From: Olleya sp. YS
GTDB lineage: Bacteria; Bacteroidota; Bacteroidia; Flavobacteriales; Flavobacteriaceae
Length of the DNA: 64,000 nt
Assembly: GCF_029760915.1 (NCBI RefSeq)
Contig: NZ_CP121685.1
Span: 1,462,001-1,526,000 of the forward strand
Direction: 5' to 3'
The notes below the pieces were generated by a model, which was given only the letters and a program-made list of their open reading frames with translations, was not told the origin of the DNA and did no database searches. Both the position numbers and the translations under genes were made by a program. Below are positions 1 to 64,000 of the stretch, piece after piece. Each line of letters opens with the position of its first letter. Position 1 is the stretch's first letter.

Positions 1-119
1 CGACGCTCTTCATCTAAACGTAATACGTCTTCAATCATAGCAGTAGCATCCATGTTTCTAACAGCTAATCTGTTGATTACTAAATCTTTGTTCTCTCTAA
101 TAAATGGTACTTGTAACAT
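1..119 (-). CDS. serS: Serine--tRNA ligase, N-terminal fragment (partial)
   Basis: The minus-strand frame begins at an ATG at 119-117 and runs off the left edge after 39 codons. It reads MLQVPFIRENKDLVINRL followed by AVRNMDATAMIEDVLRLDEE. This is the typical start of bacteroidete seryl-tRNA synthetase: the beginning of the tRNA-binding coiled-coil arm, with the usual IRENKD-type opening. The enzyme charges tRNA-Ser in the cytoplasm. Only the first tenth of the protein is present, so the catalytic domain cannot be checked. It lies downstream of, and in the same direction as, ribF and the HTTM gene; a 148-base gap holding a small dispersed-repeat-like element separates it from them. Confidence 0.85.
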   Translation of the reverse strand, partial: MLQVPFIRENKDLVINRLAVRNMDATAMIEDVLRLDEER

Positions 120-131
120 GTTTTTTATTTT

Positions 132-206
132 GGGCGTTACCTAAAGGTCAGGCTTTCGCAAGTCGCTCTCTTTGAGGAGCTTCAACAATTGCTCAATCCT
201 TAACGC
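132..206. repeat. Small dispersed repeat-like element with short inverted ends
   Basis: The gap between serS and the HTTM gene holds a 75-base stretch that is more GC-rich than its flanks. It is bounded by GCGTTA (134-139) and TAACGC (201-206), with an internal GCTC/GAGC hairpin (165-168 with 177-180). Its layout (GGGCGTTACC, then a GTCAGGCTTTCGC core, ending CAATCCTTAACGC) resembles small intergenic repeats I recall from many flavobacterial genomes. Only one copy is in this window, so repetition cannot be shown here. Confidence 0.5.
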
Positions 207-267
207 AAAGTGTAACTTCAAATTATAAGTTGTAAAAGTAGTAAGATTTTGTGTAGCTAAAAATAAA

Positions 268-1587
268 TTATTTATCTAATTGAGATAGTAATAACCAATC
301 ACTATGGTTAAACGGATCCCACTGGACTGCAGCTAAATCTATTTTTGGGTTTACAAGTGTAACATAAGGTCTACCGTTGACACTAACATTACAGTCTACA
401 TATACAGATACGTCTTGACCTCTGGACATAAAATCTTGTTTTAAACGTTGGGCAAATTGCCAAATAACATCGGGTTTTGTTGACGCTATTCGTTTTTGCT
501 TTTTAGACAAATAGTGGTCTAAATTTATTGTGGTTGTTTCGTTAGTATGTTTATCAACAACTTTATAAATTGCATATCCATTTTTGGATCTTAACATCAT
601 CCTCCAAGATAATCTATGACCTTCTTCGGTCCAAAGCACATCGTCTTTTATAAAATATTGACGGATAGGAAGTAGTAATTGAACACTAAAATATACTGTC
701 GCTAACCCAAGTAGTATAGGTTTGTAATTTGGTATTATTATATTGTGCTCCTTGTACAAGGGTTTTTGTTTTAAAAAGATATTTCTAATAGTTTCAGGAG
801 GAAAGAAAAATACACTAAAGCCTAGTGCTAAATAAGGAAAAATCCCTACTCCAAATACTACCGAGTTAAATAAATGGAAAAAAATAGATCCGAAAAACGC
901 TAATTTTCTGGTGTGTTTATATAACAAAAAGGGTATGATTAAGCCATCATATAAAATTCCACCATAAGCAACTAAAACTGGAAAAAATGGATGCTGTAAA
1001 GCCTCTCCAATAATAGGATAATTTATTTTGTTTTGCATTAATATAGTAGGAACAGTCAAATCAATCCAATCTGGATATAATTTGGCAATAGATGCATAAG
1101 TGTATAAGATAAATAGTTGAATAACAAATATCCATTTGCACCAATTTGGCATACTTATTTGCTTAATACTTGGGTTAATTTTGACATCTAAAGAGGCGTA
1201 CCTATTAGCTGGAAGAAATATCATTATTCCGCTTAATAAACACAACAAGTAATAATGATTATTATAAGAGGCTTTTTGCATTAAATAGGTGGCTGTCCAC
1301 ATTACAGTAAATGCAATCATGCTAAGCCTATATTTATATCCTAACATGATTAATAAACCAAAACAACCCATGATGGCATAATAGACATACATCCAATGAC
1401 CAGGTAAGGGTTGTAAAAATTCAAAACCTATAAAATTAAAAGTAAATTTTGGATCAATGAGAGTGTATTTAATCCAACCTGTGAATATAGCACCAACAGA
1501 TTCTAAAAAACATAATAAACCAAAAATAATCCTGAAAACTATTAATGCGCTATTATCTATATGTTTAAATAAAAATTTATTGAGCAT
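268..1587 (-). CDS. HTTM-domain integral membrane protein (vitamin K-dependent gamma-carboxylase-like)
   Basis: This is a 439-residue polytopic membrane protein with about eight to ten hydrophobic segments up to about residue 320, then a soluble C-terminal region of about 110 residues. The opening (FLFKHIDNSALIVFRIIFG), the YASIAKLYPDW segment and the HLFNSVVFGVGIFPYL segment match the HTTM family. That family shares its membrane fold with eukaryotic gamma-glutamyl carboxylase; in bacteria its substrate is generally unknown. Its start overlaps the end of ribF by 11 bases, so the two are probably co-transcribed and translationally coupled. I would not claim carboxylase activity. Confidence 0.8.
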   Translation of the reverse strand: MLNKFLFKHIDNSALIVFRIIFGLLCFLESVGAIFTGWIKYTLIDPKFTFNFIGFEFLQPLPGHWMYVYYAIMGCFGLLIMLGYKYRLSMIAFTVMWTATYLMQKASYNNHYYLLCLLSGIMIFLPANRYASLDVKINPSIKQISMPNWCKWIFVIQLFILYTYASIAKLYPDWIDLTVPTILMQNKINYPIIGEALQHPFFPVLVAYGGILYDGLIIPFLLYKHTRKLAFFGSIFFHLFNSVVFGVGIFPYLALGFSVFFFPPETIRNIFLKQKPLYKEHNIIIPNYKPILLGLATVYFSVQLLLPIRQYFIKDDVLWTEEGHRLSWRMMLRSKNGYAIYKVVDKHTNETTTINLDHYLSKKQKRIASTKPDVIWQFAQRLKQDFMSRGQDVSVYVDCNVSVNGRPYVTLVNPKIDLAAVQWDPFNHSDWLLLSQLDK

Positions 1588-2509
1588 ATGTCTTTAAAAA
1601 CTCCAGTGCTTTTGTTTTATCTAAATCCAGTTGCACTTTAAGCTTATTTAGGTTTTCAAATCTTTGTTCATCTCTTAATCTATATAACAACTCGATGCTT
1701 AAGTTTTTGTTGTAGAGTGACTTATTTAAATTAAAAAAGTGAATTTCAATACTTTGGTCTACTCCATTAACAGTTGGGTTTGTTCCAATATTCATCATAC
1801 CAAATTCTAATTTGCCATCTATTTTAGCTTGCACTACATAAACCCCTTTTTTAGGGATAAGTTTATAAGCTTCCTCTATTAGTAAGTTAGCTGTAGGGTA
1901 ATTTATAGTTTTTCCTATACCCTTACCCTTAACGATATTTCCAGTTAACATAAATTGATACCCTAAATAAGTATTTGCAGTTTTAATATCACCTTCAAGT
2001 AGTGCATGTCTAATTTTAGTAGAACTGATGGCAACATCATTAATATCTTGCATGGATATTTCTTCAACCTCAAAATTAAATTGCTCTCCAAATTGTTTTA
2101 AATCGTCGATGTTAGCATTTCTATTTCTTCCAAAATGATGGTCGTAACCAATAATAACATATTTAGATTTTAGTTGATTGACTAATATCTCTTCAACAAA
2201 TTCTTCTGCTGTCAATCTGGAAAACTCTTTTGTGAATTTTTTAACGACTAAGTTTGTAATACCAAAACGTTTTAAAAGTTGTTCTTTCTCATTTATGGTA
2301 TTAATTAGCTTGATGTTAGCATCTTTTTGTAACACCATTCTTGGATGTGGAAAAAACGTTAGTAGAGTAGGCTCTAATTTTTTTGTATCGGCTACATCAA
2401 CTAAGCGATTAATAATTTTTTGATGCCCTAAATGTACGCCATCAAATGTACCAATGGTTAATACTGTATTATTATGTTTAGTTTTCAATAGTTTATAATT
2501 ATCATACAA
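1577..2509 (-). CDS. ribF: Bifunctional riboflavin kinase / FAD synthetase
   Basis: Makes FMN and then FAD from riboflavin. Numbered from the longest frame (TTG at 2539, 320 residues), the N-terminal adenylyltransferase domain has GTFDGVHLGH at 30-39, GYDHHFGRNR at 131-140 and ISSTKIR at 171-177. The C-terminal riboflavin-kinase domain has the PTAN motif at 215-218. The start is uncertain: there is no in-frame ATG before the first motif. The upstream TTG at 2539 lies inside a terminator hairpin (2516-2548). I chose the next TTG (2509), which leaves about 14 residues before VLTIGTFDG, close to the usual length; a TTG at 2488 is also possible. The 3' end overlaps the HTTM gene by 11 bases. Confidence 0.9.
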   Translation of the reverse strand: MYDNYKLLKTKHNNTVLTIGTFDGVHLGHQKIINRLVDVADTKKLEPTLLTFFPHPRMVLQKDANIKLINTINEKEQLLKRFGITNLVVKKFTKEFSRLTAEEFVEEILVNQLKSKYVIIGYDHHFGRNRNANIDDLKQFGEQFNFEVEEISMQDINDVAISSTKIRHALLEGDIKTANTYLGYQFMLTGNIVKGKGIGKTINYPTANLLIEEAYKLIPKKGVYVVQAKIDGKLEFGMMNIGTNPTVNGVDQSIEIHFFNLNKSLYNKNLSIELLYRLRDEQRFENLNKLKVQLDLDKTKALEFLKTYAQ

Positions 2510-2515
2510 AAGTAA

Positions 2516-2548
2516 AAAAGCCAATTGAAATAAATCCAATTGGCTTTT
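2516..2548. terminator. Terminator hairpin after the M43 protease, overlapping the possible ribF 5' end
   Basis: AAAAGCCAATTG (2516-2527) pairs with CAATTGGCTTTT (2537-2548) around a nine-base loop: a 12-bp stem flanked by A and T runs. It lies just past the stop of the minus-strand metalloprotease gene (2572) and is in the right orientation to end it. Confidence 0.85.
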
Positions 2549-2571
2549 AAGATTATTATTTAATTACTCTT

Positions 2572-5367
2572 TTATTTCTTTATAAAAGGTAGTGTTATTG
2601 CATTACCGCCTTTAGAGATTTTAATGAAGTACATACCATTGCTAAATGGTGTAGCATCAATTGTTAAATCTTGAGTATTGCTAATGCTATTTTCAGTGAT
2701 TAATTGACCTAGCATGTTGTAAATCTTATATGCATTTGGTAAATCGTTATCATTATCTACTTTAATAGTTAATACATCAACAGTTGGGTTTGGATAGATA
2801 GAAATAGAATTAGCTAACTCAAACTCTCCTACAGATAAAAATGCTAATTGAGAACCGAAGTAGTAAGTACCAGCTAATCCATTAGCAAAGGTTGCTTCTA
2901 ATTTGGAGTCTGTTCCAAAAGCAGATATTGTAACAGGTACAACTTCTCCAGTCGTATCATTTTTAACATATAAAGCAGATCTGTTTTCACCAGTAATAGT
3001 TTCCCATGCAGCTAGTTCGCCTTCTGTAAAATAGAAGTTAACCGTTGCTGCTCCACTACCAGGATTAGTAGTTGTTACATCAAACGTTTTAGCTGTAACA
3101 TAACCAGCTACATTTGTACCTCCTGCGTATGGAACTGCACCAGCACCTGCTGTTGCTGCGTCTCTTGATACTGCAACTGTTGTACAACCGTAATCAAATG
3201 CTGCTGTATTATCAATATCAGCCATAACATCATTACTAGATACATCGTTGTAATAAGTTAGACCAGCTCCGATTAAATTATTTTGATCAGGAGTGGCTGT
3301 ATTTACAGTAGTTTGTACTCCTGTAGTAACATTTGCAGTTACAGAAATATCATCTAACATAAATACAAATTCATCCGCAGAAACAACATGAATTGCTATG
3401 TATATATTTTGACCGTCATAAGCTGATAAGTCATAAGTATATTCTGTCCAAGTTAATGGTGGAATAATATAAGGAGCAGGTGATATAATTGTAAAGCTAG
3501 CCGCATTTGTATTTGTAGTTGAAATACCAACTTGGAAACGTTCTCCGCCTGCATAATTATCTGTTAAAGACTTAGCCCAGAATTTTAGTTCACTTCCAGT
3601 TCCATTTAAATTAATTTGAGGCGTGATAGCGTAATCATCGTTTAATATAGTTCCGCTAACATCACCTGTAGAATTGAAGCAGTAGTATCCTTTACTACCT
3701 GTATGAGCATCCCAACCTGTATTAGAAGCTGGAGTCGTTGCTGATGGATTAAATACTATAAATGATCCTGTATACCCTTCGTTAGGGAAATCTGTATTAG
3801 TAGAATCATAAGTACTATCACCATCATTATCTATTAAAGTCCATCCACCAACTGGTGAAATATCAAAGTCAGCGTATGCTTCAAAACCATCACTAAATAT
3901 TACAGCGTTACCAGCAGAAATAAGTGCATCGTCATCGTTTGCAATTACATAATTGTAAGTGTCCGAATCTGCAACTGCATCTCCAGTAGTACTTACGTTA
4001 ATAGATAATATAATGGTTTCATCAGCTTCAACAACACCGTCATTAAAGACTCTTAGTGTTACAGAGTTACTTGGAGTTGTAGATCCAGAGTTAAAGGTTA
4101 CAGAGTTATTAATTAACATAAAATCTTCACCTTCTAATGCAGTACCAGTATTAGCTAAACTAGCAGTTGCGTTTGCACTTGCTGGAATAGTCATTGTTAA
4201 ATCAATGGTGTAATCTAAGAAATTACAATCACTTCCTTCAGCAACTTGTCCTGGTGATGGTGAGCCTGGTGAAAAGTTGATAAATGGAGTTGTTGGAGAG
4301 TTACAAGCACTTGAGCTAGTTAAAGATGCTCTGTTAACTTGTGTAGCTAAAACAGCTTGCACTCTAGCTTTTTGGTCTACTGTAAATACATTCATACAAG
4401 CATCGTCAGTATAATCCATATAATTTTCGATCATATCATTTCCAGCATCTGATGGACAAGAATCTGTACCTGTAGGACAACCATAGTTTGGTGTACCTAC
4501 TGCAGGTGTATCTGCACAAAAATCTCCTCCTGTAGATCCTGTTCCTGCACAACCACCTTGAAATGTATGAAATAAACCTAGAAAGTGACCCACCTCATGA
4601 GTCATAGTTCTTCCTTTATCATATGGTGCGCTTAGATTAAATGTCCCATCGTTATAGTCTGAACTACCAAAAAATCTATAATCAGCTACAACACCATCTG
4701 TGTCAGCACTTCCTCCTGGAAACTGAGCATATCCAAGTAATCCTGATCCACCGTTAAAAGCAACAGACCACATATTCATGTAATTAGCTGGATCCCAAAT
4801 TGTTCCTGGTTTCAATGCATCCATTTGGTTTTGAGCATCAGCTAAACTAGTCTCAAATATTCCGTTTTGACCTATATTAACTCTATCAATACCAGTAGTT
4901 GGATTTCCATTAGGATCTGTTTGAGCTAAACAAAATTCAACTTCAACATCTGCACCTACTGAGTTAGTATTGTAACCTGGAGTACCAAGAAGTCTTCTAT
5001 AGTCCTCATTCATCACAGTAATTTGAGAAATAACCTGTGCATCAGTAATATTTGGACCAGTACCAACAGCTTCACCATTGTTGAAAATATGAATTACAAC
5101 TGGGATGGTTACAACCACCATTTGATTACCAGTTCTCTGTTGTCTAGCTTCTTCTATTTTATTTTGTACAATTTCTTCAAATGCCTGACTACCCATCATA
5201 TTTGGATTGCTTTGTAACATTCTTGCATTGTATTCATCCGAACCACATCTAATTACTTGATCAGAATTCGTGGAAATATTATCTGGGATTTTTTTTCCGT
5301 TTTGAGCTTGAGTCACTATACTTGAAACAAATAATAGTGAAAAAAGGTAAAAAGTAATTTTTTTCAT
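2572..5367 (-). CDS. M43 (pappalysin/cytophagalysin-type) zinc metalloprotease with T9SS sorting domain
   Basis: A 931-residue secreted protease. Order of parts: a signal peptide (about residues 1-22); the catalytic domain with the extended zinc motif HEVGHFLGLFH (257-267) and the Met-turn NYMDY (315-319); a Calx-beta-like domain (about 360-480, with the EGEDF and VEADET signatures); a MAM/cleaved-adhesin-like lectin fold (about 490-680); a further beta-rich region; and a C-terminal sorting domain (about 855-931) with SIYPNPTVDVLTIKVDN and a FIKK ending. The sorting domain implies export across the outer membrane by T9SS. The likely role is degradation of extracellular protein. It is divergent from a second T9SS protease at 5513. 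Confidence 0.93.
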   Translation of the reverse strand: MKKITFYLFSLLFVSSIVTQAQNGKKIPDNISTNSDQVIRCGSDEYNARMLQSNPNMMGSQAFEEIVQNKIEEARQQRTGNQMVVVTIPVVIHIFNNGEAVGTGPNITDAQVISQITVMNEDYRRLLGTPGYNTNSVGADVEVEFCLAQTDPNGNPTTGIDRVNIGQNGIFETSLADAQNQMDALKPGTIWDPANYMNMWSVAFNGGSGLLGYAQFPGGSADTDGVVADYRFFGSSDYNDGTFNLSAPYDKGRTMTHEVGHFLGLFHTFQGGCAGTGSTGGDFCADTPAVGTPNYGCPTGTDSCPSDAGNDMIENYMDYTDDACMNVFTVDQKARVQAVLATQVNRASLTSSSACNSPTTPFINFSPGSPSPGQVAEGSDCNFLDYTIDLTMTIPASANATASLANTGTALEGEDFMLINNSVTFNSGSTTPSNSVTLRVFNDGVVEADETIILSINVSTTGDAVADSDTYNYVIANDDDALISAGNAVIFSDGFEAYADFDISPVGGWTLIDNDGDSTYDSTNTDFPNEGYTGSFIVFNPSATTPASNTGWDAHTGSKGYYCFNSTGDVSGTILNDDYAITPQINLNGTGSELKFWAKSLTDNYAGGERFQVGISTTNTNAASFTIISPAPYIIPPLTWTEYTYDLSAYDGQNIYIAIHVVSADEFVFMLDDISVTANVTTGVQTTVNTATPDQNNLIGAGLTYYNDVSSNDVMADIDNTAAFDYGCTTVAVSRDAATAGAGAVPYAGGTNVAGYVTAKTFDVTTTNPGSGAATVNFYFTEGELAAWETITGENRSALYVKNDTTGEVVPVTISAFGTDSKLEATFANGLAGTYYFGSQLAFLSVGEFELANSISIYPNPTVDVLTIKVDNDNDLPNAYKIYNMLGQLITENSISNTQDLTIDATPFSNGMYFIKISKGGNAITLPFIKK

Positions 5368-5512
5368 TTAAAGAAATTTTAGAATTATCCGCTAAAATTA
5401 TGGAAAAAAATACAATTACATTGTTAAATTAATAAACTAATTATGTTTTTTTTGAGAGTTATTGACATAAATGGTTAATTTTATGTTTCATAATGCTATA
5501 AAACCCTCCGCT

Positions 5513-8500
5513 ATGAAATTAAAATTACATATTCTAATACCGTTATGTTTCTTATTTGTAGTACAAACAGCTTTTTCGCAAAGTAAATCTTGGAAAAAAT
5601 CTACATTTAATGAGAATAATAGTGAAGTATCACTAAAAAGTTTAGATAAAAGTCACTATAATATCTTCAATTTAGATATTGACATTTTAAAACAGCAATT
5701 AGCCAGTGCTCCACTTAGAAATCAGTCTCAAGGTCAATCTAATACCTTAGTAAGTTTTCCTACCATTGATGGTAAGTTAGAACAGTTTAGAATTGTAGAA
5801 ACTCAAATTTTTTCGACTAATGATAATATAAATCAACACCCAGGAATAAAAACATATTTAGGATCTAGAATTGATAACTCTGGTACAAGAATTAGGTTTA
5901 GTGTCACGCCTTTAGGCTTTAACGGAATGATTTCGGAACCTGGAGCAGAAACAGTTTATATTCAATCAGTAAATAAAGTTTCTAATGGACAATATATTGT
6001 TTACAACAGAAAAACTAGAATTAATAGTCATGAAACTTTTGAATGTTTAACTGAAGATGTAAGTATCACTAGTCGTATTTTAGGTAGCGAAGTCCTTAGA
6101 GATGCTAACGATAAATTATTAAGAACATATAAAATGGCTATGTCTGTTACCTCAGAGTATACTGGTTTTTGGGATGATGGAAATCCTGGAAATGGAAATG
6201 CGCAACAAGATGCATTAGCCGCAATGGTATCTACATTAAACAGAAATAATGAGGTGTTTGAAGTAGATATGGCAATAACATTTCTTTTAGTAGATACTAT
6301 GGATGACCCAGCTATAGATTTGATTTATTCTGGTACTGACTCTTATGGTAATAATTTAAATGGTGATTTACAAACTAATTTGACAAATGTTGTTGGAGAA
6401 GATGATTATGATATAGGCCACTTATTACATTTTGCTGGTAATAATGGTAATGCAGGTTGTATAGGATGTGTATGCGAAAGTGGAAAAGGAAGTGCTTTCT
6501 CTGCGCATTCATTTGCTGATAATGATGGTGGACCTTATATGGCAGATTTCTTTGATATCGATTATGTACCACATGAAATTGGACATCAAATGGGAGCAAA
6601 CCATACCTTTTCATTTAGCTCTGAAGGGACAGGTGTAAATGCTGAACCAGGAAGTGGAACTACTATAATGGGTTATGCAGGAATTACGGGAGGTAATGAT
6701 GTACAGGACCATAGTGATCCTTATTTTCATTATTATAGTATCAGTCAAATTTTAAATAATGTAACTAGTGGTAATAATCAATGTGCAACAACAACAAATA
6801 TATCTAATAATCCTCCTGTTGCAGATGCTGGTTTAGATTATACCATTCCTAATGGTACAGCTTTTATCCTTAAAGGAGCTGCTTCAGATCCTGATCCTAC
6901 AGATGCATTAACCTATTGTTGGGAACAAATAGACAGTGGTGTAACTACTAATAGCACCTTTGGACCTACAAAAACAACTGGTGCTGTGTGGAGATCTAGA
7001 CCTCCAAGTACGTCTCCAAATAGATATATGCCTATTTTAAGTAGAGTATTAAATGGACAATTAACTGAGACTAATCCAGTTGAAACAGTCAATAATACTT
7101 CTTGGGAAACTGTATCCACAGTAGGAAGAACGTTAAATTTTGCATTAACTGTTAGAGATCGCTCAGAAGCTGGAGGAGTTGGTCAAACCCCACAAACAAG
7201 TTTTGGTGTAATGCAAGTTACTGTTGATGCTTCATCAGGTCCTTTTACAGTCACTTCTCAAACGACTAATGAAACTTGGGATGCAGGATCAACACAAACC
7301 GTAACATGGAATGTTGCAGGAACCGATGGAGGAGCTGTTAATACACCCACAGTAAATATTTTATTATCTATAGATGGAGGCTTAACCTTTCCATTTACCT
7401 TAGCATCAGATGTGCCAAATGATGGTTCACATGACGTTGCAGTGCCTTCAACAGGAGGAGATACAAATATGGCTAGAGTTATAGTAGAAGGTAATAATAA
7501 TATTTTCTACGCAGTAAACTCTACTAACTTCTCTATACAAGAATCTGAGTTTGTTATTACGGTATCAAATCCAAATGTTGATGTATGCCAACCTAATGAT
7601 GCTGTTTACAATTATACATATAATACTTTTTTAGGATTTAGCGGAACCACTAATTTATCTGTCACTGGTCTACCTAGTGGAACTTCTGCAGTAATCAATC
7701 CAAATACTGCATCTATAGATGGTGATACTGGAACTGTTACGGTTTCAGGAACAGGTAGTTTAGCATTAGGAAACTATAGTTTTACTTTAGAAGGAACTTC
7801 AGGATCAATAACAAAAACGGTTGACTTATCTTTTAATGTTTATAGTAGTACACTTAATTCTGTTGTGTTAACATCACCAGCTAATGGAGCTGTAGATGTT
7901 CCAGCAAATGGAGATTTAGTCTGGGTAACAAATCCAAATGCAGTAGATTATTTAGTTGAAATAGCTTCAGACTCTGGATTTGGAACAATTGTAGAGTCAG
8001 CTTCAGTTCAAACCAATTCATACACGACCACAATGTTAAATGCGGACACACAATACTATTGGAGAGTAACTTCTTCTAATGATTGTGCTACAGCAAGTCC
8101 GTCTTCAGTATATAGTTTTACAACAGCAGTATTGACATGTAATAATATTTTTAATGCAACAGATACACCTATAACTATTGCTAGTTCTGGTTCAAATGCT
8201 AATTACACCTCGATTATTAATATACCAGAAGATTTAGAAATCACAGATATTAATGTTAGAATAAATATTGATCATACTTGGAATAGTGATTTAGACATCT
8301 TTTTGATTAGTCCACTTGGTACGTCCGTAGAATTATCAACTGATAATGGAAGCTCTAGTAATAATTACACAAATACTATTTTTGACCAAGAGGCAACCAA
8401 TTCTATAACCTCAGGCTCTTCACCTTTTACAGGTACTTTTACTCCTGAAGGAGATTTGTCTGTTTTATACGGAGAAATGACTGCTGGAGATTGGACTTTA

Positions 8501-8866
8501 TCTGTGGATGATGATTTTGGTCCAGCAGATGGAGGTACAATTTTAGAGTTTTCATTGGATTTATGTGTTTTGGGAAGCTTCACAACATTATCTACCGATA
8601 ATTTTGAAGATAGAGCTACTACCTTTACTGTCTATCCAAATCCAAATAATGGAGAGTTTACAATTGTATTAAATAACAATAACTTTGATAATGATATATC
8701 AATAGATGTTTATGATGTTAGAGGAAGAAAAGTATACAATAACTTGTTTGAAAACTCAAATGATTTTAATCAAACTATCACATTAAATAATGTCGAGGCT
8801 GGATTATATCTTCTTAACATAACTGATGGAAACTTAACTCTAACTAAGAAGCTGGTCATAAAGTAA
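5513..8866 (+). CDS. Reprolysin-like (metzincin) zinc metalloprotease with P-domain and T9SS sorting domain
   Basis: The frame is open from 5471, but the signal peptide MKLKLHILIPLCFLFVVQ starts at the ATG at 5513, giving 1117 residues. The zinc motif HEIGHQMGANH lies at 354-364 of this shorter form, preceded by a pro-region of about 200 residues. A later methionine (GTTIMGYAG) fits a Met-turn. Downstream are Ig/fibronectin-like beta domains, a proprotein-convertase P-type domain (DHTWNSDLDIFLISP through TAGDWTLSVDDDFG) and a C-terminal T9SS domain (TVYPNPNNGEFTIVLNN, ending LVIK). The predicted role is extracellular proteolysis. It is transcribed away from the M43 protease across a 145-base intergenic region with no motif I can defend. 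Confidence 0.92.
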   Translation: MKLKLHILIPLCFLFVVQTAFSQSKSWKKSTFNENNSEVSLKSLDKSHYNIFNLDIDILKQQLASAPLRNQSQGQSNTLVSFPTIDGKLEQFRIVETQIFSTNDNINQHPGIKTYLGSRIDNSGTRIRFSVTPLGFNGMISEPGAETVYIQSVNKVSNGQYIVYNRKTRINSHETFECLTEDVSITSRILGSEVLRDANDKLLRTYKMAMSVTSEYTGFWDDGNPGNGNAQQDALAAMVSTLNRNNEVFEVDMAITFLLVDTMDDPAIDLIYSGTDSYGNNLNGDLQTNLTNVVGEDDYDIGHLLHFAGNNGNAGCIGCVCESGKGSAFSAHSFADNDGGPYMADFFDIDYVPHEIGHQMGANHTFSFSSEGTGVNAEPGSGTTIMGYAGITGGNDVQDHSDPYFHYYSISQILNNVTSGNNQCATTTNISNNPPVADAGLDYTIPNGTAFILKGAASDPDPTDALTYCWEQIDSGVTTNSTFGPTKTTGAVWRSRPPSTSPNRYMPILSRVLNGQLTETNPVETVNNTSWETVSTVGRTLNFALTVRDRSEAGGVGQTPQTSFGVMQVTVDASSGPFTVTSQTTNETWDAGSTQTVTWNVAGTDGGAVNTPTVNILLSIDGGLTFPFTLASDVPNDGSHDVAVPSTGGDTNMARVIVEGNNNIFYAVNSTNFSIQESEFVITVSNPNVDVCQPNDAVYNYTYNTFLGFSGTTNLSVTGLPSGTSAVINPNTASIDGDTGTVTVSGTGSLALGNYSFTLEGTSGSITKTVDLSFNVYSSTLNSVVLTSPANGAVDVPANGDLVWVTNPNAVDYLVEIASDSGFGTIVESASVQTNSYTTTMLNADTQYYWRVTSSNDCATASPSSVYSFTTAVLTCNNIFNATDTPITIASSGSNANYTSIINIPEDLEITDINVRINIDHTWNSDLDIFLISPLGTSVELSTDNGSSSNNYTNTIFDQEATNSITSGSSPFTGTFTPEGDLSVLYGEMTAGDWTLSVDDDFGPADGGTILEFSLDLCVLGSFTTLSTDNFEDRATTFTVYPNPNNGEFTIVLNNNNFDNDISIDVYDVRGRKVYNNLFENSNDFNQTITLNNVEAGLYLLNITDGNLTLTKKLVIK

Positions 8867-8885
8867 CCCTATGACATATCCAAAT

Positions 8886-8915
8886 AAAAAGGGAAGTGAT
8901 ATCACTTCCCTTTTT
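8886..8915. terminator. Bidirectional terminator between convergent protease and pth genes
   Basis: A perfect 30-base palindrome: AAAAAGGGAAGTGAT followed directly by its reverse complement. It lies after the plus-strand protease, and the pth stop codon on the other strand overlaps its edge. Confidence 0.92.
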
Positions 8916-9549
8916 ATTTTCCATTAAAGGTGTTCATAGTATTATTAATACCAGATAAACCAAAAGATTTTATAACCTCTACAGCTTTTTCTAAACGTTC
9001 TGGTAGTAGTTTGATTTCTTCATCTTCCCATTCTCCTAATACATAATCTACTTGTCTGCCTTTACTGAACGCATCACTAATTCCAAATCTAAATCTATTG
9101 TATTTGGTACTGTTTAATGTGTTTTGAATGTCTTTAAGACCGTTATGTCCTCCATCACTTCCTTTAGTTTTTATTCTAATACTTCCAAAAGGTAAATTTA
9201 AATCGTCTGTAATAACTAATAGATTTTCTAAGGGTACCTTTTCTTTAGTTAACCAGAATTGTACTGCTTTACCACTAAGATTCATATACGTACTTGGTTT
9301 AAGAAGTATAAAAGTCCTGCCTTTTAATTTATAAGTGGTTATATCACCTAATTTCTGGGTTTCAAATGTTAGTGATTCTTTTTTAGCCAAAAAGTCTAAC
9401 ACTTTAAATCCTATATTATGTCTAGTATTAGCATATTTTTCGCCAATGTTTCCAAGACCTACAATTAAAAATTTTTTCATTGGATTTGATTCTTCAACTA
9501 TAATGTTGTTATTTTTTGAAAGAAATAAAGATTTGATGAATTCCCACAT
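8914..9549 (-). CDS. pth: Peptidyl-tRNA hydrolase
   Basis: Cleaves peptidyl-tRNAs released by stalled ribosomes so that tRNAs can be reused. The 211-residue product has the family opening FLIVGLGNIGEKYANTRHNIGF, with catalytic histidine H44 in NTRHN, and the later motifs LLKPSTYMNLSG and DDLNLPFGSIRIK..GSDGGHNG. About 23 residues precede the core (MWEFIKSLFLSK...); similar short leaders are common in flavobacterial Pth, but the ATG at residue 24 (about 9480) would give a more classical start. It lies downstream of rplY and prs on the same strand; its end overlaps the convergent terminator. Confidence 0.95.
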   Translation of the reverse strand: MWEFIKSLFLSKNNNIIVEESNPMKKFLIVGLGNIGEKYANTRHNIGFKVLDFLAKKESLTFETQKLGDITTYKLKGRTFILLKPSTYMNLSGKAVQFWLTKEKVPLENLLVITDDLNLPFGSIRIKTKGSDGGHNGLKDIQNTLNSTKYNRFRFGISDAFSKGRQVDYVLGEWEDEEIKLLPERLEKAVEVIKSFGLSGINNTMNTFNGK

Positions 9550-9575
9550 TATAATCGATTTTTTTCAAAAATAAA

Positions 9576-9603
9576 AAAGCATTCTGAATTAACAGAATGC
9601 TTT
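9576..9603. terminator. Terminator downstream of rplY
   Basis: AAAGCATTCTG (9576-9586) pairs with CAGAATGCTTT (9593-9603) with a six-base loop and an A run before it, which becomes the U-tract on the minus strand. It separates rplY from pth, so pth probably also has its own promoter within or before this gap. Confidence 0.85.
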
Positions 9604-9627
9604 AAAATTATTTATAGATTTTGTAAT

Positions 9628-10269
9628 CTATTCTTTAACTGCTGCTACATCATCAGTTTCTGTTGCTGGTACATCACCTGCTTCTGCTCCTTCTTCATCT
9701 TCATCTTCATCTTCAACAACTGCAGCTCTAGAACGTCTTACTAAACACACAACTGTATTATCTGGATGCATAAACTTATATGCTTCGTTTTCTAATTTAG
9801 TAATGTATAATTTGCTACCAATTTTTAATTCAGAAATTTCTGCATCGATAAAATCTGGTAAATTTCCAGGTATAGCTTTTACTCTTAAACTACGTCTGTT
9901 TTTACGTAAAACACCACCATTTCTAACACCTCTTGGGTTACCAATGAAGTTTACAGGAATGTCCATTGTAATTTCTTTGTCTGCAAAAGTTTGATAAAAA
10001 TCTACGTGTAAGATTCTGTCTGTTACTGGGTGAAATTGGATGTCTTGTAAAATTGCATCTAATTTTTCACCATTATCTAGCTCAATCACAACTGTATGTG
10101 CATTTGGCGTGTATACAAGTTTTGAGAAGGCTAATTCTGGTGCAGAGAAATGCACTGGTTTGTCTCCTCCGTATAAAACGCAAGGAACCTGACCAGCATT
10201 ACGTAAGGCTTGAGTTGCTTTTTTGCCCACGCTTTCTCTTTTGGATCCGTTGATTGTAATTGATTTCAT
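9628..10269 (-). CDS. rplY: 50S ribosomal protein L25/general stress protein Ctc
   Basis: A 213-residue long-form L25 (the Ctc/TL5 type) that binds 5S rRNA in the large ribosomal subunit. The N-terminal half reads [20 protein letters not shown] and [14 protein letters not shown], the typical L25 beta-barrel start. The second domain, with HVDFYQ and [18 protein letters not shown], is the Ctc extension. The tail from about residue 185 is very acidic (EDEDEDEE), as is common in Bacteroidetes homologues. It lies 62 bases after prs on the same strand, a neighbour order usual in the phylum. Confidence 0.95.
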
Positions 10270-10331
10270 TTTTGTTTATTTATATTTAATTATTAATATA
10301 CTAATATTGAGTAGTCTTATTATTTAAATGA

Positions 10332-11273
10332 CTACATTAAAAACTTAGAGCTAATAGACTTGTTGTAATGAACATTTTGCATAACTTCTGCAAACAAATC
10401 TGAGCAGCTTAATACTTTTATTTTTTTACTTTCTTGCTTCAGTGGAATAGAATCTGTTACTATTAATTCCTCTAATTTAGAGTTTTCAATTCGCTCATAA
10501 GCATTTCCAGATAATATTGGATGTGTACAAATGGCTCTTACACTTAATGCGCCACGTTCCATCATGACATCTGCTGCTTTGGTTAATGTACCAGCAGTAT
10601 CTACCATATCATCAACTAATACCACATTTTTACCAGTAACATCACCAATTAATTCCATATGCGAAATTACATTTGCTTTAGCACGTTGCTTGTAGCATAT
10701 TACAACATCACTTTCCAATGCTTTAGAATAAGCATAGGCACGTTTTGATCCACCCATATCTGGTGAAGCAATCGTTAGATTATCTAAGTTTAATTCTTTT
10801 AAATAAGGTAAAAATATAGTAGATGCAAACAAGTGGTCTACTGGTTTTTCAAAAAACCCTTGTATCTGATCTGCATGTAAATCCATTGTGATAATTCTAG
10901 TCGCACCAGCAGCTTCTAGCATTTTTGCTACTAATTTTGCAGCTATAGGTACTCTAGGTTTGTCTTTTCTATCTTGTCTTGCCCAACCAAAATATGGTAA
11001 AACAGCTGTAACGTGTCTTGCAGATGCGCGTTTAGCAGCATCTATCATTAACAACATTTCCATTAAGTTTTCTGAACTTGGATTGGTTGATCCTATTATA
11101 AAAATACGTGTTCCTCTTATAGATTCTTCATAAGATGGTTGAAACTCACCATCACTATATGTTGAAGTAATAACTTTACCTAACTCTGTTCCATATGCAG
11201 CAGCAATTTTCTCAGCCAAAGTTTTACTTTGAGTGATAGAAAATATTTTAGCTTCTGGCTTTGTATTTGGCAT
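10332..11273 (-). CDS. prs: Ribose-phosphate pyrophosphokinase (PRPP synthetase)
   Basis: Makes PRPP from ribose-5-phosphate and ATP for nucleotide, histidine and NAD synthesis. The 313-residue protein has all the class I signatures: the ATP/metal region DLHADQIQGFF (131-141), the segment PDMGGSKRAYAYS, and the PRPP-binding loop VLVDDMVDTAGTL (218-230). Its length is normal for the family. It heads the minus-strand group with rplY and pth; the 144-base region upstream, before the divergent tRNA gene, should hold its promoter. Confidence 0.97.
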   Translation of the reverse strand: MPNTKPEAKIFSITQSKTLAEKIAAAYGTELGKVITSTYSDGEFQPSYEESIRGTRIFIIGSTNPSSENLMEMLLMIDAAKRASARHVTAVLPYFGWARQDRKDKPRVPIAAKLVAKMLEAAGATRIITMDLHADQIQGFFEKPVDHLFASTIFLPYLKELNLDNLTIASPDMGGSKRAYAYSKALESDVVICYKQRAKANVISHMELIGDVTGKNVVLVDDMVDTAGTLTKAADVMMERGALSVRAICTHPILSGNAYERIENSKLEELIVTDSIPLKQESKKIKVLSCSDLFAEVMQNVHYNKSISSKFLM

Positions 11274-11417
11274 TGTTAAACAGTTGTTAGGTAGCTTTTT
11301 ACACTACGTGTTTTTTAATGAGGTGCAAATTTAGTATAATTTTTGATGTTTAAAAGATATTAGACGCTATTTTTAAAGGAATTATCTAAAATATATTTAT
11401 TTTTGCCTTCTCAAAAT

Positions 11418-11499
11418 GCTCAAGTGGCGGAATTGGTAGACGCGCTGGATTCAAAATCCAGTTCTTTCGAGAGTGTGGGTTCGATTCCCACCTTGAGTA
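11418..11499 (+). tRNA. tRNA-Leu (anticodon CAA)
   Basis: An 82-base cloverleaf can be folded. The acceptor stem is GCTCAAG with CTTGAGT (one G-U pair at the end). The D arm contains AATTGGTAGACGC. The anticodon stem-loop CTGGA TTCAAAA TCCAG gives anticodon CAA. A long variable arm (TTCTTTCGAGAGT) identifies a class II tRNA, and the T arm is GTGGG TTCGATT CCCAC. The discriminator is A. The CCA end is not encoded. It reads TTG leucine codons. Confidence 0.95.
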
Positions 11500-11506
11500 C
11501 TTTTTA

Positions 11507-11546
11507 AATCCTTAATTGTCTATTTTTTAGATGATTAAGGCTTTTT
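11507..11546 (+). terminator. Possible weak terminator after tRNA-Leu
   Basis: CCTTAAT (11510-11516) can pair with ATTAAGG (11534-11540) across a 17-base loop, followed by CTTTTTT. The stem is short and the loop long, so this is tentative. The stop codon of the convergent pdeM gene (11535) lies within it. Confidence 0.4.
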
Positions 11547-12212
11547 TATTGCGTTAACTGTACGATTATTGTTTGGTGTAATCTTAATCACTTCGTCATC
11601 TGCAATCGCATAGATAATATTATCTTCTGTAGGCTCCATAATATGCTTACCAGTAAAGGCTCCAAAAGCTGCCAGTATTAGTTGTTGGTTAGAACTATAA
11701 AAGCAAGGTAGTGTTAGACGCTGTTTACCTAAACCACTTAAAGTAATTCCTGGATGTATATGTCCTGCAAAATTAAAGTAGTTGTCTGTTATCGTTGGAT
11801 GATGTGTTAAGTGAAATCCTTTATACTTAAGCTCAACAATAATTTGAATACCTAAATCATTGTAGAGTAGTGGTGATATAATATCATGATTACCTTTTAC
11901 AAGAATAATATCACAACTTTGTTTGTTAGCCCATATTTCAAAAAGTTGCCATTCGGTATTTAAATAACTATGAAACAAATCACCTAAAAAATAGAGCGAT
12001 TTGGGCTTGAAATAGGAAATAACTTCATCTAAACGTTCAAAATTTTTATATAAAGCGTCTTGAGGTACTGCAATACCATGTTTTCTAAAATGTGTGACTT
12101 TTCCAAAATGTACATCTGCAATAAGCAACATTTGCTCGTCCTGCCAATACACAGCACCACTAGGGTGTAAAATAAAGGTGTTGTTTTTTATGGAAATAGA
12201 TTGCGTTTTCAT
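11535..12212 (-). CDS. pdeM: Ligase-associated DNA damage response endonuclease PdeM (metallophosphoesterase)
   Basis: A 225-residue calcineurin-like phosphoesterase. The metal-binding motifs are in order: IADVHFG (D33, H35), FLGDLFHS (D78), VKGNHD (N108, H109), then THHP and GHIHPG. The product is short and lacks extra domains, as expected for PdeM. The assignment rests on context: it is the last gene of a minus-strand run of exonuclease, ligase, Lhr helicase and this gene, the known ligase-associated repair cluster. The gap to the helicase is only 16 bases. It is predicted to cut DNA during end processing; activity is inferred from family and neighbours. Confidence 0.9.
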   Translation of the reverse strand: MKTQSISIKNNTFILHPSGAVYWQDEQMLLIADVHFGKVTHFRKHGIAVPQDALYKNFERLDEVISYFKPKSLYFLGDLFHSYLNTEWQLFEIWANKQSCDIILVKGNHDIISPLLYNDLGIQIIVELKYKGFHLTHHPTITDNYFNFAGHIHPGITLSGLGKQRLTLPCFYSSNQQLILAAFGAFTGKHIMEPTEDNIIYAIADDEVIKITPNNNRTVNAIKKP

Positions 12213-12228
12213 TACAACATCAAAGATA

Positions 12229-14697
12229 TTATAACTTTTCTAGTTGAGCAGTCATACGCTTAATACGATCTGCTAATTTCTCTGAAGACAGTTTAGCACG
12301 TAATCTATCTGTAATAATAGGAAAAGAAAAAGGGGTCGGTTTTTTGCATTGTTTCCAGATAATATTTTGCTGGTTTATGCGCTCTAAAGCCAATTGTAAG
12401 CGTCCTTCTTCCAACTGATGCTCAAAAGTTTCAATAAAGGCTTGCTGAAATAATAAATTGTCTGCTTCATAATCTTGAAACACACCAAAAAATAATTGCG
12501 AGCTGGATTGCAAGTGTTTGCTTTTTACTAATTTCTGCGGAAATCCTTTAAATACCAATCCAGAAATCACTGCAATGTCTCTAAATTTTCGTCTAGCCAT
12601 CTCGCTAGCATTTAAACTTTTTTCAAGGTCACTTTTAAGAAAATCTGTTGATAGTAAATCATTATCCAACATACTTTGAATGTCAATTTCTTGATCAGAT
12701 AACAACTCAAACCCATAATCATTAACTGCTATTGAAAACGAAGTAGGTGATAATAAACTTATTCTGTAAGCAATAAGACTAGATAACGCTTCGTGTACAA
12801 AATAACCTTCAAATGGATAAAATAATGCATGATACCCTTCGCGTGTTTTAAAAGTTTCGATTAGAAATTCGTCTTTTGTTGGTACTATACTTTCTAAACG
12901 TTGACGTTTAAAGATAGATTGAAGTGCTTTTAATTCTCTAGAAAGTTTAGGGTTTTCTGCATTTACCTCATAGAGTTGTGCTCTCAGTAATTCGCTCATT
13001 TCTGAAGAAAACGTCATGCGTCCACCCATCCAACTTGGTACTTTTGCTTTTTTCTTTTTAGAGTTTTTAACCAGTACTTGCATGTTTTTAATTCTGTAAA
13101 GCTCTAAAGTGCGACCAGCAAAAGTAAAGACGTCGCCTGGTTTTAGTTTAGATACAAACCACTCTTCAATAGAGCCAATAAAACCGCCTTTTAAAAACTT
13201 TACAGTTAATACTGCATCACTAACAATTGTCCCAATTTGTAGTCTGTGTCGCATCGCAACTGCTCTGCTATTTACTTTTAATTTACCGTCTTCTTCAATA
13301 TCTACTTTCTTATATTCGTCATAAGCCTGAAGACTTTGGCTTCCCATGGTTATAAAATTTAATATCCATTGGTATTGTGCTTTGGTAATGGTTTGAAAAC
13401 AAAATGTTGTTTTTATTTCTTCAAAAATAGGTTCAGGATAAAACCCATTGGAAACCGCTAATGTTGTTAAATACTGAACTAGCACATCAAAACTATTTAA
13501 ATACGGAATCCGATCTTCTATTACTTCATTTTTAACCGCTTCTTGCAACGCTGAAGCTTCAATAAGTTCTAGCGCATAGGTTGGTAAAAAATAAATAACA
13601 CTTTCTTTTCCTGGCTGGTGACCACTTCTTCCAGCACGTTGTAAAAAGCGTGCAACACCTTTTGGGCCTCCAATTTGAATAATGGTTTCTACAGGTGCAA
13701 AATCCACACCTAAATCTAAACTAGATGTGCAGACTACTGCTTTTAAATCGCCTGTGCGAATTGCTTGTTCTACCCACAAACGTGTTTCTTTATTAATGCT
13801 TCCATGATGCATGGCGATAACACCTGCAAATTCTGGATGAGCTGCAAGTAGTCTTTGAAACCAAATCTCACACTGTGCTCTCGTATTAGTGAACAGTAGC
13901 GTTGTTTTACTGTTGTTTATAATGGGAATAACGTCTTCTATTAAATGCAATCCCATGTGTCCACGCCAAGGAAATGTTTCCATTTTTTTTGGGATGATAG
14001 ACTTTACCTTAATTTTCTTTTTAAGTGTTGAACGTACTAATACCGAATTTTCAAACGCTTCAGAATTTACGCCTAACAGTACTTGTCTGGCTTGTTCTAA
14101 ATTACCGATAGTTGCTGATATTCCCCAAATACGCAATTTAGGCGCAATGGTTTTAAAACGCGATAATGCCAACTCCATCTGTACACCACGTTTACTTCCT
14201 AATAGCTCGTGCCATTCATCTACAACAACAGCAGTAAGGTTTTTAAAGGTTTTATCGTAATCTTTAGAGGCGAGAAGCAATTGTAAACTTTCAGGTGTGG
14301 TAATTAATATATCTGGCATTTTACGCTTTTGTGCAGCACGTTCTTTTTGTGACGTATCTCCTGTCCTAATACCAACTGTTAAAGGGACTTCCAAACCTTC
14401 GATAAAACGTTCTGCAGATTGTTTAATCTCCACAGAAAGTGCACGTAATGGTGTAATCCATATCATTTTTGCACCTTTTTGGTGCTTTGTTTTGTAATCG
14501 GGATTAGTTTTGATATAGTCTAAAACAAAAGGCACGCATAGTGCATAAGTTTTTCCGCTTCCAGTTGGTGCATTTAACAATCCATTTTTTCCTTGTAAGA
14601 AGGCTGTCCATGTTTTTTTCTGAAATGAAAATGGAGCCCAACCTTGTTTAGAAAACCAATTTTTAGCGAGTTGCTCTAATTCACTTCTGTTCATCAA
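12229..14697 (-). CDS. Ligase-associated DEXH-box DNA helicase (Lhr-like)
   Basis: An 822-residue superfamily 2 helicase. Motif I is APTGSGKT (43-50), motif Ia is TPLRALSVEI, motif II is DEWH (160-163, a DExH variant), and motif III is SATIG. In the second RecA lobe are LLFTNTRAQCEIWFQ, SSLDLGVDF and QRAGRSGHQPG (motif VI). The roughly 400-residue C-terminal part has the winged-helix and Lhr-core layout. It overlaps the ligase gene by 17 bases, so the two are translationally coupled. The role is DNA unwinding in a ligase-dependent repair pathway; the protein is shorter than long Lhr proteins, as is typical for this subfamily. Confidence 0.93.
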   Translation of the reverse strand: MMNRSELEQLAKNWFSKQGWAPFSFQKKTWTAFLQGKNGLLNAPTGSGKTYALCVPFVLDYIKTNPDYKTKHQKGAKMIWITPLRALSVEIKQSAERFIEGLEVPLTVGIRTGDTSQKERAAQKRKMPDILITTPESLQLLLASKDYDKTFKNLTAVVVDEWHELLGSKRGVQMELALSRFKTIAPKLRIWGISATIGNLEQARQVLLGVNSEAFENSVLVRSTLKKKIKVKSIIPKKMETFPWRGHMGLHLIEDVIPIINNSKTTLLFTNTRAQCEIWFQRLLAAHPEFAGVIAMHHGSINKETRLWVEQAIRTGDLKAVVCTSSLDLGVDFAPVETIIQIGGPKGVARFLQRAGRSGHQPGKESVIYFLPTYALELIEASALQEAVKNEVIEDRIPYLNSFDVLVQYLTTLAVSNGFYPEPIFEEIKTTFCFQTITKAQYQWILNFITMGSQSLQAYDEYKKVDIEEDGKLKVNSRAVAMRHRLQIGTIVSDAVLTVKFLKGGFIGSIEEWFVSKLKPGDVFTFAGRTLELYRIKNMQVLVKNSKKKKAKVPSWMGGRMTFSSEMSELLRAQLYEVNAENPKLSRELKALQSIFKRQRLESIVPTKDEFLIETFKTREGYHALFYPFEGYFVHEALSSLIAYRISLLSPTSFSIAVNDYGFELLSDQEIDIQSMLDNDLLSTDFLKSDLEKSLNASEMARRKFRDIAVISGLVFKGFPQKLVKSKHLQSSSQLFFGVFQDYEADNLLFQQAFIETFEHQLEEGRLQLALERINQQNIIWKQCKKPTPFSFPIITDRLRAKLSSEKLADRIKRMTAQLEKL

Positions 14698-16294
14698 CTG
14701 TAGTGTTAGGAAGCATTGCCTTGATATCTTCTAAGGTATTTGCGTCTTCAATTTTTTTATCGTGTCGCCATCTTAAAATCCTCGGAAAGCGCGTTGCAAT
14801 ACCACTTTTGTGTCGTTTTGAAAAGGCGATACCTTCAAAAGCAATTTCAAAAACCAGTTCTGGTTTAACACTTCTTACTGGTCCAAAGCGTTCTAAGGTA
14901 TTCTTTTTAATCCAAGCGTCAACTTTTCTAAATTCGGCATCAGTCAAACCAGAATAGGCTTTAGCAAAAGTGACTAATTCCTTATTATCATTCCATAGTG
15001 CGAAGGTGTAATCTGTAAATAGGTTAGAGCGTCTTCCATGACCTCGCATAGCGTAAGTTAAGACTGCATCAATAGTCAGTGAATCAACTTTCCACTTCCA
15101 CCAATCGCCTTTTTTTCTACCTACTAAATAGGCAGAATCTTTTCGCTTAATCATTAAGCCTTCACTTTGCATTTCTCTTGCACGATCACGTTCTGTAGCA
15201 ACTTCATCCCAAGACTTAAAAGTTAAAGTAGGAGATAGCTGTAATGGTAGGTTTTGATTGTTTACAGTATTAAATAAGTTATCCAACAACGCTCTTCGCT
15301 CTATAAAAGGCATTGTTCTAATATCCTTTCCTTCCCATTCTAAAAGATCATAGATTTTTAAAATAACTGGTACTTTTTGCAATAATGCTTTTGAAACGGT
15401 TTTACGTCCAATACGTGTTTGTAAGTCGTTAAATGTACCTAAATCACCATTGATAAACGGAAGAATTTCACCATCTAAAACAGTTCCATTTGGTATAGCA
15501 CCAATAAAAGCTTCAAACTCTGGATATTTGTCCGTTACCAATTCTTCACCACGACTCCATACGTAAAGTTCATCTTCTCTAATAATAACTTGAGATCTAA
15601 TCCCATCCCATTTATGTTCTATACTCCAATCTTCTACATCACCTAAATCTGAAGGGTCGTTTTCAATTGCGTATGCGAGGTAAAATGGGTAGGGTTTTGA
15701 TAAAAAATCTGAAGCATTTTCAACCAAGATTAAATCGTTAAAAGAAATGGTATTGGGATCCCATTTTCCCATAAGTTTGTAAGCTAAAACATCTTCATCT
15801 ATTCCTGTAGCTTTAGACAGTGCTCTGGTCATTAGTTTTTGGCTGACGCCAATTCTAAATCCTCCAGTAATTAATTTGGTGAAGACAAACCGTTCGTAAT
15901 AATTTAAAACTGCCCAATTTTCTATTAGATAGGCTTTTTTTTCTTCATCAGTTTTAGGTTTAAGTGCTATCATTTCCTCTAAAAACTGGGTTAAAGATTT
16001 GGTTGTACTTTTATCGGAGTCAGGAATGATGAGTGCAATTGTTTCGGCTAAATCACCAACGATGTGGTAGGATTCTTCAAATAACCACAAAGGAATATTG
16101 GACAACTCTGAAGCCCAAGTTCTTAAAAGTGTCGTGTTTACAGGTCTTGGTGGTCTTCGATGCGATAAAATAGCAATAGTCCATACTTTATCTTTATCTG
16201 AAGCTATTTCAAAATATTCAGCAAGTGCCTTTACTTTTAAAGTTGTTTTATTGGTACTATCTAAAGTCCTTATTAAATCTGCAAAGTTTTTCAT
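14681..16294 (-). CDS. ATP-dependent DNA ligase
   Basis: A 537-residue ligase of the archaeal/eukaryotic type, additional to the NAD-dependent LigA that bacteria carry elsewhere. The N-terminal DNA-binding domain covers about residues 1-200. The nucleotidyltransferase motif I is KWDGIR (228-233), with K228 the lysine adenylated by ATP; then SRGEE (motif III), VLDGEI, and EGLMIKRKDSAY followed by WWKWKVDSLTIDAVL (motifs IV-V). The OB-fold ends with LRWRHDKKIEDANTLEDI (motif VI). It overlaps the helicase by 17 bases and the upstream exonuclease by 4 bases (ATGA). Confidence 0.95.
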   Translation of the reverse strand: MKNFADLIRTLDSTNKTTLKVKALAEYFEIASDKDKVWTIAILSHRRPPRPVNTTLLRTWASELSNIPLWLFEESYHIVGDLAETIALIIPDSDKSTTKSLTQFLEEMIALKPKTDEEKKAYLIENWAVLNYYERFVFTKLITGGFRIGVSQKLMTRALSKATGIDEDVLAYKLMGKWDPNTISFNDLILVENASDFLSKPYPFYLAYAIENDPSDLGDVEDWSIEHKWDGIRSQVIIREDELYVWSRGEELVTDKYPEFEAFIGAIPNGTVLDGEILPFINGDLGTFNDLQTRIGRKTVSKALLQKVPVILKIYDLLEWEGKDIRTMPFIERRALLDNLFNTVNNQNLPLQLSPTLTFKSWDEVATERDRAREMQSEGLMIKRKDSAYLVGRKKGDWWKWKVDSLTIDAVLTYAMRGHGRRSNLFTDYTFALWNDNKELVTFAKAYSGLTDAEFRKVDAWIKKNTLERFGPVRSVKPELVFEIAFEGIAFSKRHKSGIATRFPRILRWRHDKKIEDANTLEDIKAMLPNTTVDEQK

Positions 16295-17316
16295 GCGTTT
16301 TCTAGGACTTCTTTTTTTGCTTCAGCTTCTTCTTGTTCTCCATCATATTGGGTTTTTTCGGTTCTGGCATCGTAACCTTGCTCTCTTAAATATTTTGCAA
16401 AAATGTCTGTGTAACCATGTGTGGTAATGACTTTTTCGGCTTCGGTAGCTTTAATAGCAGTAAGAAGTTCTTGCCAATCGCAATGATCTGATAAGACGAA
16501 CCCTTTATCAATTGCACGTCTGCGTCTTGCACCACGAAAGGTCATCCAACCACTTGCAGAAGCAGTTACAAAGGGAACCATTTTTCTAATCCATGGACTA
16601 CCATGTGCACTTGGTGGCGCAATGACCATGGATCCTTTTAACTCTTCTTTTGTGGTGTCTCTTGTAATTCTTGTTGTTTCAGGAAATTCGACCATTGGAC
16701 GAATAACTTCTGTCATATTTTCTATAGCACCATGCGTATATATTTTACCAATGGATGGTTCTAAATATCTTAGTAAACGTTGGGCTTTACCTAAAGAATA
16801 TCCAAATAATATAGAGGTTTTGCCTTCATCTTTGTTTTCTTTCCACCAGTTATTAATGTTCTCAAATACTTTTTGCTGAGGTGTCCATTTGAAGGCTGGA
16901 AGACCAAAGGTGCATTCTGTAATAAAAGTGTGACATTTAACAGGTTCGTATGGTGCAGAAATACCATCATCTTCCAATTTGTAATCTCCTGTAAACACCC
17001 AAACCTCTCCTTTATATTCGACACGTACTTGCGAACTGCCAATAATATGACCAGCAGGATGAAGCGAGAACTTTACGTTGTTAATGATAAAAGTCTCGTT
17101 ATAATGCCTTCCAGACACATTAATATCTCCTAATCGATGTTTTATAATTGGAACATTAGTATGATGCGTAATGTATTTTTTATGTCCCCAACGACTATGG
17201 TCTGCGTGACCATGGGTGATTATAGCTTTATCAACTGGTCGCCATGGATCAAGATAGACGCCTGCTACTTCGCAATAAATACCATTGTCATTAAATACTA
17301 AAAGAGGAGTTTTCAT
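16291..17316 (-). CDS. Ligase-associated DNA damage response exonuclease (metallo-beta-lactamase fold)
   Basis: The 341-residue product has the metallo-beta-lactamase/beta-CASP-like metal motif THGHADH (H35, H37, D39, H40), then HPAGHIIGSSQV and FTGDYKLEDDG, and later LSDHCDW and ITTHGYTD. This is the SNM1/Artemis-type exonuclease of the ligase-associated cluster. It is the first gene of the operon, and a start-stop overlap (ATGA) couples it to the ligase. The tail is rich in Glu and Lys. The likely role is trimming DNA ends before ligation. The product name comes from family and context. Confidence 0.92.
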   Translation of the reverse strand: MKTPLLVFNDNGIYCEVAGVYLDPWRPVDKAIITHGHADHSRWGHKKYITHHTNVPIIKHRLGDINVSGRHYNETFIINNVKFSLHPAGHIIGSSQVRVEYKGEVWVFTGDYKLEDDGISAPYEPVKCHTFITECTFGLPAFKWTPQQKVFENINNWWKENKDEGKTSILFGYSLGKAQRLLRYLEPSIGKIYTHGAIENMTEVIRPMVEFPETTRITRDTTKEELKGSMVIAPPSAHGSPWIRKMVPFVTASASGWMTFRGARRRRAIDKGFVLSDHCDWQELLTAIKATEAEKVITTHGYTDIFAKYLREQGYDARTEKTQYDGEQEEAEAKKEVLENA

Positions 17317-17609
17317 TTAAGATTGAATTTTGACTACAAGTTCTTTAAAATTAATAACTGTGATTAATGCAATCAAAATAATAATTGACTACAAAACGAT
17401 GTTTCTATTATACCTTTAAAAGATAAAACTTTATTGTGTTTAATTCAAAAGAACACATAGATTTAACTCAATTTTAAATTAATTTCAAAAGTTGCTTGAT
17501 TTAGAGCAATCTTAGACCTAATGAAACTGAATAAATACATTTTACGTAACTATCAATTACAAATCAACAAAAGCAAAATCCTAATTACATCCTCTAATAT
17601 TAGGCGTAT
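17317..17609. other. Intergenic region, promoter side of the ligase operon and 3' side of lacI-type gene
   Basis: 293 bases of AT-rich sequence. It must hold the promoter of the minus-strand repair operon and the end of the convergently placed LacI-type transcript. I find no strong hairpin, repeat or convincing small gene here. Confidence 0.5.
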
Positions 17610-18620
17610 TTATTTTGAAGAATCTCTTAAGACAATATCTGTTTCAACTGTTTCTGAAGTTGTTGTTTTAATTTTGTTTTCTAACTTGTTAATCAATAAA
17701 GTGGCAGCTTTTTCTCCAATAATTTCGCCATGTTGACTTATAGTACTTAGTCTTGGATTGGAATGTCTGGCTAAAATTCCGTTAGAAAAAGCTAGGACAG
17801 AGATGTCTTGTGGTATGTTTATACCTTTTTCTTGGGCAAGTTTTAATGCAGCAATCGCAACCGATTCGTTAGAGGCGATTATAGCATCAAATGTTTGATT
17901 AAAAAGGGGGTTTACAACTGCTTCATGATTTTTGTAATACATTTCATGCGTCGTGATAATAATAGCATCGTCTTTGTCTAAATTATTATTTTTTAAACCT
18001 GCTAAATAGCCATCATATCTTAATTTACCTACACTTAAATCCATGTTTGCTGCAACAAAAGCTATTTTTTTACAACCTTTATTTTTTAGGTAATTTACTG
18101 CATTGACTGATGCCATAAAATCGTTAGTGATTACTTTGTCGCAATCTATATCTTCCACAACTCGATCAAACATAACTAACGGAATTTCTTTTTCTATACA
18201 AGATTTGAAATGCGCATACTTTTTTGTCGTTTCCGTCTCCTCAGCTACAGATAAAATAAATCCATCAACAACACCTGTAGATAACATTTCTATAGTTTCG
18301 ACTTCTTTTTGATGAGATTCGTTAGAGATACAAGTAATTATTTTGTATCCTTTTTGAGTAGCAGTTTTTTCTATGCCTTTTAGCACTTGTGCAAAATAAT
18401 AATTCAGCATATTAGGAATAATTATTCCTATGGTTTTGGTACGTTGATTTTTTAAACTTAACGCATTAAAATTTGGTGTATAGTTTTTCTCTTTAGCGTA
18501 TGCTTTTATTTCTTCAGAGGTTGTTTTACTTATCTCTGGACTGTCATTTAATGCTTTGGATACCGTTGAGATGGATACATTAAAGTGATTAGCAATATCT
18601 TTTAAAGTGATTTTTTTCAT
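17610..18620 (-). CDS. LacI-family transcriptional regulator
   Basis: A 336-residue regulator. The N-terminal helix-turn-helix and hinge are clear: ITLKDIANHFNVSISTVSKALN then PEISKTTSEEI and AKEKNYTPN. The rest (from about residue 60, TIGIIIPNMLNYYFAQVLKGIE) is a periplasmic-binding-protein-like sensor domain that would bind a sugar or sugar phosphate. It lies 10 bases downstream of manA on the same strand and so is co-transcribed with it. That pairing suggests control of mannose or mannan use, but no target operator was recognised in the window and the ligand is unknown. Confidence 0.92.
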   Translation of the reverse strand: MKKITLKDIANHFNVSISTVSKALNDSPEISKTTSEEIKAYAKEKNYTPNFNALSLKNQRTKTIGIIIPNMLNYYFAQVLKGIEKTATQKGYKIITCISNESHQKEVETIEMLSTGVVDGFILSVAEETETTKKYAHFKSCIEKEIPLVMFDRVVEDIDCDKVITNDFMASVNAVNYLKNKGCKKIAFVAANMDLSVGKLRYDGYLAGLKNNNLDKDDAIIITTHEMYYKNHEAVVNPLFNQTFDAIIASNESVAIAALKLAQEKGINIPQDISVLAFSNGILARHSNPRLSTISQHGEIIGEKAATLLINKLENKIKTTTSETVETDIVLRDSSK

Positions 18621-18630
18621 AATGGTTAGT

Positions 18631-19602
18631 TTATAAATAAACTTCTAATAATTCGCAAGATGTTGAAGATAAAGAAATGTTTTTTATACTAGCAGGAAGT
18701 AATATTGTTTCTCCTTTTTTTAGTAGATAGATTTTATCTTTCCAGTTAATTTTTACATGACCATCTACACACATGTAAATAACAAAAGAATCTAATTTAG
18801 TATAATCTTTTACTAATGTACCTTCAATCTTTAAAAAATTACTTTTAAAATATGATGAATGGATTAACTTGTTGGAGGTGTTTACCTTTTTTTTGTAATC
18901 AGTTTTATAATTTTTATGGACCGTAAAATCTAAAACATCTTTAGCTTGCTCTGTGTGAAGTTCTCGTTGTTGTCCTGTGGTTTTGTCTACTCGGTTATAA
19001 TCGTAAATTCTATAGGTAATATTAGAAGTTTGTTGTATTTCGGCAAGCATGACACCACCACCAATTGCGTGTACACGACCTGTTGGGATGTAAAATGTAT
19101 CGCCTTTTTGGACTGTTTCTTTGTGTAAGACATTTAAAATAGTATCGTGTTTTAAATGTGTTTCAAATTGAGAAGGTGTGATTTTTTCTTCAAATCCTAC
19201 TATTAGTTCTGCATTTTTTTCTGCTTGCATCACAAACCACATTTCGTTTTTTCCAAAAGAGTTATGACGTATTTTTGCAATCTCATTACTTGGATGTACT
19301 TGTACAGATAATGGTGTTTTAGCATCAATAAACTTGATAAGTAACGGAAAGTTTTCGCCAAACGTATCATAAACAGATTGTCCTAAAAAATCGCCTTTAT
19401 ATTTTTTGATTAATTGCTTTAATGTAAAATCTTTTAAATCACCATTTAATACTTTGGTCTCATTTGTATCTACATCAGAAATTTCCCATGATTCTCCAAT
19501 GTTGGTTTCAGAATACTCTTTACCAAGCTCGGTTTTTAATTGTTCTCCTCCCCAAAGTCTATATTTAAAAAGAGGTTGAAATTGTAATGGATATAACTTC
19601 AT
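18631..19602 (-). CDS. manA: Mannose-6-phosphate isomerase, class I
   Basis: Interconverts mannose-6-phosphate and fructose-6-phosphate. The frame is open from 19635, but the family start MKLYPLQFQPLFKYRLWGG begins at the ATG at 19602, giving 323 residues. The zinc site is visible in SVQVHPSNE and in KNEMWFVM; the GRVHAIGGGVMLAEIQQ segment is typical of the short bacterial class I enzymes. It is followed after 10 bases by a LacI-type regulator on the same strand. It is oriented away from the HupE gene, with about 150 bases between them. Confidence 0.93.
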   Translation of the reverse strand: MKLYPLQFQPLFKYRLWGGEQLKTELGKEYSETNIGESWEISDVDTNETKVLNGDLKDFTLKQLIKKYKGDFLGQSVYDTFGENFPLLIKFIDAKTPLSVQVHPSNEIAKIRHNSFGKNEMWFVMQAEKNAELIVGFEEKITPSQFETHLKHDTILNVLHKETVQKGDTFYIPTGRVHAIGGGVMLAEIQQTSNITYRIYDYNRVDKTTGQQRELHTEQAKDVLDFTVHKNYKTDYKKKVNTSNKLIHSSYFKSNFLKIEGTLVKDYTKLDSFVIYMCVDGHVKINWKDKIYLLKKGETILLPASIKNISLSSTSCELLEVYL

Positions 19603-19755
19603 GTGTAAATAACTATAAGGGCTCAAATTTACCAAACAATAGCTTGAATTTATAATTTTTTTGAGTTTCCTTTAATTTAGAGTTTAAAATACAATCTATT
19701 TGGAAAGCATTTTCGTTTTTACTTATATTTACAGCAACCCTAAAACTTAACTGTT

Positions 19756-20346
19756 ATGCTCCAGGAATTTTGGATAAATGTACAATACGGAATTAATCAT
19801 GTACTAGATATAAATGCTTACGATCATGTTTTGTTTTTAATTGTTTTAGCTGTACCGTATCTTTTTAGAGATTGGAAGCGTGTATTGTGGTTAGTTACCA
19901 TGTTTACTATTGGTCATTCTATATCGTTAGTATTGGCTAGTTTTGGAAAAGTCAAGGTTGATAGTAATTTAATTGAGTTTTTAATACCATTAACCATTTT
20001 AATAGTCGCTACTTATAACGTTTTTACCGCTGGTAAGACTGCTAAAAGCCAAAAGATTGGGTTGTTATTTGTGTCTACTTTGTTTTTTGGATTGGTACAC
20101 GGGTTTGGGTTTGCTAGAGAGTTTAGAATGAATCTTGATGAAGGTGATAATAGAGTAATTAAACTTTTAGAATTTGCCTTAGGTATAGAAATAGCACAAA
20201 TAATAATTGTTTTTATAGTTCTGTTTTTAGGGTATCTCTTTCAAACGGTATTTAGATTTTCTAAACGTGATTGGATTATGGTTGTTTCTGCAATAGTCAT
20301 TGGATTAGTTATCCCAATGTTACTAAATAGTCCGTTTTTAGACTAG
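19756..20346 (+). CDS. HupE/UreJ-like membrane protein
   Basis: A 196-residue protein with about six hydrophobic segments. The opening QYGINHVLDINAYDHVLFLI, the segment TMFTIGHSISLVLA, and FFGLVHGFGFA with histidines in the membrane match the HupE/UreJ_2 family of small membrane proteins. Some members are linked to nickel/cobalt uptake, but most bacteroidete copies have no hydrogenase or urease nearby. None is seen here, so the substrate is unknown. It is followed at 118 bases by the dCMP deaminase gene. Confidence 0.85.
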   Translation: MLQEFWINVQYGINHVLDINAYDHVLFLIVLAVPYLFRDWKRVLWLVTMFTIGHSISLVLASFGKVKVDSNLIEFLIPLTILIVATYNVFTAGKTAKSQKIGLLFVSTLFFGLVHGFGFAREFRMNLDEGDNRVIKLLEFALGIEIAQIIIVFIVLFLGYLFQTVFRFSKRDWIMVVSAIVIGLVIPMLLNSPFLD

Positions 20347-20464
20347 TTTTCATTAAAGTTTTCATAAAACTTCATATAAGGAATTGTAATTGAAATATGA
20401 AGCGAGTATCTTCGTTTATAACAAAATGATTGCTGCCAATTATTTTATTTCTATGTAAATAATT

Positions 20465-20896
20465 ATGCCAAAACAAAAACAACTTAAATACGACAAAGCA
20501 TATCTTAGAATTGCTACAGAATGGGGAAAACTGTCTTATTGTAAACGTAAACAAGTTGGTGCTTTAATAGTGAAGGATAGAATGATAATTTCTGATGGAT
20601 ATAATGGCACACCAACAGGATTTGAAAATTTTTGTGAAGATGATGATGGATACACCAAATGGTATGTATTGCACGCAGAAGCTAATGCTATATTAAAAGT
20701 AGCCTCATCAACACAATCTTGTAAAGGTGCAACTTTATACATTACAATGTCACCTTGTAAAGAGTGTAGTAAGCTAATTCATCAAGCTGGCATTATTCGT
20801 GTAGTATATCATCAAGGATATAAAGACGATTCTGGGCTTAAGTTTTTAGAAAAAGCAGGAATAGATATACAATTAATAGAACAATTAGACGCGTAA
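20465..20896 (+). CDS. dCMP deaminase family protein (cytidine/deoxycytidylate deaminase fold)
   Basis: The 143-residue zinc deaminase carries the two family motifs: HAEANAI (H70, catalytic E72) and MSPCKEC (C98, C101). Its length and the SYCKRKQVGALIV..SDGYNGTP start match the ComEB/dCMP deaminase group, which turns dCMP into dUMP to feed thymidylate synthesis. The stop codon shares one base with the start of the S41 protease gene (TAATG at 20894-20898), implying coupled translation. Confidence 0.92.
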   Translation: MPKQKQLKYDKAYLRIATEWGKLSYCKRKQVGALIVKDRMIISDGYNGTPTGFENFCEDDDGYTKWYVLHAEANAILKVASSTQSCKGATLYITMSPCKECSKLIHQAGIIRVVYHQGYKDDSGLKFLEKAGIDIQLIEQLDA

Positions 20897-22491
20897 TGTC
20901 AAAAACCAAAACATATTTTCCATTAATTATAGGTGTTGCTATAGCAGCAGGCATCTTTATTGGCGGAAAGCTAAATTTTGGTGATACCTCAGACCGATTA
21001 TTTACATCTAATAGTAAAAAAGACAAACTAAATAGACTTATTGATTATATAGATTACGAATATGTTGAGGAAGTAAATACGGATAGTATTGTTGACGTAA
21101 CAGTCAATGGTATTTTAGATAAATTAGATCCACATTCCGTATATATTCCAAAAGAAGATATGCAAAAAGTGTCTGAAAACATGAAAGGTAATTTTGTTGG
21201 CATTGGAATAAATTTTTACACTTATAGAGACACGATTACTGTTATAAAAACTATTGAAAACGGTCCCAGTGCCAAAGCAGGAATAATAGGAGGTGATCGA
21301 ATAATTTCTGCTAACGGAGAATCTTTGCTAGGTGAAACTGTCAATAACGATACGCTTGTAGATAAATTAAGAGGCGAAAGATATTCCGAACTAATCTTAA
21401 AAGTATTTAGAAGAGGAGAGCCAAAGTTACTCACATTTAATGTCACTAGAGATGAAGTGCCTATTAAAAGCGTAGATGCTGCCTATATGCTAACGGATAA
21501 TTTAGGCTACATAAAGATTAATCGTTTTGCAGAAAGTACGTTTAAAGAATTTAAAAAAGCACTTAAAAAATTAAAAGCTAATGGAGCAACAAGTCTGGCT
21601 TTAGACTTAAGAGGAAATCCAGGTGGTTTTCTTGAAGTGGCATCCAAAATTGTTGACGAGTTTTTAGAGGATGATAAACTTATAGTTTATACCAGAAATA
21701 AAAAAGGAAAAGAAGAACGTAGTTATGCTACTAGAAGGGGAGACTTTGAAAATGGTCATGTTTACGTTATGATTGACGAAAATTCTGCATCTGCTTCCGA
21801 GATTATTGCAGGAGCGCTACAAGATAATGATAAAGGGACTATCGTAGGCAGACGATCTTACGGTAAAGGCTTAGTGCAACGCGAAATGAAATTAGGAGAT
21901 GGAAGTGCAGTTAGATTAACAGTCTCTAAGTATTATACTCCTACAGGACGCTCTATACAACGCTCATACGATAACGGAAACAGAGATTATTACGATGATA
22001 TTGCAGACCGATTAAATAGAGGTGAGTTGTTGGATGAAAAGAAAATAGAAGTTGCAGATTCATTAAAATTTACAACGCCAAAAGGTAAAATTGTTTATGG
22101 TGGTGGTGGAATTATACCAGATGTATTTGTTCCATATGATACACAAATGCAAAACGAGACGTTGACTTTTTTAGAAAGAAGAGGTTTTTTAAATAATTTC
22201 ATTTTTGAAGAATTAGAAAAAAACCGTAACGATTACAACTCTATGTCTAGAGAAGACTTTTTTGAAAACTTTATCATAAGCGATGAGATTGTAAAATCAT
22301 TAGAAGCCTACTTAAAATTAAAAACGCGATCTAATATTGTGTTTGTTGCTTATAAAGATGAAGTAAAGCATTATTTAAAAGCAACACTTGGAGAGCAATT
22401 GTTTGGTTTTGGAGCCTACTATAAAATTTTAAACAAGCACGACATTATGATTGATAAAGTCATTGCTTTAAGTCAGATGTCAAACAACTAA
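20896..22491 (+). CDS. S41-family carboxyl-terminal processing protease (PDZ-containing)
   Basis: A 531-residue envelope protease. An N-terminal membrane anchor or signal (residues about 7-25) is followed by a PDZ domain (about 85-180, with VGIGINFY and the SAKAGIIGGDRIISANGE stretch) and the S41 catalytic domain. The serine-lysine dyad is S299 in NSASASEI and K324 in SYGKGLVQ, 25 residues apart as in Prc. The C-terminal region of about 150 residues is charged. It probably trims C-termini of periplasmic or envelope proteins. Its start overlaps dCMP deaminase by one base; its 3' end overlaps the convergent flavoprotein gene by four bases. Confidence 0.94.
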   Translation: MSKTKTYFPLIIGVAIAAGIFIGGKLNFGDTSDRLFTSNSKKDKLNRLIDYIDYEYVEEVNTDSIVDVTVNGILDKLDPHSVYIPKEDMQKVSENMKGNFVGIGINFYTYRDTITVIKTIENGPSAKAGIIGGDRIISANGESLLGETVNNDTLVDKLRGERYSELILKVFRRGEPKLLTFNVTRDEVPIKSVDAAYMLTDNLGYIKINRFAESTFKEFKKALKKLKANGATSLALDLRGNPGGFLEVASKIVDEFLEDDKLIVYTRNKKGKEERSYATRRGDFENGHVYVMIDENSASASEIIAGALQDNDKGTIVGRRSYGKGLVQREMKLGDGSAVRLTVSKYYTPTGRSIQRSYDNGNRDYYDDIADRLNRGELLDEKKIEVADSLKFTTPKGKIVYGGGGIIPDVFVPYDTQMQNETLTFLERRGFLNNFIFEELEKNRNDYNSMSREDFFENFIISDEIVKSLEAYLKLKTRSNIVFVAYKDEVKHYLKATLGEQLFGFGAYYKILNKHDIMIDKVIALSQMSNN

Positions 22492-23093
22492 ATTTTGTCA
22501 TGCACTTTGGTGTGCTTACCGTTATTCCAAATGGTCAAAATGTCTGTAGCCACATGTGCACCACTTCCAGATGCTATAGCATATTGACTTCTCCAACCAG
22601 CTAATGTACCTGCAACAAATAAATTTTCTTTAACTAAGTGGTTAGTGTTTTCTAACCAGACTCTGTCTTTTTCTATTGCTGCTCTAGGATGCGGTTTAAT
22701 ATAATTTTCTAAACCTTTAATGTTAATTAGGTTAGTGTAACCAATTGCAATGACTAATCGTTTTGCAGTGTATGTGTTTTTATTTGTAATGACTTTAAAA
22801 TTAGAAGTTGTATCTACAATCTCTCTAACTTTTTCTTTGTCAATTTGTACGACTTTTGGGTAAAGATTATTCAACTGTTTTTTTCCATTTTCCAATACAT
22901 CTTTGCCTAAAGTGCCAGGTAGTAGCCCTAAAACATTATTAAATAAAGCGCTTTGTAAATGAGATGTTTTTTGGTGAATAACAATACCAACACGTTTACT
23001 TTCAGCATAAGGTTTGCTTAATCCAGATCCTAATACTAAAGCGCAAGATAAACCTGCAGCACCACCACCAATAATTAAAGTATCAAACTGCAT
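22488..23093 (-). CDS. Short NAD(P)/FAD-dependent oxidoreductase, thioredoxin-reductase-like
   Basis: A 201-residue flavoprotein with an N-terminal dinucleotide-binding motif (DTLIIGGGAAGLSCALVLG, residues 4-22) and a C-terminal FAD-contact motif (NLFVAGTLAGWRSQYAIASGSG). Thioredoxin reductases are about 300 residues and carry a CxxC and an inserted NAD(P)H domain. Both are missing here, so this looks like a single-domain relative; it is not a truncated pseudogene, because the ends are intact. It starts one base inside the stop of a 65-residue membrane protein, so the two form a pair. The electron donor and acceptor are unknown. Confidence 0.82.
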   Translation of the reverse strand: MQFDTLIIGGGAAGLSCALVLGSGLSKPYAESKRVGIVIHQKTSHLQSALFNNVLGLLPGTLGKDVLENGKKQLNNLYPKVVQIDKEKVREIVDTTSNFKVITNKNTYTAKRLVIAIGYTNLINIKGLENYIKPHPRAAIEKDRVWLENTNHLVKENLFVAGTLAGWRSQYAIASGSGAHVATDILTIWNNGKHTKVHDKI

Positions 23094-23290
23094 TATTGTT
23101 TGGTTTTAGCTTCAATTTTTTTAGAAACCCGTAAGATTTGGAGTAATATAATAGCACATAACGCTGCTAATATGGTAATAATAGCAACAATACTTTTACC
23201 TTCAAACAACGCAGAAAAATCTAGCATTCTTGCATTGTAAATAATTAATCCAATTGCTAAAATGGTAACGATGTAAGTAAAGATTTTCAT
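23093..23290 (-). CDS. Small two-helix membrane protein, unknown function
   Basis: 65 residues with two clear hydrophobic helices (about 4-20 and 34-55) and a short basic tail (VSKKIEAKTKQ). I do not recognise a family. Its stop overlaps the start of the flavoprotein gene by one base, so it is likely to be translated in tandem and may anchor or serve that enzyme; this is inference from context only. It is 29 bases downstream of marC. Confidence 0.7.
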   Translation of the reverse strand: MKIFTYIVTILAIGLIIYNARMLDFSALFEGKSIVAIITILAALCAIILLQILRVSKKIEAKTKQ

Positions 23291-23319
23291 AAAAAAATGT
23301 TTTTACAAAAATACAATAT

Positions 23320-23901
23320 TTAGGCTAACAATATTTTGATGTTATCGGTAAATAACTTGACTGCAATTGCTAATAAAATTACGCCAAATACTTTTCTAAC
23401 TATGTTAATACCGTTTTGCCCAATTAAGCGTTCTATACGTCTTGATGTTTTTAACACTATATAAATGACAATAACGTTAAGTATTACTGCTATTATTATG
23501 TTTTTAATATCATATTCTGCGCGTAATGATAACAAGGTTGTTAAACTTCCTGGTCCTGCAATTAATGGAAACGCTAACGGAAAAACAGACGCTGTAATTG
23601 GGTTAGTGTCATCTTCTCTGTATAACGTTATTCCTAAAATCATTTCTAAAGCAATAAAAAATAAAATAAATGATCCAGCAACCGCAAAAGAACTTACGTT
23701 AATGCCAATAAGGTTTAGTATACTTTTTCCTAAAAATAAAAATGAAATTAAAATAATTCCAGCAATAATTGACGCCTTTTCACTTTGAATATGCCCTACT
23801 TTTTTTCGCAAATCAATAATAATTGGAATATTACCTACAATATCAATAACTGCAAAAAGCACCATAAAAACAGTAAAAATTTCTTTAAAATCTATAGGCA
23901 T
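23320..23901 (-). CDS. MarC-family integral membrane protein
   Basis: A 193-residue protein with six hydrophobic segments. The opening FKEIFTVFMVLFAVIDIVGNIP and the segments ASIIAGIILISFLFLGKSIL and PLAFPLIAGPGSLTTLLSL match the MarC family (formerly UPF0056), whose transport role is unproven. Despite the name it is not tied to multiple antibiotic resistance. Upstream is a 109-base gap to the divergent DUF3109 gene. Confidence 0.92.
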   Translation of the reverse strand: MPIDFKEIFTVFMVLFAVIDIVGNIPIIIDLRKKVGHIQSEKASIIAGIILISFLFLGKSILNLIGINVSSFAVAGSFILFFIALEMILGITLYREDDTNPITASVFPLAFPLIAGPGSLTTLLSLRAEYDIKNIIIAVILNVIVIYIVLKTSRRIERLIGQNGINIVRKVFGVILLAIAVKLFTDNIKILLA

Positions 23902-24010
23902 AACTTAATGTTTAAAATTTTCGGCAAAAGTACTCTTAATTGTTTGAAATCCAATATTAAAAAAGGGTTAAGTTTTTACTTTATATTTGCAAAAAAGAAC
24001 ACGTATTTTT

Positions 24011-24580
24011 ATGTTTCAATTGGGTAAAACCATAGTGTCTGAAGACATTATAGAAAAAGATTTTGTATGTAATTTATCTGCATGTAAAGGTGCATGTTGT
24101 ATAGATGGTGATGCAGGTGCACCACTAACTGAAGAAGAAGCAACTATTTTAAAAGATATTTACCCAAAAGTAAAACCTTTTTTGCGTGAAGAAGGTATTG
24201 CAGCTATTGAAGCTCAAGGGACATCTATTGTTACTGATTTTGAAGAGATTGAGACTCCTTTAATCAATGGTGCAGATTGCGCATATGTTATTTTTGATGA
24301 TAAAAAAACTGCACTTTGCGGTATAGAGGAAGCATATAACCAAGGAGAAGTACAATGGAAAAAACCAGTGTCTTGTCACCTATATCCTATAAGAGTTAAG
24401 GATTATTCAGAATTTTCTGCTGTAAATTATGATAAATGGGAAATCTGTGATGATGCTTGTACGTTAGGTAAAGAATTACAAGTGCCAGTCTACAAATTTG
24501 TAAAGGAAGCGTTAATTAGAAAATTTGGAGACGATTGGTATACCGAATTAGAAAAAGTTGCAAAAAAGATGTCAAGATAA
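24011..24580 (+). CDS. DUF3109 family cysteine-rich protein
   Basis: The frame is open from 23987, but the conserved start MFQLGKTIVSEDIIEKDF begins at the ATG at 24011, giving 189 residues. The N-terminal cluster CNLSACKGACC (C20, C25, C29, C30) and later cysteines in NGADCAY, TALCGIEE, VSCHLYPIR and CDDACTLG resemble YkgJ/Fe-S or zinc-cluster proteins. This layout is that of DUF3109, a conserved bacteroidete family of unknown function. Its stop is directly abutted by the stop of the convergent histidine kinase gene, with no spacer. Confidence 0.88.
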   Translation: MFQLGKTIVSEDIIEKDFVCNLSACKGACCIDGDAGAPLTEEEATILKDIYPKVKPFLREEGIAAIEAQGTSIVTDFEEIETPLINGADCAYVIFDDKKTALCGIEEAYNQGEVQWKKPVSCHLYPIRVKDYSEFSAVNYDKWEICDDACTLGKELQVPVYKFVKEALIRKFGDDWYTELEKVAKKMSR

Positions 24581-26554
24581 CTAAGCGGTTTTAAGCTTAA
24601 CTACAGGTATTATTGGTAATTTTAAAATCACACATGTTCCTGTAGCTTTATGTCCTTCATATAAATCATTTATAATCATACTATAATTTTCTGTATAGTT
24701 TTTAGAGAAATTTTCTAATCGTTGTTTGGTTATTTCTATTCCTAATGATTTTTGCTTCATCAACTTTTCTTGTTTAATTTTATTAGAAGCCTCTCTTCCT
24801 ATACCATTATCTGTGATGCTAATGGTTATAAAATTTCGCTCGGTTTTGGATACTTTTAGGCTTATAAATTTATCGCCTTCTTTTGCTGAAAGTCCATGCC
24901 AAAGGGCATTTTCAAGAAATGGTTGAAGTACTAAGGATGGTATTTTAATATTTTCAATATCTACTGCATCCTCAACAGTTATGTTGTAATTTATCTGGTT
25001 AGAAAATCTAATATTTTCGATATTAATATATAGATCCATGGTTTCTAACTCGTCTTTTAACGTAATTTCTTTTTCGGTAGAAGCAATTAAAATCTTTCTT
25101 ATTAGTTTAGAAAATTTGTTTAGATAGTAAACTGCATTTTCTTTCTCGTTATTGATAATATAGAGTTTTATAGAGTTTAAAGAGTTGAAAATAAAGTGAG
25201 GATTCATTTGATTACGAAGCATGTCTTGTTCTAAGGTTAAAATCTTTTTTTCACTTTTTAATCGTCTTTGTCTGTAAAAAGCAAATGCAGCAATAGCTAT
25301 TGCTAAAAGCCCTAATAGTATTAGAATAGCAGTTTTTTTACCATTTTCAAGGCTAACTTTTAATAATTCTTTGTCTTTAGCAAGTTCTAAAATCTGATTG
25401 TTTTTTTTCTCAGATTCATAGCGCATTCTCAATGTATTAACGTATTGCGAGTTGTTTTCGCCTGTAATTTCGTTATCCAGAATAGTAGCTTCTTTATAAT
25501 ACTGTAAGGCTTTATTAGTATTGCCTAATTTTTCGTAAAGTTTTGACAATTGATGCTTAGCTTCAATTTCCATGGACTGTAAATTATAGTTTTCAGCAGC
25601 TTTTAGTCCTTTTTCTAGGTTGTTTTTGGCATTTTGTAATTGGTTTAATTCATTTTGTGCCCAACCCAAGTTAATATAAGCCCAAGCTATATAGAACTGA
25701 TCCTGTAATTCTTCTGCTAAAGCAACAGTTGGTATAATAGTTTGTAAAGCTAAATCTGGTTTATTTTGTTTAAGATAGATAGTCCCTATACTATTGTTAC
25801 TAATAACTTTTCCCGTTTTAGAATCTATTTGATTATTATAATCTAAAGAAATTTTGTAATTCTTTAAAGCAAGATCAAGGCTGTCTTTAGCTTCGTAGAT
25901 AATGCCAATATTATTATAATTAATAGCTAAGCCTAATTTGTTGTTTGCTTTTTTTTCTATTTCTAACGACTTATTAAATTGGTCTAATGCTAAATCATAT
26001 TCTTTAAGTAATAGGTAAATATTTCCCATACTGTTGTGGGATACTGCAATGCTTTTTAAGTAAGCATCGTTAATATTGGATTGTGATTCTGCTAACCGTA
26101 ATGCTTCTTGATGATAGTCTAATGCCTCTCTAACAATAGCTTGCCTACGATAAATAACCCCTAACATGTTTAATGAAACAATCTCATAATCTACCAAATT
26201 ATTATCTCTAGATAAGGTTAAGGCTTTATTTAATAGATTTTCGGATTTTTCGAACAACGATTTGTTTCTGTATTGATTTCCTAGCATTATGTTGGCAAAA
26301 ATTTGTCCTGGGACATAATTTTGTTCTATACTTTTTTGCTCTAACAGTCGCATGTTTAACGTATCATATTTATCACGTTTTATAGCGTTATCTAATTCTG
26401 AGTAGGTAGTGTAATTAATTAATATTAAACTATCAGCAATTTTAGAAAAATTGGTGTTATTTTGAGCTAATGTAGTTGAGCCTAATGAACAACAAATTAA
26501 GAGGGTTATTAGTTTTAATGCTATTGTATTTAATGGGAGAATGTACAATTTCAT
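24581..26554 (-). CDS. TPR-containing sensor histidine kinase (LytS/His_kinase PF06580 type)
   Basis: A 657-residue sensor. It has a signal peptide (1-30); about six tetratricopeptide repeats (residues about 80-360) predicted to face the periplasm; one transmembrane helix (407-426); then the kinase core, with NQMNPHFIFNSLNSIK (phospho-accepting H453) and the ATP-binding motif TDNGIGREA. This is the LytS-like family that partners LytTR response regulators. The partner gene lies five bases upstream on the same strand. No lysis-related target is visible nearby, so the stimulus and regulon are unknown. Confidence 0.93.
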   Translation of the reverse strand: MKLYILPLNTIALKLITLLICCSLGSTTLAQNNTNFSKIADSLILINYTTYSELDNAIKRDKYDTLNMRLLEQKSIEQNYVPGQIFANIMLGNQYRNKSLFEKSENLLNKALTLSRDNNLVDYEIVSLNMLGVIYRRQAIVREALDYHQEALRLAESQSNINDAYLKSIAVSHNSMGNIYLLLKEYDLALDQFNKSLEIEKKANNKLGLAINYNNIGIIYEAKDSLDLALKNYKISLDYNNQIDSKTGKVISNNSIGTIYLKQNKPDLALQTIIPTVALAEELQDQFYIAWAYINLGWAQNELNQLQNAKNNLEKGLKAAENYNLQSMEIEAKHQLSKLYEKLGNTNKALQYYKEATILDNEITGENNSQYVNTLRMRYESEKKNNQILELAKDKELLKVSLENGKKTAILILLGLLAIAIAAFAFYRQRRLKSEKKILTLEQDMLRNQMNPHFIFNSLNSIKLYIINNEKENAVYYLNKFSKLIRKILIASTEKEITLKDELETMDLYINIENIRFSNQINYNITVEDAVDIENIKIPSLVLQPFLENALWHGLSAKEGDKFISLKVSKTERNFITISITDNGIGREASNKIKQEKLMKQKSLGIEITKQRLENFSKNYTENYSMIINDLYEGHKATGTCVILKLPIIPVVKLKTA

Positions 26555-26559
26555 AAGAA

Positions 26560-27294
26560 TTAAAATTTTTCTAAAAATTCAGACTTGCGTTGTCTGGCAA
26601 CTGGAATTTTGTGGTTGGATTCCATAATAACATAACCTTCATTTTTAATATATTCTTTAATTTTACTAAGGTTGATTATAAACGAGTTGTGTATCCTAAA
26701 AAAAGACTGTTCAGGCAGCAATGCATTAACTTCTTTTAGTTTTTTTGTTACTAAAATCTTTTGTTTATCTGACATGAAAATGGTGCTATAATTACCATCA
26801 GATTCCACAAAAAGAATATCTTCAATATTTAAAAATAATAACTTACCATCTGTATTTATGGTGATTTTCTTTTTGTTATTATTGGCAGTAAAATTTATTA
26901 AAATGTCTTCAATTTTATCCGAATCTATATGTCTTTTTTTAAAGCGTTTAATTTTTTTTATGCTTTCGGCTAAATCATCACTATCAATTGGTTTTAATAA
27001 ATAATCTATAGCTTCGTTTTTTAAGGCTTTGATTGCATATTCGTCATATGCAGTGGTAATCACAACAGCAATATCTTTACTATTTAATTTTTCTAAAAAC
27101 TGAAATCCATCCATTCTGGGCATTTGTATATCTAAAAACAAACAATCTGTTGGATTAGTTTCTAAATACTTCAATGCTAATTCTGGATCAGAGAAGGTGT
27201 CAATTACCAAGACATCATCACTAAAATTTGATAATTCCCATTTTAAACCTTGAATAGCTTTAAGTTCATCATCTACAATAACAGCTTTTAACAT
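26560..27294 (-). CDS. LytR/AlgR-family response regulator (REC-LytTR)
   Basis: The frame is open from 27390, but the receiver domain starts MLKAVIVDDELKAIQG at the ATG at 27294, giving 244 residues. The phospho-acceptor is D55 in FLDIQMPRMDG. The conserved TTAYDEYAIKALKNEAIDYL follows. The C-terminal half is a LytTR DNA-binding domain, with ILFVESDGNYSTIF and FFRIHNSFIINLSKI. It precedes the histidine kinase by five bases, forming a two-component operon. Upstream lies an unusually long non-coding gap. Confidence 0.94.
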   Translation of the reverse strand: MLKAVIVDDELKAIQGLKWELSNFSDDVLVIDTFSDPELALKYLETNPTDCLFLDIQMPRMDGFQFLEKLNSKDIAVVITTAYDEYAIKALKNEAIDYLLKPIDSDDLAESIKKIKRFKKRHIDSDKIEDILINFTANNNKKKITINTDGKLLFLNIEDILFVESDGNYSTIFMSDKQKILVTKKLKEVNALLPEQSFFRIHNSFIINLSKIKEYIKNEGYVIMESNHKIPVARQRKSEFLEKF

Positions 27295-27533
27295 AAAAAT
27301 AATTGTTTTATATAAAGATAAAATTATAAAAGTTAATACATAAAAGATTTGTGTGGTTGGTTTGGTTTTTTGTATAACTAGTGTTACCAATTATACAGTT
27401 TATTTAACCATTTATACATTGCTATTGACTTGGTGGATATAAATTAATTAATTTTAATGGAGTTAGTTTTAGTTAATTTTTGTTTACATAATTAGTGACT
27501 TAGGGAATCACATCATGTAAAACTATTATTATC

Positions 27534-27566
27534 AAAAAGTGAGTAGTTATTTGCTACTCACTTTTT
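27534..27566. terminator. Strong terminator hairpin with no assigned upstream gene
   Basis: AAAAAGTGAGTAG (27534-27546) pairs with CTACTCACTTTTT (27554-27566), with a seven-base loop. T runs follow on both strands, longer on the plus strand. The response-regulator gene reads away from it, and no ordinary gene ends at it. It would end either an unseen plus-strand transcript from about 27400 or a minus-strand one from the 27733-27885 frame. Confidence 0.8.
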
Positions 27567-27732
27567 TTGTCTTAATTTTTTTTAGACTTTGTTGAAAATT
27601 GGAAATAAATTTTTAAAATATTTCCTAGTCTGAATTATCAAATTTAAGATTAATTTATAGAAATTTTAACAGACTAAAATCCCTTATTTTATCGCTGCTC
27701 AGCGAATATTGATATTTATAAGTAACTGAAAA

Positions 27733-27885
27733 TCAAATAGTTATTTTAATTTTATCAAATAGCCCAAAAACAAAGGGTTTTTCAGCTTTGTTAAAAACTT
27801 GTTGACAACGTTTGGCGAACACACTTTCTTTTTTAAGTTCAATTACCAATCTTTGTTCAAGGCTAAGAGTAAAAAAAAATTCCAA
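27733..27885 (-). CDS. Candidate small or remnant reading frame, unknown
   Basis: A 50-codon minus-strand frame from a TTG at 27885 to a TGA at 27733. Its translation has protein-like make-up: an amphipathic stretch LEQRLVIELKKESVFAKRC followed by NKAEKPFVFGLFDKI. There is no ATG, an in-frame stop lies just upstream (27892-27894), and a run of nine A/T bases (27871-27879) near the start could be a frameshift scar. It may be a short gene or the tail of a decayed one. I do not recognise a family. A terminator lies downstream at 27534-27566. Confidence 0.3.
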   Translation of the reverse strand: MEFFFTLSLEQRLVIELKKESVFAKRCQQVFNKAEKPFVFGLFDKIKITI

Positions 27886-27970
27886 TATTTTTTATAAATC
27901 AAAAGCCCTTTTTATTCCTCAAAAAGGAAATTTATAACACGTTTTACAGAATTACAAATATGTTATTTTA

Positions 27971-27986
27971 AATGATATCAATCATT
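27971..27986. promoter_or_regulatory. Dyad AATGAT-N4-ATCATT upstream of nrdB
   Basis: A 6+6 inverted repeat ending 32 bases before the nrdB start codon. The position suits an operator, but the sequence is AT-rich and does not match the NrdR box I know, so this is a weak candidate. Confidence 0.25.
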
Positions 27987-28018
27987 CTAATATAACCAGC
28001 TATTTAACTATCAAAATT

Positions 28019-29293
28019 ATGGAAATTACGCACATTATTAAACGAGATTACGAAACTAGCCCATTTATTATAAATAAAATTTCCAATGCTATTGAAAAAG
28101 CAATGATTTCTGTGGGTAATGGTACTAAAGAGGATGCTGCATCAATTTCTTTAAATGTATTAGATGCGTTATTAGACCGAAAAGAAAAAGATAGTAGATA
28201 TGTGCCAACTGTAGAACAAGTACAAGATCTTGTAGAAGAAAAGTTGATGTTAAGTGCATTTCCAAACGTAGCAAAAGCCTATATTTTATATAGAGATGAA
28301 CAAGCTAGAAATAGAAAAACAAACATTTTTGAAAAACGTATAAATTTTAAGCCTTTTGAGTATCCACAATTATATGAATATGTAAATGCTATAAGACATT
28401 CATACTGGATTCATACAGAGTTTAATTATACAAGTGATATTCAAGATTTTAAAACAGGTTTAAATGAAGTAGAGCGTAGCGCTATTAAAAATGCAATGCT
28501 AGCTATTTCACAAATTGAAGTCGCAGTAAAAACATTTTGGGGAGACGTTTACCACAAAATGCCAAAGCCAGAAATTGGTGCTGTAGGTTCTACTTTCTCA
28601 GAAAGTGAAGTAAGACATCATGACGCTTATTCACATTTACTAGAAGTATTAGGACTTAATGATGAATTTAAAGAGTTGAAGAAAAAACCAGTAATGATGG
28701 AACGTGTTCATTACTTAGAAACTGCTCTTAAAAATTCTAAAAGTGATAATAATCAAGATTATGCCGAGTCTATTGTTTTATTCTCTTTGTTTATAGAACA
28801 CGTATCGTTATTCTCACAGTTTTTAATCATTATGGCATTTAATAAGCATAAAAATGTATTAAAAGGAATTTCTAATGTCGTAGAAGCAACCTCTAAAGAA
28901 GAGCAAATACATGGCGATTTTGGTATAGACGTCATTAAAATATTAAGAAACGAGAATCCAGACTGGTTTGATGAAGATTACAAGACCACTACAACCGAAA
29001 TGTGTAAGCAAGCATTTAAAGCAGAAAGCAAAATTGTAGATTGGATTTTTGAAAAAGGCGAATTAGATTTCTTACCAAAAAAAGTCATTAACGAATTTTT
29101 AAAAGATCGCTTTAATAAATCATTAGTAGCAATTGGTTTAGAAAAAGTGTTTGAAACTGATGAAGCACTATTAAAAGAAACCGAATGGTTTGATGATGAA
29201 ATTATCGGAACAAAACATGGCGACTTCTTTGTAAAAAGATCCATTGCATACACCAAAAAAAGTAAAAGTATAACTCACGCAGACCTATTTTAA
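28019..29293 (+). CDS. nrdB: Ribonucleotide reductase class I small subunit with N-terminal ATP-cone
   Basis: A 424-residue radical-generating subunit. Residues about 1-95 (THIIKRDYETSPFIINKISN through VPTVEQVQDLVEEKLM) are an ATP-cone, the allosteric domain usually found on NrdA. The ferritin-like core keeps the metal ligands and tyrosine: E197, H200 and Y204 in EVRHHDAY, E260 in FIEHVS, and E295/H298 in EEQIHGD. An NrdB-borne ATP-cone is established in flavobacteria (for example Leeuwenhoekiella), where dATP inhibits by driving NrdB oligomerisation. The tail KSKSITHADLF should dock to NrdA. nrdA follows after two bases. Confidence 0.95.
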   Translation: MEITHIIKRDYETSPFIINKISNAIEKAMISVGNGTKEDAASISLNVLDALLDRKEKDSRYVPTVEQVQDLVEEKLMLSAFPNVAKAYILYRDEQARNRKTNIFEKRINFKPFEYPQLYEYVNAIRHSYWIHTEFNYTSDIQDFKTGLNEVERSAIKNAMLAISQIEVAVKTFWGDVYHKMPKPEIGAVGSTFSESEVRHHDAYSHLLEVLGLNDEFKELKKKPVMMERVHYLETALKNSKSDNNQDYAESIVLFSLFIEHVSLFSQFLIIMAFNKHKNVLKGISNVVEATSKEEQIHGDFGIDVIKILRNENPDWFDEDYKTTTTEMCKQAFKAESKIVDWIFEKGELDFLPKKVINEFLKDRFNKSLVAIGLEKVFETDEALLKETEWFDDEIIGTKHGDFFVKRSIAYTKKSKSITHADLF

Positions 29294-29295
29294 TT

Positions 29296-31077
29296 ATGAT
29301 CCAAAAAACCCTTACCAATGCAACTAAGACTGATGAAAAAACAGACTTAGTTGAAGCAAGAAAAAAAACATTACAAACCCAAAGTGAGATAGGTCAACAA
29401 CCAGAAATTGAATGGTTAACAGAAAATAGTCGTAAGTTTTTAGAATCAGGCTACTTAACAGATGGTGTTACACCAGAACAACGTATTAGAGAAATTGCCG
29501 AAAACGCTGAGCATATTTTAAAAATTGAAGGCTATGCCGATAAGTTTTACAAATATATGGCTGCTGGATATTACTCTTTAGCATCACCAGTATGGTCTAA
29601 CTTCGGGAAAAAGAGAGGATTACCTATAAGCTGTTTTGGATCCCATGTAGCTGACGATATGGGAGATATTTTATTTACCCAGTCTGAAGTGGGTATGATG
29701 TCTAAATTAGGTGGTGGTACTTCAGGATACTTTGGTAAGTTACGTCACAGAGGTGCGCCAGTAAAAAACAATGGTAAATCTTCAGGATCAGTACATATTA
29801 TGCAATTATTTGAAAAAATGGTTGATGTAGTAAGTCAAGGTTCTGTAAGACGTGGTCGTTTTTCACCTTACTTACCTATAGACCATCAAGATATTGGTGA
29901 GTTTTTACAAATTGGTACCGAAGGTAATCCAATACAAGAGTTAACGCATGGTGTTACAGTTAGTAACCAATGGATGGAAGAGATGCGAGATGGTGATGTT
30001 GCAAAACGCGAAATTTGGGCTAAAGTATTACAATCTCGCTCAGAGATTGGATATCCATATATTTTATTTAGAGACAATGCAAATAACAATGCAGCAGATG
30101 TCTATAAAGATAAAAATATGGAGATTTACGCAAGTAATTTGTGTACCGAAATCATGTTGCCATCTAACGATAATTGGTCTTTTGTTTGCTGTTTATCTTC
30201 AATAAACTTATTACATTATGATAAGTGGAAAAATACAGATGCTGTAGAGGTACTGACTTTTTTCTTAGATGCGGTAATGGAAGAGTTTATTACTAAGTTA
30301 GACGTATACAGAGAGTCAGAAGATCGTGACAATCAATTGACGTTTAGATTTATGGAAAAAGCGTATAACTTTGCTAAAGAAAACAGAGCATTAGGTTTAG
30401 GTGCTTTAGGATGGCACTCATTATTACAGTCTAAAATGTTACCTTTTGACAGTAAAGAAGCGTTTGATTTAAATTACGAAATTTTCAAATCTATAAAAGA
30501 GCAATCTTATAAAGCATCAGAAAAATTAGCTGAACTTTATGGAGAGCCAGAAGTATTAAAAGGTTACGGAAGACGTAATGCAACACTTAACGCCATTGCG
30601 CCAACAACCTCTTCTGCTTTTATTTTAGGTCAAGTATCTCAAGGTATAGAGCCAATTTGGTCTAATATTTATGTAAAAGATATTGCTAAGATAAAAACGA
30701 CTATTAAGAACAGTTTCTTAGAAAAGTTATTAGAAGACAAAGGAAAAAATACTACAGAAGTTTGGAGAAGTATTAGAGATATGGACGGTTCGGTTCAGCA
30801 TTTAGACTTCTTAACAGAGCATGAAAAAAATGTATTTAAAACCTATCCAGAAATCGATCAATTAGATGTTGTGTATCAGGCAGCTAGCCGACAAAACTTT
30901 ATTGATCAAGGTCAATCTATTAATGTGATGGTGCATCCAGATATGCCAACCAAAGATTTAAATAATATCTATATGACCGCTTGGCAAATGGGTGTTAAGT
31001 CTATGTATTACCAACACAGTATGAACGCTGCGCAAAAGTTTAAGCAGAAAAAAGAATGTACTAGTTGCGAAGGATAA
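29296..31077 (+). CDS. nrdA: Ribonucleotide reductase class I large subunit, without ATP-cone
   Basis: A 593-residue catalytic subunit that reduces ribonucleoside diphosphates. It starts directly with the barrel-proximal helices (WLTENSRKFLESGYLTDGV); the roughly 90-residue ATP-cone that opens most NrdA proteins is absent, matching its presence on NrdB. Active-site features: the first redox cysteine in GLPISCFGS, the radical cysteine and glutamate in NLCTEIMLP, later cysteines in FVCCLSSINL, and the C-terminal redox pair in KKECTSCEG. It is two bases after nrdB and followed by a strong terminator. Confidence 0.96.
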   Translation: MIQKTLTNATKTDEKTDLVEARKKTLQTQSEIGQQPEIEWLTENSRKFLESGYLTDGVTPEQRIREIAENAEHILKIEGYADKFYKYMAAGYYSLASPVWSNFGKKRGLPISCFGSHVADDMGDILFTQSEVGMMSKLGGGTSGYFGKLRHRGAPVKNNGKSSGSVHIMQLFEKMVDVVSQGSVRRGRFSPYLPIDHQDIGEFLQIGTEGNPIQELTHGVTVSNQWMEEMRDGDVAKREIWAKVLQSRSEIGYPYILFRDNANNNAADVYKDKNMEIYASNLCTEIMLPSNDNWSFVCCLSSINLLHYDKWKNTDAVEVLTFFLDAVMEEFITKLDVYRESEDRDNQLTFRFMEKAYNFAKENRALGLGALGWHSLLQSKMLPFDSKEAFDLNYEIFKSIKEQSYKASEKLAELYGEPEVLKGYGRRNATLNAIAPTTSSAFILGQVSQGIEPIWSNIYVKDIAKIKTTIKNSFLEKLLEDKGKNTTEVWRSIRDMDGSVQHLDFLTEHEKNVFKTYPEIDQLDVVYQAASRQNFIDQGQSINVMVHPDMPTKDLNNIYMTAWQMGVKSMYYQHSMNAAQKFKQKKECTSCEG

Positions 31078-31106
31078 TACTATTTTAAATTTTAATAAGT
31101 TATACT

Positions 31107-31136
31107 AAAAAAGCATCCACATTTGGATGCTTTTTT
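31107..31136 (+). terminator. Terminator of the nrdBA operon
   Basis: AAAAAAGCATCCA (31107-31119) pairs with TGGATGCTTTTTT (31124-31136), with a four-base loop, 29 bases after the nrdA stop. The core GCATCCA/TGGATGC recurs at 32446-32463. Confidence 0.93.
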
Positions 31137-31187
31137 TATACTAAAGCTACAAAAAATATTATATTACAAATCAAAAACTAACAACTA

Positions 31188-31694
31188 ATGGAGGTTCCAG
31201 AAATTAGTACAAGCCAAATAGAATGTAATCATTGCGATACGCCTATAAATGAAGATATTTCGTTTTGTCCAGAATGTGGTTATCCCGTTCAAGGTGATGA
31301 GCAAGATGTTGCTAAGTTCTATGCTAAGCGAGTGATTAATAAAAGAAAAACAAGTGATGCTAAACGAAAAATAAAATCGGCAAGAAACATACTATATGTC
31401 ATTGCTGGATTTATAATGCTTTTTGGTATTTTTATGTATTTTAAAGATGGCGATTTCCCAGTATTAGTTGTTAACATTGTTATTGGAGGTATTTATATTT
31501 TCTTAGGGTCATGGTCGGAGCAAAGACCTTTGGTGGCTTTGCTATTGGGACTATTACTTTATCTAACAACTGTCGTTATTTCTGCTATTGCAGAACCAGC
31601 AACACTAGTTAGCGGTATTATCTGGAAAGTTTTAATAATTGCTTACTTAGGTAAAGGGATATATTCCGCTTCCTCTCTAAATAAAGCTATGTAA
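31188..31694 (+). CDS. Zinc-ribbon membrane protein, unknown function
   Basis: 168 residues. An N-terminal zinc ribbon (CNHC at about 13-16 and CPEC at about 28-31) is followed by a basic linker (NKRKTSDAKRKIKSARN) and four hydrophobic helices (about 70-165). No catalytic motif is visible. The stop overlaps the start of the CPBP protease gene by one base (TAATG at 31692-31696), and that protein also starts with a zinc ribbon, so the two are probably partners. Confidence 0.8.
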   Translation: MEVPEISTSQIECNHCDTPINEDISFCPECGYPVQGDEQDVAKFYAKRVINKRKTSDAKRKIKSARNILYVIAGFIMLFGIFMYFKDGDFPVLVVNIVIGGIYIFLGSWSEQRPLVALLLGLLLYLTTVVISAIAEPATLVSGIIWKVLIIAYLGKGIYSASSLNKAM

Positions 31695-32440
31695 TGGCAG
31701 TTTCATGTAAGCATTGTAATACTAATTTTGACACAGAAGTAAAATTCTGCTCGCAATGTGGGCATTCCATTGTTAAAGTAGTCAATACAAAAAAAATACA
31801 AAGCTTAAATGTTATAATTAGTTTTTATGTGGTCATGCTAGTTTTTATAGCTTTGGTGTATTACATTGATACTGCATTCCCGTTTAATTTTAAGGCAGAT
31901 TTAGGTATTGAAATAAGCTTTGCCATAATAGTTTTAGCTTTTGCATTTTTAGATATAAAACCTATTTTAAAATTATACACATTTAAAACCGTTAATTTAA
32001 AACTCATCGGTTTTGCCATTATTACACCCATTATAACCAGTGTATTGGTGTATTTTACAATTACTTTTATTGAATATTTAATGTCTGTTGAAGAAACAGC
32101 AAATTATTTTGAATCCTATTTATACTTAGAATACCCTTTGTTTTGGTCTATAATATTTATAGCGATAATGCCACCTATTATTGAAGAGTTAGCGTTTAGA
32201 GGCGTGCTTTTTAACAAATTAAAGGAGGTAACAAATAGTAGGTTAACTATTATTGCTACTGCATTTTTGTTTGCCTTAATCCACTTTTCTATATTATCAT
32301 TTTTTTGGATATTCCCATTTGGTTTATTATTAGGTTATTTAAGAGATAGATATAGTACTTTGTGGCTAGGAATGATAATTCATTTTCTTCATAATTTTAT
32401 TGTTTTAATGCTTGATTATTTTAATTTTTACTCTGTATAA
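31694..32440 (+). CDS. CPBP-family intramembrane glutamic protease with N-terminal zinc ribbon
   Basis: A 248-residue membrane protein. The zinc ribbon (CKHC at 5-8, CSQC at about 19-22) precedes about seven helices. The catalytic motifs of the CPBP (Abi, PF02517) family are present: EELAFRG (about 160-166), FALIHFSIL and IIHFLHNF. Such proteases act like Rce1 CAAX-processing enzymes, but bacterial substrates are mostly unknown. It is coupled to the upstream zinc-ribbon protein by a one-base overlap and followed directly by a terminator. Confidence 0.88.
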   Translation: MAVSCKHCNTNFDTEVKFCSQCGHSIVKVVNTKKIQSLNVIISFYVVMLVFIALVYYIDTAFPFNFKADLGIEISFAIIVLAFAFLDIKPILKLYTFKTVNLKLIGFAIITPIITSVLVYFTITFIEYLMSVEETANYFESYLYLEYPLFWSIIFIAIMPPIIEELAFRGVLFNKLKEVTNSRLTIIATAFLFALIHFSILSFFWIFPFGLLLGYLRDRYSTLWLGMIIHFLHNFIVLMLDYFNFYSV

Positions 32441-32468
32441 AAAAAGCATCCAAATATGGATGCTTCTT
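32441..32468. terminator. Terminator between CPBP protease and OmpA-like genes
   Basis: AAAAAGCATCCA pairs with TGGATGCTTCTT around an AATA loop, immediately after the CPBP stop codon. The stem core is identical to that of the nrdA terminator. Confidence 0.85.
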
Positions 32469-32489
32469 AATCTGTCGTAATTGTATTAG

Positions 32490-33341
32490 TTAATTTGATG
32501 CCATCATCGCAAAAAACTTATCGATATTTGGTAGTAAAACTATTCGAGTACGTCTGTTTCTTGCTCTACCATCAGAGGTGTTGTTGTCTGTTAAAGGTTG
32601 GTAACTGCTTCTACCTGATGCGATTAGTTTTTCTGGTGCAACACCAAAGTCATTCTGTAATTTTCTAACAACAGAAGTAGCACGTAATACACTTAAATCC
32701 CAATTGTCTTTTACTCTACCATTGCTAATACTTCTAGAATCTGTATGACCTTCTATCATAACATCTAAACTAGGTTCAGAGTTAATTACATCTGCTAATT
32801 TTTGTAAAATTTTGTCAGCTTTTTTACTAATTTGGTAGCTACCACTATTAAATAACATTTTATCAGATATTGATATCATAACTACAGTTTCGTCTATACT
32901 TATAGCAATATCATCACTTTCATCTAAATCTGTTGTATCTACAAAGCGTTTTAGGTTTAAGGATAATGCTAAGTTCATAGAGTCTTCAAGTGTTGTGTAA
33001 TACTTCATGACTTCTGGATTTACTTTGCTAAGTGTTTTACGCATGTCAACTTTTGCTTTTTCAGAAATCACTGCTTTATTACCTACCGCATCAAACTTTA
33101 CTTGGTTTTCTTCTGTTAAAACTCCTACTTCATCGGTTAGGCTGTTTATTTTAGAATTGTAATCGCTTACTCTAGCTTCAATTTTTGCAAATTTAGCTTC
33201 GAGGTCTTCTTTTTCGACCTGAGTTTTTTGAAGTTGACTTTTAATTTCGCCATTTTGTTGTTCTAACGCTACGTATTTCTTTTTAGACACGCAAGAAGAA
33301 AGAACTACTATTGTAAGTAGTGTGATTGAAATTTTTTTCAT
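32490..33341 (-). CDS. OmpA-family lipoprotein with coiled coil
   Basis: 283 residues. The signal peptide ends in a lipobox (VLSSC, lipid cysteine at about 17). A long coiled coil follows (about 22-85, rich in K, E and Q). The C-terminal OmpA/MotB-like peptidoglycan-binding domain is clear: VMIEGHTDSRS, WDLSVLRATSVV and ASGRSSYQPLTDN..DGRARNRRTRI. It probably tethers the outer membrane to the cell wall. The convergent neighbour is the CPBP gene across a shared terminator. Confidence 0.92.
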   Translation of the reverse strand: MKKISITLLTIVVLSSCVSKKKYVALEQQNGEIKSQLQKTQVEKEDLEAKFAKIEARVSDYNSKINSLTDEVGVLTEENQVKFDAVGNKAVISEKAKVDMRKTLSKVNPEVMKYYTTLEDSMNLALSLNLKRFVDTTDLDESDDIAISIDETVVMISISDKMLFNSGSYQISKKADKILQKLADVINSEPSLDVMIEGHTDSRSISNGRVKDNWDLSVLRATSVVRKLQNDFGVAPEKLIASGRSSYQPLTDNNTSDGRARNRRTRIVLLPNIDKFFAMMASN

Positions 33342-33404
33342 AAATAGATAAACTTTTTGTTACTCTATTTACGTCATGCATAAAACTTTAGATGTTTTAC
33401 AATG

Positions 33405-34127
33405 CTATTTTTTTAAAATATCTGTTCCTAAAAATTTATCATCCTTATTGTAATACCAAGCTCTAACTTTAGGCATTTTGATATCGCTAACAATTTCTGC
33501 GTCCGAAAGTAAAATATATTCGCCACTCTCTGGATTTTCAATACCATTTTTATCAGTTTTAAAAAACTGATAAACCTCCATAGCATACGTCTTTGTATTA
33601 AAATAGAAATACCAAATATCTTTACCAACTGTAGCGTTGTATGTAACTTTTAATTTTAGATAGGGTTTGTCTTTAAAAATAACGTGTTCTACTTTTGGAT
33701 TAATGTTGGTTCCAGGATCCTTAAGTTTCATAGGTAAACCATATAGGTAAGTGTAGTAGTTTTTGTAAAGTGTAGCTCTTTCGCAACTTAATTTTTTGGC
33801 TTTTGCTAATGAGTCACTAATTTTAGAACTACCATTATATGCTATTTTGCAGGTGTCTTTTGTAACAGTATATTCTGTAGTTATGGTATCTCTTTGTGCT
33901 TTAACGTAAAACAACTCTTTTGGTAAATTTATAATAATTTGACTGTCTCTATCAGTATTTTTAGGTGTTTCCATAGTAACCAATAGTGTGTCATTAAAAG
34001 TCTTCCATTGGTTGTTTGGATCGTGATGTTGAATAGCTTTATCTAATAACTCTTGTCCAGATATAGTCTGAGCAACTAAACAATTAAAACTAAAAATTAA
34101 TAGAATAAGAGAATAAAGGGTTTTCAT
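33405..34127 (-). CDS. DUF6503-type exported protein
   Basis: The frame is open from 34160, but the signal peptide MKTLYSLILLIFSFNCLVAQ starts at the ATG at 34127, giving 240 residues. The mature start (GQELLDKAIQHHDPNNQW), the regions with VKAQRDTITTEYTV and YYTYLYGLPMKLKDPGT, and a beta-strand-rich pattern resemble the flavobacterial DUF6503/LolA-like lipid-binding group. I am moderately sure of the family; no function is known. It is divergent from chrA. Confidence 0.75.
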   Translation of the reverse strand: MKTLYSLILLIFSFNCLVAQTISGQELLDKAIQHHDPNNQWKTFNDTLLVTMETPKNTDRDSQIIINLPKELFYVKAQRDTITTEYTVTKDTCKIAYNGSSKISDSLAKAKKLSCERATLYKNYYTYLYGLPMKLKDPGTNINPKVEHVIFKDKPYLKLKVTYNATVGKDIWYFYFNTKTYAMEVYQFFKTDKNGIENPESGEYILLSDAEIVSDIKMPKVRAWYYNKDDKFLGTDILKK

Positions 34128-34189
34128 AGCATGATATTTAATGACCAAAATACAAAACAATCAATTAAATTAGCACTGGATTTTAATTT

Positions 34190-35329
34190 ATGAATGTAAT
34201 GCTAATGAATAGTAAACTTAAAGAAGTAGCAAAAGTATTTTTTAAATTAGGCTGTTTTGCTTTTGGTGGACCTGCAGCACATATTGCTATGATGGAAGAA
34301 GAGGTAGTAAGCAAAAGACAATGGATGACAAGACATCAGTTTTTAGATTTAATAGGTGCAACAAACTTAATTCCTGGCCCAAACTCTACAGAAATGACCA
34401 TGCATTGTGGCTATGAGCGTGCAGGTAAAAAAGGACTGTTTATTGCTGGAATTGCTTTTATTTTTCCAGCAATAGTTATTACAGCAATTTTAGCTTATTT
34501 CTATGTAAAGTATGGGAACTTACCAGAAGTCGCGCCATTTATTTTTGGCATTAAACCAGCTGTATTAGCTATTATAGCTTCTGCAGTTTTTAAGTTAGGA
34601 AAAAAGGCTATTAAAACTTTAGAATTAGCCGTTTTAGGAGCTTTAGTAGTATTAGCAAGCCTTATAGGTGTAAACGAAGTTTTTGCATTGCTAATAGCAG
34701 GAGTTTTAGGAACATTTTATTTTTATTTAAAAGAAAAAAAAACAGAGAGTTTGCACTCTGTTTTTCCTGTTTTTATGATGTCAGGCATTAGTGCATCCCT
34801 AGTAAAAATATCTACCATAAATGTGTTTTTAACCTTTTTAAAAGTAGGTGCTATATTATATGGTAGCGGTTATGTACTTTTTGCTTATTTAGATGCAGAA
34901 TTAGTAACTAGAGGTTGGTTAACAAGAGTAGAATTATTGGATGCTATAGCAGTAGGACAATTTACACCAGGTCCAGTGTTGTCAACATCTACTTTTATTG
35001 GCTATCAATTGTCTGGATTCTCTGGTGCTTTAGCTGCAACAACTGGTATATTTTTACCTTCTTTTCTGTTTGTATTACTATTAAACCCTTTAATCCCTAA
35101 AATGCAACAATCTAAACTATTGCGTTATTTTTTAGATGCTGTAAATGTGGCAGCTGTCGCTGTAATGCTAGCAGTTTTGGTTATAATGACAAAAGACACC
35201 CTTATAGACTGGAAAGCTATTTGTATAGCTTTACTAGCTTGTTATTTAGTTTTTAAAACTAAGTTAAGTACTATTTGGGTCATCGTTATTGGTTCTGTTT
35301 TAGGTTATTTACTAGTTACATTTTTGTAA
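34190..35329 (+). CDS. chrA: Chromate transporter family protein (ChrA, two-domain)
   Basis: 379 residues made of two homologous halves of about 180. The first has KLGCFAFGGPAAHIAMMEEE and GATNLIPGPNSTEMTM. The second has KVGAILYGSGYVLFAYLDAE and AVGQFTPGPVLSTSTF. Both are CHR-family signatures (the PGP loop recurs in each half). The family exports chromate in some bacteria, but many members are not tested. Three in-frame ATGs (34190, 34199, 34205) compete; the third, MNSKLKEVAKVF, is the most family-like start. A strong terminator follows. Confidence 0.93.
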   Translation: MNVMLMNSKLKEVAKVFFKLGCFAFGGPAAHIAMMEEEVVSKRQWMTRHQFLDLIGATNLIPGPNSTEMTMHCGYERAGKKGLFIAGIAFIFPAIVITAILAYFYVKYGNLPEVAPFIFGIKPAVLAIIASAVFKLGKKAIKTLELAVLGALVVLASLIGVNEVFALLIAGVLGTFYFYLKEKKTESLHSVFPVFMMSGISASLVKISTINVFLTFLKVGAILYGSGYVLFAYLDAELVTRGWLTRVELLDAIAVGQFTPGPVLSTSTFIGYQLSGFSGALAATTGIFLPSFLFVLLLNPLIPKMQQSKLLRYFLDAVNVAAVAVMLAVLVIMTKDTLIDWKAICIALLACYLVFKTKLSTIWVIVIGSVLGYLLVTFL

Positions 35330-35333
35330 ACAA

Positions 35334-35360
35334 AAAAGCCACCTGACAAAGGTGGCTTTT
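35334..35360. terminator. Bidirectional terminator between chrA and the PiT gene
   Basis: AAAAGCCACCT (35334-35344) pairs with AGGTGGCTTTT (35350-35360), loop GACAA, A and T runs on both sides. It serves both convergent genes. Confidence 0.92.
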
Positions 35361-35380
35361 AAAATGATTATAATGTATAC

Positions 35381-37654
35381 TTATTCAGGGCTCTCAGTTA
35401 TTGTAGCTGGTTCTACAGAACTATCATGAGAGTTGTAGTATTCTTCTAAAAGATTCATAGTAGCACTTAATAAATCTTTAGTTTCTAATAATAAGCTAAA
35501 ATACAATGTTGTATTTTTAGGACTAGATTCTTCAGTTCTTGTACGTGCAACTTGCTTTACAATTTTTGAAGTTACTAAATCAAACATTTCTTTTTTACGA
35601 TCAATAATAGCTCCAATTTGCTCAAAAGAACGAGAGTCAAAAGCATTTTTAGTATCATTAAATAAAAGTTCTAAAGCATCATCTACTTCTTTTAGCTCTT
35701 TAATTTGACTAAATTTTAATTTCTTATGATTGTTATTAATGTGCTTATGACTGGCTTTAGAAATGTACTCTAAAGATTGAGTCATGTCTTGTAAATAACC
35801 AAGAATATTAATGTAGAAGCTACTAGCTCTTAAACTAGTTTCATCTAAGTTTTTAATAAAATAAAAGATGTTATCTCTCAAGCTGTCTACTTCAGTTGAT
35901 AGCTTAGTTATTTGTTTTTTATTCTTTTTAAGTAAAGCTAAATCTTGTTTTGCTAAACCTTTAATGGCATTGGTGTAAATTCTGTTTCCACGCTTTACAA
36001 CACTTGAAATATTATTTGCACTTTCATGTATCACACCTTGTACAGAGCTGCTTCCAGTCTCTTTTAAGCTATCTTCTTCAATGGTTTTATTAGAAGATTC
36101 TTTATGCGATTTGTAGTTTCTGTATAATAAAAATGCAGTAACTAATAGTAAAATAGGAATCATGACTTCTTGATTCCAGTTAATTAAGAAGACTACAGAA
36201 CCTGCTGCTACAAATGCACCAATTGCAGTACCAAACCATCCACCAATAACGTTAAGTACACCAGCAACTCTATATACAGCGCTCTCTGCTCCCCAAGCTC
36301 TATCAGCTAAAGAAGTACCCATTGCTACCATAAAGGTTACGTAAGTTGTAGATAAAGGCAGTTTCATTGATGTAGCAATTGCAATCAATACACCAGCTAC
36401 CATTAAGTTAACAGATGCTCTAATCATATCAAAAGCAGGAGCTTCAATACTTTGGTCTTTATTAATTAAGACTTCTGGTTTGTTAAAACTCTGTCCTATT
36501 TTCTTCTGAATAGACATTGGTATTATAGCACTAAAATATTTAGATAGAGAAGATGATCCTTTAACAACAGCTCTTGATAATGCGTTAGGCTGAAATTTTT
36601 CATGTGTATCACCTTGACGCGATAAGCTTAATTCTGTTTCGGCAACTGTTTTTGCTTTTTTAGAAAACCATAACGTTAATACCATTATACCTCCTGCAAT
36701 AAATAGTAATAACGGTTCTGCAGGTACTTTTTTATCTAAAACACTCATTAACATAGATGAGTCCATACCATTAGCAATCCATGCTTCATAAGAGTGGTAA
36801 GCAGCCATAGGGACACCAATAAAGTTTACTAAGTCATTACCAGAAAAGGCTAATGCTAAACCAAATGTACCAACTGCTATAACAATTAATAAAGATGTCT
36901 TTTTACTTAATTTTTCAAAAATGAAAGACAACAATGTCCAAAACCCAAAACCACCAAGAATGATAAAGATTTCATTACCTTCTAACATGCCTTTTAGTTC
37001 TTTATAATAAGGGGTTCCTTTTAATCCTTTTAAGAAAATAAAATAAGTAATTGCGGTTAATGCTACGCCAGAAAAAATGATTCCAAAGTTTTTAACTTTG
37101 TTCTCATAGTTAAAAGTGAATATTAAACGCGATACCCATTGCACAACAGCACCAACCGTAAAGGCTATAAAAACAGAAAGTAAAATACCGCTTATAATAG
37201 TTATGGCTTTATCTGAAGCTATATATTTGCCTAAGTCAGTAAACGTTTCTGAAGGTTCGCCACTTATTTTTATTAACGCCATTACAACAGCTGCACCTAA
37301 TAAATTAAATACGATAGAAACGGTTGTAGAAGTAGGTAATCCTAGTGTGTTAAAAAAGTCAAGTAATAAAATATCTGTAATCATTACTGCCATGAAGATG
37401 AGCATAATTTCGCCAAATTCAAACTGGGCAGGTACAAAGATACCTTTACGTGCAACTTCCATCATTCCGCTAGAAAAAACTGCACCAATAAAAATACCTA
37501 AACTAGCAACAATCATAATTGTTCGCATAGATAGTACTTTAGATCCTATTGCAGAGTTTAAAAAGTTAATAGCGTCATTACTAACACCAACAATAATGTC
37601 AAATACTGCTAAAACAGTAATGGCAATCAACATAAATAAATAAATATTATCCAT
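35381..37654 (-). CDS. Inorganic phosphate transporter (PiT family) with C-terminal PhoU-like domain
   Basis: 757 residues. The PiT permease has its two conserved segments: GVSNDAINFLNSAIG near residue 24 and the related SMKLPLSTTYVTFMVAMGTSLAD after residue 410, the latter paired with LGLPTSTTVSIVFNLLGAAV. From about residue 540 to 730 follows a hydrophilic, helical domain (SLRDNIFYFIKNLDETSLRA...) like the PhoU/DUF47 proteins that usually are separate and regulate PiT. The fusion suggests built-in control of phosphate uptake. It lies downstream of the porin on the same strand and has its own phased repeat promoter at 37678-37720. Confidence 0.93.
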   Translation of the reverse strand: MDNIYLFMLIAITVLAVFDIIVGVSNDAINFLNSAIGSKVLSMRTIMIVASLGIFIGAVFSSGMMEVARKGIFVPAQFEFGEIMLIFMAVMITDILLLDFFNTLGLPTSTTVSIVFNLLGAAVVMALIKISGEPSETFTDLGKYIASDKAITIISGILLSVFIAFTVGAVVQWVSRLIFTFNYENKVKNFGIIFSGVALTAITYFIFLKGLKGTPYYKELKGMLEGNEIFIILGGFGFWTLLSFIFEKLSKKTSLLIVIAVGTFGLALAFSGNDLVNFIGVPMAAYHSYEAWIANGMDSSMLMSVLDKKVPAEPLLLFIAGGIMVLTLWFSKKAKTVAETELSLSRQGDTHEKFQPNALSRAVVKGSSSLSKYFSAIIPMSIQKKIGQSFNKPEVLINKDQSIEAPAFDMIRASVNLMVAGVLIAIATSMKLPLSTTYVTFMVAMGTSLADRAWGAESAVYRVAGVLNVIGGWFGTAIGAFVAAGSVVFLINWNQEVMIPILLLVTAFLLYRNYKSHKESSNKTIEEDSLKETGSSSVQGVIHESANNISSVVKRGNRIYTNAIKGLAKQDLALLKKNKKQITKLSTEVDSLRDNIFYFIKNLDETSLRASSFYINILGYLQDMTQSLEYISKASHKHINNNHKKLKFSQIKELKEVDDALELLFNDTKNAFDSRSFEQIGAIIDRKKEMFDLVTSKIVKQVARTRTEESSPKNTTLYFSLLLETKDLLSATMNLLEEYYNSHDSSVEPATITESPE

Positions 37655-37677
37655 AATTTTTAATTAAAATAAGTTTG

Positions 37678-37720
37678 CAAATATCTTAAGAGTTTTTGAT
37701 AAAGATGTTATCCTAATGTT
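37678..37720 (-). promoter_or_regulatory. Candidate Pho-type promoter of the PiT gene
   Basis: On the minus strand, two AACAT units (first A at 37720 and 37709) are 11 bases apart. They lie 39 and 28 bases upstream of TTTG (37681-37678) within GATATTTG, a one-mismatch match to the Bacteroidetes -7 TAnnTTTG. The PiT start is 24 bases further on. The same phasing is seen at the porin and the TonB-dependent receptor. Confidence 0.55.
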
Positions 37721-37730
37721 ATGATTTTTG

Positions 37731-38933
37731 TTAAAAATGAATATCAAAACCAAGCCTAAAGGTAATGTTGTCGTCATTACCATTAACAGAGGTGTAGCTT
37801 ATATCAGACTGAACTTTTAATTTATGTCCAACAAAAAATTTATTTACACCCAATGTATATTGATCCGTAGGTAAAGCACCAGTTATAGATTCATACTCTA
37901 CAGTTGTATATCGTGCAGCAATTTCGTAATTATTTTTAAACAAATAACCTGCTTGTAGGTTTAATGCATTTCCAGTTAAAACTACATCACCTGTTGGTGT
38001 TACGCCATCCGCTTCTGTTGCAATTTCATTATCAGCTGTACGTTTAGCATATTCTCCTATAAAAGAGAAGCCTTGGTATTTAAACATTGCATCAGCAAAG
38101 ATGGTTGTTTGATCAGTTTCATAAATAGTACCATCTGTACGTATCATATAATCTCCTGCAAATCCACGTTCTCTAACTGCATCTTGGTTAAAGTTATATG
38201 TAAAACCAGCCATTAATTTTGGTTTTTCTTCTCGCTTTAAATCAGATTGACTGTAATCTCCTTTAGATTTAAAAGCTCCAAATGGTAAAAATTCTACTCT
38301 AGCAGTATATTGTAAACCACCTTCGTTTCCTTCGGTAACATTACGACCTTCACCTTGTGATATAGAGAATTTTTCACGCATTAAAAAGTTGCCTCCTAAA
38401 TTTGATTTATGCCTAATCTGAATACCTAAATCACGATCTATATTAAAACGACTGTTTAACAATGAGCGATCAATTAATTGAAGGTTAGCAGATGACACAA
38501 CACGCTCAACGTTACCTGGTAACTTTGTTTGTCCTGCCCAAAGCTCCCAGTTTTTAGCAAATTTCCACATGATAACTGCATCAAGAATGTACCTTGGTGT
38601 GTTTCTATTAAATTGATTTGCACCAGAAATATCTCTATTAGATAAACCTAATTCTAATTTGTATTTAAGTTTTGGACTATAAGCAAAACCGTCAAATTTA
38701 AGACGAGCACGACGTAAAATAAAGTTTTGTTGGCCAGTACCGTATTGGTTACCATCATGATCCCAAGAAGTGTTAGATCTAAACTGAAAACGTGGTGCAA
38801 ATTTAACGCTAAACGAACTGTCTTTTGCAGTAAAATTAATTAACCCTTTACCAAAAGAAGTATCGCTAATTTCTTGAGCGTTTACAAATAAAAATGAGCA
38901 CAAAATTAGTGCAAGTGTAATGTTAAGTTTCAT
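37731..38933 (-). CDS. Phosphate-selective porin O/P family outer membrane protein
   Basis: The frame is open from 38969, but the signal peptide MKLNITLALILCSFLFVNAQ starts at the ATG at 38933, giving 400 residues. The mature protein is a beta-barrel with KFAPRFQFRSNTSWD, FILRRARLKFDGFA, WAGQTKLPGNVERVVSS and a terminal GFDIHF, all typical of the OprO/OprP (PF07396) family. It would admit phosphate or polyphosphate through the outer membrane. It lies directly upstream of the PiT transporter, and phased repeats in front of it fit phosphate control. Confidence 0.9.
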   Translation of the reverse strand: MKLNITLALILCSFLFVNAQEISDTSFGKGLINFTAKDSSFSVKFAPRFQFRSNTSWDHDGNQYGTGQQNFILRRARLKFDGFAYSPKLKYKLELGLSNRDISGANQFNRNTPRYILDAVIMWKFAKNWELWAGQTKLPGNVERVVSSANLQLIDRSLLNSRFNIDRDLGIQIRHKSNLGGNFLMREKFSISQGEGRNVTEGNEGGLQYTARVEFLPFGAFKSKGDYSQSDLKREEKPKLMAGFTYNFNQDAVRERGFAGDYMIRTDGTIYETDQTTIFADAMFKYQGFSFIGEYAKRTADNEIATEADGVTPTGDVVLTGNALNLQAGYLFKNNYEIAARYTTVEYESITGALPTDQYTLGVNKFFVGHKLKVQSDISYTSVNGNDDNITFRLGFDIHF

Positions 38934-38958
38934 TATAATTATTAGTTTTTTGTCGCTG

Positions 38959-39000
38959 CAAATAACCAACTCTAATGTTAACTTAATGTTTCCTAATGTT
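38959..39000 (-). promoter_or_regulatory. Candidate Pho-type repeat array upstream of the porin
   Basis: Three TAATGTT copies on the plus strand (38973-38979, 38984-38990, 38994-39000), spaced 11 and 10. Read toward the porin these are AACATTA units at 17, 28 and 38 bases from TTTG (38962-38959). The porin start codon is 26 bases past that TTTG. Confidence 0.6.
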
Positions 39001-39019
39001 TAACTTTTTGAATAAAAAA

Positions 39020-39044
39020 AGACTGCTTTGGCCAAAAGCAGTCT
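39020..39044 (-). terminator. Minus-strand terminator with no assigned gene
   Basis: AGACTGCTTT (39020-39029) pairs with AAAGCAGTCT (39035-39044). Seven A's precede it on the plus strand, giving a U-tract only for minus-strand transcription; no T run follows on the plus strand. The nearest gene upstream on that strand is more than 600 bases away behind another terminator. Confidence 0.75.
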
Positions 39045-39214
39045 CATTAGAAATCATAACAATGTAGTCGACAAAAACTAATAGATTATATGAATTACTA
39101 ATTGTTTGTCTATAGACATTAACAAATATCAATACTAAAAGTAATTTTAATGTAACGCTAATATTATCTAATTATTAAGGATTAGAAAGTAAATTGAATC
39201 ACATAAACATCTAA
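39020..39214 (-). ncRNA. Candidate small RNA, possibly Pho-linked
   Basis: A minus-strand transcript of roughly 170-190 bases would run from a TATTTTAG (39218-39211, one mismatch from TAnnTTTG) to the intrinsic terminator at 39020-39044. The repeat array at 39235-39274 lies just upstream; its phase to this -7 is off by one base from the other three promoters on this strand. No reading frame above 13 codons is seen before the terminator. This is inference from signals only. Confidence 0.3.
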
Positions 39215-39234
39215 AATACAGCAATTTGCAATTT

Positions 39235-39292
39235 TAATGTTAAATTAATGTTATGTAAACGTTGCATAAATGTTATCTAAGCTTTATATTTG
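39235..39292 (+). promoter_or_regulatory. Four-unit repeat array and -7 element upstream of the MORN-type gene
   Basis: TAATGTT (39235-39241), TAATGTT (39246-39252), AAACGTT (39257-39263) and AAATGTT (39268-39274) are spaced exactly 11 bases. The -7 match TATATTTG is at 39285-39292, and the GTT of the last unit is 17 bases before its TTTG. The start codon is 25 bases downstream of the -7. The geometry resembles PhoB boxes overlapping the upstream promoter element. Confidence 0.65.
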
Positions 39293-39317
39293 ATAGATAA
39301 TATCAAAATCCATAATT

Positions 39318-39677
39318 ATGAAGAAATCAATTTTAGTTTTAATTGCCTTTTCAATTACTGTGGTTTCTTTTGCACAACAAAAAAGAGATTTAAAACTTAA
39401 CAAGGATACTAATTTAATAGAAGTTGTTTATTATCATGACAATGGAGTTGTAAGTCAAACAGGAGCTTACACTACAGATGGTAAATTGCAAGGTGAATGG
39501 TTAAGTTTTGACATGGAAGGCAAAAAACAAGTTTCAGCAAGTTATGATAATGGAAAAAAAGTCGGCAAATGGTTTTATTGGAGTGAAACGACTCTAAAGG
39601 AAGTAGATTATGATAACAACACTATAGCTAATGTTAGCGAATGGGAAATTAAATCTCCTGTTGCGACTAGTAATTAG
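39318..39677 (+). CDS. Small exported MORN/YwqK-type repeat protein
   Basis: 119 residues with a signal peptide (MKKSILVLIAFSITVVSFAQ). The mature part has repeated strand pairs of the MORN/YwqK type: VVYYHDNGVVSQTGAYTTDG, LQGEWLSFDMEGKKQVSASY and DNGKKVGKWFYWSE. Homologues in flavobacteria are sometimes labelled as nicotinic acid mononucleotide adenylyltransferase; nothing in the sequence supports that. No function is known. The array upstream and the surrounding phosphate genes suggest it is phosphate regulated. Confidence 0.8.
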   Translation: MKKSILVLIAFSITVVSFAQQKRDLKLNKDTNLIEVVYYHDNGVVSQTGAYTTDGKLQGEWLSFDMEGKKQVSASYDNGKKVGKWFYWSETTLKEVDYDNNTIANVSEWEIKSPVATSN

Positions 39678-39691
39678 ATAGTTAAATTATT

Positions 39692-39731
39692 AAATAAAAA
39701 AAGCCTTGCAATTGCAAGGCTTTTTTTATTT
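39692..39731. terminator. Bidirectional terminator, 40-base perfect palindrome
   Basis: The stretch is fully self-complementary around GCAATTGC, with seven A's and seven T's flanking the AGCCTTGC stem. It separates the MORN-type gene from the convergent lipoprotein gene. Confidence 0.95.
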
Positions 39732-39743
39732 CTTTCTTAGAGT

Positions 39744-40913
39744 TTAGTTTATTGTCCAATCCGCTCCCCAAGTTGCGTAATCAGTTGCTGTAGCATTACC
39801 TTCGCCTGTATAAAAATCTGCATCAGTAAAAGTCACAGTAGTATCGTTTTTTACTTTTGTAGTTATATCAACAAAAGTGACGTCAGTAACTTGTAAATCA
39901 TCACTTATAACTCCGTTTCCTGTATCTACATCGTCTAAATCAAAAGCCTCTAAATATCCTGTGATATGTACATTAGTAAATATACCTTGTGTACCAGCTC
40001 TTAGTCTAATAGCTTCAGCATGTCCCGCTGCAGTACCTTCTCCTACAATAGTAAGGTTGTTAACTGTAGGCCTAGAGAACACACCAGACGCATTACTAAA
40101 GTCAGTATTATATCCATCTGCTTCGATAGCTTTGTCATCAGACACTCTATTTGAAATATAAACATGATTTAAAGTTCCTGAAAAACCTTCAGTCCAGTCA
40201 ACCGAATCATCTTCAGCATTTATTACAGAAATATAATTTACGTTAACTGTACCTCCAAAAAACTCTATACCATCATCTTTACCAGCATATGCTTGAATAT
40301 AGTTTACATCTGTTCCATTACCCACGCCATAAAATGAAAAACCATTATTTTCAGATTGTCCATCTGCAGCTCCTCCAGAATATTCTACACGAACATAATT
40401 TAAAGACCCTGAGTCATCATCTGCTATATTACCACCATAAGGTAAACTTGCAATTTCTGAAGTAGCAGTGTTTGTACCAGTTACAGAATTTACTGGAGCT
40501 TTACCTAACAAAATGATTCCACCCCAATCTCCAGCTTGTGGGTTAGAAGCATCAGAAGTAAATACAATTGGGCAATCTGCTGTTCCATTGGCTATAATTT
40601 TTGCACCTTGAGAAATGGCAATATAAACATTAGCTCCTGATGATAAGGCTTGGATTGTCATACAAGCTGGAATGGTTAATGTAGTGCCACTAGCCATTAT
40701 TAACGAACCATTTAATTTGTAAGTATTATTAGCATCTAATGTTAAATCTTCAGTATAAGTTCCAGATAAAAATATGGTGTCTGAATTTGATCCTCCTCCA
40801 GAAGAATTGTTAATTACACTATTATCATTAATTATGATATCCGCAGTGTCATCTGTTGAGCAAGAGAATATCATCGATACTAATGCTAGCGATAAGATTA
40901 ATTGTTTTTTCAT
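39744..40913 (-). CDS. Beta-helix-like surface lipoprotein paired with a TonB-dependent receptor
   Basis: 389 residues. The signal peptide ends in a lipobox (MIFSC, Cys at about 18) followed by STDD, an acidic start like the flavobacterial surface-export signal. The rest is rich in G, N, D and T with repeated short strands (DWGGIILLGKAP, LNYVRVEYSGGA, VNYISVINAEDDSVDWTEG), suggesting a right-handed beta-helix. Homologues are often misnamed multidrug transporter; there are no membrane helices. It lies 34 bases downstream of the receptor gene and probably forms an uptake pair with it. Confidence 0.82.
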   Translation of the reverse strand: MKKQLILSLALVSMIFSCSTDDTADIIINDNSVINNSSGGGSNSDTIFLSGTYTEDLTLDANNTYKLNGSLIMASGTTLTIPACMTIQALSSGANVYIAISQGAKIIANGTADCPIVFTSDASNPQAGDWGGIILLGKAPVNSVTGTNTATSEIASLPYGGNIADDDSGSLNYVRVEYSGGAADGQSENNGFSFYGVGNGTDVNYIQAYAGKDDGIEFFGGTVNVNYISVINAEDDSVDWTEGFSGTLNHVYISNRVSDDKAIEADGYNTDFSNASGVFSRPTVNNLTIVGEGTAAGHAEAIRLRAGTQGIFTNVHITGYLEAFDLDDVDTGNGVISDDLQVTDVTFVDITTKVKNDTTVTFTDADFYTGEGNATATDYATWGADWTIN

Positions 40914-40947
40914 TGTTCTTGTTTTTTATTTTTAATTGTATTTAGTT

Positions 40948-43761
40948 TTAAAATTTATATTTAAGTTGAAGTCCTAAATTTAGTCCTCGTTTATAATCTG
41001 TAACTCCTTTTCCGTTAGCAGAAACAACTAATATGTCTCCTTGATTTTGATCTTCTCTTACATATTGTATGGTTGGGTTTAAAAGGTTTTTTGCACTAAA
41101 ATTAATTTCGAAATTATCGTTAATTGAATTTTTCCAAATAAAGTCTAATGTTGGTACGCCTTTTTCTACAATATTGCCTAAATCCCCAGAGCCCAATGCA
41201 TCAATACGGTCAGAGAAATAAGAGAATACTAAATTTGCTACTGGTTTGTAGTTTTCAAAAGTAGGAGAGTAGCTAATATCTGCGTTTAATAATAAAGGTG
41301 AAGCACCTTGTAAATTATCTTCATTTCTATTAAATGCTAAATCAAAAGTTCCATCTATATTTTCATATAAATCTTGTTTAGTATTCATATATGTTGCATT
41401 AACACCAAATGATAAGTTGGTATTGTCATTTTCATCCACCAAAATATTCTTTCTTAATTCAACTTCAAATCCATAAATTGTTGCTTGATCTCCTGTTCTA
41501 ACGTAGCGTTGTGTTCCTGTAGCGTCACCAACTACAACCAAGTTTATTGGATTATCTATTTGTTTGGTAAAAGCACCTACAGAAAATATTTCGCTTCTGG
41601 TAAAAAACCATTCATACTTTAAATCAATATTTAAGATATCTGAATAACCAAGTACATCAGGATTACCGCCTATTCTAGTTGAAACATCTTCATAAACAAA
41701 AGGAGCTATTTCTTTAAACTCTGGTGTTGATACTGTTTTGCTGGCTGAAAAACGTAGATTTTGATCTTCATTTAAAGCATATTTAATATTCAAACTTGGA
41801 AGTATAAATGTTTCATTGGAGCTTTTAGTGTCTATACCACTATTCCCTAAGTTAATCACATCATAAGAAATATTTTGTTCAAAACTCTCTACTCTCACTC
41901 CAGGTACAAATAACCATTTGTCTCCTGCTGTAATCTCAGCATCTAAATAACCAGCATAAATATTAAGTTTACCGTTATAAGTGTTTTCAAATAGTCCTGG
42001 TCTGTTCGTATTTGATAATGTTGGAAATGGTTTTAACACTTTAATTTCATAAATTCCGTTTGATTCGTCATTTAGATTCAAGTTTTCTAAATTGAAAACA
42101 GAATCAAAATTATTGACATCTGTAATCTGGTAATCACCATCTACAATATCATAACCATATCTAATGTTATTAAACTGTCTAGTTTTATGACGACCATTAT
42201 ATCCAAAATTTAATTTTAGATTTTCGTTGGCTTTGTAAGTAAGATTAATACGACCATTATATTCATCGTCTTCAATTTTTTGGAAATAACGTTGGTTATC
42301 AAAAACTACATTACTGTAAAATGTCGGGTTGGTATTAGGGTTATTATCCAACGCAAATTGATAGTTTTCTACGCTAAAACGCTTTCTGTCTGGTTGATCT
42401 GCAAACACTTTGTTATAACCAAAACCCCAATCTAATTCTAGTTTTCCAAATTTATGATTTCCAAGCAATTGATTTACAAACATTCTTGTTTGGTCAAACT
42501 GTCTATTTTGCTGATAAAAACCCTTATCTGTTTCAATTATAGCGTCTCTATTTCTACCTTGTCCATCGATACCAAAATAACCAACTTCATCAGAAGAGCT
42601 ATTAATAAATACTGAATTAAAACTAATTCCGTTATCGCTATTAATTTTATAATTTAAATTCGCCATTGCTGTAGTGGTAGTAGAATATTCATATTCTTCA
42701 GCTACATCAAAAGCTTTTTTCTCTACAGTCGTAAAATCAACGTTTTTACCTTGTCTGTATTCGTATTTGTTTTCAAAACTTCCCGTTAAAAAGAAACTTA
42801 ATCTAGAGCCATTTTCAAAATTAAAAGAGCTACCACCAGATGCTCCGTAAGAGACATTTATAGGTGTAGCAACAGTTTCTGGGTCTACACCATGAGACAA
42901 AACAACAGCAAATGGATTATGCTCATACCTTCCATAATAACCAAAATATCCAGTGCCTTCATTTCTAATAAAATTTTTGTCAATAGCATTGGTATTAAAT
43001 CCTGTGCCAGAAAAAGCATCTATAAATGTTGCTCCTTTGTGTTCCTTAGATGTGACATCAACGTTACCAGCTGAAAAATCTCCATAAAATTGTGCTGCAT
43101 ATGCTTTACTTATTGACACATTTTGAATGACGTCTGAAGAGAATAAATTTAGGTCAATATTCTTTTTGTTAACATCATTAGATGGTAATGATAAACCATT
43201 CATTGTTGTGTTTAAATATCTATCACCTAAGCCTCTAACATACACATTGCTAGAGCCTTCTTGCTTAGAAACACCAGATATTTTAGCAACAGCTCCAGCT
43301 GCATCACTAACTCCTTTTCTAGATAATTCGTCAGCACCAATACTTTGCTTGATTTCTACAGCTTTTTTCTGTTCTAGCAAAAGTGCAGTTTCACTTTCGC
43401 GTTTAGTGGTAACTGTTTCTAATACGACTTCATCTAAAGCTGCAGCACTAGCCGACATAACAACATCCAAAGTAGTGGTTTGTCCAGATGTAACTGTAAC
43501 AGGTAATCTTTGGGTTTGATAACCAACAAAACTAAATTCTATAGTGTAAGATCCTGCTTCTAAATCCGTAAAAGTATAAGAGCCTTCAAAATCAGATGTT
43601 GTTCCTGTTGATGTGCCTTGAATTAAAATATTGGCAAATGCTAAAGGTTCATTATTAAATTCTTTATCTGTTATTTTTCCAGAAATTGAGCCTGTTTGAG
43701 AATATACAACAACGCTAAATAGAGTAAAAAATAAGTAAGTAAGTTTTTTCATTTTGAACAT
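40948..43761 (-). CDS. TonB-dependent outer membrane receptor with carboxypeptidase-regulatory-like N-terminus
   Basis: A 937-residue receptor. A signal peptide is followed by a CarboxypepD_reg-like domain (about 22-110, GSISGKITDKEFNNEPLAFA), a plug domain (about 130-240, with KISGVSKQEGSSNVYVRGLG and PSNDVNKKNIDLNLF) and a 22-strand-type barrel ending LNLGLQLKYKF. The start could be either ATG at 43761 or 43752 (MKKLTYLFF). It imports a TonB-dependent substrate; its promoter has the same phased repeats as the phosphate genes, so a phosphorus compound is a reasonable guess, not shown. The lipoprotein gene follows in the same operon. Confidence 0.93.
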   Translation of the reverse strand: MFKMKKLTYLFFTLFSVVVYSQTGSISGKITDKEFNNEPLAFANILIQGTSTGTTSDFEGSYTFTDLEAGSYTIEFSFVGYQTQRLPVTVTSGQTTTLDVVMSASAAALDEVVLETVTTKRESETALLLEQKKAVEIKQSIGADELSRKGVSDAAGAVAKISGVSKQEGSSNVYVRGLGDRYLNTTMNGLSLPSNDVNKKNIDLNLFSSDVIQNVSISKAYAAQFYGDFSAGNVDVTSKEHKGATFIDAFSGTGFNTNAIDKNFIRNEGTGYFGYYGRYEHNPFAVVLSHGVDPETVATPINVSYGASGGSSFNFENGSRLSFFLTGSFENKYEYRQGKNVDFTTVEKKAFDVAEEYEYSTTTTAMANLNYKINSDNGISFNSVFINSSSDEVGYFGIDGQGRNRDAIIETDKGFYQQNRQFDQTRMFVNQLLGNHKFGKLELDWGFGYNKVFADQPDRKRFSVENYQFALDNNPNTNPTFYSNVVFDNQRYFQKIEDDEYNGRINLTYKANENLKLNFGYNGRHKTRQFNNIRYGYDIVDGDYQITDVNNFDSVFNLENLNLNDESNGIYEIKVLKPFPTLSNTNRPGLFENTYNGKLNIYAGYLDAEITAGDKWLFVPGVRVESFEQNISYDVINLGNSGIDTKSSNETFILPSLNIKYALNEDQNLRFSASKTVSTPEFKEIAPFVYEDVSTRIGGNPDVLGYSDILNIDLKYEWFFTRSEIFSVGAFTKQIDNPINLVVVGDATGTQRYVRTGDQATIYGFEVELRKNILVDENDNTNLSFGVNATYMNTKQDLYENIDGTFDLAFNRNEDNLQGASPLLLNADISYSPTFENYKPVANLVFSYFSDRIDALGSGDLGNIVEKGVPTLDFIWKNSINDNFEINFSAKNLLNPTIQYVREDQNQGDILVVSANGKGVTDYKRGLNLGLQLKYKF

Positions 43762-43774
43762 TAAATTCTTGATG

Positions 43775-43851
43775 CAAAGAAACCCACATTTTGTAAAGTC
43801 AAGGTTAACTAGAGGTTAATACTTAATCACTAAAAAGTTAGCTAAAGGTTA
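43775..43851 (-). promoter_or_regulatory. Candidate Pho-type repeat array and promoter of the TonB-dependent receptor
   Basis: GTTA occurs on the plus strand at 43804, 43815, 43837 and 43848 (spacing 11, 22, 11). Toward the gene these are AAC units at 28, 39, 61 and 72 bases from TTTG (43778-43775) in TTTCTTTG. A TTG lies 17 bases before that octamer, matching the Bacteroidetes -33/-7 layout. Confidence 0.6.
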
Positions 43852-43957
43852 TGTAAATGAAGTGTTTTCTCAATTTTAGAAACATTTAGTTAACATTAAA
43901 AAATAAGTATTCATTAGTTTTCAAAATACTTATATTGCATCAGTTTAAATTATTACT

Positions 43958-45301
43958 ATGAATTGGGAACAATTACTCTCTTTAAAGCGCTTTGGCGACA
44001 CTAATAAAAGATTAAGACAAGAACAAGATGAGACACGTTTAGGCTTTGAGGTAGATTATGACAGAGTCATATTTTCTTCAGAGTTTAGAAGTCTACAAGA
44101 TAAAACACAAGTTATCCCACTATCTCAAACAGACTTTGTACATACTAGGTTAACACATAGTTTAGAGGTTAGCGTTGTAGGAAGGTCTTTAGGAAGAAAA
44201 GTAGGTCAAAAAGTATTAGAGAAACATCCACATTTACAAGAAATACATGGGTATTTACCAAATGATTTTGGTGCTATTGTCGCTTCTGCAGCTTTAGCAC
44301 ATGATATAGGTAATCCTCCTTTTGGACATTCTGGTGAAAAGGCAATAGGGGAATTTTTCAAATCTGGAAAAGGCAAACAATACAAAGCAAACCTACTAGA
44401 TAAAGAATATCAAGATTTATGCGATTTTGAAGGAAATGCTAACGGATTTAAAATTGTTACACAAAGTAGAGCAGGTCGTGAAGGTGGATTAAGACTTAGT
44501 TATGCAACACTTGGAGCCTTTACTAAATACCCAAAAGAGTCGTTGCCAAAAAAACCGACTAACAATATAGCAGATAAAAAGTATGGGTTTTTTCAATCAG
44601 AAAAAGAGGCTTTTATTGATTTAGCAAAAGAATTAGGTTTACAAAAGAGAGGAGATGCAAAAAATTTGAGTTTTTCTAGACATCCTCTTACTTTTTTAGT
44701 CGAAGCTGCAGATGATATCTGTTATACTATTATTGATTTTGAAGATGGAATCAATTTAGGATTAATCGAGGAAGAATATGCGCTAGAGTATTTAATAAAC
44801 TTAGTTAGACAAACTATTAATACCAAAAAATATCATCAGTTAACCAATACTAAAGACAGAGTTAGTTATTTACGTGCTTTAGCCATTAATACATTAATTA
44901 ATGAAGCTGTAGATATTTTTATGAAAAATGAAGAGGCAATTCTAGAAGGAAGTTTTAATATTAGTCTTTTAGATAAAAGTCAATATGAGGCACAGATTAA
45001 TGACATCATTAAATTAAGTGTCGAAAAAGTCTACCAATCCAAAGAGGTAGTCGATAAAGAAATAGCAGGATATCAAGTGTTAAATGCCTTATTAGAAACG
45101 TATACCAAAGCAGTGAATAATACTTTTCAAGGTAATGCTTCAAATTATGACACACTAATTTTGAAAGGTTTGCCTACAATTTTAGACTTAGACTCAAGTA
45201 ACTTATATGAAAGATTATTAAATGTATGTCATTATGTGTCCTCATTTTCAGATAGTGAAGCTATAATTCAATACAAAAAAATAAGAGGGTTTAGCTTTTA
45301 A
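43958..45301 (+). CDS. dgt: Deoxyguanosinetriphosphate triphosphohydrolase
   Basis: The 447-residue HD-domain enzyme splits dGTP into deoxyguanosine and triphosphate. Metal-binding residues are visible: H67 in RLTHSLEVS and H115-D116 in ALAHDIGNPPFGHSGE; a later aspartate is in EAADDICYTIIDFEDG. The N-terminus SSEFRSLQDKTQVIP and VHTRLTHS are family hallmarks. It may balance dNTP pools together with the ribonucleotide reductase, but there is no operon link. It is transcribed away from the TonB-dependent receptor. Confidence 0.94.
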   Translation: MNWEQLLSLKRFGDTNKRLRQEQDETRLGFEVDYDRVIFSSEFRSLQDKTQVIPLSQTDFVHTRLTHSLEVSVVGRSLGRKVGQKVLEKHPHLQEIHGYLPNDFGAIVASAALAHDIGNPPFGHSGEKAIGEFFKSGKGKQYKANLLDKEYQDLCDFEGNANGFKIVTQSRAGREGGLRLSYATLGAFTKYPKESLPKKPTNNIADKKYGFFQSEKEAFIDLAKELGLQKRGDAKNLSFSRHPLTFLVEAADDICYTIIDFEDGINLGLIEEEYALEYLINLVRQTINTKKYHQLTNTKDRVSYLRALAINTLINEAVDIFMKNEEAILEGSFNISLLDKSQYEAQINDIIKLSVEKVYQSKEVVDKEIAGYQVLNALLETYTKAVNNTFQGNASNYDTLILKGLPTILDLDSSNLYERLLNVCHYVSSFSDSEAIIQYKKIRGFSF

Positions 45302-45385
45302 ACCTGACAAAAAAAACCCTTTTAACAAAATAATCATTGTAATAATGATAAAAACAATTATTTTTAAGGACTTAAAAAAAAATCA

Positions 45386-48300
45386 ATGAAAAAGAAATTA
45401 GTATTACTCACTTCATGTGTGTTAATTTTTGTTGCGTTAATAACTATAAATTCAGCAGATAAAAATGTTATTGTTGTAAATCAAGACGTAAGAGAAACCC
45501 ACAAAGCAAACTTAGAAAACAGCCCTTTTAAAGAGACCAAAAAATTAAGTAAGGCTGAAAGAAAAGCGCAAGGACTTCCACCTAATAAATTTTACGAACA
45601 AGAATGGGAGCTAACAATGAATCCTTCGTTAGGGCGACCAACCTTTGAAAATTTAAGAGAAATCCGTGCTGCTCAGGAATTAAAAAGACAAGCTTTTGAA
45701 GCAGCTAGAGTTCCAGGTGATGCAATAGATAATCCCTGGATTGAGAGAGGACCTAACAATGTAGGTGGTAGAACCAGAGCTATCATGTTTGATCCAAATG
45801 ACTCTACAAACGAAACTGTGTTTGCAGGTGGTGTTAGTGGAGCATTATGGAAAAATACCAATATATCTAATCCAAATTCAACTTGGACTAGAGTTGATAT
45901 ACCAGAAAATTTAGCTGTAAGTTGTATAACTTACGATCCCAATAATACTAACATTTTTTATGTTGGAACAGGAGAGTCCTACGTTGGTGGAGATGTAAAT
46001 GGAGATGGTGTATGGAAATCTGAAGATGGAGGTACAACATGGACCAATATTTTTGGAGGTATTTCAGGACCTACTACTTTTGAGTCTGCATCAGATATAA
46101 CTATAAACTCACCAGCAAGTATTGCAGGAGACTATCTATCTTACCCTACAGTTGCATTTGGTTCAGAAATAACTTCAGTTATAACTGCTGATCTAATTTT
46201 GGCTAATGACTCTTCAAGTAGTAATCCCACATTAGGCTGTACAGCATTTGGTGCTGATGCAACTGGTAAAATAGCAGTTATAAGACGAGGGACTTGTAAT
46301 TTTGATGATAAAGTTAGATATGCAGAAGATGCTGGAGCTTTAGGAGTTATTATGATGAATAATATTGCTGGAACTCCAATCCCTATGGGTGGAGACGATG
46401 AAACTATAACCATTCCTTCTGTAATGATTTCAAAAGCAGATGGAGATTTATTAGAGGCTGCATTAAACTCAGGTACAGTTAATGGCTCGTTAAATCCAGC
46501 TTCTGGTACATTTACAGGAAATTTAGTGCCAGGTATACAGTTTGTTAACGATATTAAAGTAAGAAATAATGGAGGTGTGTCCGAAGTGTATGTTGCAGCA
46601 GGAGACAGCTTTTACGGATCAGCAAATGCAACAACGTATTTAACTGGACCAGAGTTTGGATTATACAAATCTGTTGATGGTGGTGCCAATTGGAACGAAA
46701 TAGGATTACCGTTAACTGCTGATAATAATAAACATTGCCCTAATGATATAGAGATTGGTGCAGACAATAATATTTGGGTATCAACTACTAATAGTGCTGT
46801 CTTTGGTGATGGAGGAGGAAAGATTTTTCGATCTGCCAATGGAAATGCTTTTAGTTTAGTAAGAACAGTTCCAGATGCTGATAGAACACAAATAGCAGTA
46901 TCTTCATCCAATCCAGAGAAAGTTTTCGTGCTAGCAGAAGGTACAGCAAATCCAGTAGTAATGGAAAAGACTGAAAATGGGTTTGCAGGTAATACAGCAA
47001 CAGCTATGGCATTGCCAAATGATGCCGATAACGGTATACCAGCAACAGACTTTACTAGAGGCCAGGCTTTCTATGATTTAGTTATAGAGGTTGACCCTAA
47101 TAATGATCAAGTTATTTATGCAGGAGGAATAGACTTGTTTGATTCTTCAGATGGAGGTGCTTCATGGACTCAAATATCTAAATGGTCAAACAATAATAAT
47201 CTTCTTGGATTAAATGTACCATTAGTACACGCAGATCAGCATGCATTAGTATTCGCTCCAGGATCTTCTTCAGTAATGGTATTTGGTAATGATGGAGGTG
47301 TCTATTATTCTAGTAATTCAGGTACATCAATTACATCAAGAGATACTGGCTTTAATACATCTCAATTTTATACTGTAGGTGTTGGACCGACAACAGCTTT
47401 CACAGGTGAGTTTTTTGCTGGTGGACTTCAAGATAACGGTACGCAGTTTGTACAAGATGGTAGTAGTACTCAAACATCTTCTTCAGTTGATATTTCTGGT
47501 GGTGATGGTGCTTATACCTTTTTTGATCAAGACGGTACAGATAGATATGTAATTACAAACTTTGTATATAATAGAAGTATAAGACTTTTAAATTTAGATA
47601 CAAATTCATTTGTTACCATCAATAGTGAAACCACATCAAACGGAGCTTTTATAAACCCACAAGCACTAGATTCTAATTTGGATATTATCTATTCAAATTA
47701 TTCTTCAGACGATTTTATAAGGGTAAGACGTTATTCAGGTATAAAGTCTGCAGGTACTGTAACTGCAACAAACTTAACAGATGTTAATCTTGATAGCAGA
47801 CCTACAGCATTTACAGTGTCTCCATACACTACAACATCATCAACATTACTTGTTGGTACAGTGTTAGGAGATGTATTTAAAGTAGAAAATGCTGATACTA
47901 CACCAGTGTGGACAGAATTAGAACTAAATAATATCATTGTTGGAAGTATCTCTGATGTCGAGTTTGGACAATCTGAAGATGAAATTTTTGTAACTATACA
48001 TAACTATGGTGTGCAAAGTATTTGGTATACTAGTGATGGAGGAGCAAATTGGTTGCCTAAAGAAGGAGATTTACCTGATTTACCAGTTAAAACAATTCTT
48101 CAAAACCCTTTAAATTTAGATGAGGTTATCATTGGAACTGAATTAGGAGTTTGGTATACTAGTAATTTTTCTGACGCAAGCCCTAACTGGAACCAAGCCT
48201 TTAACGGTATGTCTAACGTTAAGGTATTAGATCTTGATTTAAGAGATGATAATATGGTGTTTGCAGCTACTTACGGTAGAGGTGTATTCTCTGGAATGTT

Positions 48301-49384
48301 CGATGCATTAGATCCTGATGGAGATGAGGATGGAGATGGTATAACTAATGATGTGGATAACTGTGTAAACACACCTAATGCAGACCAAGCAGATGCTGAT
48401 GGAAACGGAATTGGTGATGCTTGTCAAGATACAGATGGTGACGGAATACTAGATATTAATGATAATTGTCCTACTCTAGCCAATGCAGATCAAGCAGATG
48501 CTGATGGAAACGGAATTGGAGATGCTTGTGAGGATTCTGATGGTGACGGTGTTTTTGATGCGACAGATAATTGTCCAGATACTCCAAATGCAGACCAAGC
48601 AGATGGTAATGGAAACGGAATTGGTGATGTTTGTGATACAAGTTATTTGGATGCAGATAATATCTCTCTAGAAGTAGTTTCAGAAACTTGTGAAGGTGAG
48701 AACAACGGTCAAATTATAGTCAATGTAAATGAGACTTTTGTGACTTACACTGCAACTGTAGTTGGTACTGGAGTTAATTTGACTGAGCAAATAACAACTA
48801 ATACATTTCCTTTTGAAAATTTAGCGGTAGGATCCTACACGGTTTGTGTAGCTGTCAATGGTACATCTTACGAGCAGTGTTTTGAAATAAATATTGATGC
48901 TGCTGAGGTTATTGAATTAGAAATTGTAAATAATCCAGACAATAACAATGATGCATCTAATACAAGAACTGTAAACGTTAGTAGTGGTACTGCACCTTAT
49001 ACAGTTGTATTTAACAATCAAGTTATTAAAATAACAAGTACACCAATTTTTGATATTGAGTTAGATGGTTCCGGTGAATTAGAAATTAAAACGTCTAAAA
49101 CATGTGAAGGAACTTTTAAAACTACAATAATCAATCAATTAGATATAACTGCTAGTCCAAATCCTGTTGTTGATATTCTTAAAATCACAATGCCAACAAC
49201 TGTAACGCAAAATCAAATAGAGGTACAAGTATTTGATGTTAATGGTAAGCTAGTCCTAAATAAAAATTATACCAGATTTACTGCTAATTCTATCGAAGTA
49301 CCATTTAGCAATTTAAATAAAGGTATGTACTTTGTTAAGTTAAATGTTGATGGACCTAAAGTTTTAAAAATTATAAAAAAATAA
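45386..49384 (+). CDS. Giant T9SS-exported VPS10/BNR beta-propeller protein with PA domain and thrombospondin type 3 repeats
   Basis: 1332 residues. An N-terminal signal or anchor (about 5-22) and a charged pro-region are followed by a sortilin/VPS10-like beta-propeller, seen from repeated Asp-box-like motifs (SEDGGTTWT, SVDGGANWNEIG, SSDGGASWTQIS, TSDGGANWLP). A protease-associated (PA) domain is inserted in the first blades (about 240-370, AVIRRGTCNFDDKVRYAEDA). Calcium-binding thrombospondin type 3 repeats span about 978-1085, and a T9SS sorting domain closes the protein (about 1255-1332, SPNPVVDILKIT). No protease catalytic motif was found, so binding or adhesion is likelier. A lipoprotein gene follows after four bases. 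Confidence 0.9.
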   Translation: MKKKLVLLTSCVLIFVALITINSADKNVIVVNQDVRETHKANLENSPFKETKKLSKAERKAQGLPPNKFYEQEWELTMNPSLGRPTFENLREIRAAQELKRQAFEAARVPGDAIDNPWIERGPNNVGGRTRAIMFDPNDSTNETVFAGGVSGALWKNTNISNPNSTWTRVDIPENLAVSCITYDPNNTNIFYVGTGESYVGGDVNGDGVWKSEDGGTTWTNIFGGISGPTTFESASDITINSPASIAGDYLSYPTVAFGSEITSVITADLILANDSSSSNPTLGCTAFGADATGKIAVIRRGTCNFDDKVRYAEDAGALGVIMMNNIAGTPIPMGGDDETITIPSVMISKADGDLLEAALNSGTVNGSLNPASGTFTGNLVPGIQFVNDIKVRNNGGVSEVYVAAGDSFYGSANATTYLTGPEFGLYKSVDGGANWNEIGLPLTADNNKHCPNDIEIGADNNIWVSTTNSAVFGDGGGKIFRSANGNAFSLVRTVPDADRTQIAVSSSNPEKVFVLAEGTANPVVMEKTENGFAGNTATAMALPNDADNGIPATDFTRGQAFYDLVIEVDPNNDQVIYAGGIDLFDSSDGGASWTQISKWSNNNNLLGLNVPLVHADQHALVFAPGSSSVMVFGNDGGVYYSSNSGTSITSRDTGFNTSQFYTVGVGPTTAFTGEFFAGGLQDNGTQFVQDGSSTQTSSSVDISGGDGAYTFFDQDGTDRYVITNFVYNRSIRLLNLDTNSFVTINSETTSNGAFINPQALDSNLDIIYSNYSSDDFIRVRRYSGIKSAGTVTATNLTDVNLDSRPTAFTVSPYTTTSSTLLVGTVLGDVFKVENADTTPVWTELELNNIIVGSISDVEFGQSEDEIFVTIHNYGVQSIWYTSDGGANWLPKEGDLPDLPVKTILQNPLNLDEVIIGTELGVWYTSNFSDASPNWNQAFNGMSNVKVLDLDLRDDNMVFAATYGRGVFSGMFDALDPDGDEDGDGITNDVDNCVNTPNADQADADGNGIGDACQDTDGDGILDINDNCPTLANADQADADGNGIGDACEDSDGDGVFDATDNCPDTPNADQADGNGNGIGDVCDTSYLDADNISLEVVSETCEGENNGQIIVNVNETFVTYTATVVGTGVNLTEQITTNTFPFENLAVGSYTVCVAVNGTSYEQCFEINIDAAEVIELEIVNNPDNNNDASNTRTVNVSSGTAPYTVVFNNQVIKITSTPIFDIELDGSGELEIKTSKTCEGTFKTTIINQLDITASPNPVVDILKITMPTTVTQNQIEVQVFDVNGKLVLNKNYTRFTANSIEVPFSNLNKGMYFVKLNVDGPKVLKIIKK
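48377..48634 (+). repeat. Three direct repeats, period 105 bases, in the thrombospondin type 3 region
   Basis: 48-base near-identical blocks begin at 48377, 48482 and 48587 (start AATGCAGA, end TTGT), each encoding NADQADxxGNGIGDxC. The period is exactly 35 codons, so the repeat is coding and in frame. The last copy has diverged most. Copy number could vary between strains. Confidence 0.9.
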
Positions 49385-49388
49385 GACG

Positions 49389-50105
49389 ATGATTAAGAAA
49401 ATAAATTTATTACCAATACTATTTGCATGTATATTAATTACATCATGTGGAGGAAGTGATGATGGAGGAGGAGATGGCGGAAGCACACCACCTCCAACAC
49501 CAAATACAGCACCAACAAGAGTAAGTACTCTTGTATACCCAACAGCTGATCTATTATGTATAGATAATACTATTAACTTTCAATGGTCTGCTTCATCAGA
49601 TCCAGATGGTGATGCTATAACCTATACATTGAGAATAGCATTGGATAGAGATATGACAAACATTGTTGAGCAATTATCTGCAACAACTAATAGTAGATCA
49701 GTAACCCTTGAAACTGGAACTGCGTATTATTGGAATGTAATTGCTAAAGATGCAGAAGACGAAGCTGCGCCTTCACAGACGTATGCGTTTTATACCGAAG
49801 GAGATGGTGTGTCAAATTATACACCATTTACCGCAACTTTAAATGCACCTGCAATGGACGGTTTTGTAGATGCTGGAACAACTACACTAAGTTGGACTGG
49901 AGGAGATGCAGACGTAGGTGACACCTTAACTTACGATGTATATTTTGGTGATACCGCTAATCCAGCACTTTTACAGTCTGATGTATCTGCATCAACATTT
50001 GATGTCACTACAGTAGCTGCAACAACCTACTACTGGAGAATTGATACTAAAGACGATAGTGGAACAAAAAGTATAGGTCAAGTTTGGTCGTTTACAACAA
50101 ACTAG
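49389..50105 (+). CDS. Surface lipoprotein with two fibronectin type III-like domains
   Basis: 238 residues. The lipobox is ILITSC, followed by GGSDDGGGDGG, an acidic tether typical of flavobacterial surface lipoproteins. Two homologous beta domains follow (about 45-130 and 145-238), each ending in a YYW or YYWRI motif (TAYYWNVIAKDAEDEAAPS; TTYYWRIDTKDDSGTKS). It is four bases downstream of the propeller gene and is surely co-transcribed, so it may hold or assist that exported protein. No enzymatic motif is seen. Confidence 0.85.
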   Translation: MIKKINLLPILFACILITSCGGSDDGGGDGGSTPPPTPNTAPTRVSTLVYPTADLLCIDNTINFQWSASSDPDGDAITYTLRIALDRDMTNIVEQLSATTNSRSVTLETGTAYYWNVIAKDAEDEAAPSQTYAFYTEGDGVSNYTPFTATLNAPAMDGFVDAGTTTLSWTGGDADVGDTLTYDVYFGDTANPALLQSDVSASTFDVTTVAATTYYWRIDTKDDSGTKSIGQVWSFTTN

Positions 50106-50125
50106 ACTTTTAAAAAACTTAATTT

Positions 50126-50158
50126 AAAATGACAGACTATTTTTTAGTCTGTCATTTT
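50126..50158. terminator. Bidirectional terminator overlapping the 3' end of dxs
   Basis: AAAATGACAGACTA (50126-50139) pairs with TAGTCTGTCATTTT (50145-50158). It follows the plus-strand lipoprotein gene; the right arm contains the dxs stop codon and its last codons (KKMTD). Confidence 0.92.
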
Positions 50159-51919
50159 TTTTAGGAATACACTTAAACTTGTAGCGTCTAATTGAATAGA
50201 TTGATGTAGTTCTTCAACCGTACCATGTTCTATAAATTGATCAGGAATACCTTTGATAACTAGCTTATTCTTATAGTTGTGTTCTGCTGAAAATTCTGCG
50301 ATAGCACTTCCAAACCCACCTTTAATAGCAGCGTCTTCAATGGTGATAATAGTGTGATGTGTTTTAAATATATTATGAAGCATTGCCAGATCAAGAGGTT
50401 TAACAAAACGCATATCATAATGTGAAAATTCAGAATCATTTTCTAATAAATCTAATGCTTTAGAAACAGTTTTTGCCATGTTTCCAATAGATAAAATAGC
50501 AACTGCTTGTCCTTTTTTAAGTTGTTGACCAGTACCAATTTCTATTTTTGTAAAAGGTTGTTTCCAATCGATTGTAATTCCTCTTCCTCGTGGATATCTA
50601 ATTGCAATTGGCTGTTTTAAGCCCAATTGCGCTGTATACATAATATTACGTAGTTCTGTTTCGTTTCTTGGAGAAAAAATAATAAGATTTGGTATGCAGC
50701 GTAAATACGCCAAATCAAAAACGCCATGATGCGTAGCACCATCTTGTCCAACCAATCCAGCGCGATCCAAATAAAAAATTACTGGTAAATTTTGAATAGC
50801 AACATCATGTATAACTTGATCGTAAGCACGCTGTAAAAATGTCGAGTAAATATTACAAAACGGGATTAATCCTTGAGTAGCTAATCCTGCTGCAAAAGTT
50901 ACAGCGTGTTGCTCTGCAATACCAACATCAAAAGCGCGTTCTGGAATCTCTTCCATCATATATTTTAATGAGCTACCTGTTGGCATGGCTGGCGTTATTC
51001 CAATTATATTTTCGTTTTGTTTTGCTAACTCTACAATAGTATGTCCAAAAACATCTTGATATTTTGGTGCTTGAAGATTGGATTCAAACTTGGCTATTAA
51101 CTCTCCTGTGTCTTTGTTGAATTTTCCTGGTGCATGATAAGTGACTTGCTGTTCTTCCGCTTGACGCAACCCTTTACCCTTAGTGGTAATAACATGTAAA
51201 AATTTTGGACCTGTTATAGTTTTAAGTCTATTTAATTCTTGGATAATTAATGGTAAATTATGTCCATCAATAGGTCCTGAATAATCAAAATTTAAAGCCT
51301 CAAAAATATTGTCTTGTTTTTCAGTACCTTTTTTAACGTTAGTCAAGTATTGTTTTAAAGCACCGACGCTTGGGTCAATACCAATTGCATTATCGTTTAA
51401 AATCACTAACAGGTTAGCATCTGTAACGCCAGCATGATTTAAGCCTTCAAAAGCCATTCCGCTAGCAATAGAGGCATCACCAATAACTGCTATATGTTGT
51501 GTGCTTAAGTCGCCTTTTAATTGACTAGCAATAGCCATACCTAAAGCAGCAGAGATAGATGTTGAGGAGTGTCCTACACCAAAAGTGTCAAAAATACTCT
51601 CATCTCTTTTAGGAAAACCGCTTAAACCTCCAAATTGTCTATTTGTTTCAAAGTTATCTTTACGACCTGTTAAAATTTTATGTCCATAAGCTTGATGTCC
51701 TACATCCCAAACTAACTGGTCTTTGGGTGTATCAAATACATAATGTAATGCAATGGTGAGCTCTACTACACCAAGACTTGCACCAAGATGACCTTCTTTA
51801 GTGGCAACAATGTTGATTATAAAGTCACGTAATTCTTGCGCAAGTATAGGTAAATCCTCTTGTTTTAAAAGACGAAGTTGTTCTGGAGAATTTATATGTT
51901 TTAAAAACTGTTTTTGCAC
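50144..51919 (-). CDS. dxs: 1-Deoxy-D-xylulose-5-phosphate synthase
   Basis: The first enzyme of the MEP pathway: it condenses pyruvate and glyceraldehyde-3-phosphate using thiamine diphosphate. The 591-residue protein shows VWDVGHQAYGHKILTGR, the thiamine-diphosphate motif GDASIASGMAFEGLNHAG..LLVILNDN, the middle-domain DVGIAEQHAVTFAAGLA with the catalytic glutamate, and a transketolase C-terminal domain. The length is slightly below the 620 of many Dxs, as usual in Bacteroidetes. Its last codons lie in the shared terminator. It is 22 bases downstream of the TonB-C protein gene. Confidence 0.96.
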   Translation of the reverse strand: MQKQFLKHINSPEQLRLLKQEDLPILAQELRDFIINIVATKEGHLGASLGVVELTIALHYVFDTPKDQLVWDVGHQAYGHKILTGRKDNFETNRQFGGLSGFPKRDESIFDTFGVGHSSTSISAALGMAIASQLKGDLSTQHIAVIGDASIASGMAFEGLNHAGVTDANLLVILNDNAIGIDPSVGALKQYLTNVKKGTEKQDNIFEALNFDYSGPIDGHNLPLIIQELNRLKTITGPKFLHVITTKGKGLRQAEEQQVTYHAPGKFNKDTGELIAKFESNLQAPKYQDVFGHTIVELAKQNENIIGITPAMPTGSSLKYMMEEIPERAFDVGIAEQHAVTFAAGLATQGLIPFCNIYSTFLQRAYDQVIHDVAIQNLPVIFYLDRAGLVGQDGATHHGVFDLAYLRCIPNLIIFSPRNETELRNIMYTAQLGLKQPIAIRYPRGRGITIDWKQPFTKIEIGTGQQLKKGQAVAILSIGNMAKTVSKALDLLENDSEFSHYDMRFVKPLDLAMLHNIFKTHHTIITIEDAAIKGGFGSAIAEFSAEHNYKNKLVIKGIPDQFIEHGTVEELHQSIQLDATSLSVFLKKMTD

Positions 51920-51941
51920 TTAACAAAAGTACAAGTTTTTA

Positions 51942-52937
51942 TTATTCTTCTACATTAAATATTATAGGTAAAGTATATAATACAGCAACAGATTTTCCAT
52001 CATGCTTGGCGGAAATAAATTCTGGAAGTTTTTCAAGTACTCGTTTAGCTTCTATTTCTAGTGATTTGTGAGCAGCTTTAATATTTTTGATTATAACAGA
52101 ACCAGTTGTATCAATTTCAAAATTGATGTAAACACGTTGCTTACCTTTTAATCCTAATTGTTTAGTCTTAGAAATATCAAAATTAGCTTTAATAAATTCA
52201 GCTAGTTTATTCTGAAAATAGGCCTTTTCGTCTTGCTTTGATAAATTTTGAGGTGTATCTATAAATTTAGGGAAATCATCTACATAGCTAAAAAGAAAAG
52301 GTTCAGTGTGTCTATTTTTTTCAAATGAGATATCACCTTCAATAATATCTATAGGCTTATTTACATTTACTGAATGCGTTTTAACAGGATTAGAAATTGT
52401 AGCAACTTCTCCTGTGGTAATAGTATTAGTAATTATTAGCCCATCTAAAGCAGGAATAGGTGGTTGTGATATTTTTTTAGGTGTTTTACACTCTGTTTTT
52501 TTATAATTAACAGTATCAATATTAGGTGGTGCAATTTTACCCAATATATCAAATACTTGGTTATTTGTAGTGTCAATAACTTCTATGCTATCAATTTTTT
52601 TTGGTTTACCGTTATTTGTAGAGCAGCTAAACAAAGACGTTCCCATCACAATTAAAACTGCTAAAAAGAAAGATTTATAAACACTATGATTTTGTTGAAT
52701 TAAACCTAACGGAATTCTAAGATTAATCGAATCTAATTGTGATTGCTTAATATGTCCACAAATACGTTGGTCTTTATTTTCAATTAAAAAATCCTGAATT
52801 TGATAAGTATCCATTTTTGTAAAATCGACAACTGTTTTATTGCAGGCGCTACAAAAGCGACCTTTTTCTTTTGGTGTCATCGTGTCCCAACCCTCGTGAC
52901 AGGGTTTTGGTATTTTAATAGAATAATAGCTAGCCAT
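51942..52937 (-). CDS. TonB C-terminal domain protein with N-terminal cysteine-rich motif
   Basis: 331 residues. The N-terminus has PKPCHEGWDTMTPKEKGRFC followed by SACNKTVVDFT and later RICGHIKQS, a CxnCxxC...CxH pattern like a metal-binding knuckle. One transmembrane helix lies at about 87-102 (SFFLAVLIVMGTSLF). The periplasmic part ends in a TonB-C-like domain (about 235-331: LAEFIKANFD, VYINFEIDTTGSVIIKNIKA, VLEKLPEFISAKHDGKSV). The cysteine motif would sit in the cytoplasm. It may be a TonB-like energy transducer or a sensor; no ExbB/ExbD genes are nearby. It lies 22 bases before dxs. Confidence 0.8.
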   Translation of the reverse strand: MASYYSIKIPKPCHEGWDTMTPKEKGRFCSACNKTVVDFTKMDTYQIQDFLIENKDQRICGHIKQSQLDSINLRIPLGLIQQNHSVYKSFFLAVLIVMGTSLFSCSTNNGKPKKIDSIEVIDTTNNQVFDILGKIAPPNIDTVNYKKTECKTPKKISQPPIPALDGLIITNTITTGEVATISNPVKTHSVNVNKPIDIIEGDISFEKNRHTEPFLFSYVDDFPKFIDTPQNLSKQDEKAYFQNKLAEFIKANFDISKTKQLGLKGKQRVYINFEIDTTGSVIIKNIKAAHKSLEIEAKRVLEKLPEFISAKHDGKSVAVLYTLPIIFNVEE

Positions 52938-52996
52938 ATTATTTATCTTTTTTATTAAGCATCAAAAGTCTTGCCGAATAATATGTTTACAAAACA

Positions 52997-53032
52997 AAAA
53001 AGGAAACATCTTAATTAAGATATTTCCTTTTT
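52997..53032 (-). terminator. Terminator downstream of the tandem lipoproteins
   Basis: A near-perfect palindrome centred on TTAATTAA: AAAAAGGAAAcATCTTAA opposite TTAAGATaTTTCCTTTTT, with one A-C mismatch. Confidence 0.88.
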
Positions 53033-53056
53033 AATTGATTAGGTTTTAATAAACTA

Positions 53057-53386
53057 TTATTCCATTCCCATTGCTTTTGCAACATCAGGACAGGTTGCCT
53101 TAACTAAATTTTGCATTTTTTCACCATGAGCAATTTTCTCTTCGTTAGTCATTGCATCTTCCTTCTTTTTCATTTCACCATCTGGATCAACACAAGTTGT
53201 GAAGTCATCCATAGCTTTTTTATAAGCTTGAAGATCTATAGATGCTGGATCTTCTTTCATCTGTTTCATCATAGGTGTTATATCTTCTGAACAGTCACAA
53301 AAACGTTTAGCAGCTTCCTCTTCTGGTGTTCCAGCGCAAGACACTAAAGCTAAAGTCATACTTGCTAATAATAATTTTATTTTCAT
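53057..53386 (-). CDS. Cysteine-rich small lipoprotein, copy 2 of a tandem pair
   Basis: 109 residues. A lipobox (LALVSC, Cys17) is followed by AGTPEEEAAKRFCDCSEDI, an acidic helical region, then TTCVDPDGEMKKKEDAM and ATCPDVAKAMGM. Four cysteines in the mature part (CDC, one central, one C-terminal) match those in the neighbour at 53434, with about half the residues identical. The pair arose by tandem duplication. Family and function are unknown; a periplasmic or surface role is inferred from the lipobox. Confidence 0.82.
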   Translation of the reverse strand: MKIKLLLASMTLALVSCAGTPEEEAAKRFCDCSEDITPMMKQMKEDPASIDLQAYKKAMDDFTTCVDPDGEMKKKEDAMTNEEKIAHGEKMQNLVKATCPDVAKAMGME

Positions 53387-53433
53387 TTATTATATTTTTA
53401 TTAATATTAAAATTAGAACTTATAAAGCGTTAA

Positions 53434-53766
53434 CTATTTATCCATTCCCATTGCTTCTACAATATCTGGACAAGATGTATTTACTAGACTTTGCATTCTT
53501 TCGGCATAGGCTTTACGATCTTCAGGTGACATAGCGTCTTCCTTTTTTTTAAGTTCACCACCTGGATCAGCACAGTCTTTAAATTCTGTTAGGGCTTTAT
53601 TGTATGCTTCCATATCCATCTTTTCAGGGTTTTCTTTCATTTTAGTAATTACTGTTGTAAAGTCACCAGCACAATCACAGAAGCGTTTTGCTGCATCCTC
53701 TTCTGTTGATTCATTACAAGAAAGTAATACTAAAGCAATTGCTGTAAAAAGTATTTTGGTTTTCAT
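53434..53766 (-). CDS. Cysteine-rich small lipoprotein, copy 1 of a tandem pair
   Basis: 110 residues, paralogous to the next gene downstream. The lipobox is LVLLSC (Cys17), then NESTEEDAAKRFCDCAGDF, with the same CDC pair, the central KDCADPGGELKKKEDAMS and the C-terminal TSCPDIVEAMGM. The shared spacing of cysteines suggests two disulfides or a metal site. A 47-base gap separates the copies. The upstream neighbour, tadA, is divergent. I know no named family. Confidence 0.82.
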   Translation of the reverse strand: MKTKILFTAIALVLLSCNESTEEDAAKRFCDCAGDFTTVITKMKENPEKMDMEAYNKALTEFKDCADPGGELKKKEDAMSPEDRKAYAERMQSLVNTSCPDIVEAMGMDK

Positions 53767-53827
53767 TTTTTATTTTTTAGTGAAAATCAAATATATGATT
53801 TTCCTTTTTATTTGTATGTTTGAGATT

Positions 53828-54277
53828 ATGATAAATCCATACGACGACAAATACTTTATGCAAAAAGCACTTCAAGAGGCTGAAGAAGCTTTTGATAAAG
53901 GTGAAATCCCAGTAGGAGCTGTAATTGTTATCCAAGATAGAATTATTGCCAGAGCACACAATTTAACCGAATTACTAAATGACGTTACTGCGCATGCCGA
54001 GATGCAAGCTATAACTGCTGCTGCTAATTTTTTAGGTGGAAAATATCTAAAAGATTGTACGCTATACGTGACTTTAGAGCCTTGCCAAATGTGTGCTGGA
54101 GCGTTGTATTGGAGTCAGATTTCTAAGATTGTTTATGCAGCAAGAGATGAAGCACGTGGTTGCATTAATTTAAAAACTACTTTACATCCAAAGACAACTA
54201 TTGAAGGTGGCGTTTTAGAAGAGGAGGCCTCTAAATTATTGAAGCGATTTTTTATAGAAAAACGTAATTTAAATTAA
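53828..54277 (+). CDS. tadA: tRNA adenosine(34) deaminase
   Basis: Makes inosine at the wobble position of tRNA-Arg(ACG). The frame is open from 53600, but that part overlaps the lipoprotein gene and has no family similarity; the family start MINPYDDKYFMQKALQEAE is at the ATG at 53828, giving 149 residues. The zinc-deaminase motifs are HAEMQAI (H56, E58) and EPCQMCAGAL (C86, C89). The length and the GGVLEEEASKLLKRFF ending are normal. The last four bases overlap the convergent small membrane protein gene. Confidence 0.94.
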   Translation: MINPYDDKYFMQKALQEAEEAFDKGEIPVGAVIVIQDRIIARAHNLTELLNDVTAHAEMQAITAAANFLGGKYLKDCTLYVTLEPCQMCAGALYWSQISKIVYAARDEARGCINLKTTLHPKTTIEGGVLEEEASKLLKRFFIEKRNLN

Positions 54278-54513
54278 AGCTTACGCGTATCGCCTTCTTT
54301 TTGACGCATCTCTTCTAGCTTTTCTTTAGTTAGCATATACTCTTTAGCATCTCTATTTTTCCATCTGTGATAAGAAAATAAAGGAATAACAACAAAAAAT
54401 AAACCTACAACACCAAAGCCAATTAGTTTTTGGGAATAGTCAACCTCTAAAGTATAACCGCAAATTATACTGGTTACTGATGCAATAAAAGCAAGTACAA
54501 TAATATATCTCAT
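54274..54513 (-). CDS. Small two-helix membrane protein, unknown function
   Basis: 79 residues: two hydrophobic helices (about 3-21 and 29-48), then a basic-acidic tail (HRWKNRDAKEYMLTKEKLEE). It lies nine bases downstream of the ClC channel gene on the same strand and is probably translated with it. No family is recognised; the context hints at a role near the channel. Confidence 0.7.
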   Translation of the reverse strand: MRYIIVLAFIASVTSIICGYTLEVDYSQKLIGFGVVGLFFVVIPLFSYHRWKNRDAKEYMLTKEKLEEMRQKEGDTRKL

Positions 54514-54522
54514 AGTATAAAT

Positions 54523-56304
54523 TTAAGTTGTAGTATAATTAATTAATTGTCTTCTGTATGCTGTTAGTAATTTAGATTTGGATACAAATCCAATATACTT
54601 ATCGTCTTTTATAACTGGTAAATTCCAAGCATTTGAATCTTGAAATTTTGTCATCACAGCTTTCATAGAATCATTTTTGTAATCAATAATATCTGGTGGG
54701 TTATGCATTAAATCGCTTACAAAAGTTGTATCGTAAAGCAATTGGTTAAACATGATTTCTCTGACATCATCTAACAAAATAATACCTACAAGCGCTTTAT
54801 CTTCATTAACTACTGGAAATAAATTTCGTGTTGATTTTGCTACACCTTTATGTAACATATCACCAAGAGTCATCGTTGGTTTTAATTTTATAAAATTAGT
54901 TTCAATCACACTATCTAAAGACATTAAAGTCAGTACACTTTGATCTTTATTATGCGTTAGTAATTCACCTTTTAGAGCTAATTCTTTAGTGTAAATAGTA
55001 AAATCTATAGCATTCTTTTTTATAATGAATGACATAGACACTGCAATCATTAAGGGTATAAACAATTCGTAACCACCAGTAATTTCAGCGATTAAGAAAA
55101 TAGCAGTTAAAGGTGCATGAAGTACACCAGCAATTAAACCAGCCATACCAATTAATGTGAAATTAGTTTCGGAGACATTAAAACCTAAACCCAAATTATT
55201 AATAATTTTAGCAACCACGTTACCTAAAGCGCTACCCATTACCATGGTAGGAATAAAAATCCCACCAGCTCCTCCAGCAGCAAAGGTTGTGGTCATTGCT
55301 ATGGCTTTAAAAATTGTAATCCCAATAAGTAATCCAATAATCACCCAAATATTATCTTTTAAATGGTCAAAAGGTGTTGTGCCCAAAGCAGTTAAATGGT
55401 CACCAGCTAACAGACTATTAATAAACCCAAAACCTTCACCATAAAGTGGCGGAATAAAATATAACATCACACCAATTGCTAAACCACCAATAATTAGTTT
55501 GATGAGTCGCGATCTAAAACGTTCAAAAAACTTTAAAATGAAAAAGTACATTTTAGTAAAATATATAGATGCAAAGCCAGTTCCAATACCTAAAACAACA
55601 TAAAATAAAGTGTCTTTAATTTCAAACTTATCCGAAAAATTAAAGTTGAATAATAAGTCGTCACCTAAAAAGAAATAGGAGGTTAATACAGAAGATACCG
55701 AAGCTATTAATAATGGTAATAACGACGCAAAAGTTAAATCTAAACTAAACACTTCTACTGCAAAAATGATGGCGGCAATAGGCGATTTAAATATTGATGA
55801 TATCGCTCCAGCAGCAGCACAGCCTATTAATAAGGTTCTGGTTTGTTGATTAACATGAAATAGCTTGCCTAAATTTGAACTTATAGCAGATCCTGAAGCA
55901 ACAGCTGGTCCAAGCAATCCAACAGATCCACCAAAACCAACCGTTAATGGTGCTGTGATTAACGGAATGTAAATTTTAGAACGTTCTATTAATCCGCTAC
56001 GTTTTGAAAGCTTAAATAAAATAGAAGGAATAGCATGCTCCACATTTTTTTTAGTGATATATTTTACAAATAAGTATACCAAAAACAACCCAATAACTGG
56101 AAGTATAAAATAGACTTGGTTTTTAGAAAACACTGCTAAATTGTCTAAAGTACCTTCTATAGTAAAGGTTATATTTCTTAATGTTACTGCAGCTAAACCA
56201 GCCAATAAACCAACAAGTCCACTTAACATGTAAGTGAAGTTTTTTTCAGAGATGTGTTTTAATCTCCAAATAAAAAACCGTTTTAGAAGTGGTTGTTTAG
56301 GCAT
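54523..56304 (-). CDS. ClC-family chloride channel/transporter with C-terminal CBS pair
   Basis: 593 residues. The ClC pore motifs are seen as FGGSVGLLGPAVASGSAISS (the GxxGxxGP region), AAAGAISSIFKSPIAAIIFAVE and AAGGAGGIFIPTMVMGSALGN (GxFxP). The usual gating glutamate position in GREGP is occupied by a leucine-type residue (GLLGP), so it may act as a channel or differ in coupling; that is inference. The last 140 residues hold two CBS domains (LKPTMTLGDMLHKGVAKS... and LMHNPPDIIDYKNDSMKAV) that could bind nucleotides. Confidence 0.92.
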   Translation of the reverse strand: MPKQPLLKRFFIWRLKHISEKNFTYMLSGLVGLLAGLAAVTLRNITFTIEGTLDNLAVFSKNQVYFILPVIGLFLVYLFVKYITKKNVEHAIPSILFKLSKRSGLIERSKIYIPLITAPLTVGFGGSVGLLGPAVASGSAISSNLGKLFHVNQQTRTLLIGCAAAGAISSIFKSPIAAIIFAVEVFSLDLTFASLLPLLIASVSSVLTSYFFLGDDLLFNFNFSDKFEIKDTLFYVVLGIGTGFASIYFTKMYFFILKFFERFRSRLIKLIIGGLAIGVMLYFIPPLYGEGFGFINSLLAGDHLTALGTTPFDHLKDNIWVIIGLLIGITIFKAIAMTTTFAAGGAGGIFIPTMVMGSALGNVVAKIINNLGLGFNVSETNFTLIGMAGLIAGVLHAPLTAIFLIAEITGGYELFIPLMIAVSMSFIIKKNAIDFTIYTKELALKGELLTHNKDQSVLTLMSLDSVIETNFIKLKPTMTLGDMLHKGVAKSTRNLFPVVNEDKALVGIILLDDVREIMFNQLLYDTTFVSDLMHNPPDIIDYKNDSMKAVMTKFQDSNAWNLPVIKDDKYIGFVSKSKLLTAYRRQLINYTTT

Positions 56305-56319
56305 AAATTAAATGTACCA

Positions 56320-56346
56320 AAAAATCCTGCAATTTGCAGGATTTTT
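56320..56346 (-). terminator. Terminator between aspS and the ClC gene
   Basis: AAAAATCCTGCAA (56320-56332) pairs with TTGCAGGATTTTT (56334-56346), with a very small loop, placed after the aspS stop on the minus strand. Confidence 0.88.
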
Positions 56347-56356
56347 GTTGTTATGA

Positions 56357-58105
56357 TTATAAATCTAATTTTAAATTTAATTCTTTTAATTGTTCATCAT
56401 CAATTGGCGCAGGAGCGTCAATCATAACATCACGTCCAGAATTATTTTTTGGGAAAGCAATAAAGTCTCTAATAGTTTCTTGTCCACCAAGTATGGCAAC
56501 TAATCTGTCTAATCCAAACGCTAATCCACCATGTGGAGGCGCACCATACTCAAACGCATCCATTAAAAATCCAAATTGCGCTCTGGCTTCTGCTTCACTA
56601 AACCCTAAATGTTTCAACATAATAGCTTGTGTTGCTTTATCGTGTATACGTATAGATCCACCACCTATTTCATTTCCGTTAAGAACTAAATCGTAAGCAT
56701 TAGCTTTTACTTCTCCTGGTCTTGTGTCTAGTAATTCAATCTGACCTGGTTTTGGAGAGGTAAATGGATGGTGCATCGCATGGTAATGTCCTGTCTCTTC
56801 GTCAAGTTCTAATAATGGGAAATCCATTACCCATATTGGTGCAAATACTTTAGGGTCACGTAAGCCTAAACGCTCTGCCAATTCCATGCGTAATGCACTA
56901 AGTTGTACACGTACTTTATTAGTGTCTCCAGATAATACACAAATTAAGTCACCAGGTTTAGCACCAGTAACTTCTGCCCATTTTGCTAAATCGTCTTGAT
57001 CGTAAAACTTATCTACAGAAGATTTGTAGGTGCCATCATCATTAACACGACAATAAACCATACCTAAAGCGCCAACTTGTGGACGTTTTACCCAGTCTAT
57101 TAATTTATCAATTTCTTTTCTGGTATATGTATTTCCGCCAGGAACTGCAATACCAACAACTAATTCGGCATTATTAAATACCCCAAAATCTTTGTGTTGT
57201 GCCACCTCGTTTAGCTCGCCAAACTCCATTCCAAATCTGATGTCTGGTTTATCGTTTCCGTATAAACGCATCGCATCGTCATATAACATTCTTGGGAATT
57301 TTTCGACTTCAACTCCATTAACTTCTTTAAGTAAATGACGTGTCAAGCCTTCAAAAATATTTAAGATGTCTTCTTGCTCTACAAATGCCATTTCGCAGTC
57401 TATTTGTGTAAATTCTGGCTGTCTGTCTGCACGTAAATCTTCATCTCTAAAACACTTAACAATCTGAAAGTATTTATCCATACCACCAACCATTAGCAAT
57501 TGCTTAAAGGTTTGTGGTGATTGTGGTAAGGCATAAAATTGACCTTCGTTCATACGAGAAGGAACTACAAAATCTCTTGCACCTTCTGGTGTCGATTTGA
57601 TTAAGTAAGGTGTCTCTACTTCTATAAACCCTTCATTAGATAAGAAGTTTCTAACCTCTTGAGTCACTTTTGCTCTAAAAATGAGATTATTTTTTACTGG
57701 ATTACGTCTAATATCTAAATAACGATATTTCATACGTAATTCTTCACCACCATCGGTATCATCTTCAATAGTAAAAGGAGGTAATAACGCTTGGTTCAAA
57801 ACAGTTAGTTCTTTAACTAAAACTTCAACCTCTCCTGTTGGGATATTTTTGTTTTTAGATTCACGCTCAATAACAGTTCCTTTAATTTGAATGACAAACT
57901 CACGACCAAGCTTTTGTGCTTGTTCCATCATAGCTTTTGGTGTGCGTTCTTCGTCAAAAATAAGTTGAGTAATTCCGTAACGATCACGAAGATCGACCCA
58001 AATCATAAATCCTTTATCTCTTGATTTTTGAACCCAACCTGAAAGGGTAACTTCTGTATTGATGTGTGACGCTCTTAGCTCTCCACAAGTATGACTTCTG
58101 TACAT
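56357..58105 (-). CDS. aspS: Aspartate--tRNA ligase
   Basis: A class II aminoacyl-tRNA synthetase of 582 residues. The anticodon-binding OB fold opens with [24 protein letters not shown] and the class motif 1 region follows. Motif 2 appears as [20 protein letters not shown] and motif 3 as [20 protein letters not shown]. The bacterial GAD insertion is present (about 280-420, [15 protein letters not shown]-like region and [10 protein letters not shown]). The length is normal for bacterial AspRS. Confidence 0.97.
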
Positions 58106-58169
58106 AATCTATTTTTAGAAGTGCAAATTTAATATTTATATTTTGACTGCCATTTTTTAACAGCATAAA

Positions 58170-58197
58170 AAAAGCCTCAATGTTAATTGAGGCTTTT
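58170..58197 (-). terminator. Terminator downstream of the RND operon
   Basis: AAAAGCCTCAA (58170-58180) pairs with TTGAGGCTTTT (58187-58197), loop TGTTAA, six bases after the efflux permease stop on the minus strand. Confidence 0.92.
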
Positions 58198-58202
58198 AAT
58201 TA

Positions 58203-61200
58203 TTATTCTGCAGCGATTAATTTGTCTTCTTCTAAAATGTTTTCAACTTTAGAAAACTTTTTACGCATCCACATCTTTAATTGCATGGCTAGGTAAAATA
58301 ATACTGGGACAACAATTAGTGTCAAGAAGGTAGCGACAAATAAACCATAAATTACGGTCCATGCTAATGGTCCCCAGAAAATTACATTATCTCCACCCAT
58401 GTAAATATTTGCATCAAACTCACTAAATAGAGAAAAGAAATTAATGTTTAATCCAATAGCTAACGGTATTAAACCTAATATAGTTGTAATTGCAGTTAAT
58501 AATACAGGACGTAAACGTGCTTTTCCAGCTTTTATAATTTGTGCTAATAATTCTTCTTTTGGAAGATAGTCTTCGACATCTAAATCTAAATCGTTTTTCT
58601 TTCTGTCTATCAATAATTGGGCATAGTCTAAAAGAACCACTCCGTTGTTTACTACTATTCCTGCAAGTGATATAATTCCCATCATGGTCATTAAAATCAC
58701 AAAAGAAGCTCCAGTAATTACTATACCACCAAATACTCCAATTAAACTTAAAAAGATGGCTAACATAATGATGGTAGGTTTTGATAACGAATTAAATTGA
58801 AAGATTAAGATTAAGAAAATTAATCCTAAACCAGTAAAGAATGCTCCCATTAAGAATGCTTGCTCTTTGTTTTGTTCTTCAATTTGTCCTGTGTAATCAA
58901 ATTTGACTCCTTTTGGTAACTCGGCAAAATTTTTCATTTCGTTTTTAATCTGATTCACAACAGCTCCAGCATCAACATATCCAGGTGCTAATCCAGAATA
59001 AACGGTTACCACACGCTTGGTTTGTTTATGTTTAATAGCACTAAATCCAGAGTTGTTTTTTTGTTTTGCAACTGTAGACACAGGTATTTCTTTAATTTGC
59101 CCAGACGCCATATCCCTAAAGATAATTTTCTGATTAAATAGTGCACTTTGATTGTAGCGTAAATCTTCATTAAATCTAACGTAGATATCGTAGTCATCTC
59201 CATCTTCTTTGTAAACTCCTGCTTTTGCACCAAATAACGAGTTACGTAATTGTTGTCCAACTTGTCCTGTGCTAACGCCTAATTCTCCTGCTTTTTCACG
59301 GTCAACAATTACTTGCATTGCAGGTTTGTCTTTGTTGACATCTATTTTAAGCTCGTCTATTGCAGCAATGTTTTTAGAATTAATATACTCTCGCATATCT
59401 TCTGCAAGATTTATTAGGGTGTTGTAGTCGTCACCTTCAATTTCAATATTTATTGGTGCTCCAATTGGTGGTCCATTTGCATCTTTTTCTACAGATATTA
59501 ACACACCAGGATATAAACCAGTTAAGCTTTCTTGTACTTTTTGACGAAGCACTTCACTATCTTTTCCTTTTCGGAATTTATACTCTGTCATAGACGCAGT
59601 AATCTTTCCTTTATGAGGCATTTTATCTGAAGAACCACCATCTGTTTGAGGGTTTCCAGCACCTTCACCAACTTGAGATACTGCGCTTTCTACTAAAAAG
59701 TTTTTACCATTTTCTACATATTCTGGATCGTTTAGTATGCTAAATACTTTTTGTTCTATCTCCTTAGTAATCGTATTTGTTTTGTCAATATCTGTACCTT
59801 GAGGATATTCTATATAGACTATAATCTGGTTAGGTTTGTTATCTGGGAAAAATTCGATTTTAGTACGTTGGGTGGCAACAGATGCTCCAAATACACCAAA
59901 TGCAACAAATAATAAGATGATTGTTCCAATAGTAATAAGTTGAGGTCTCCAACCTTTTAATGCAGATGAAAGTGAGTTTTCATAAAAATTCTCAAGCCTT
60001 ACCAGCGTTTTATTTTGAAAATTATTTGCTGCTTTTCTTAGTATTAATCGGTATACCCAAAGTAGTATAGCTGTAAATACCATAACAGTTCCTAAACCTC
60101 TATAATCACCACCAAAAATGGCTATAATTAGACCAATACCTCCAATTATGGAAGATATCATGATAATTCTGTTTAAAGGCATATCCTTGTCTTCAGTTGT
60201 CATAAATTGAGAGACTAAAACTGAATTAAAAAAGATAGCAACAATTAAAGAAGACCCTAAAACAACAGATAATGTTATAGGAAAATAAATCATAAATTGT
60301 CCCATTAATCCTGGCCATAATCCTAACGGAATAAAAGCAGCAACTGTAGTAGCTGTAGAAATTATAATTGGGAAAGCGATCTCTCCAATTCCTTTTTTAG
60401 CAGCTTCTTTACGCGACATGCCTTCTTCATCCATTAAACGATAAACGTTTTCTACAACTACAATACCATTGTCTACTAGCATACCAAGACCCATAATTAA
60501 CCCAAACAAAATCATAGTATTCATAGTGTATCCGAAAGCATCTAATATCATTAATGACATAAACATAGACATCGGAATTGCAAAACCAACAAATAAGGCG
60601 TTTTTAAATCCTAAAAAGAACATTAGAACTGTTACGACTAGTATAATACCAAAAATGATATTGTTTACTAAATCGTCAACTTGTCCAATAGTTTTTGAGG
60701 ACTGATCGTTAGTGATCGTGATTTTAAGATTGGTAGGGAATACTTCTGCTTTTGCTTTTGCGACGATATCTTCTACTTTTTCTGCAGCAGTTACCATATT
60801 TTTACCAGATCGTTTTTTAACATCTAGCATTACTACTGGTTCGCCTTTTCCTGTTTCAGGATTAAACTCTCTGGCGTAAGTTGTTTTGTCTTTGGGTTTA
60901 AATGTGATTGTAGCAATGTCTTTTAAATAGATTGGATTATTGTTTTCTGACTTAACCACAAAATTTTCTAAATCTTCAGGCTGATCAATTTCGCCCAAAA
61001 TTCTAATGGTACGACGTTGTCCACTTGTAATAAAATTACCAGCAGACATTGTTGTGTTACCATTACCAATTGCGCTAATAACATCTTGAAAATTTACCTT
61101 AGATGCCATCATTTTAAAGATGTCTACTGCAACTTCGACTTCTTTTTCTTGAGCTCCACGAATATCTACCTTTTTAATTTCGTCTAAATCTTCGATTTCG

Positions 61201-61739
61201 TCTTCAAGGTATTCTCCAAATTCTTTTAATCTTTCAACTGGGTAATCACCAGAAATATTAATATTTAGAATTGGTATTTCTTCAGACATACTCAATTCAA
61301 AAATATTAGGTTCTACTTTAGCATTGTTAAAGGTTGGCCAATCTTCACTAGAGGTTTCAGAATCAATTTCATCTTTAACCTTTTGCTTTGCAGCCTCCAC
61401 AGTGATGCCTTCATCAAACTCTACAATAACCATAGAAAAGTCTTCCTGAGAGGTTGATGTTATTTCTTTTACATTACTAACATTTTTCAGTTTATCTTCA
61501 ATAGGATCCGTAATCAGTTTTTCGATATCTTCTGCAGTATTTCCGGGAAATAAAGAGCTAACATAAATTTTGGTTTCTTTTATTTCTGGAAAACTCTCTC
61601 TAGGCATACTAAAATAAGCCGAACTACCTAAAAATAAAATTAAAATAATAGCCACATACATTGTGGTTTTATTGTTAATTGCCCAAGTGGATAAACCAAA
61701 TTCTTTATCGACTTTCTTTTTGTGTTTTTTCTTAATCAT
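58203..61739 (-). CDS. RND-family efflux permease (AcrB/CusA-like)
   Basis: 1178 residues, longer than the usual 1040 because of loop insertions and a charged N-terminus (KKKHKKKVDKEFGLS). The first helix, the porter region (ESFPEIKETKIYVSSLFPG), the TM2-6 block with GMLVDNGIVVVENVYRLMDEEG (proton-relay aspartate) and the second half with MGIISLAGIVVNNGVVLLDYAQ match resistance-nodulation-division permeases. It overlaps the adaptor gene by one base; with the adaptor and the outer membrane factor it forms a tripartite exporter. The substrate cannot be inferred. Confidence 0.95.
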   Translation of the reverse strand: MIKKKHKKKVDKEFGLSTWAINNKTTMYVAIILILFLGSSAYFSMPRESFPEIKETKIYVSSLFPGNTAEDIEKLITDPIEDKLKNVSNVKEITSTSQEDFSMVIVEFDEGITVEAAKQKVKDEIDSETSSEDWPTFNNAKVEPNIFELSMSEEIPILNINISGDYPVERLKEFGEYLEDEIEDLDEIKKVDIRGAQEKEVEVAVDIFKMMASKVNFQDVISAIGNGNTTMSAGNFITSGQRRTIRILGEIDQPEDLENFVVKSENNNPIYLKDIATITFKPKDKTTYAREFNPETGKGEPVVMLDVKKRSGKNMVTAAEKVEDIVAKAKAEVFPTNLKITITNDQSSKTIGQVDDLVNNIIFGIILVVTVLMFFLGFKNALFVGFAIPMSMFMSLMILDAFGYTMNTMILFGLIMGLGMLVDNGIVVVENVYRLMDEEGMSRKEAAKKGIGEIAFPIIISTATTVAAFIPLGLWPGLMGQFMIYFPITLSVVLGSSLIVAIFFNSVLVSQFMTTEDKDMPLNRIIMISSIIGGIGLIIAIFGGDYRGLGTVMVFTAILLWVYRLILRKAANNFQNKTLVRLENFYENSLSSALKGWRPQLITIGTIILLFVAFGVFGASVATQRTKIEFFPDNKPNQIIVYIEYPQGTDIDKTNTITKEIEQKVFSILNDPEYVENGKNFLVESAVSQVGEGAGNPQTDGGSSDKMPHKGKITASMTEYKFRKGKDSEVLRQKVQESLTGLYPGVLISVEKDANGPPIGAPINIEIEGDDYNTLINLAEDMREYINSKNIAAIDELKIDVNKDKPAMQVIVDREKAGELGVSTGQVGQQLRNSLFGAKAGVYKEDGDDYDIYVRFNEDLRYNQSALFNQKIIFRDMASGQIKEIPVSTVAKQKNNSGFSAIKHKQTKRVVTVYSGLAPGYVDAGAVVNQIKNEMKNFAELPKGVKFDYTGQIEEQNKEQAFLMGAFFTGLGLIFLILIFQFNSLSKPTIIMLAIFLSLIGVFGGIVITGASFVILMTMMGIISLAGIVVNNGVVLLDYAQLLIDRKKNDLDLDVEDYLPKEELLAQIIKAGKARLRPVLLTAITTILGLIPLAIGLNINFFSLFSEFDANIYMGGDNVIFWGPLAWTVIYGLFVATFLTLIVVPVLFYLAMQLKMWMRKKFSKVENILEEDKLIAAE

Positions 61740-62914
61740 TAGTCAATTGTTTTGTTGGTTATTTTGACTGTCTGTTCATCTTTAACACTTCTTGCACCTT
61801 CCTTAATGATCTCCATATCTGGTTTTAGACCAGAAATAATTTCAATGTTATCACCTTGTGTTTTACCAGTTTCAATAATAATTTGTTCTGCAACAGCTTT
61901 GTCTTCTTTTTTATCTTTTAAGATATAGATGTATTGTTCTCCATTTGCGTTTTCTGAGATAACGCTTTGCGGAATTAAGATGGCTTCCTCATTGGTGTAG
62001 TCGTTAATTTTTAGCCTAGCGGTTAGATTAGGTTTAATACTTTTATCCTTATTTGGTACAGCTATTTCAATTTTAAATGTACGATTAGCAGGATTAATAA
62101 AATTTCCTGTTTGTCTAACTTTTGCATTTAAGGTTTTTCCTAATACAGGAAACTCAACCATAACATCTTTACCTTCTGTAATATCTGTTATGTAACGCTC
62201 TGGAACGTCTGTTTCTATATACATATCGCTTAAGTTAACAATACGCATTAAAGGGGTTTGTCCAGGAGCAACTACACTACCTTGTTCTGTGATAACGTCG
62301 TCAATAACTCCAGAAAAAGGTGCTCTAACATTAGCTTTTGCTAATTGTTGGTCAATCTGATTAATTCCTTTTTGTAAGGCCTCGTACTGTGATTTTGCTT
62401 GTAAATATTGTATTTCGCTACCTATTTTTTGATCCCATAAACGCTTTTGACGCTCAAAAGTAGTTTTGGCTAAATCTGCTTGAATTTGTAATTGTGCTTT
62501 TTGTTGTCCCATACCACCATCATCAACAGTGGCTAATAATTGTCCTCTACTTACTTTTTGACCTTCTTTTACATATACACGTTGTAGTATTCCACCCATT
62601 TCTGGTGTGATGACTAAGTTTTGTTTGGTTTCAACACCTCCTTGAAGCTCTAGATAATGCTGAAAAGTTTCAGCTTTAGATGTAATTGTTGTTATTAATG
62701 GTACATTTCTGTCTGGATTTATGTCTTCTAGCTTTTCATCTAATTGCTTAATCTGATTAGCAATCTCTTGTTGTTTTGTTACTAATTCTTCTTTTTTCGA
62801 TTGGATAACTTTAGCATCTCCAGTAGCAATTAAATCTTCTATGGATTGCTCCTTGTTGCCTGAACATGAGGATATTATAAGCGATAGTGCAATAAGTTTA
62901 TATATGTTTTTCAT
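61739..62914 (-). CDS. RND efflux periplasmic adaptor (membrane fusion) lipoprotein
   Basis: 391 residues with a lipobox (IISSC, Cys17), an N-terminal coiled coil (KEELVTKQQEIANQIKQLDEKLED), a lipoyl-like half (GGILQRVYVKEGQKVSRGQLL, and ANVRAPFSGVIDDVITEQGS), a beta-barrel domain (TDVPERYITDITEGKDVMVE) and a membrane-proximal end. It bridges the permease to the outer membrane factor. It overlaps the permease by one base (TAATG-type) and lies 11 bases after the TolC-like gene. Confidence 0.95.
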   Translation of the reverse strand: MKNIYKLIALSLIISSCSGNKEQSIEDLIATGDAKVIQSKKEELVTKQQEIANQIKQLDEKLEDINPDRNVPLITTITSKAETFQHYLELQGGVETKQNLVITPEMGGILQRVYVKEGQKVSRGQLLATVDDGGMGQQKAQLQIQADLAKTTFERQKRLWDQKIGSEIQYLQAKSQYEALQKGINQIDQQLAKANVRAPFSGVIDDVITEQGSVVAPGQTPLMRIVNLSDMYIETDVPERYITDITEGKDVMVEFPVLGKTLNAKVRQTGNFINPANRTFKIEIAVPNKDKSIKPNLTARLKINDYTNEEAILIPQSVISENANGEQYIYILKDKKEDKAVAEQIIIETGKTQGDNIEIISGLKPDMEIIKEGARSVKDEQTVKITNKTID

Positions 62915-62925
62915 TTTAAAATGGA

Positions 62926-64000
62926 TTAAAAGTTGGTAGTTTTATTTGTAATGGTTTCTAGAGCTGCTTTGGTATTTATAACATTAAGCATAGCTTGTAA
63001 AAATTCTTGTTGTGCGCTGTAAAGTTGCGTTTGAGCTTGTCTTAATTCAAAACTAGAGCCTACACCTTCAAAAAATTTAGTTTGATTTTTTTGTTCTATT
63101 CGTTCGGCTAAGTTTAAGTTTAGTTTTTTGTTCTCGTATTCTTCAATTGCAAATTTAAAATCACTTTTTGCAGTTTCTATCTGAAGATTAAGCATTTGCT
63201 CTGTGTCTGTTAAGTTTTCTTCTGCGATTTCTAAATTAATTTTAGCACGTTGCGTAGAAGCACTTCGCATCCCAGAACTAAAAATTGGCACACTTAAATT
63301 AACACCAACTAAAGATGATCCGAACCATTTGGTATTATTGTCAAAAAATACAAACTGGTTATCAAAAGCGCTATAGCCACCATTAATAAAAGCACTTAGG
63401 CTAGGTAACGCTTTGCTTTTTTCAAGTTTAACCATTAGCTCTTTGGCTTTTTTATCGTTTTCTGCAATTCTGAAATCTATTGTATTTTTGACGTCTGTAC
63501 TATCATCAGTTGTATCTAAAATGATGTTTTTTACAGTTAATGTTTCTAAACTGTCAGTAAGAATGATTGAAGAATTAAAATCTAATCCTAATACCACACT
63601 TAGCATTTGATAAGCTATAGTTTTAAGACGTTTAACATTGTTTAGTTGACTGTTTACATTGGATAATGTGATTTGTAGTTGTTCTACGCTTTCCAGTTCT
63701 TCGAAACCATTTTCATAGATTTTGGTTACTTCGTCTAAGTTTTTTTGTAAAACGGTTTTGTTACGTTCTAATATTAGAATGTTTTCTTCAATAAGTAAAA
63801 CGTTACCATAAGCATTAATAACAGCTTGTCTAACCTCTAAATCTGTTTTTTCTTTAGCATTTTTAGAAATTTCTAAAAACACTTTTGCAGATTGTAAACC
63901 TACTAAATATGAACCATCAAATAAAAGTTGGCTTAAAGTTGCAGTAGCAGTCGCATTTTGTTTGGTACCAAAAATGACTTCTGCAAATTCACCTTGATTA
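62926..64000 (-). CDS. TolC-family outer membrane efflux protein (5' end outside window)
   Basis: The minus-strand frame is open to the window edge (at least 358 codons; the N-terminus and signal are missing). The sequence is long amphipathic helices with a typical TolC pattern: AEVIFGTKQNATATATLSQL and LFDGSYLVGLQSAKVFLEIS at the left, RQAVINAYGNVLLIEENILI, FFDNNTKWFGSSLVGVNLSVP (a beta strand of the barrel) and FFEGVGSSFELRQAQTQLYS near the end. It forms the outer membrane duct of the RND exporter encoded directly downstream. It is the first visible gene of the operon. Confidence 0.93.
   Translation of the reverse strand, partial: NQGEFAEVIFGTKQNATATATLSQLLFDGSYLVGLQSAKVFLEISKNAKEKTDLEVRQAVINAYGNVLLIEENILILERNKTVLQKNLDEVTKIYENGFEELESVEQLQITLSNVNSQLNNVKRLKTIAYQMLSVVLGLDFNSSIILTDSLETLTVKNIILDTTDDSTDVKNTIDFRIAENDKKAKELMVKLEKSKALPSLSAFINGGYSAFDNQFVFFDNNTKWFGSSLVGVNLSVPIFSSGMRSASTQRAKINLEIAEENLTDTEQMLNLQIETAKSDFKFAIEEYENKKLNLNLAERIEQKNQTKFFEGVGSSFELRQAQTQLYSAQQEFLQAMLNVINTKAALETITNKTTNF

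Follow-up and report, generated by a model that had tools for sequence, protein, structure and literature searches.

Phased 11-base arrays and a predicted porin-pairing small RNA in a candidate phosphate regulon of Flavobacteriaceae

Introduction

A box in front of the regulator's own gene is usual for PhoB and PhoP, and boxes of the TTAACA type, which the array unit described here resembles, are known from B. subtilis and cyanobacteria. The Pho boxes of E. coli, B. subtilis and Streptomyces are described as tandem direct repeats of 11 bases whose consensus varies between species (PMC4415409). The arrays reported here share with these PhoB/PhoP sites the tandem 11-base direct repeats in phosphate-linked promoters, but differ from them in the unit, TTAACATT rather than CTGTCAT or GTTCACC, in being joined to the Bacteroidetes TTTG element, and in their reversed orientation before phoB and a MORN-like gene. 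In Flavobacterium johnsoniae, the phoBR operon includes genes for a TonB receptor, a pectate-lyase-like lipoprotein and OprP, and the receptor and lipoprotein have high phosphate-depletion values in a table of the regulon study (PMC8115612); the main text of that paper makes no mention of a Pho box, promoter, motif, binding site or small RNA. The same kinds of receptor, lipoprotein and porin, matched by description, occur at the locus studied here.

MicF, MicA and OmrA are small RNAs that control porins. NcS25 of Burkholderia is described as another (PMC10117139). The RNA predicted here resembles these four in being short and terminated, with predicted pairing to the leader of an outer-membrane protein mRNA, but differs in having no Rfam match at the gathering score, in having one co-evolving target that usually adjoins the RNA gene, and in combining a phosphate-type promoter with pairing that starts at the predicted first base of the message. 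Rfp18 of Flavobacterium psychrophilum, a small RNA described as targeting metalloproteases and an adhesin (PMC9723704), is alike in being flavobacterial and in having a predicted pairing stem-loop; by description, its targets set it apart from an RNA directed at a porin.

Results

Phased arrays lie in five predicted promoters

We analysed a window of 64,000 nt from Olleya sp. YS (GCF_029760915.1, NZ_CP121685.1 positions 1,462,001-1,526,000, forward strand). The original prediction was that the promoters of a PiT transporter, a porin, a MORN-type protein and a TonB-dependent receptor carry repeats at fixed distances from a TTTG element; we recomputed the AAC or GTT distances for all four, and each proved exact (Table 1). 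The PiT promoter has extra AACs at 13 and 51 before TTTG, and the MORN-gene array is reversed relative to its gene. A fifth phased promoter, absent from that prediction, stands in front of a small RNA gene. The array unit approximates TTAACATTNNN, with TTAACATT as the porin-type consensus. At positions -26 to -24 before TTTG, the PiT, porin and small RNA promoters have CAT, the receptor promoter CCT and the MORN promoter TGC; none has TTG at this spacing, the one place compared for a -33 element. A further array, at 43879 (+), is common to the upstream regions of the receptor gene and the divergent dgt.

Table 1 Features of the block and the basis of their assignment
Feature	Position	Strand	Basis
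PiT phosphate transporter, 757 aa	35381..37654	-	PF01384, E 6.2e-29
PiT promoter array, AAC 39 and 28 before TTTG at 37681-37678	37703..37722	-	recomputed; phases kept in relatives
Porin (Porin_O_P), start codon 38933-38931	37731..38933	-	PF07396, E 1.7e-13
Porin mRNA 5' end to start codon, GACAAAAAACTAATAATTATAATG, predicted small RNA target, predicted +1 at 38954	38931..38954	-	
Porin promoter array, AAC 38/28/17 before TTTG at 38962-38959	38973..39003	-	recomputed; aligned relatives
Predicted small RNA, ~105 nt	39014..39118	-	covariance model E 3.6e-20 in own genome
Small RNA terminator stem, T run to 39014	~39043-39020	-	limits set by hand
Small RNA central hairpin, with UUUUUGUCG at 39077-39069	~39102-39046	-	limits set by hand
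Small RNA 5' hairpin	39118-39107	-	limits set by hand
Small RNA promoter, TTTG 39126-39123, array units 17/28/39/50	39123..39176	-	91 relatives aligned
MORN-gene promoter, GTT 50/39/28/17 before TTTG at 39289-39292	39239..39292	+	77 relatives aligned
Small MORN-like protein, 119 aa	39318..39677	+	MORN_2 E 0.01, below cut-off
Beta-helix type lipoprotein, 389 aa	39744..40913	-	likeness to protein beside phoBR in G002
TonB-dependent receptor	40948..43761	-	37% identity to receptor adjoining phoB in G002
Receptor promoter array, AAC 72/61/39/28 before TTTG at 43778-43775	43775..43852	-	recomputed
Further strong array between receptor and dgt	43879..43898	+	25.8 bits, second best in window

The arrays exceed chance and keep their phase in relatives

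The original counts were made by eye in AT-rich DNA, with chance matches as a stated worry; that worry is answered both by shuffled controls and by relatives. We scanned the window with a two-unit matrix trained on the porin and PiT promoters of other genomes, the PiT promoters (36 sequences) having been picked with an array-like filter. There were 14 matches of at least 10 bits, 11 of them in 37600-43960, whereas 12 dinucleotide shuffles averaged 4.5 and never exceeded 7; at 16 bits or more there were 4, against a shuffle mean of 0.17. With a matrix from porin promoters only, the best scores in the 300 bases upstream were 10.3 for PiT, 29.4 for the porin, 20.7 for the MORN gene and 27.4 for the receptor, the last stemming from the array at 43879 (+), whereas the receptor's own array scores 14.4 with the two-unit matrix. 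With the porin-only matrix, a score of 10 is attained by two of 30 further ORFs in the window; the lipoprotein's upstream region scores 12.2, at a site inside the receptor gene.

We regard the conservation of phase in aligned sequences as the strongest evidence for the arrays. Among PiT relatives, taken here without the array-like filter, 96 of 103 starts have a TTTG anchor, and 84 of these 96 have AAC at both -28 and -39, with any other phase occurring at most 7 times. Porin promoters (n=100) have consensus units at -17/-28/-39 and MORN promoters (n=77) have GTT at -17/-28/-39/-50, all close relatives being counted, unthinned, in these footprints. An 11-base period with at least two direct repeats is thus present in the window and in relatives. 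In whole-genome scans, exact or near-exact matches alone are informative: the exact 17-phase occurs at the porin and at 221546 and the exact 28-phase at PiT only, while loose patterns show no excess over the reversed pattern (6 v 6, 91 v 130, 131 v 172, 570 v 783). In the scan that gave 570 v 783, the best of the 100 places listed, all on the + strand, lies upstream of phoB.

The arrays are a predicted flavobacterial Pho box

A matrix scan of related flavobacteria, as had been proposed, came out in favour for the most part. The motif lies before PhoB homologues: the porin-only matrix reaches at least 10 bits at 12 of 30, compared with 27 of 900 shuffles. The porin and PiT matrix finds the motif at 21 of 30 (21 of 450 shuffles) and at none of the upstream regions of 19 control genes, which are partly coding because many control-gene matches start inside the gene. 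The array before phoB is in reversed orientation and, by a hand count in two sequences, is out of the common phase, at 45-57 bases from a TTTA. At the phosphate genes, where enrichment had also been proposed, the arrays are kept before PiT, as counted above; pstS (3 of 10 above 10 bits) and phoX (1 of the 3 scored, of 21 PhoX loci) gave little.

Gene order is consistent with a phosphate regulon. The porin is followed by PiT (103) or pstS (5) in 108 of 110 loci, one of which (L025, on a short contig) is mis-anchored, its RNA being placed beside the porin by the covariance model described below. In one relative (G002), PiT, porin, small RNA, beta-helix lipoprotein, TonB receptor and phoBR form one contiguous block, and its PhoB is 73% identical to the PhoB homologue of the window genome; in both genomes a histidine kinase gene follows the best PhoB homologue. 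The window lipoprotein, for which a Pfam search at E 0.001 gave no match, is 40% identical over 295 columns to the G002 protein adjoining phoBR, which has a weak Beta_helix match.

On the conservation at the PiT, porin and MORN promoters, the motif before phoB and the G002 block, we conclude that the original reading, of a flavobacterial Pho box in a candidate phosphate regulon, is a well-supported prediction, and that the arrays probably bind the phosphate-starvation regulator of this flavobacterium. As had been remarked, the repeat differs from the E. coli box: the unit TTAACATT does not match CTGTCAT. Because the consensus is described as species-specific (PMC4415409), a match to CTGTCAT is not a defining feature across phyla. 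Counting against the proposal, an OprP-like gene in the phoBR operon of F. johnsoniae is listed with no phosphate response (-1.3, P 0.25; PMC8115612), a gene matched to the window porin by kind only.

A predicted small RNA gene lies between the porin and MORN genes

The original prediction did not include the small RNA gene, which has, at sequence level, its own phased promoter and an intrinsic terminator. The terminator stem has changes on both sides at 7 of 7 pairs. With RNAalifold, the terminator and the loop-closing pairs alone are recovered. Four of five RNAs have the central hairpin in their best fold (L012 being the exception), and the stability of this hairpin is modest, with a mean z of -1.1 over 65 sequences, 11 of them below -2. 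For a slightly shorter version of the Olleya RNA another fold is preferred, and the UUUUGUC bases are unpaired only about 0.35 of the time. A search of 37650-39330 (E up to 5) and of four loci with the Rfam covariance models gave no match at the gathering score; the best chance match, ncS025, reached 21.4 bits, where the gathering score is 46.

The predicted small RNA has changed in step with the porin leader

Complementarity between the small RNA and the porin mRNA begins at the predicted first base of the mRNA, and a script count found no RNA element without such a porin leader among 110 loci. For 26 one-per-genus pairs, the cognate duplex was -21.4 kcal/mol compared with -18.0 kcal/mol for swapped partners (0 of 20,000 permutations); for 33 further pairs, a number that includes the mis-anchored L399, the values were -22.1 and -17.8 kcal/mol (0 of 50,000). 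At two columns, cells in which both sides had changed were still paired in 8 of 8 and 13 of 13 cases (0 of 2000 permutations each), and the joint state of these columns has changed 6 and 5 times by parsimony on a 109-tip porin tree. The core, GTTTTTGTC/GACAAAAAC in RNA and leader, is nearly invariant, gapless covariation ends after column 13, and later columns pair poorly. With a core common to most leaders, the RNA's cognate leader is frequently outdone by others (median 18.5 of 88 better). In the co-fold of the Olleya pair, the leader is paired from its 5' end through the AUG, at a net -10.5 kcal/mol; the best duplex reaches the AUG in 90 of 90 loci, a count that has no swapped control.

In most loci the RNA element shares the leader's strand, at a distance of 108 to 213 bases. 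Altibacter lentus and G089 differ: there ~3.1 kb separates the RNA gene from the porin, carbonic anhydrase and sulfate permease genes of opposite orientation occupy the gap, and complementarity, judged by eye, is kept; this separation may be one ancestral rearrangement. By sequence, the RNA has three properties of a trans-acting base-pairing RNA: its own promoter and intrinsic terminator, a gene that can be separate from its target (in these two genomes, perhaps through one event) and complementarity kept by compensatory change. The arrangement is not that of a cis-antisense RNA, since the gene is on the porin strand, upstream of the porin. When other targets were sought by the leader pattern, allowing 2 mismatches, 36 sites matched, compared with 88 in the control. 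Of 13 leader-pattern sites inspected, three are near an ORF start (L055, L060, L061); at L061, which may be a further target, the gene starts inside the leader-matching site.

Proposed mechanism and alternatives

We propose, as a probable though far from certain reading of these sequences, a set of Pho box arrays together with a PhoB-driven small RNA that blocks porin translation. The PhoB homologue would bind the 11-base arrays in tandem, at the place of the upstream promoter element, so that low phosphate would turn on PiT (pstS in other genera), the porin, the receptor/lipoprotein pair, the MORN protein and phoBR. It would also drive the small RNA gene adjoining the porin. This RNA would fold into a 5' hairpin, a central hairpin and a terminator, and its central part would pair with the porin mRNA from the first base through the start codon, blocking ribosome entry and capping porin synthesis in an incoherent feed-forward loop. 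The sequences show the arrays with their phase and conservation, the motif before phoB, the RNA gene and its compensatory change with the leader; PhoB binding, activation by low phosphate, transcription with its start sites and the repressive sign of the RNA's effect are inferred. The coupled change of the small RNA and the start of the porin message, seen in many genera, makes it very likely that the RNA controls the amount of porin, most likely by restraining its translation. Repression needs a rationale, as a cap or in timing, if PhoB activates both the RNA and the porin. Because the prediction fixes RNA, target and pairing positions to single bases, the mechanism is directly testable.

The RNA might instead raise porin output, its pairing shielding the mRNA 5' end from decay. 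Pairing does begin at the predicted first mRNA base, and the porin and RNA promoters have arrays of one type, which would lead to joint production of the two RNAs; however, the duplex reaching the AUG in every locus counted, albeit without swapped partners for comparison, favours a translation block, and we consider shielding somewhat unlikely. We think it improbable that there is no separate RNA and that one read-through transcript folds onto the porin leader as a cis-acting attenuator. The common strand and short spacing of most loci would suit such folding, but a strong intrinsic terminator stands between element and leader, the porin has its own conserved promoter, and complementarity is kept across the ~3.1 kb of opposite genes in Altibacter lentus and G089, perhaps one rearrangement. 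That the matching stretches form an inverted repeat, a protein site in the DNA, would fit the nearly invariant core; it would leave the compensatory changes that keep pairing at the flanking columns, the hairpins and terminator of the element, and a spacing ranging from 108 bases to ~3.1 kb without a place, and strikes us as very improbable.

The Olleya genome has 20 PhoB-like matches, none in 60 genomes passes the NCBIfam PhoB cut-off, and at loose settings the motif is not in excess across the genome, all of which would fit binding of the arrays by another OmpR-family regulator. We nevertheless regard this as unlikely, given the motif before the best PhoB homologue in many genera, the histidine kinase gene that follows that homologue in the Olleya genome and G002, and the position of the G002 PhoB gene beside the porin/PiT/receptor block.

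The predicted RNA is widespread in the family

The covariance model of the small RNA matches 109 of 236 sampled Flavobacteriaceae genera. Of the 110 porin loci, 12 have no RNA upstream, and 5 of these 12 keep all or part of the leader. Three genomes (G014, G133, G249) have the RNA and no adjacent porin; a matching leader was sought at two remote porin homologues of G014 and was absent. In G047 and G280, of one genus, the RNA and leader are kept and the porin is replaced by a dissimilar outer-membrane-type protein. We lean, slightly, towards a phosphate-driven small RNA that is family-wide within this part of the Bacteroidota, has one porin as its main target and is antisense to the whole leader, from first base to start codon, with a conserved feed-forward loop of regulator, RNA and porin in close to half the genera sampled and an RNA and leader that outlast the porin in one. 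Such a system would supply a Pho box that can be tested in a major family of marine bacteria and a clear case of co-evolution between a small RNA and its target, far from the usual model organisms, and would tie phosphate stress to outer-membrane permeability.

Weak covariance-model matches in genomes with no upstream copy look like the terminators of other genes (L219 and L220 were left out), and one match (L368/G231) is false. Another, L211, directly upstream of the L109 porin, may be a decayed copy of the RNA.

Phased arrays and their conservation in relatives

The original prediction, made by eye, was that the PiT, porin, MORN-type and TonB-dependent receptor promoters share AAC or GTT repeats in 11-base phase with the TTTG of a -7-like element. 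On recomputation the counted distances were exact: 28/39 for PiT, 17/28/38 for the porin, 17/28/39/50 (from GTT) for the MORN gene and 28/39/61/72 for the receptor. Pfam matches back PiT (PHO4), Porin_O_P and the TonB receptor; the MORN domain match of the small MORN-type protein is weak.

We searched the porin protein in 60 family genomes, each from a different genus; 41 gave a match, and of the matching loci the best 30 were retrieved. A porin alignment gave 80 named loci, the nearest being Olleya aquimaris (94%). The resulting promoter sets keep close relatives in the counts. In 100 TTTG-anchored porin promoters, AAC stood at -28 and -17 and AAT at -39, and 91 TTTG-anchored promoters of a predicted small RNA upstream of the porin had units at -50, -39, -28 and -17. 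Of the PiT promoters anchored without an array filter, 84/96 had AAC in the -28 as well as the -39 position (7/103 had no anchor, hence 96 scored). The MORN protein was matched in 83/110 loci, and 77 of its promoters, aligned on TTTG or TTTA, showed G peaks at -50, -39, -28 and -17. Because these phases are kept in the porin, small-RNA, PiT and MORN promoters of relatives, we infer that the phase seen by eye is under selection.

A matrix trained on other genomes, with a training set that included PiT promoters picked with an array-like filter, gave 14 window matches of at least 10 bits, 11 of them within 37600-43960, compared with a mean of 4.5 over the whole window in shuffled windows (n = 12). 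A matrix from porin promoters alone scored 10.3 to 29.4 bits upstream of the four genes, and 2/30 other window ORFs reached 10 bits. With this porin-only matrix the receptor's upstream score, 27.4, belongs to an array at 43879 common to the receptor and dgt; for the array of the receptor itself, the matrix trained on other genomes, filtered PiT promoters included, gave 14.4 bits. The array common to both genes (43879-43898, plus strand), a second and very strong one, lies between them in an orientation that suits dgt, with no TTTG at the shared phase. An isolated 14.5-bit match lies at 20304-20323, minus strand, upstream of an ORF at 20465.

Association with phosphate genes and phoB

The gene after the porin was PiT in 103/110 loci and pstS in 5/110; of the remaining two, L031 stops about 0.7 kb past the porin, and L025, mis-anchored in this count, has pstS directly downstream of it. 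Within 300 bases before the best PhoB homologue, a matrix from porin plus PiT promoters exceeded 10 bits in 21/30 genomes versus 21/450 shuffles, and the porin-only matrix in 12/30 versus 27/900; the test set was the 30 best of 60 genomes, with our own among them. None of 19 other genes used as controls, with partly coding stretches, scored above 10 bits. In Olleya sp. YS an array lies upstream of phoB-phoR. Where phoB is preceded by an array (L268-L297), the array is mostly opposite to the gene, in most cases some 100 bases ahead of the phoB match, and at a greater distance from the -7 element than the porin arrays show. In the MORN gene, too, the array is reversed relative to the gene.

One relative (G002) carries PiT, porin, small RNA, beta-helix lipoprotein, TonB receptor, phoB and phoR in a single block; identity to the window is 37% for the receptor and 40% for the lipoprotein, and its PhoB is 73% identical to that of Olleya sp. 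YS. In the phosphate-depletion table of PMC8115612, two members of the F. johnsoniae phoBR operon, a TonB receptor and a lipoprotein, have values of 8.0 and 9.9, which we read as log2 fold changes. Within the open-licence literature we recognised no paper describing the array motif or the small RNA in the text available.

A predicted small RNA upstream of the porin

A second conserved unit lies upstream of the porin on the same strand, comprising a phased promoter, a 5′ hairpin, a central hairpin with the UUUUUGUC loop region, and a terminator whose stem shows both-sided changes at 7/7 pairs.

Predicted transcripts at the porin locus (-7 box position taken from PMC9723704)
Feature	Position	Strand	Detail
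Predicted small RNA	39118-39014	-	-7 box set at -12 to -5
Predicted porin mRNA start	38954	-	begins GACAAAAAAC; -7 box set at -12 to -5

A scripted count over 110 loci found 95 with both the small RNA and the porin leader (mRNA 5′ end to start codon) and 0 with the small RNA alone. One of the 95, the local match in L137, was false, the true RNA gene of L137 being 3.1 kb distant. L025 (by covariance model) and L123 (by sequence) also carry the RNA, beyond the scripted count. Leaving L095 uncounted, 12/110 loci have no upstream small RNA (L015, L031, L034, L097, L102, L108, L109, L112, L113, L130, L139, L144). Five of these keep a leader-like stretch (L102, L108, L109, L130 and, in part, L015), and in L108 and L109 a terminator-like stretch survives as well, which may be a decayed copy of the small RNA.

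Co-evolution of the RNA and the leader

Cognate duplexes were stronger than swapped ones in 26 one-per-genus pairs (-21.4 versus -18.0 kcal/mol) and in all 88 distinct pairs (-21.5 versus -19.0), with 0/20,000 permutations as good in each case. The cognate leader was often not the single best partner (median 18.5/88 leaders better), because most leaders share a core. A second swap test drew on 40 further loci found with the covariance model, of which 34 gave a pair; the others were L361, L364 (contig end), L368 (false match), L369, L371 (porin about 3 kb off) and L389. With one duplicate copy removed and one mis-anchored pair left in, 33 pairs gave -22.1 versus -17.8 kcal/mol (0/50,000 permutations).

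Single columns were also compared (56 rows, 20 columns, 2000 permutations each). Permutations as good as observed numbered 1, 0, 8 and 0 for columns 10, 11, 12 and 13, where 3/3, 8/8, 2/3 and 13/13 double changes, respectively, were still paired; gapless pairing was poor past column 13. Mapped onto a porin tree of 109 tips, the most frequent double change required 6 parsimony changes for column 11 and 5 for column 13, counted as gains or losses.

Proposed function

In Olleya sp. YS the predicted duplex begins at the first base of the mRNA and includes the start codon, with a net -10.5 kcal/mol once the cost of unfolding the two RNAs is counted. In 90/90 loci examined, cognate pairs only, the best duplex extended as far as the AUG. 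The predicted duplex over the start codon points to a small RNA whose pairing would block porin translation initiation. The small RNA would thereby cap the porin at times when phosphate starvation activates both promoters. The opposite sign, in which the small RNA would protect the porin mRNA, is the less probable reading.

Folding predictions for the small RNA give a mixed picture. In 4/5 RNAs the best fold contains the central hairpin, which is of modest mean stability (z -1.1); a shortened version of the Olleya sp. YS RNA favours a different fold, and its loop bases are unpaired for a fraction of about 0.35. The stem pairs overlap the region that pairs with the leader, so the conservation of UUCAU is not assignable to one role.

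Distribution and separation from the porin

Olleya sp. YS has one convincing covariance-model copy (E 3.6e-20; next best 0.002). At E 1e-5 the model matched 130/299 family genomes and 109/236 genera; one of these matches, in G231, proved false on inspection. In an order-level draw, members of the family included, the model matched 7/196 genomes, all 7 in the same family.

The small RNA and the porin are separated in Altibacter lentus (L137; L210, L267) and in G089 (L413) by genes for a carbonic anhydrase and a sulfate permease plus a small gene, all oriented against the small RNA, and RNA-leader complementarity, judged by eye, is kept. That both share these intervening genes suggests a single rearrangement. 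In one genus (G047 and G280; L362 and L370) the small RNA and a matching leader stand by a different, 335-aa outer-membrane-type protein; the leader directly precedes it in G280 and stands about 200 bases upstream in G047, and the alignment of the G280 protein with the porin is marginal (E 0.009). Since RNA and leader stand by a different protein, we infer that here the leader outlived the porin gene.

Three loci (L361, L389, L369) have the small RNA with no porin alongside, which may reflect other targets or recent porin loss. G152 has two small RNA copies with leader (L365, L366), one of which precedes only a short porin-like start. In L061, near 1490-1530, the start of an Olleya sp. YS gene falls within a stretch that fits the porin leader pattern with two mismatches, making this gene a possible second target.
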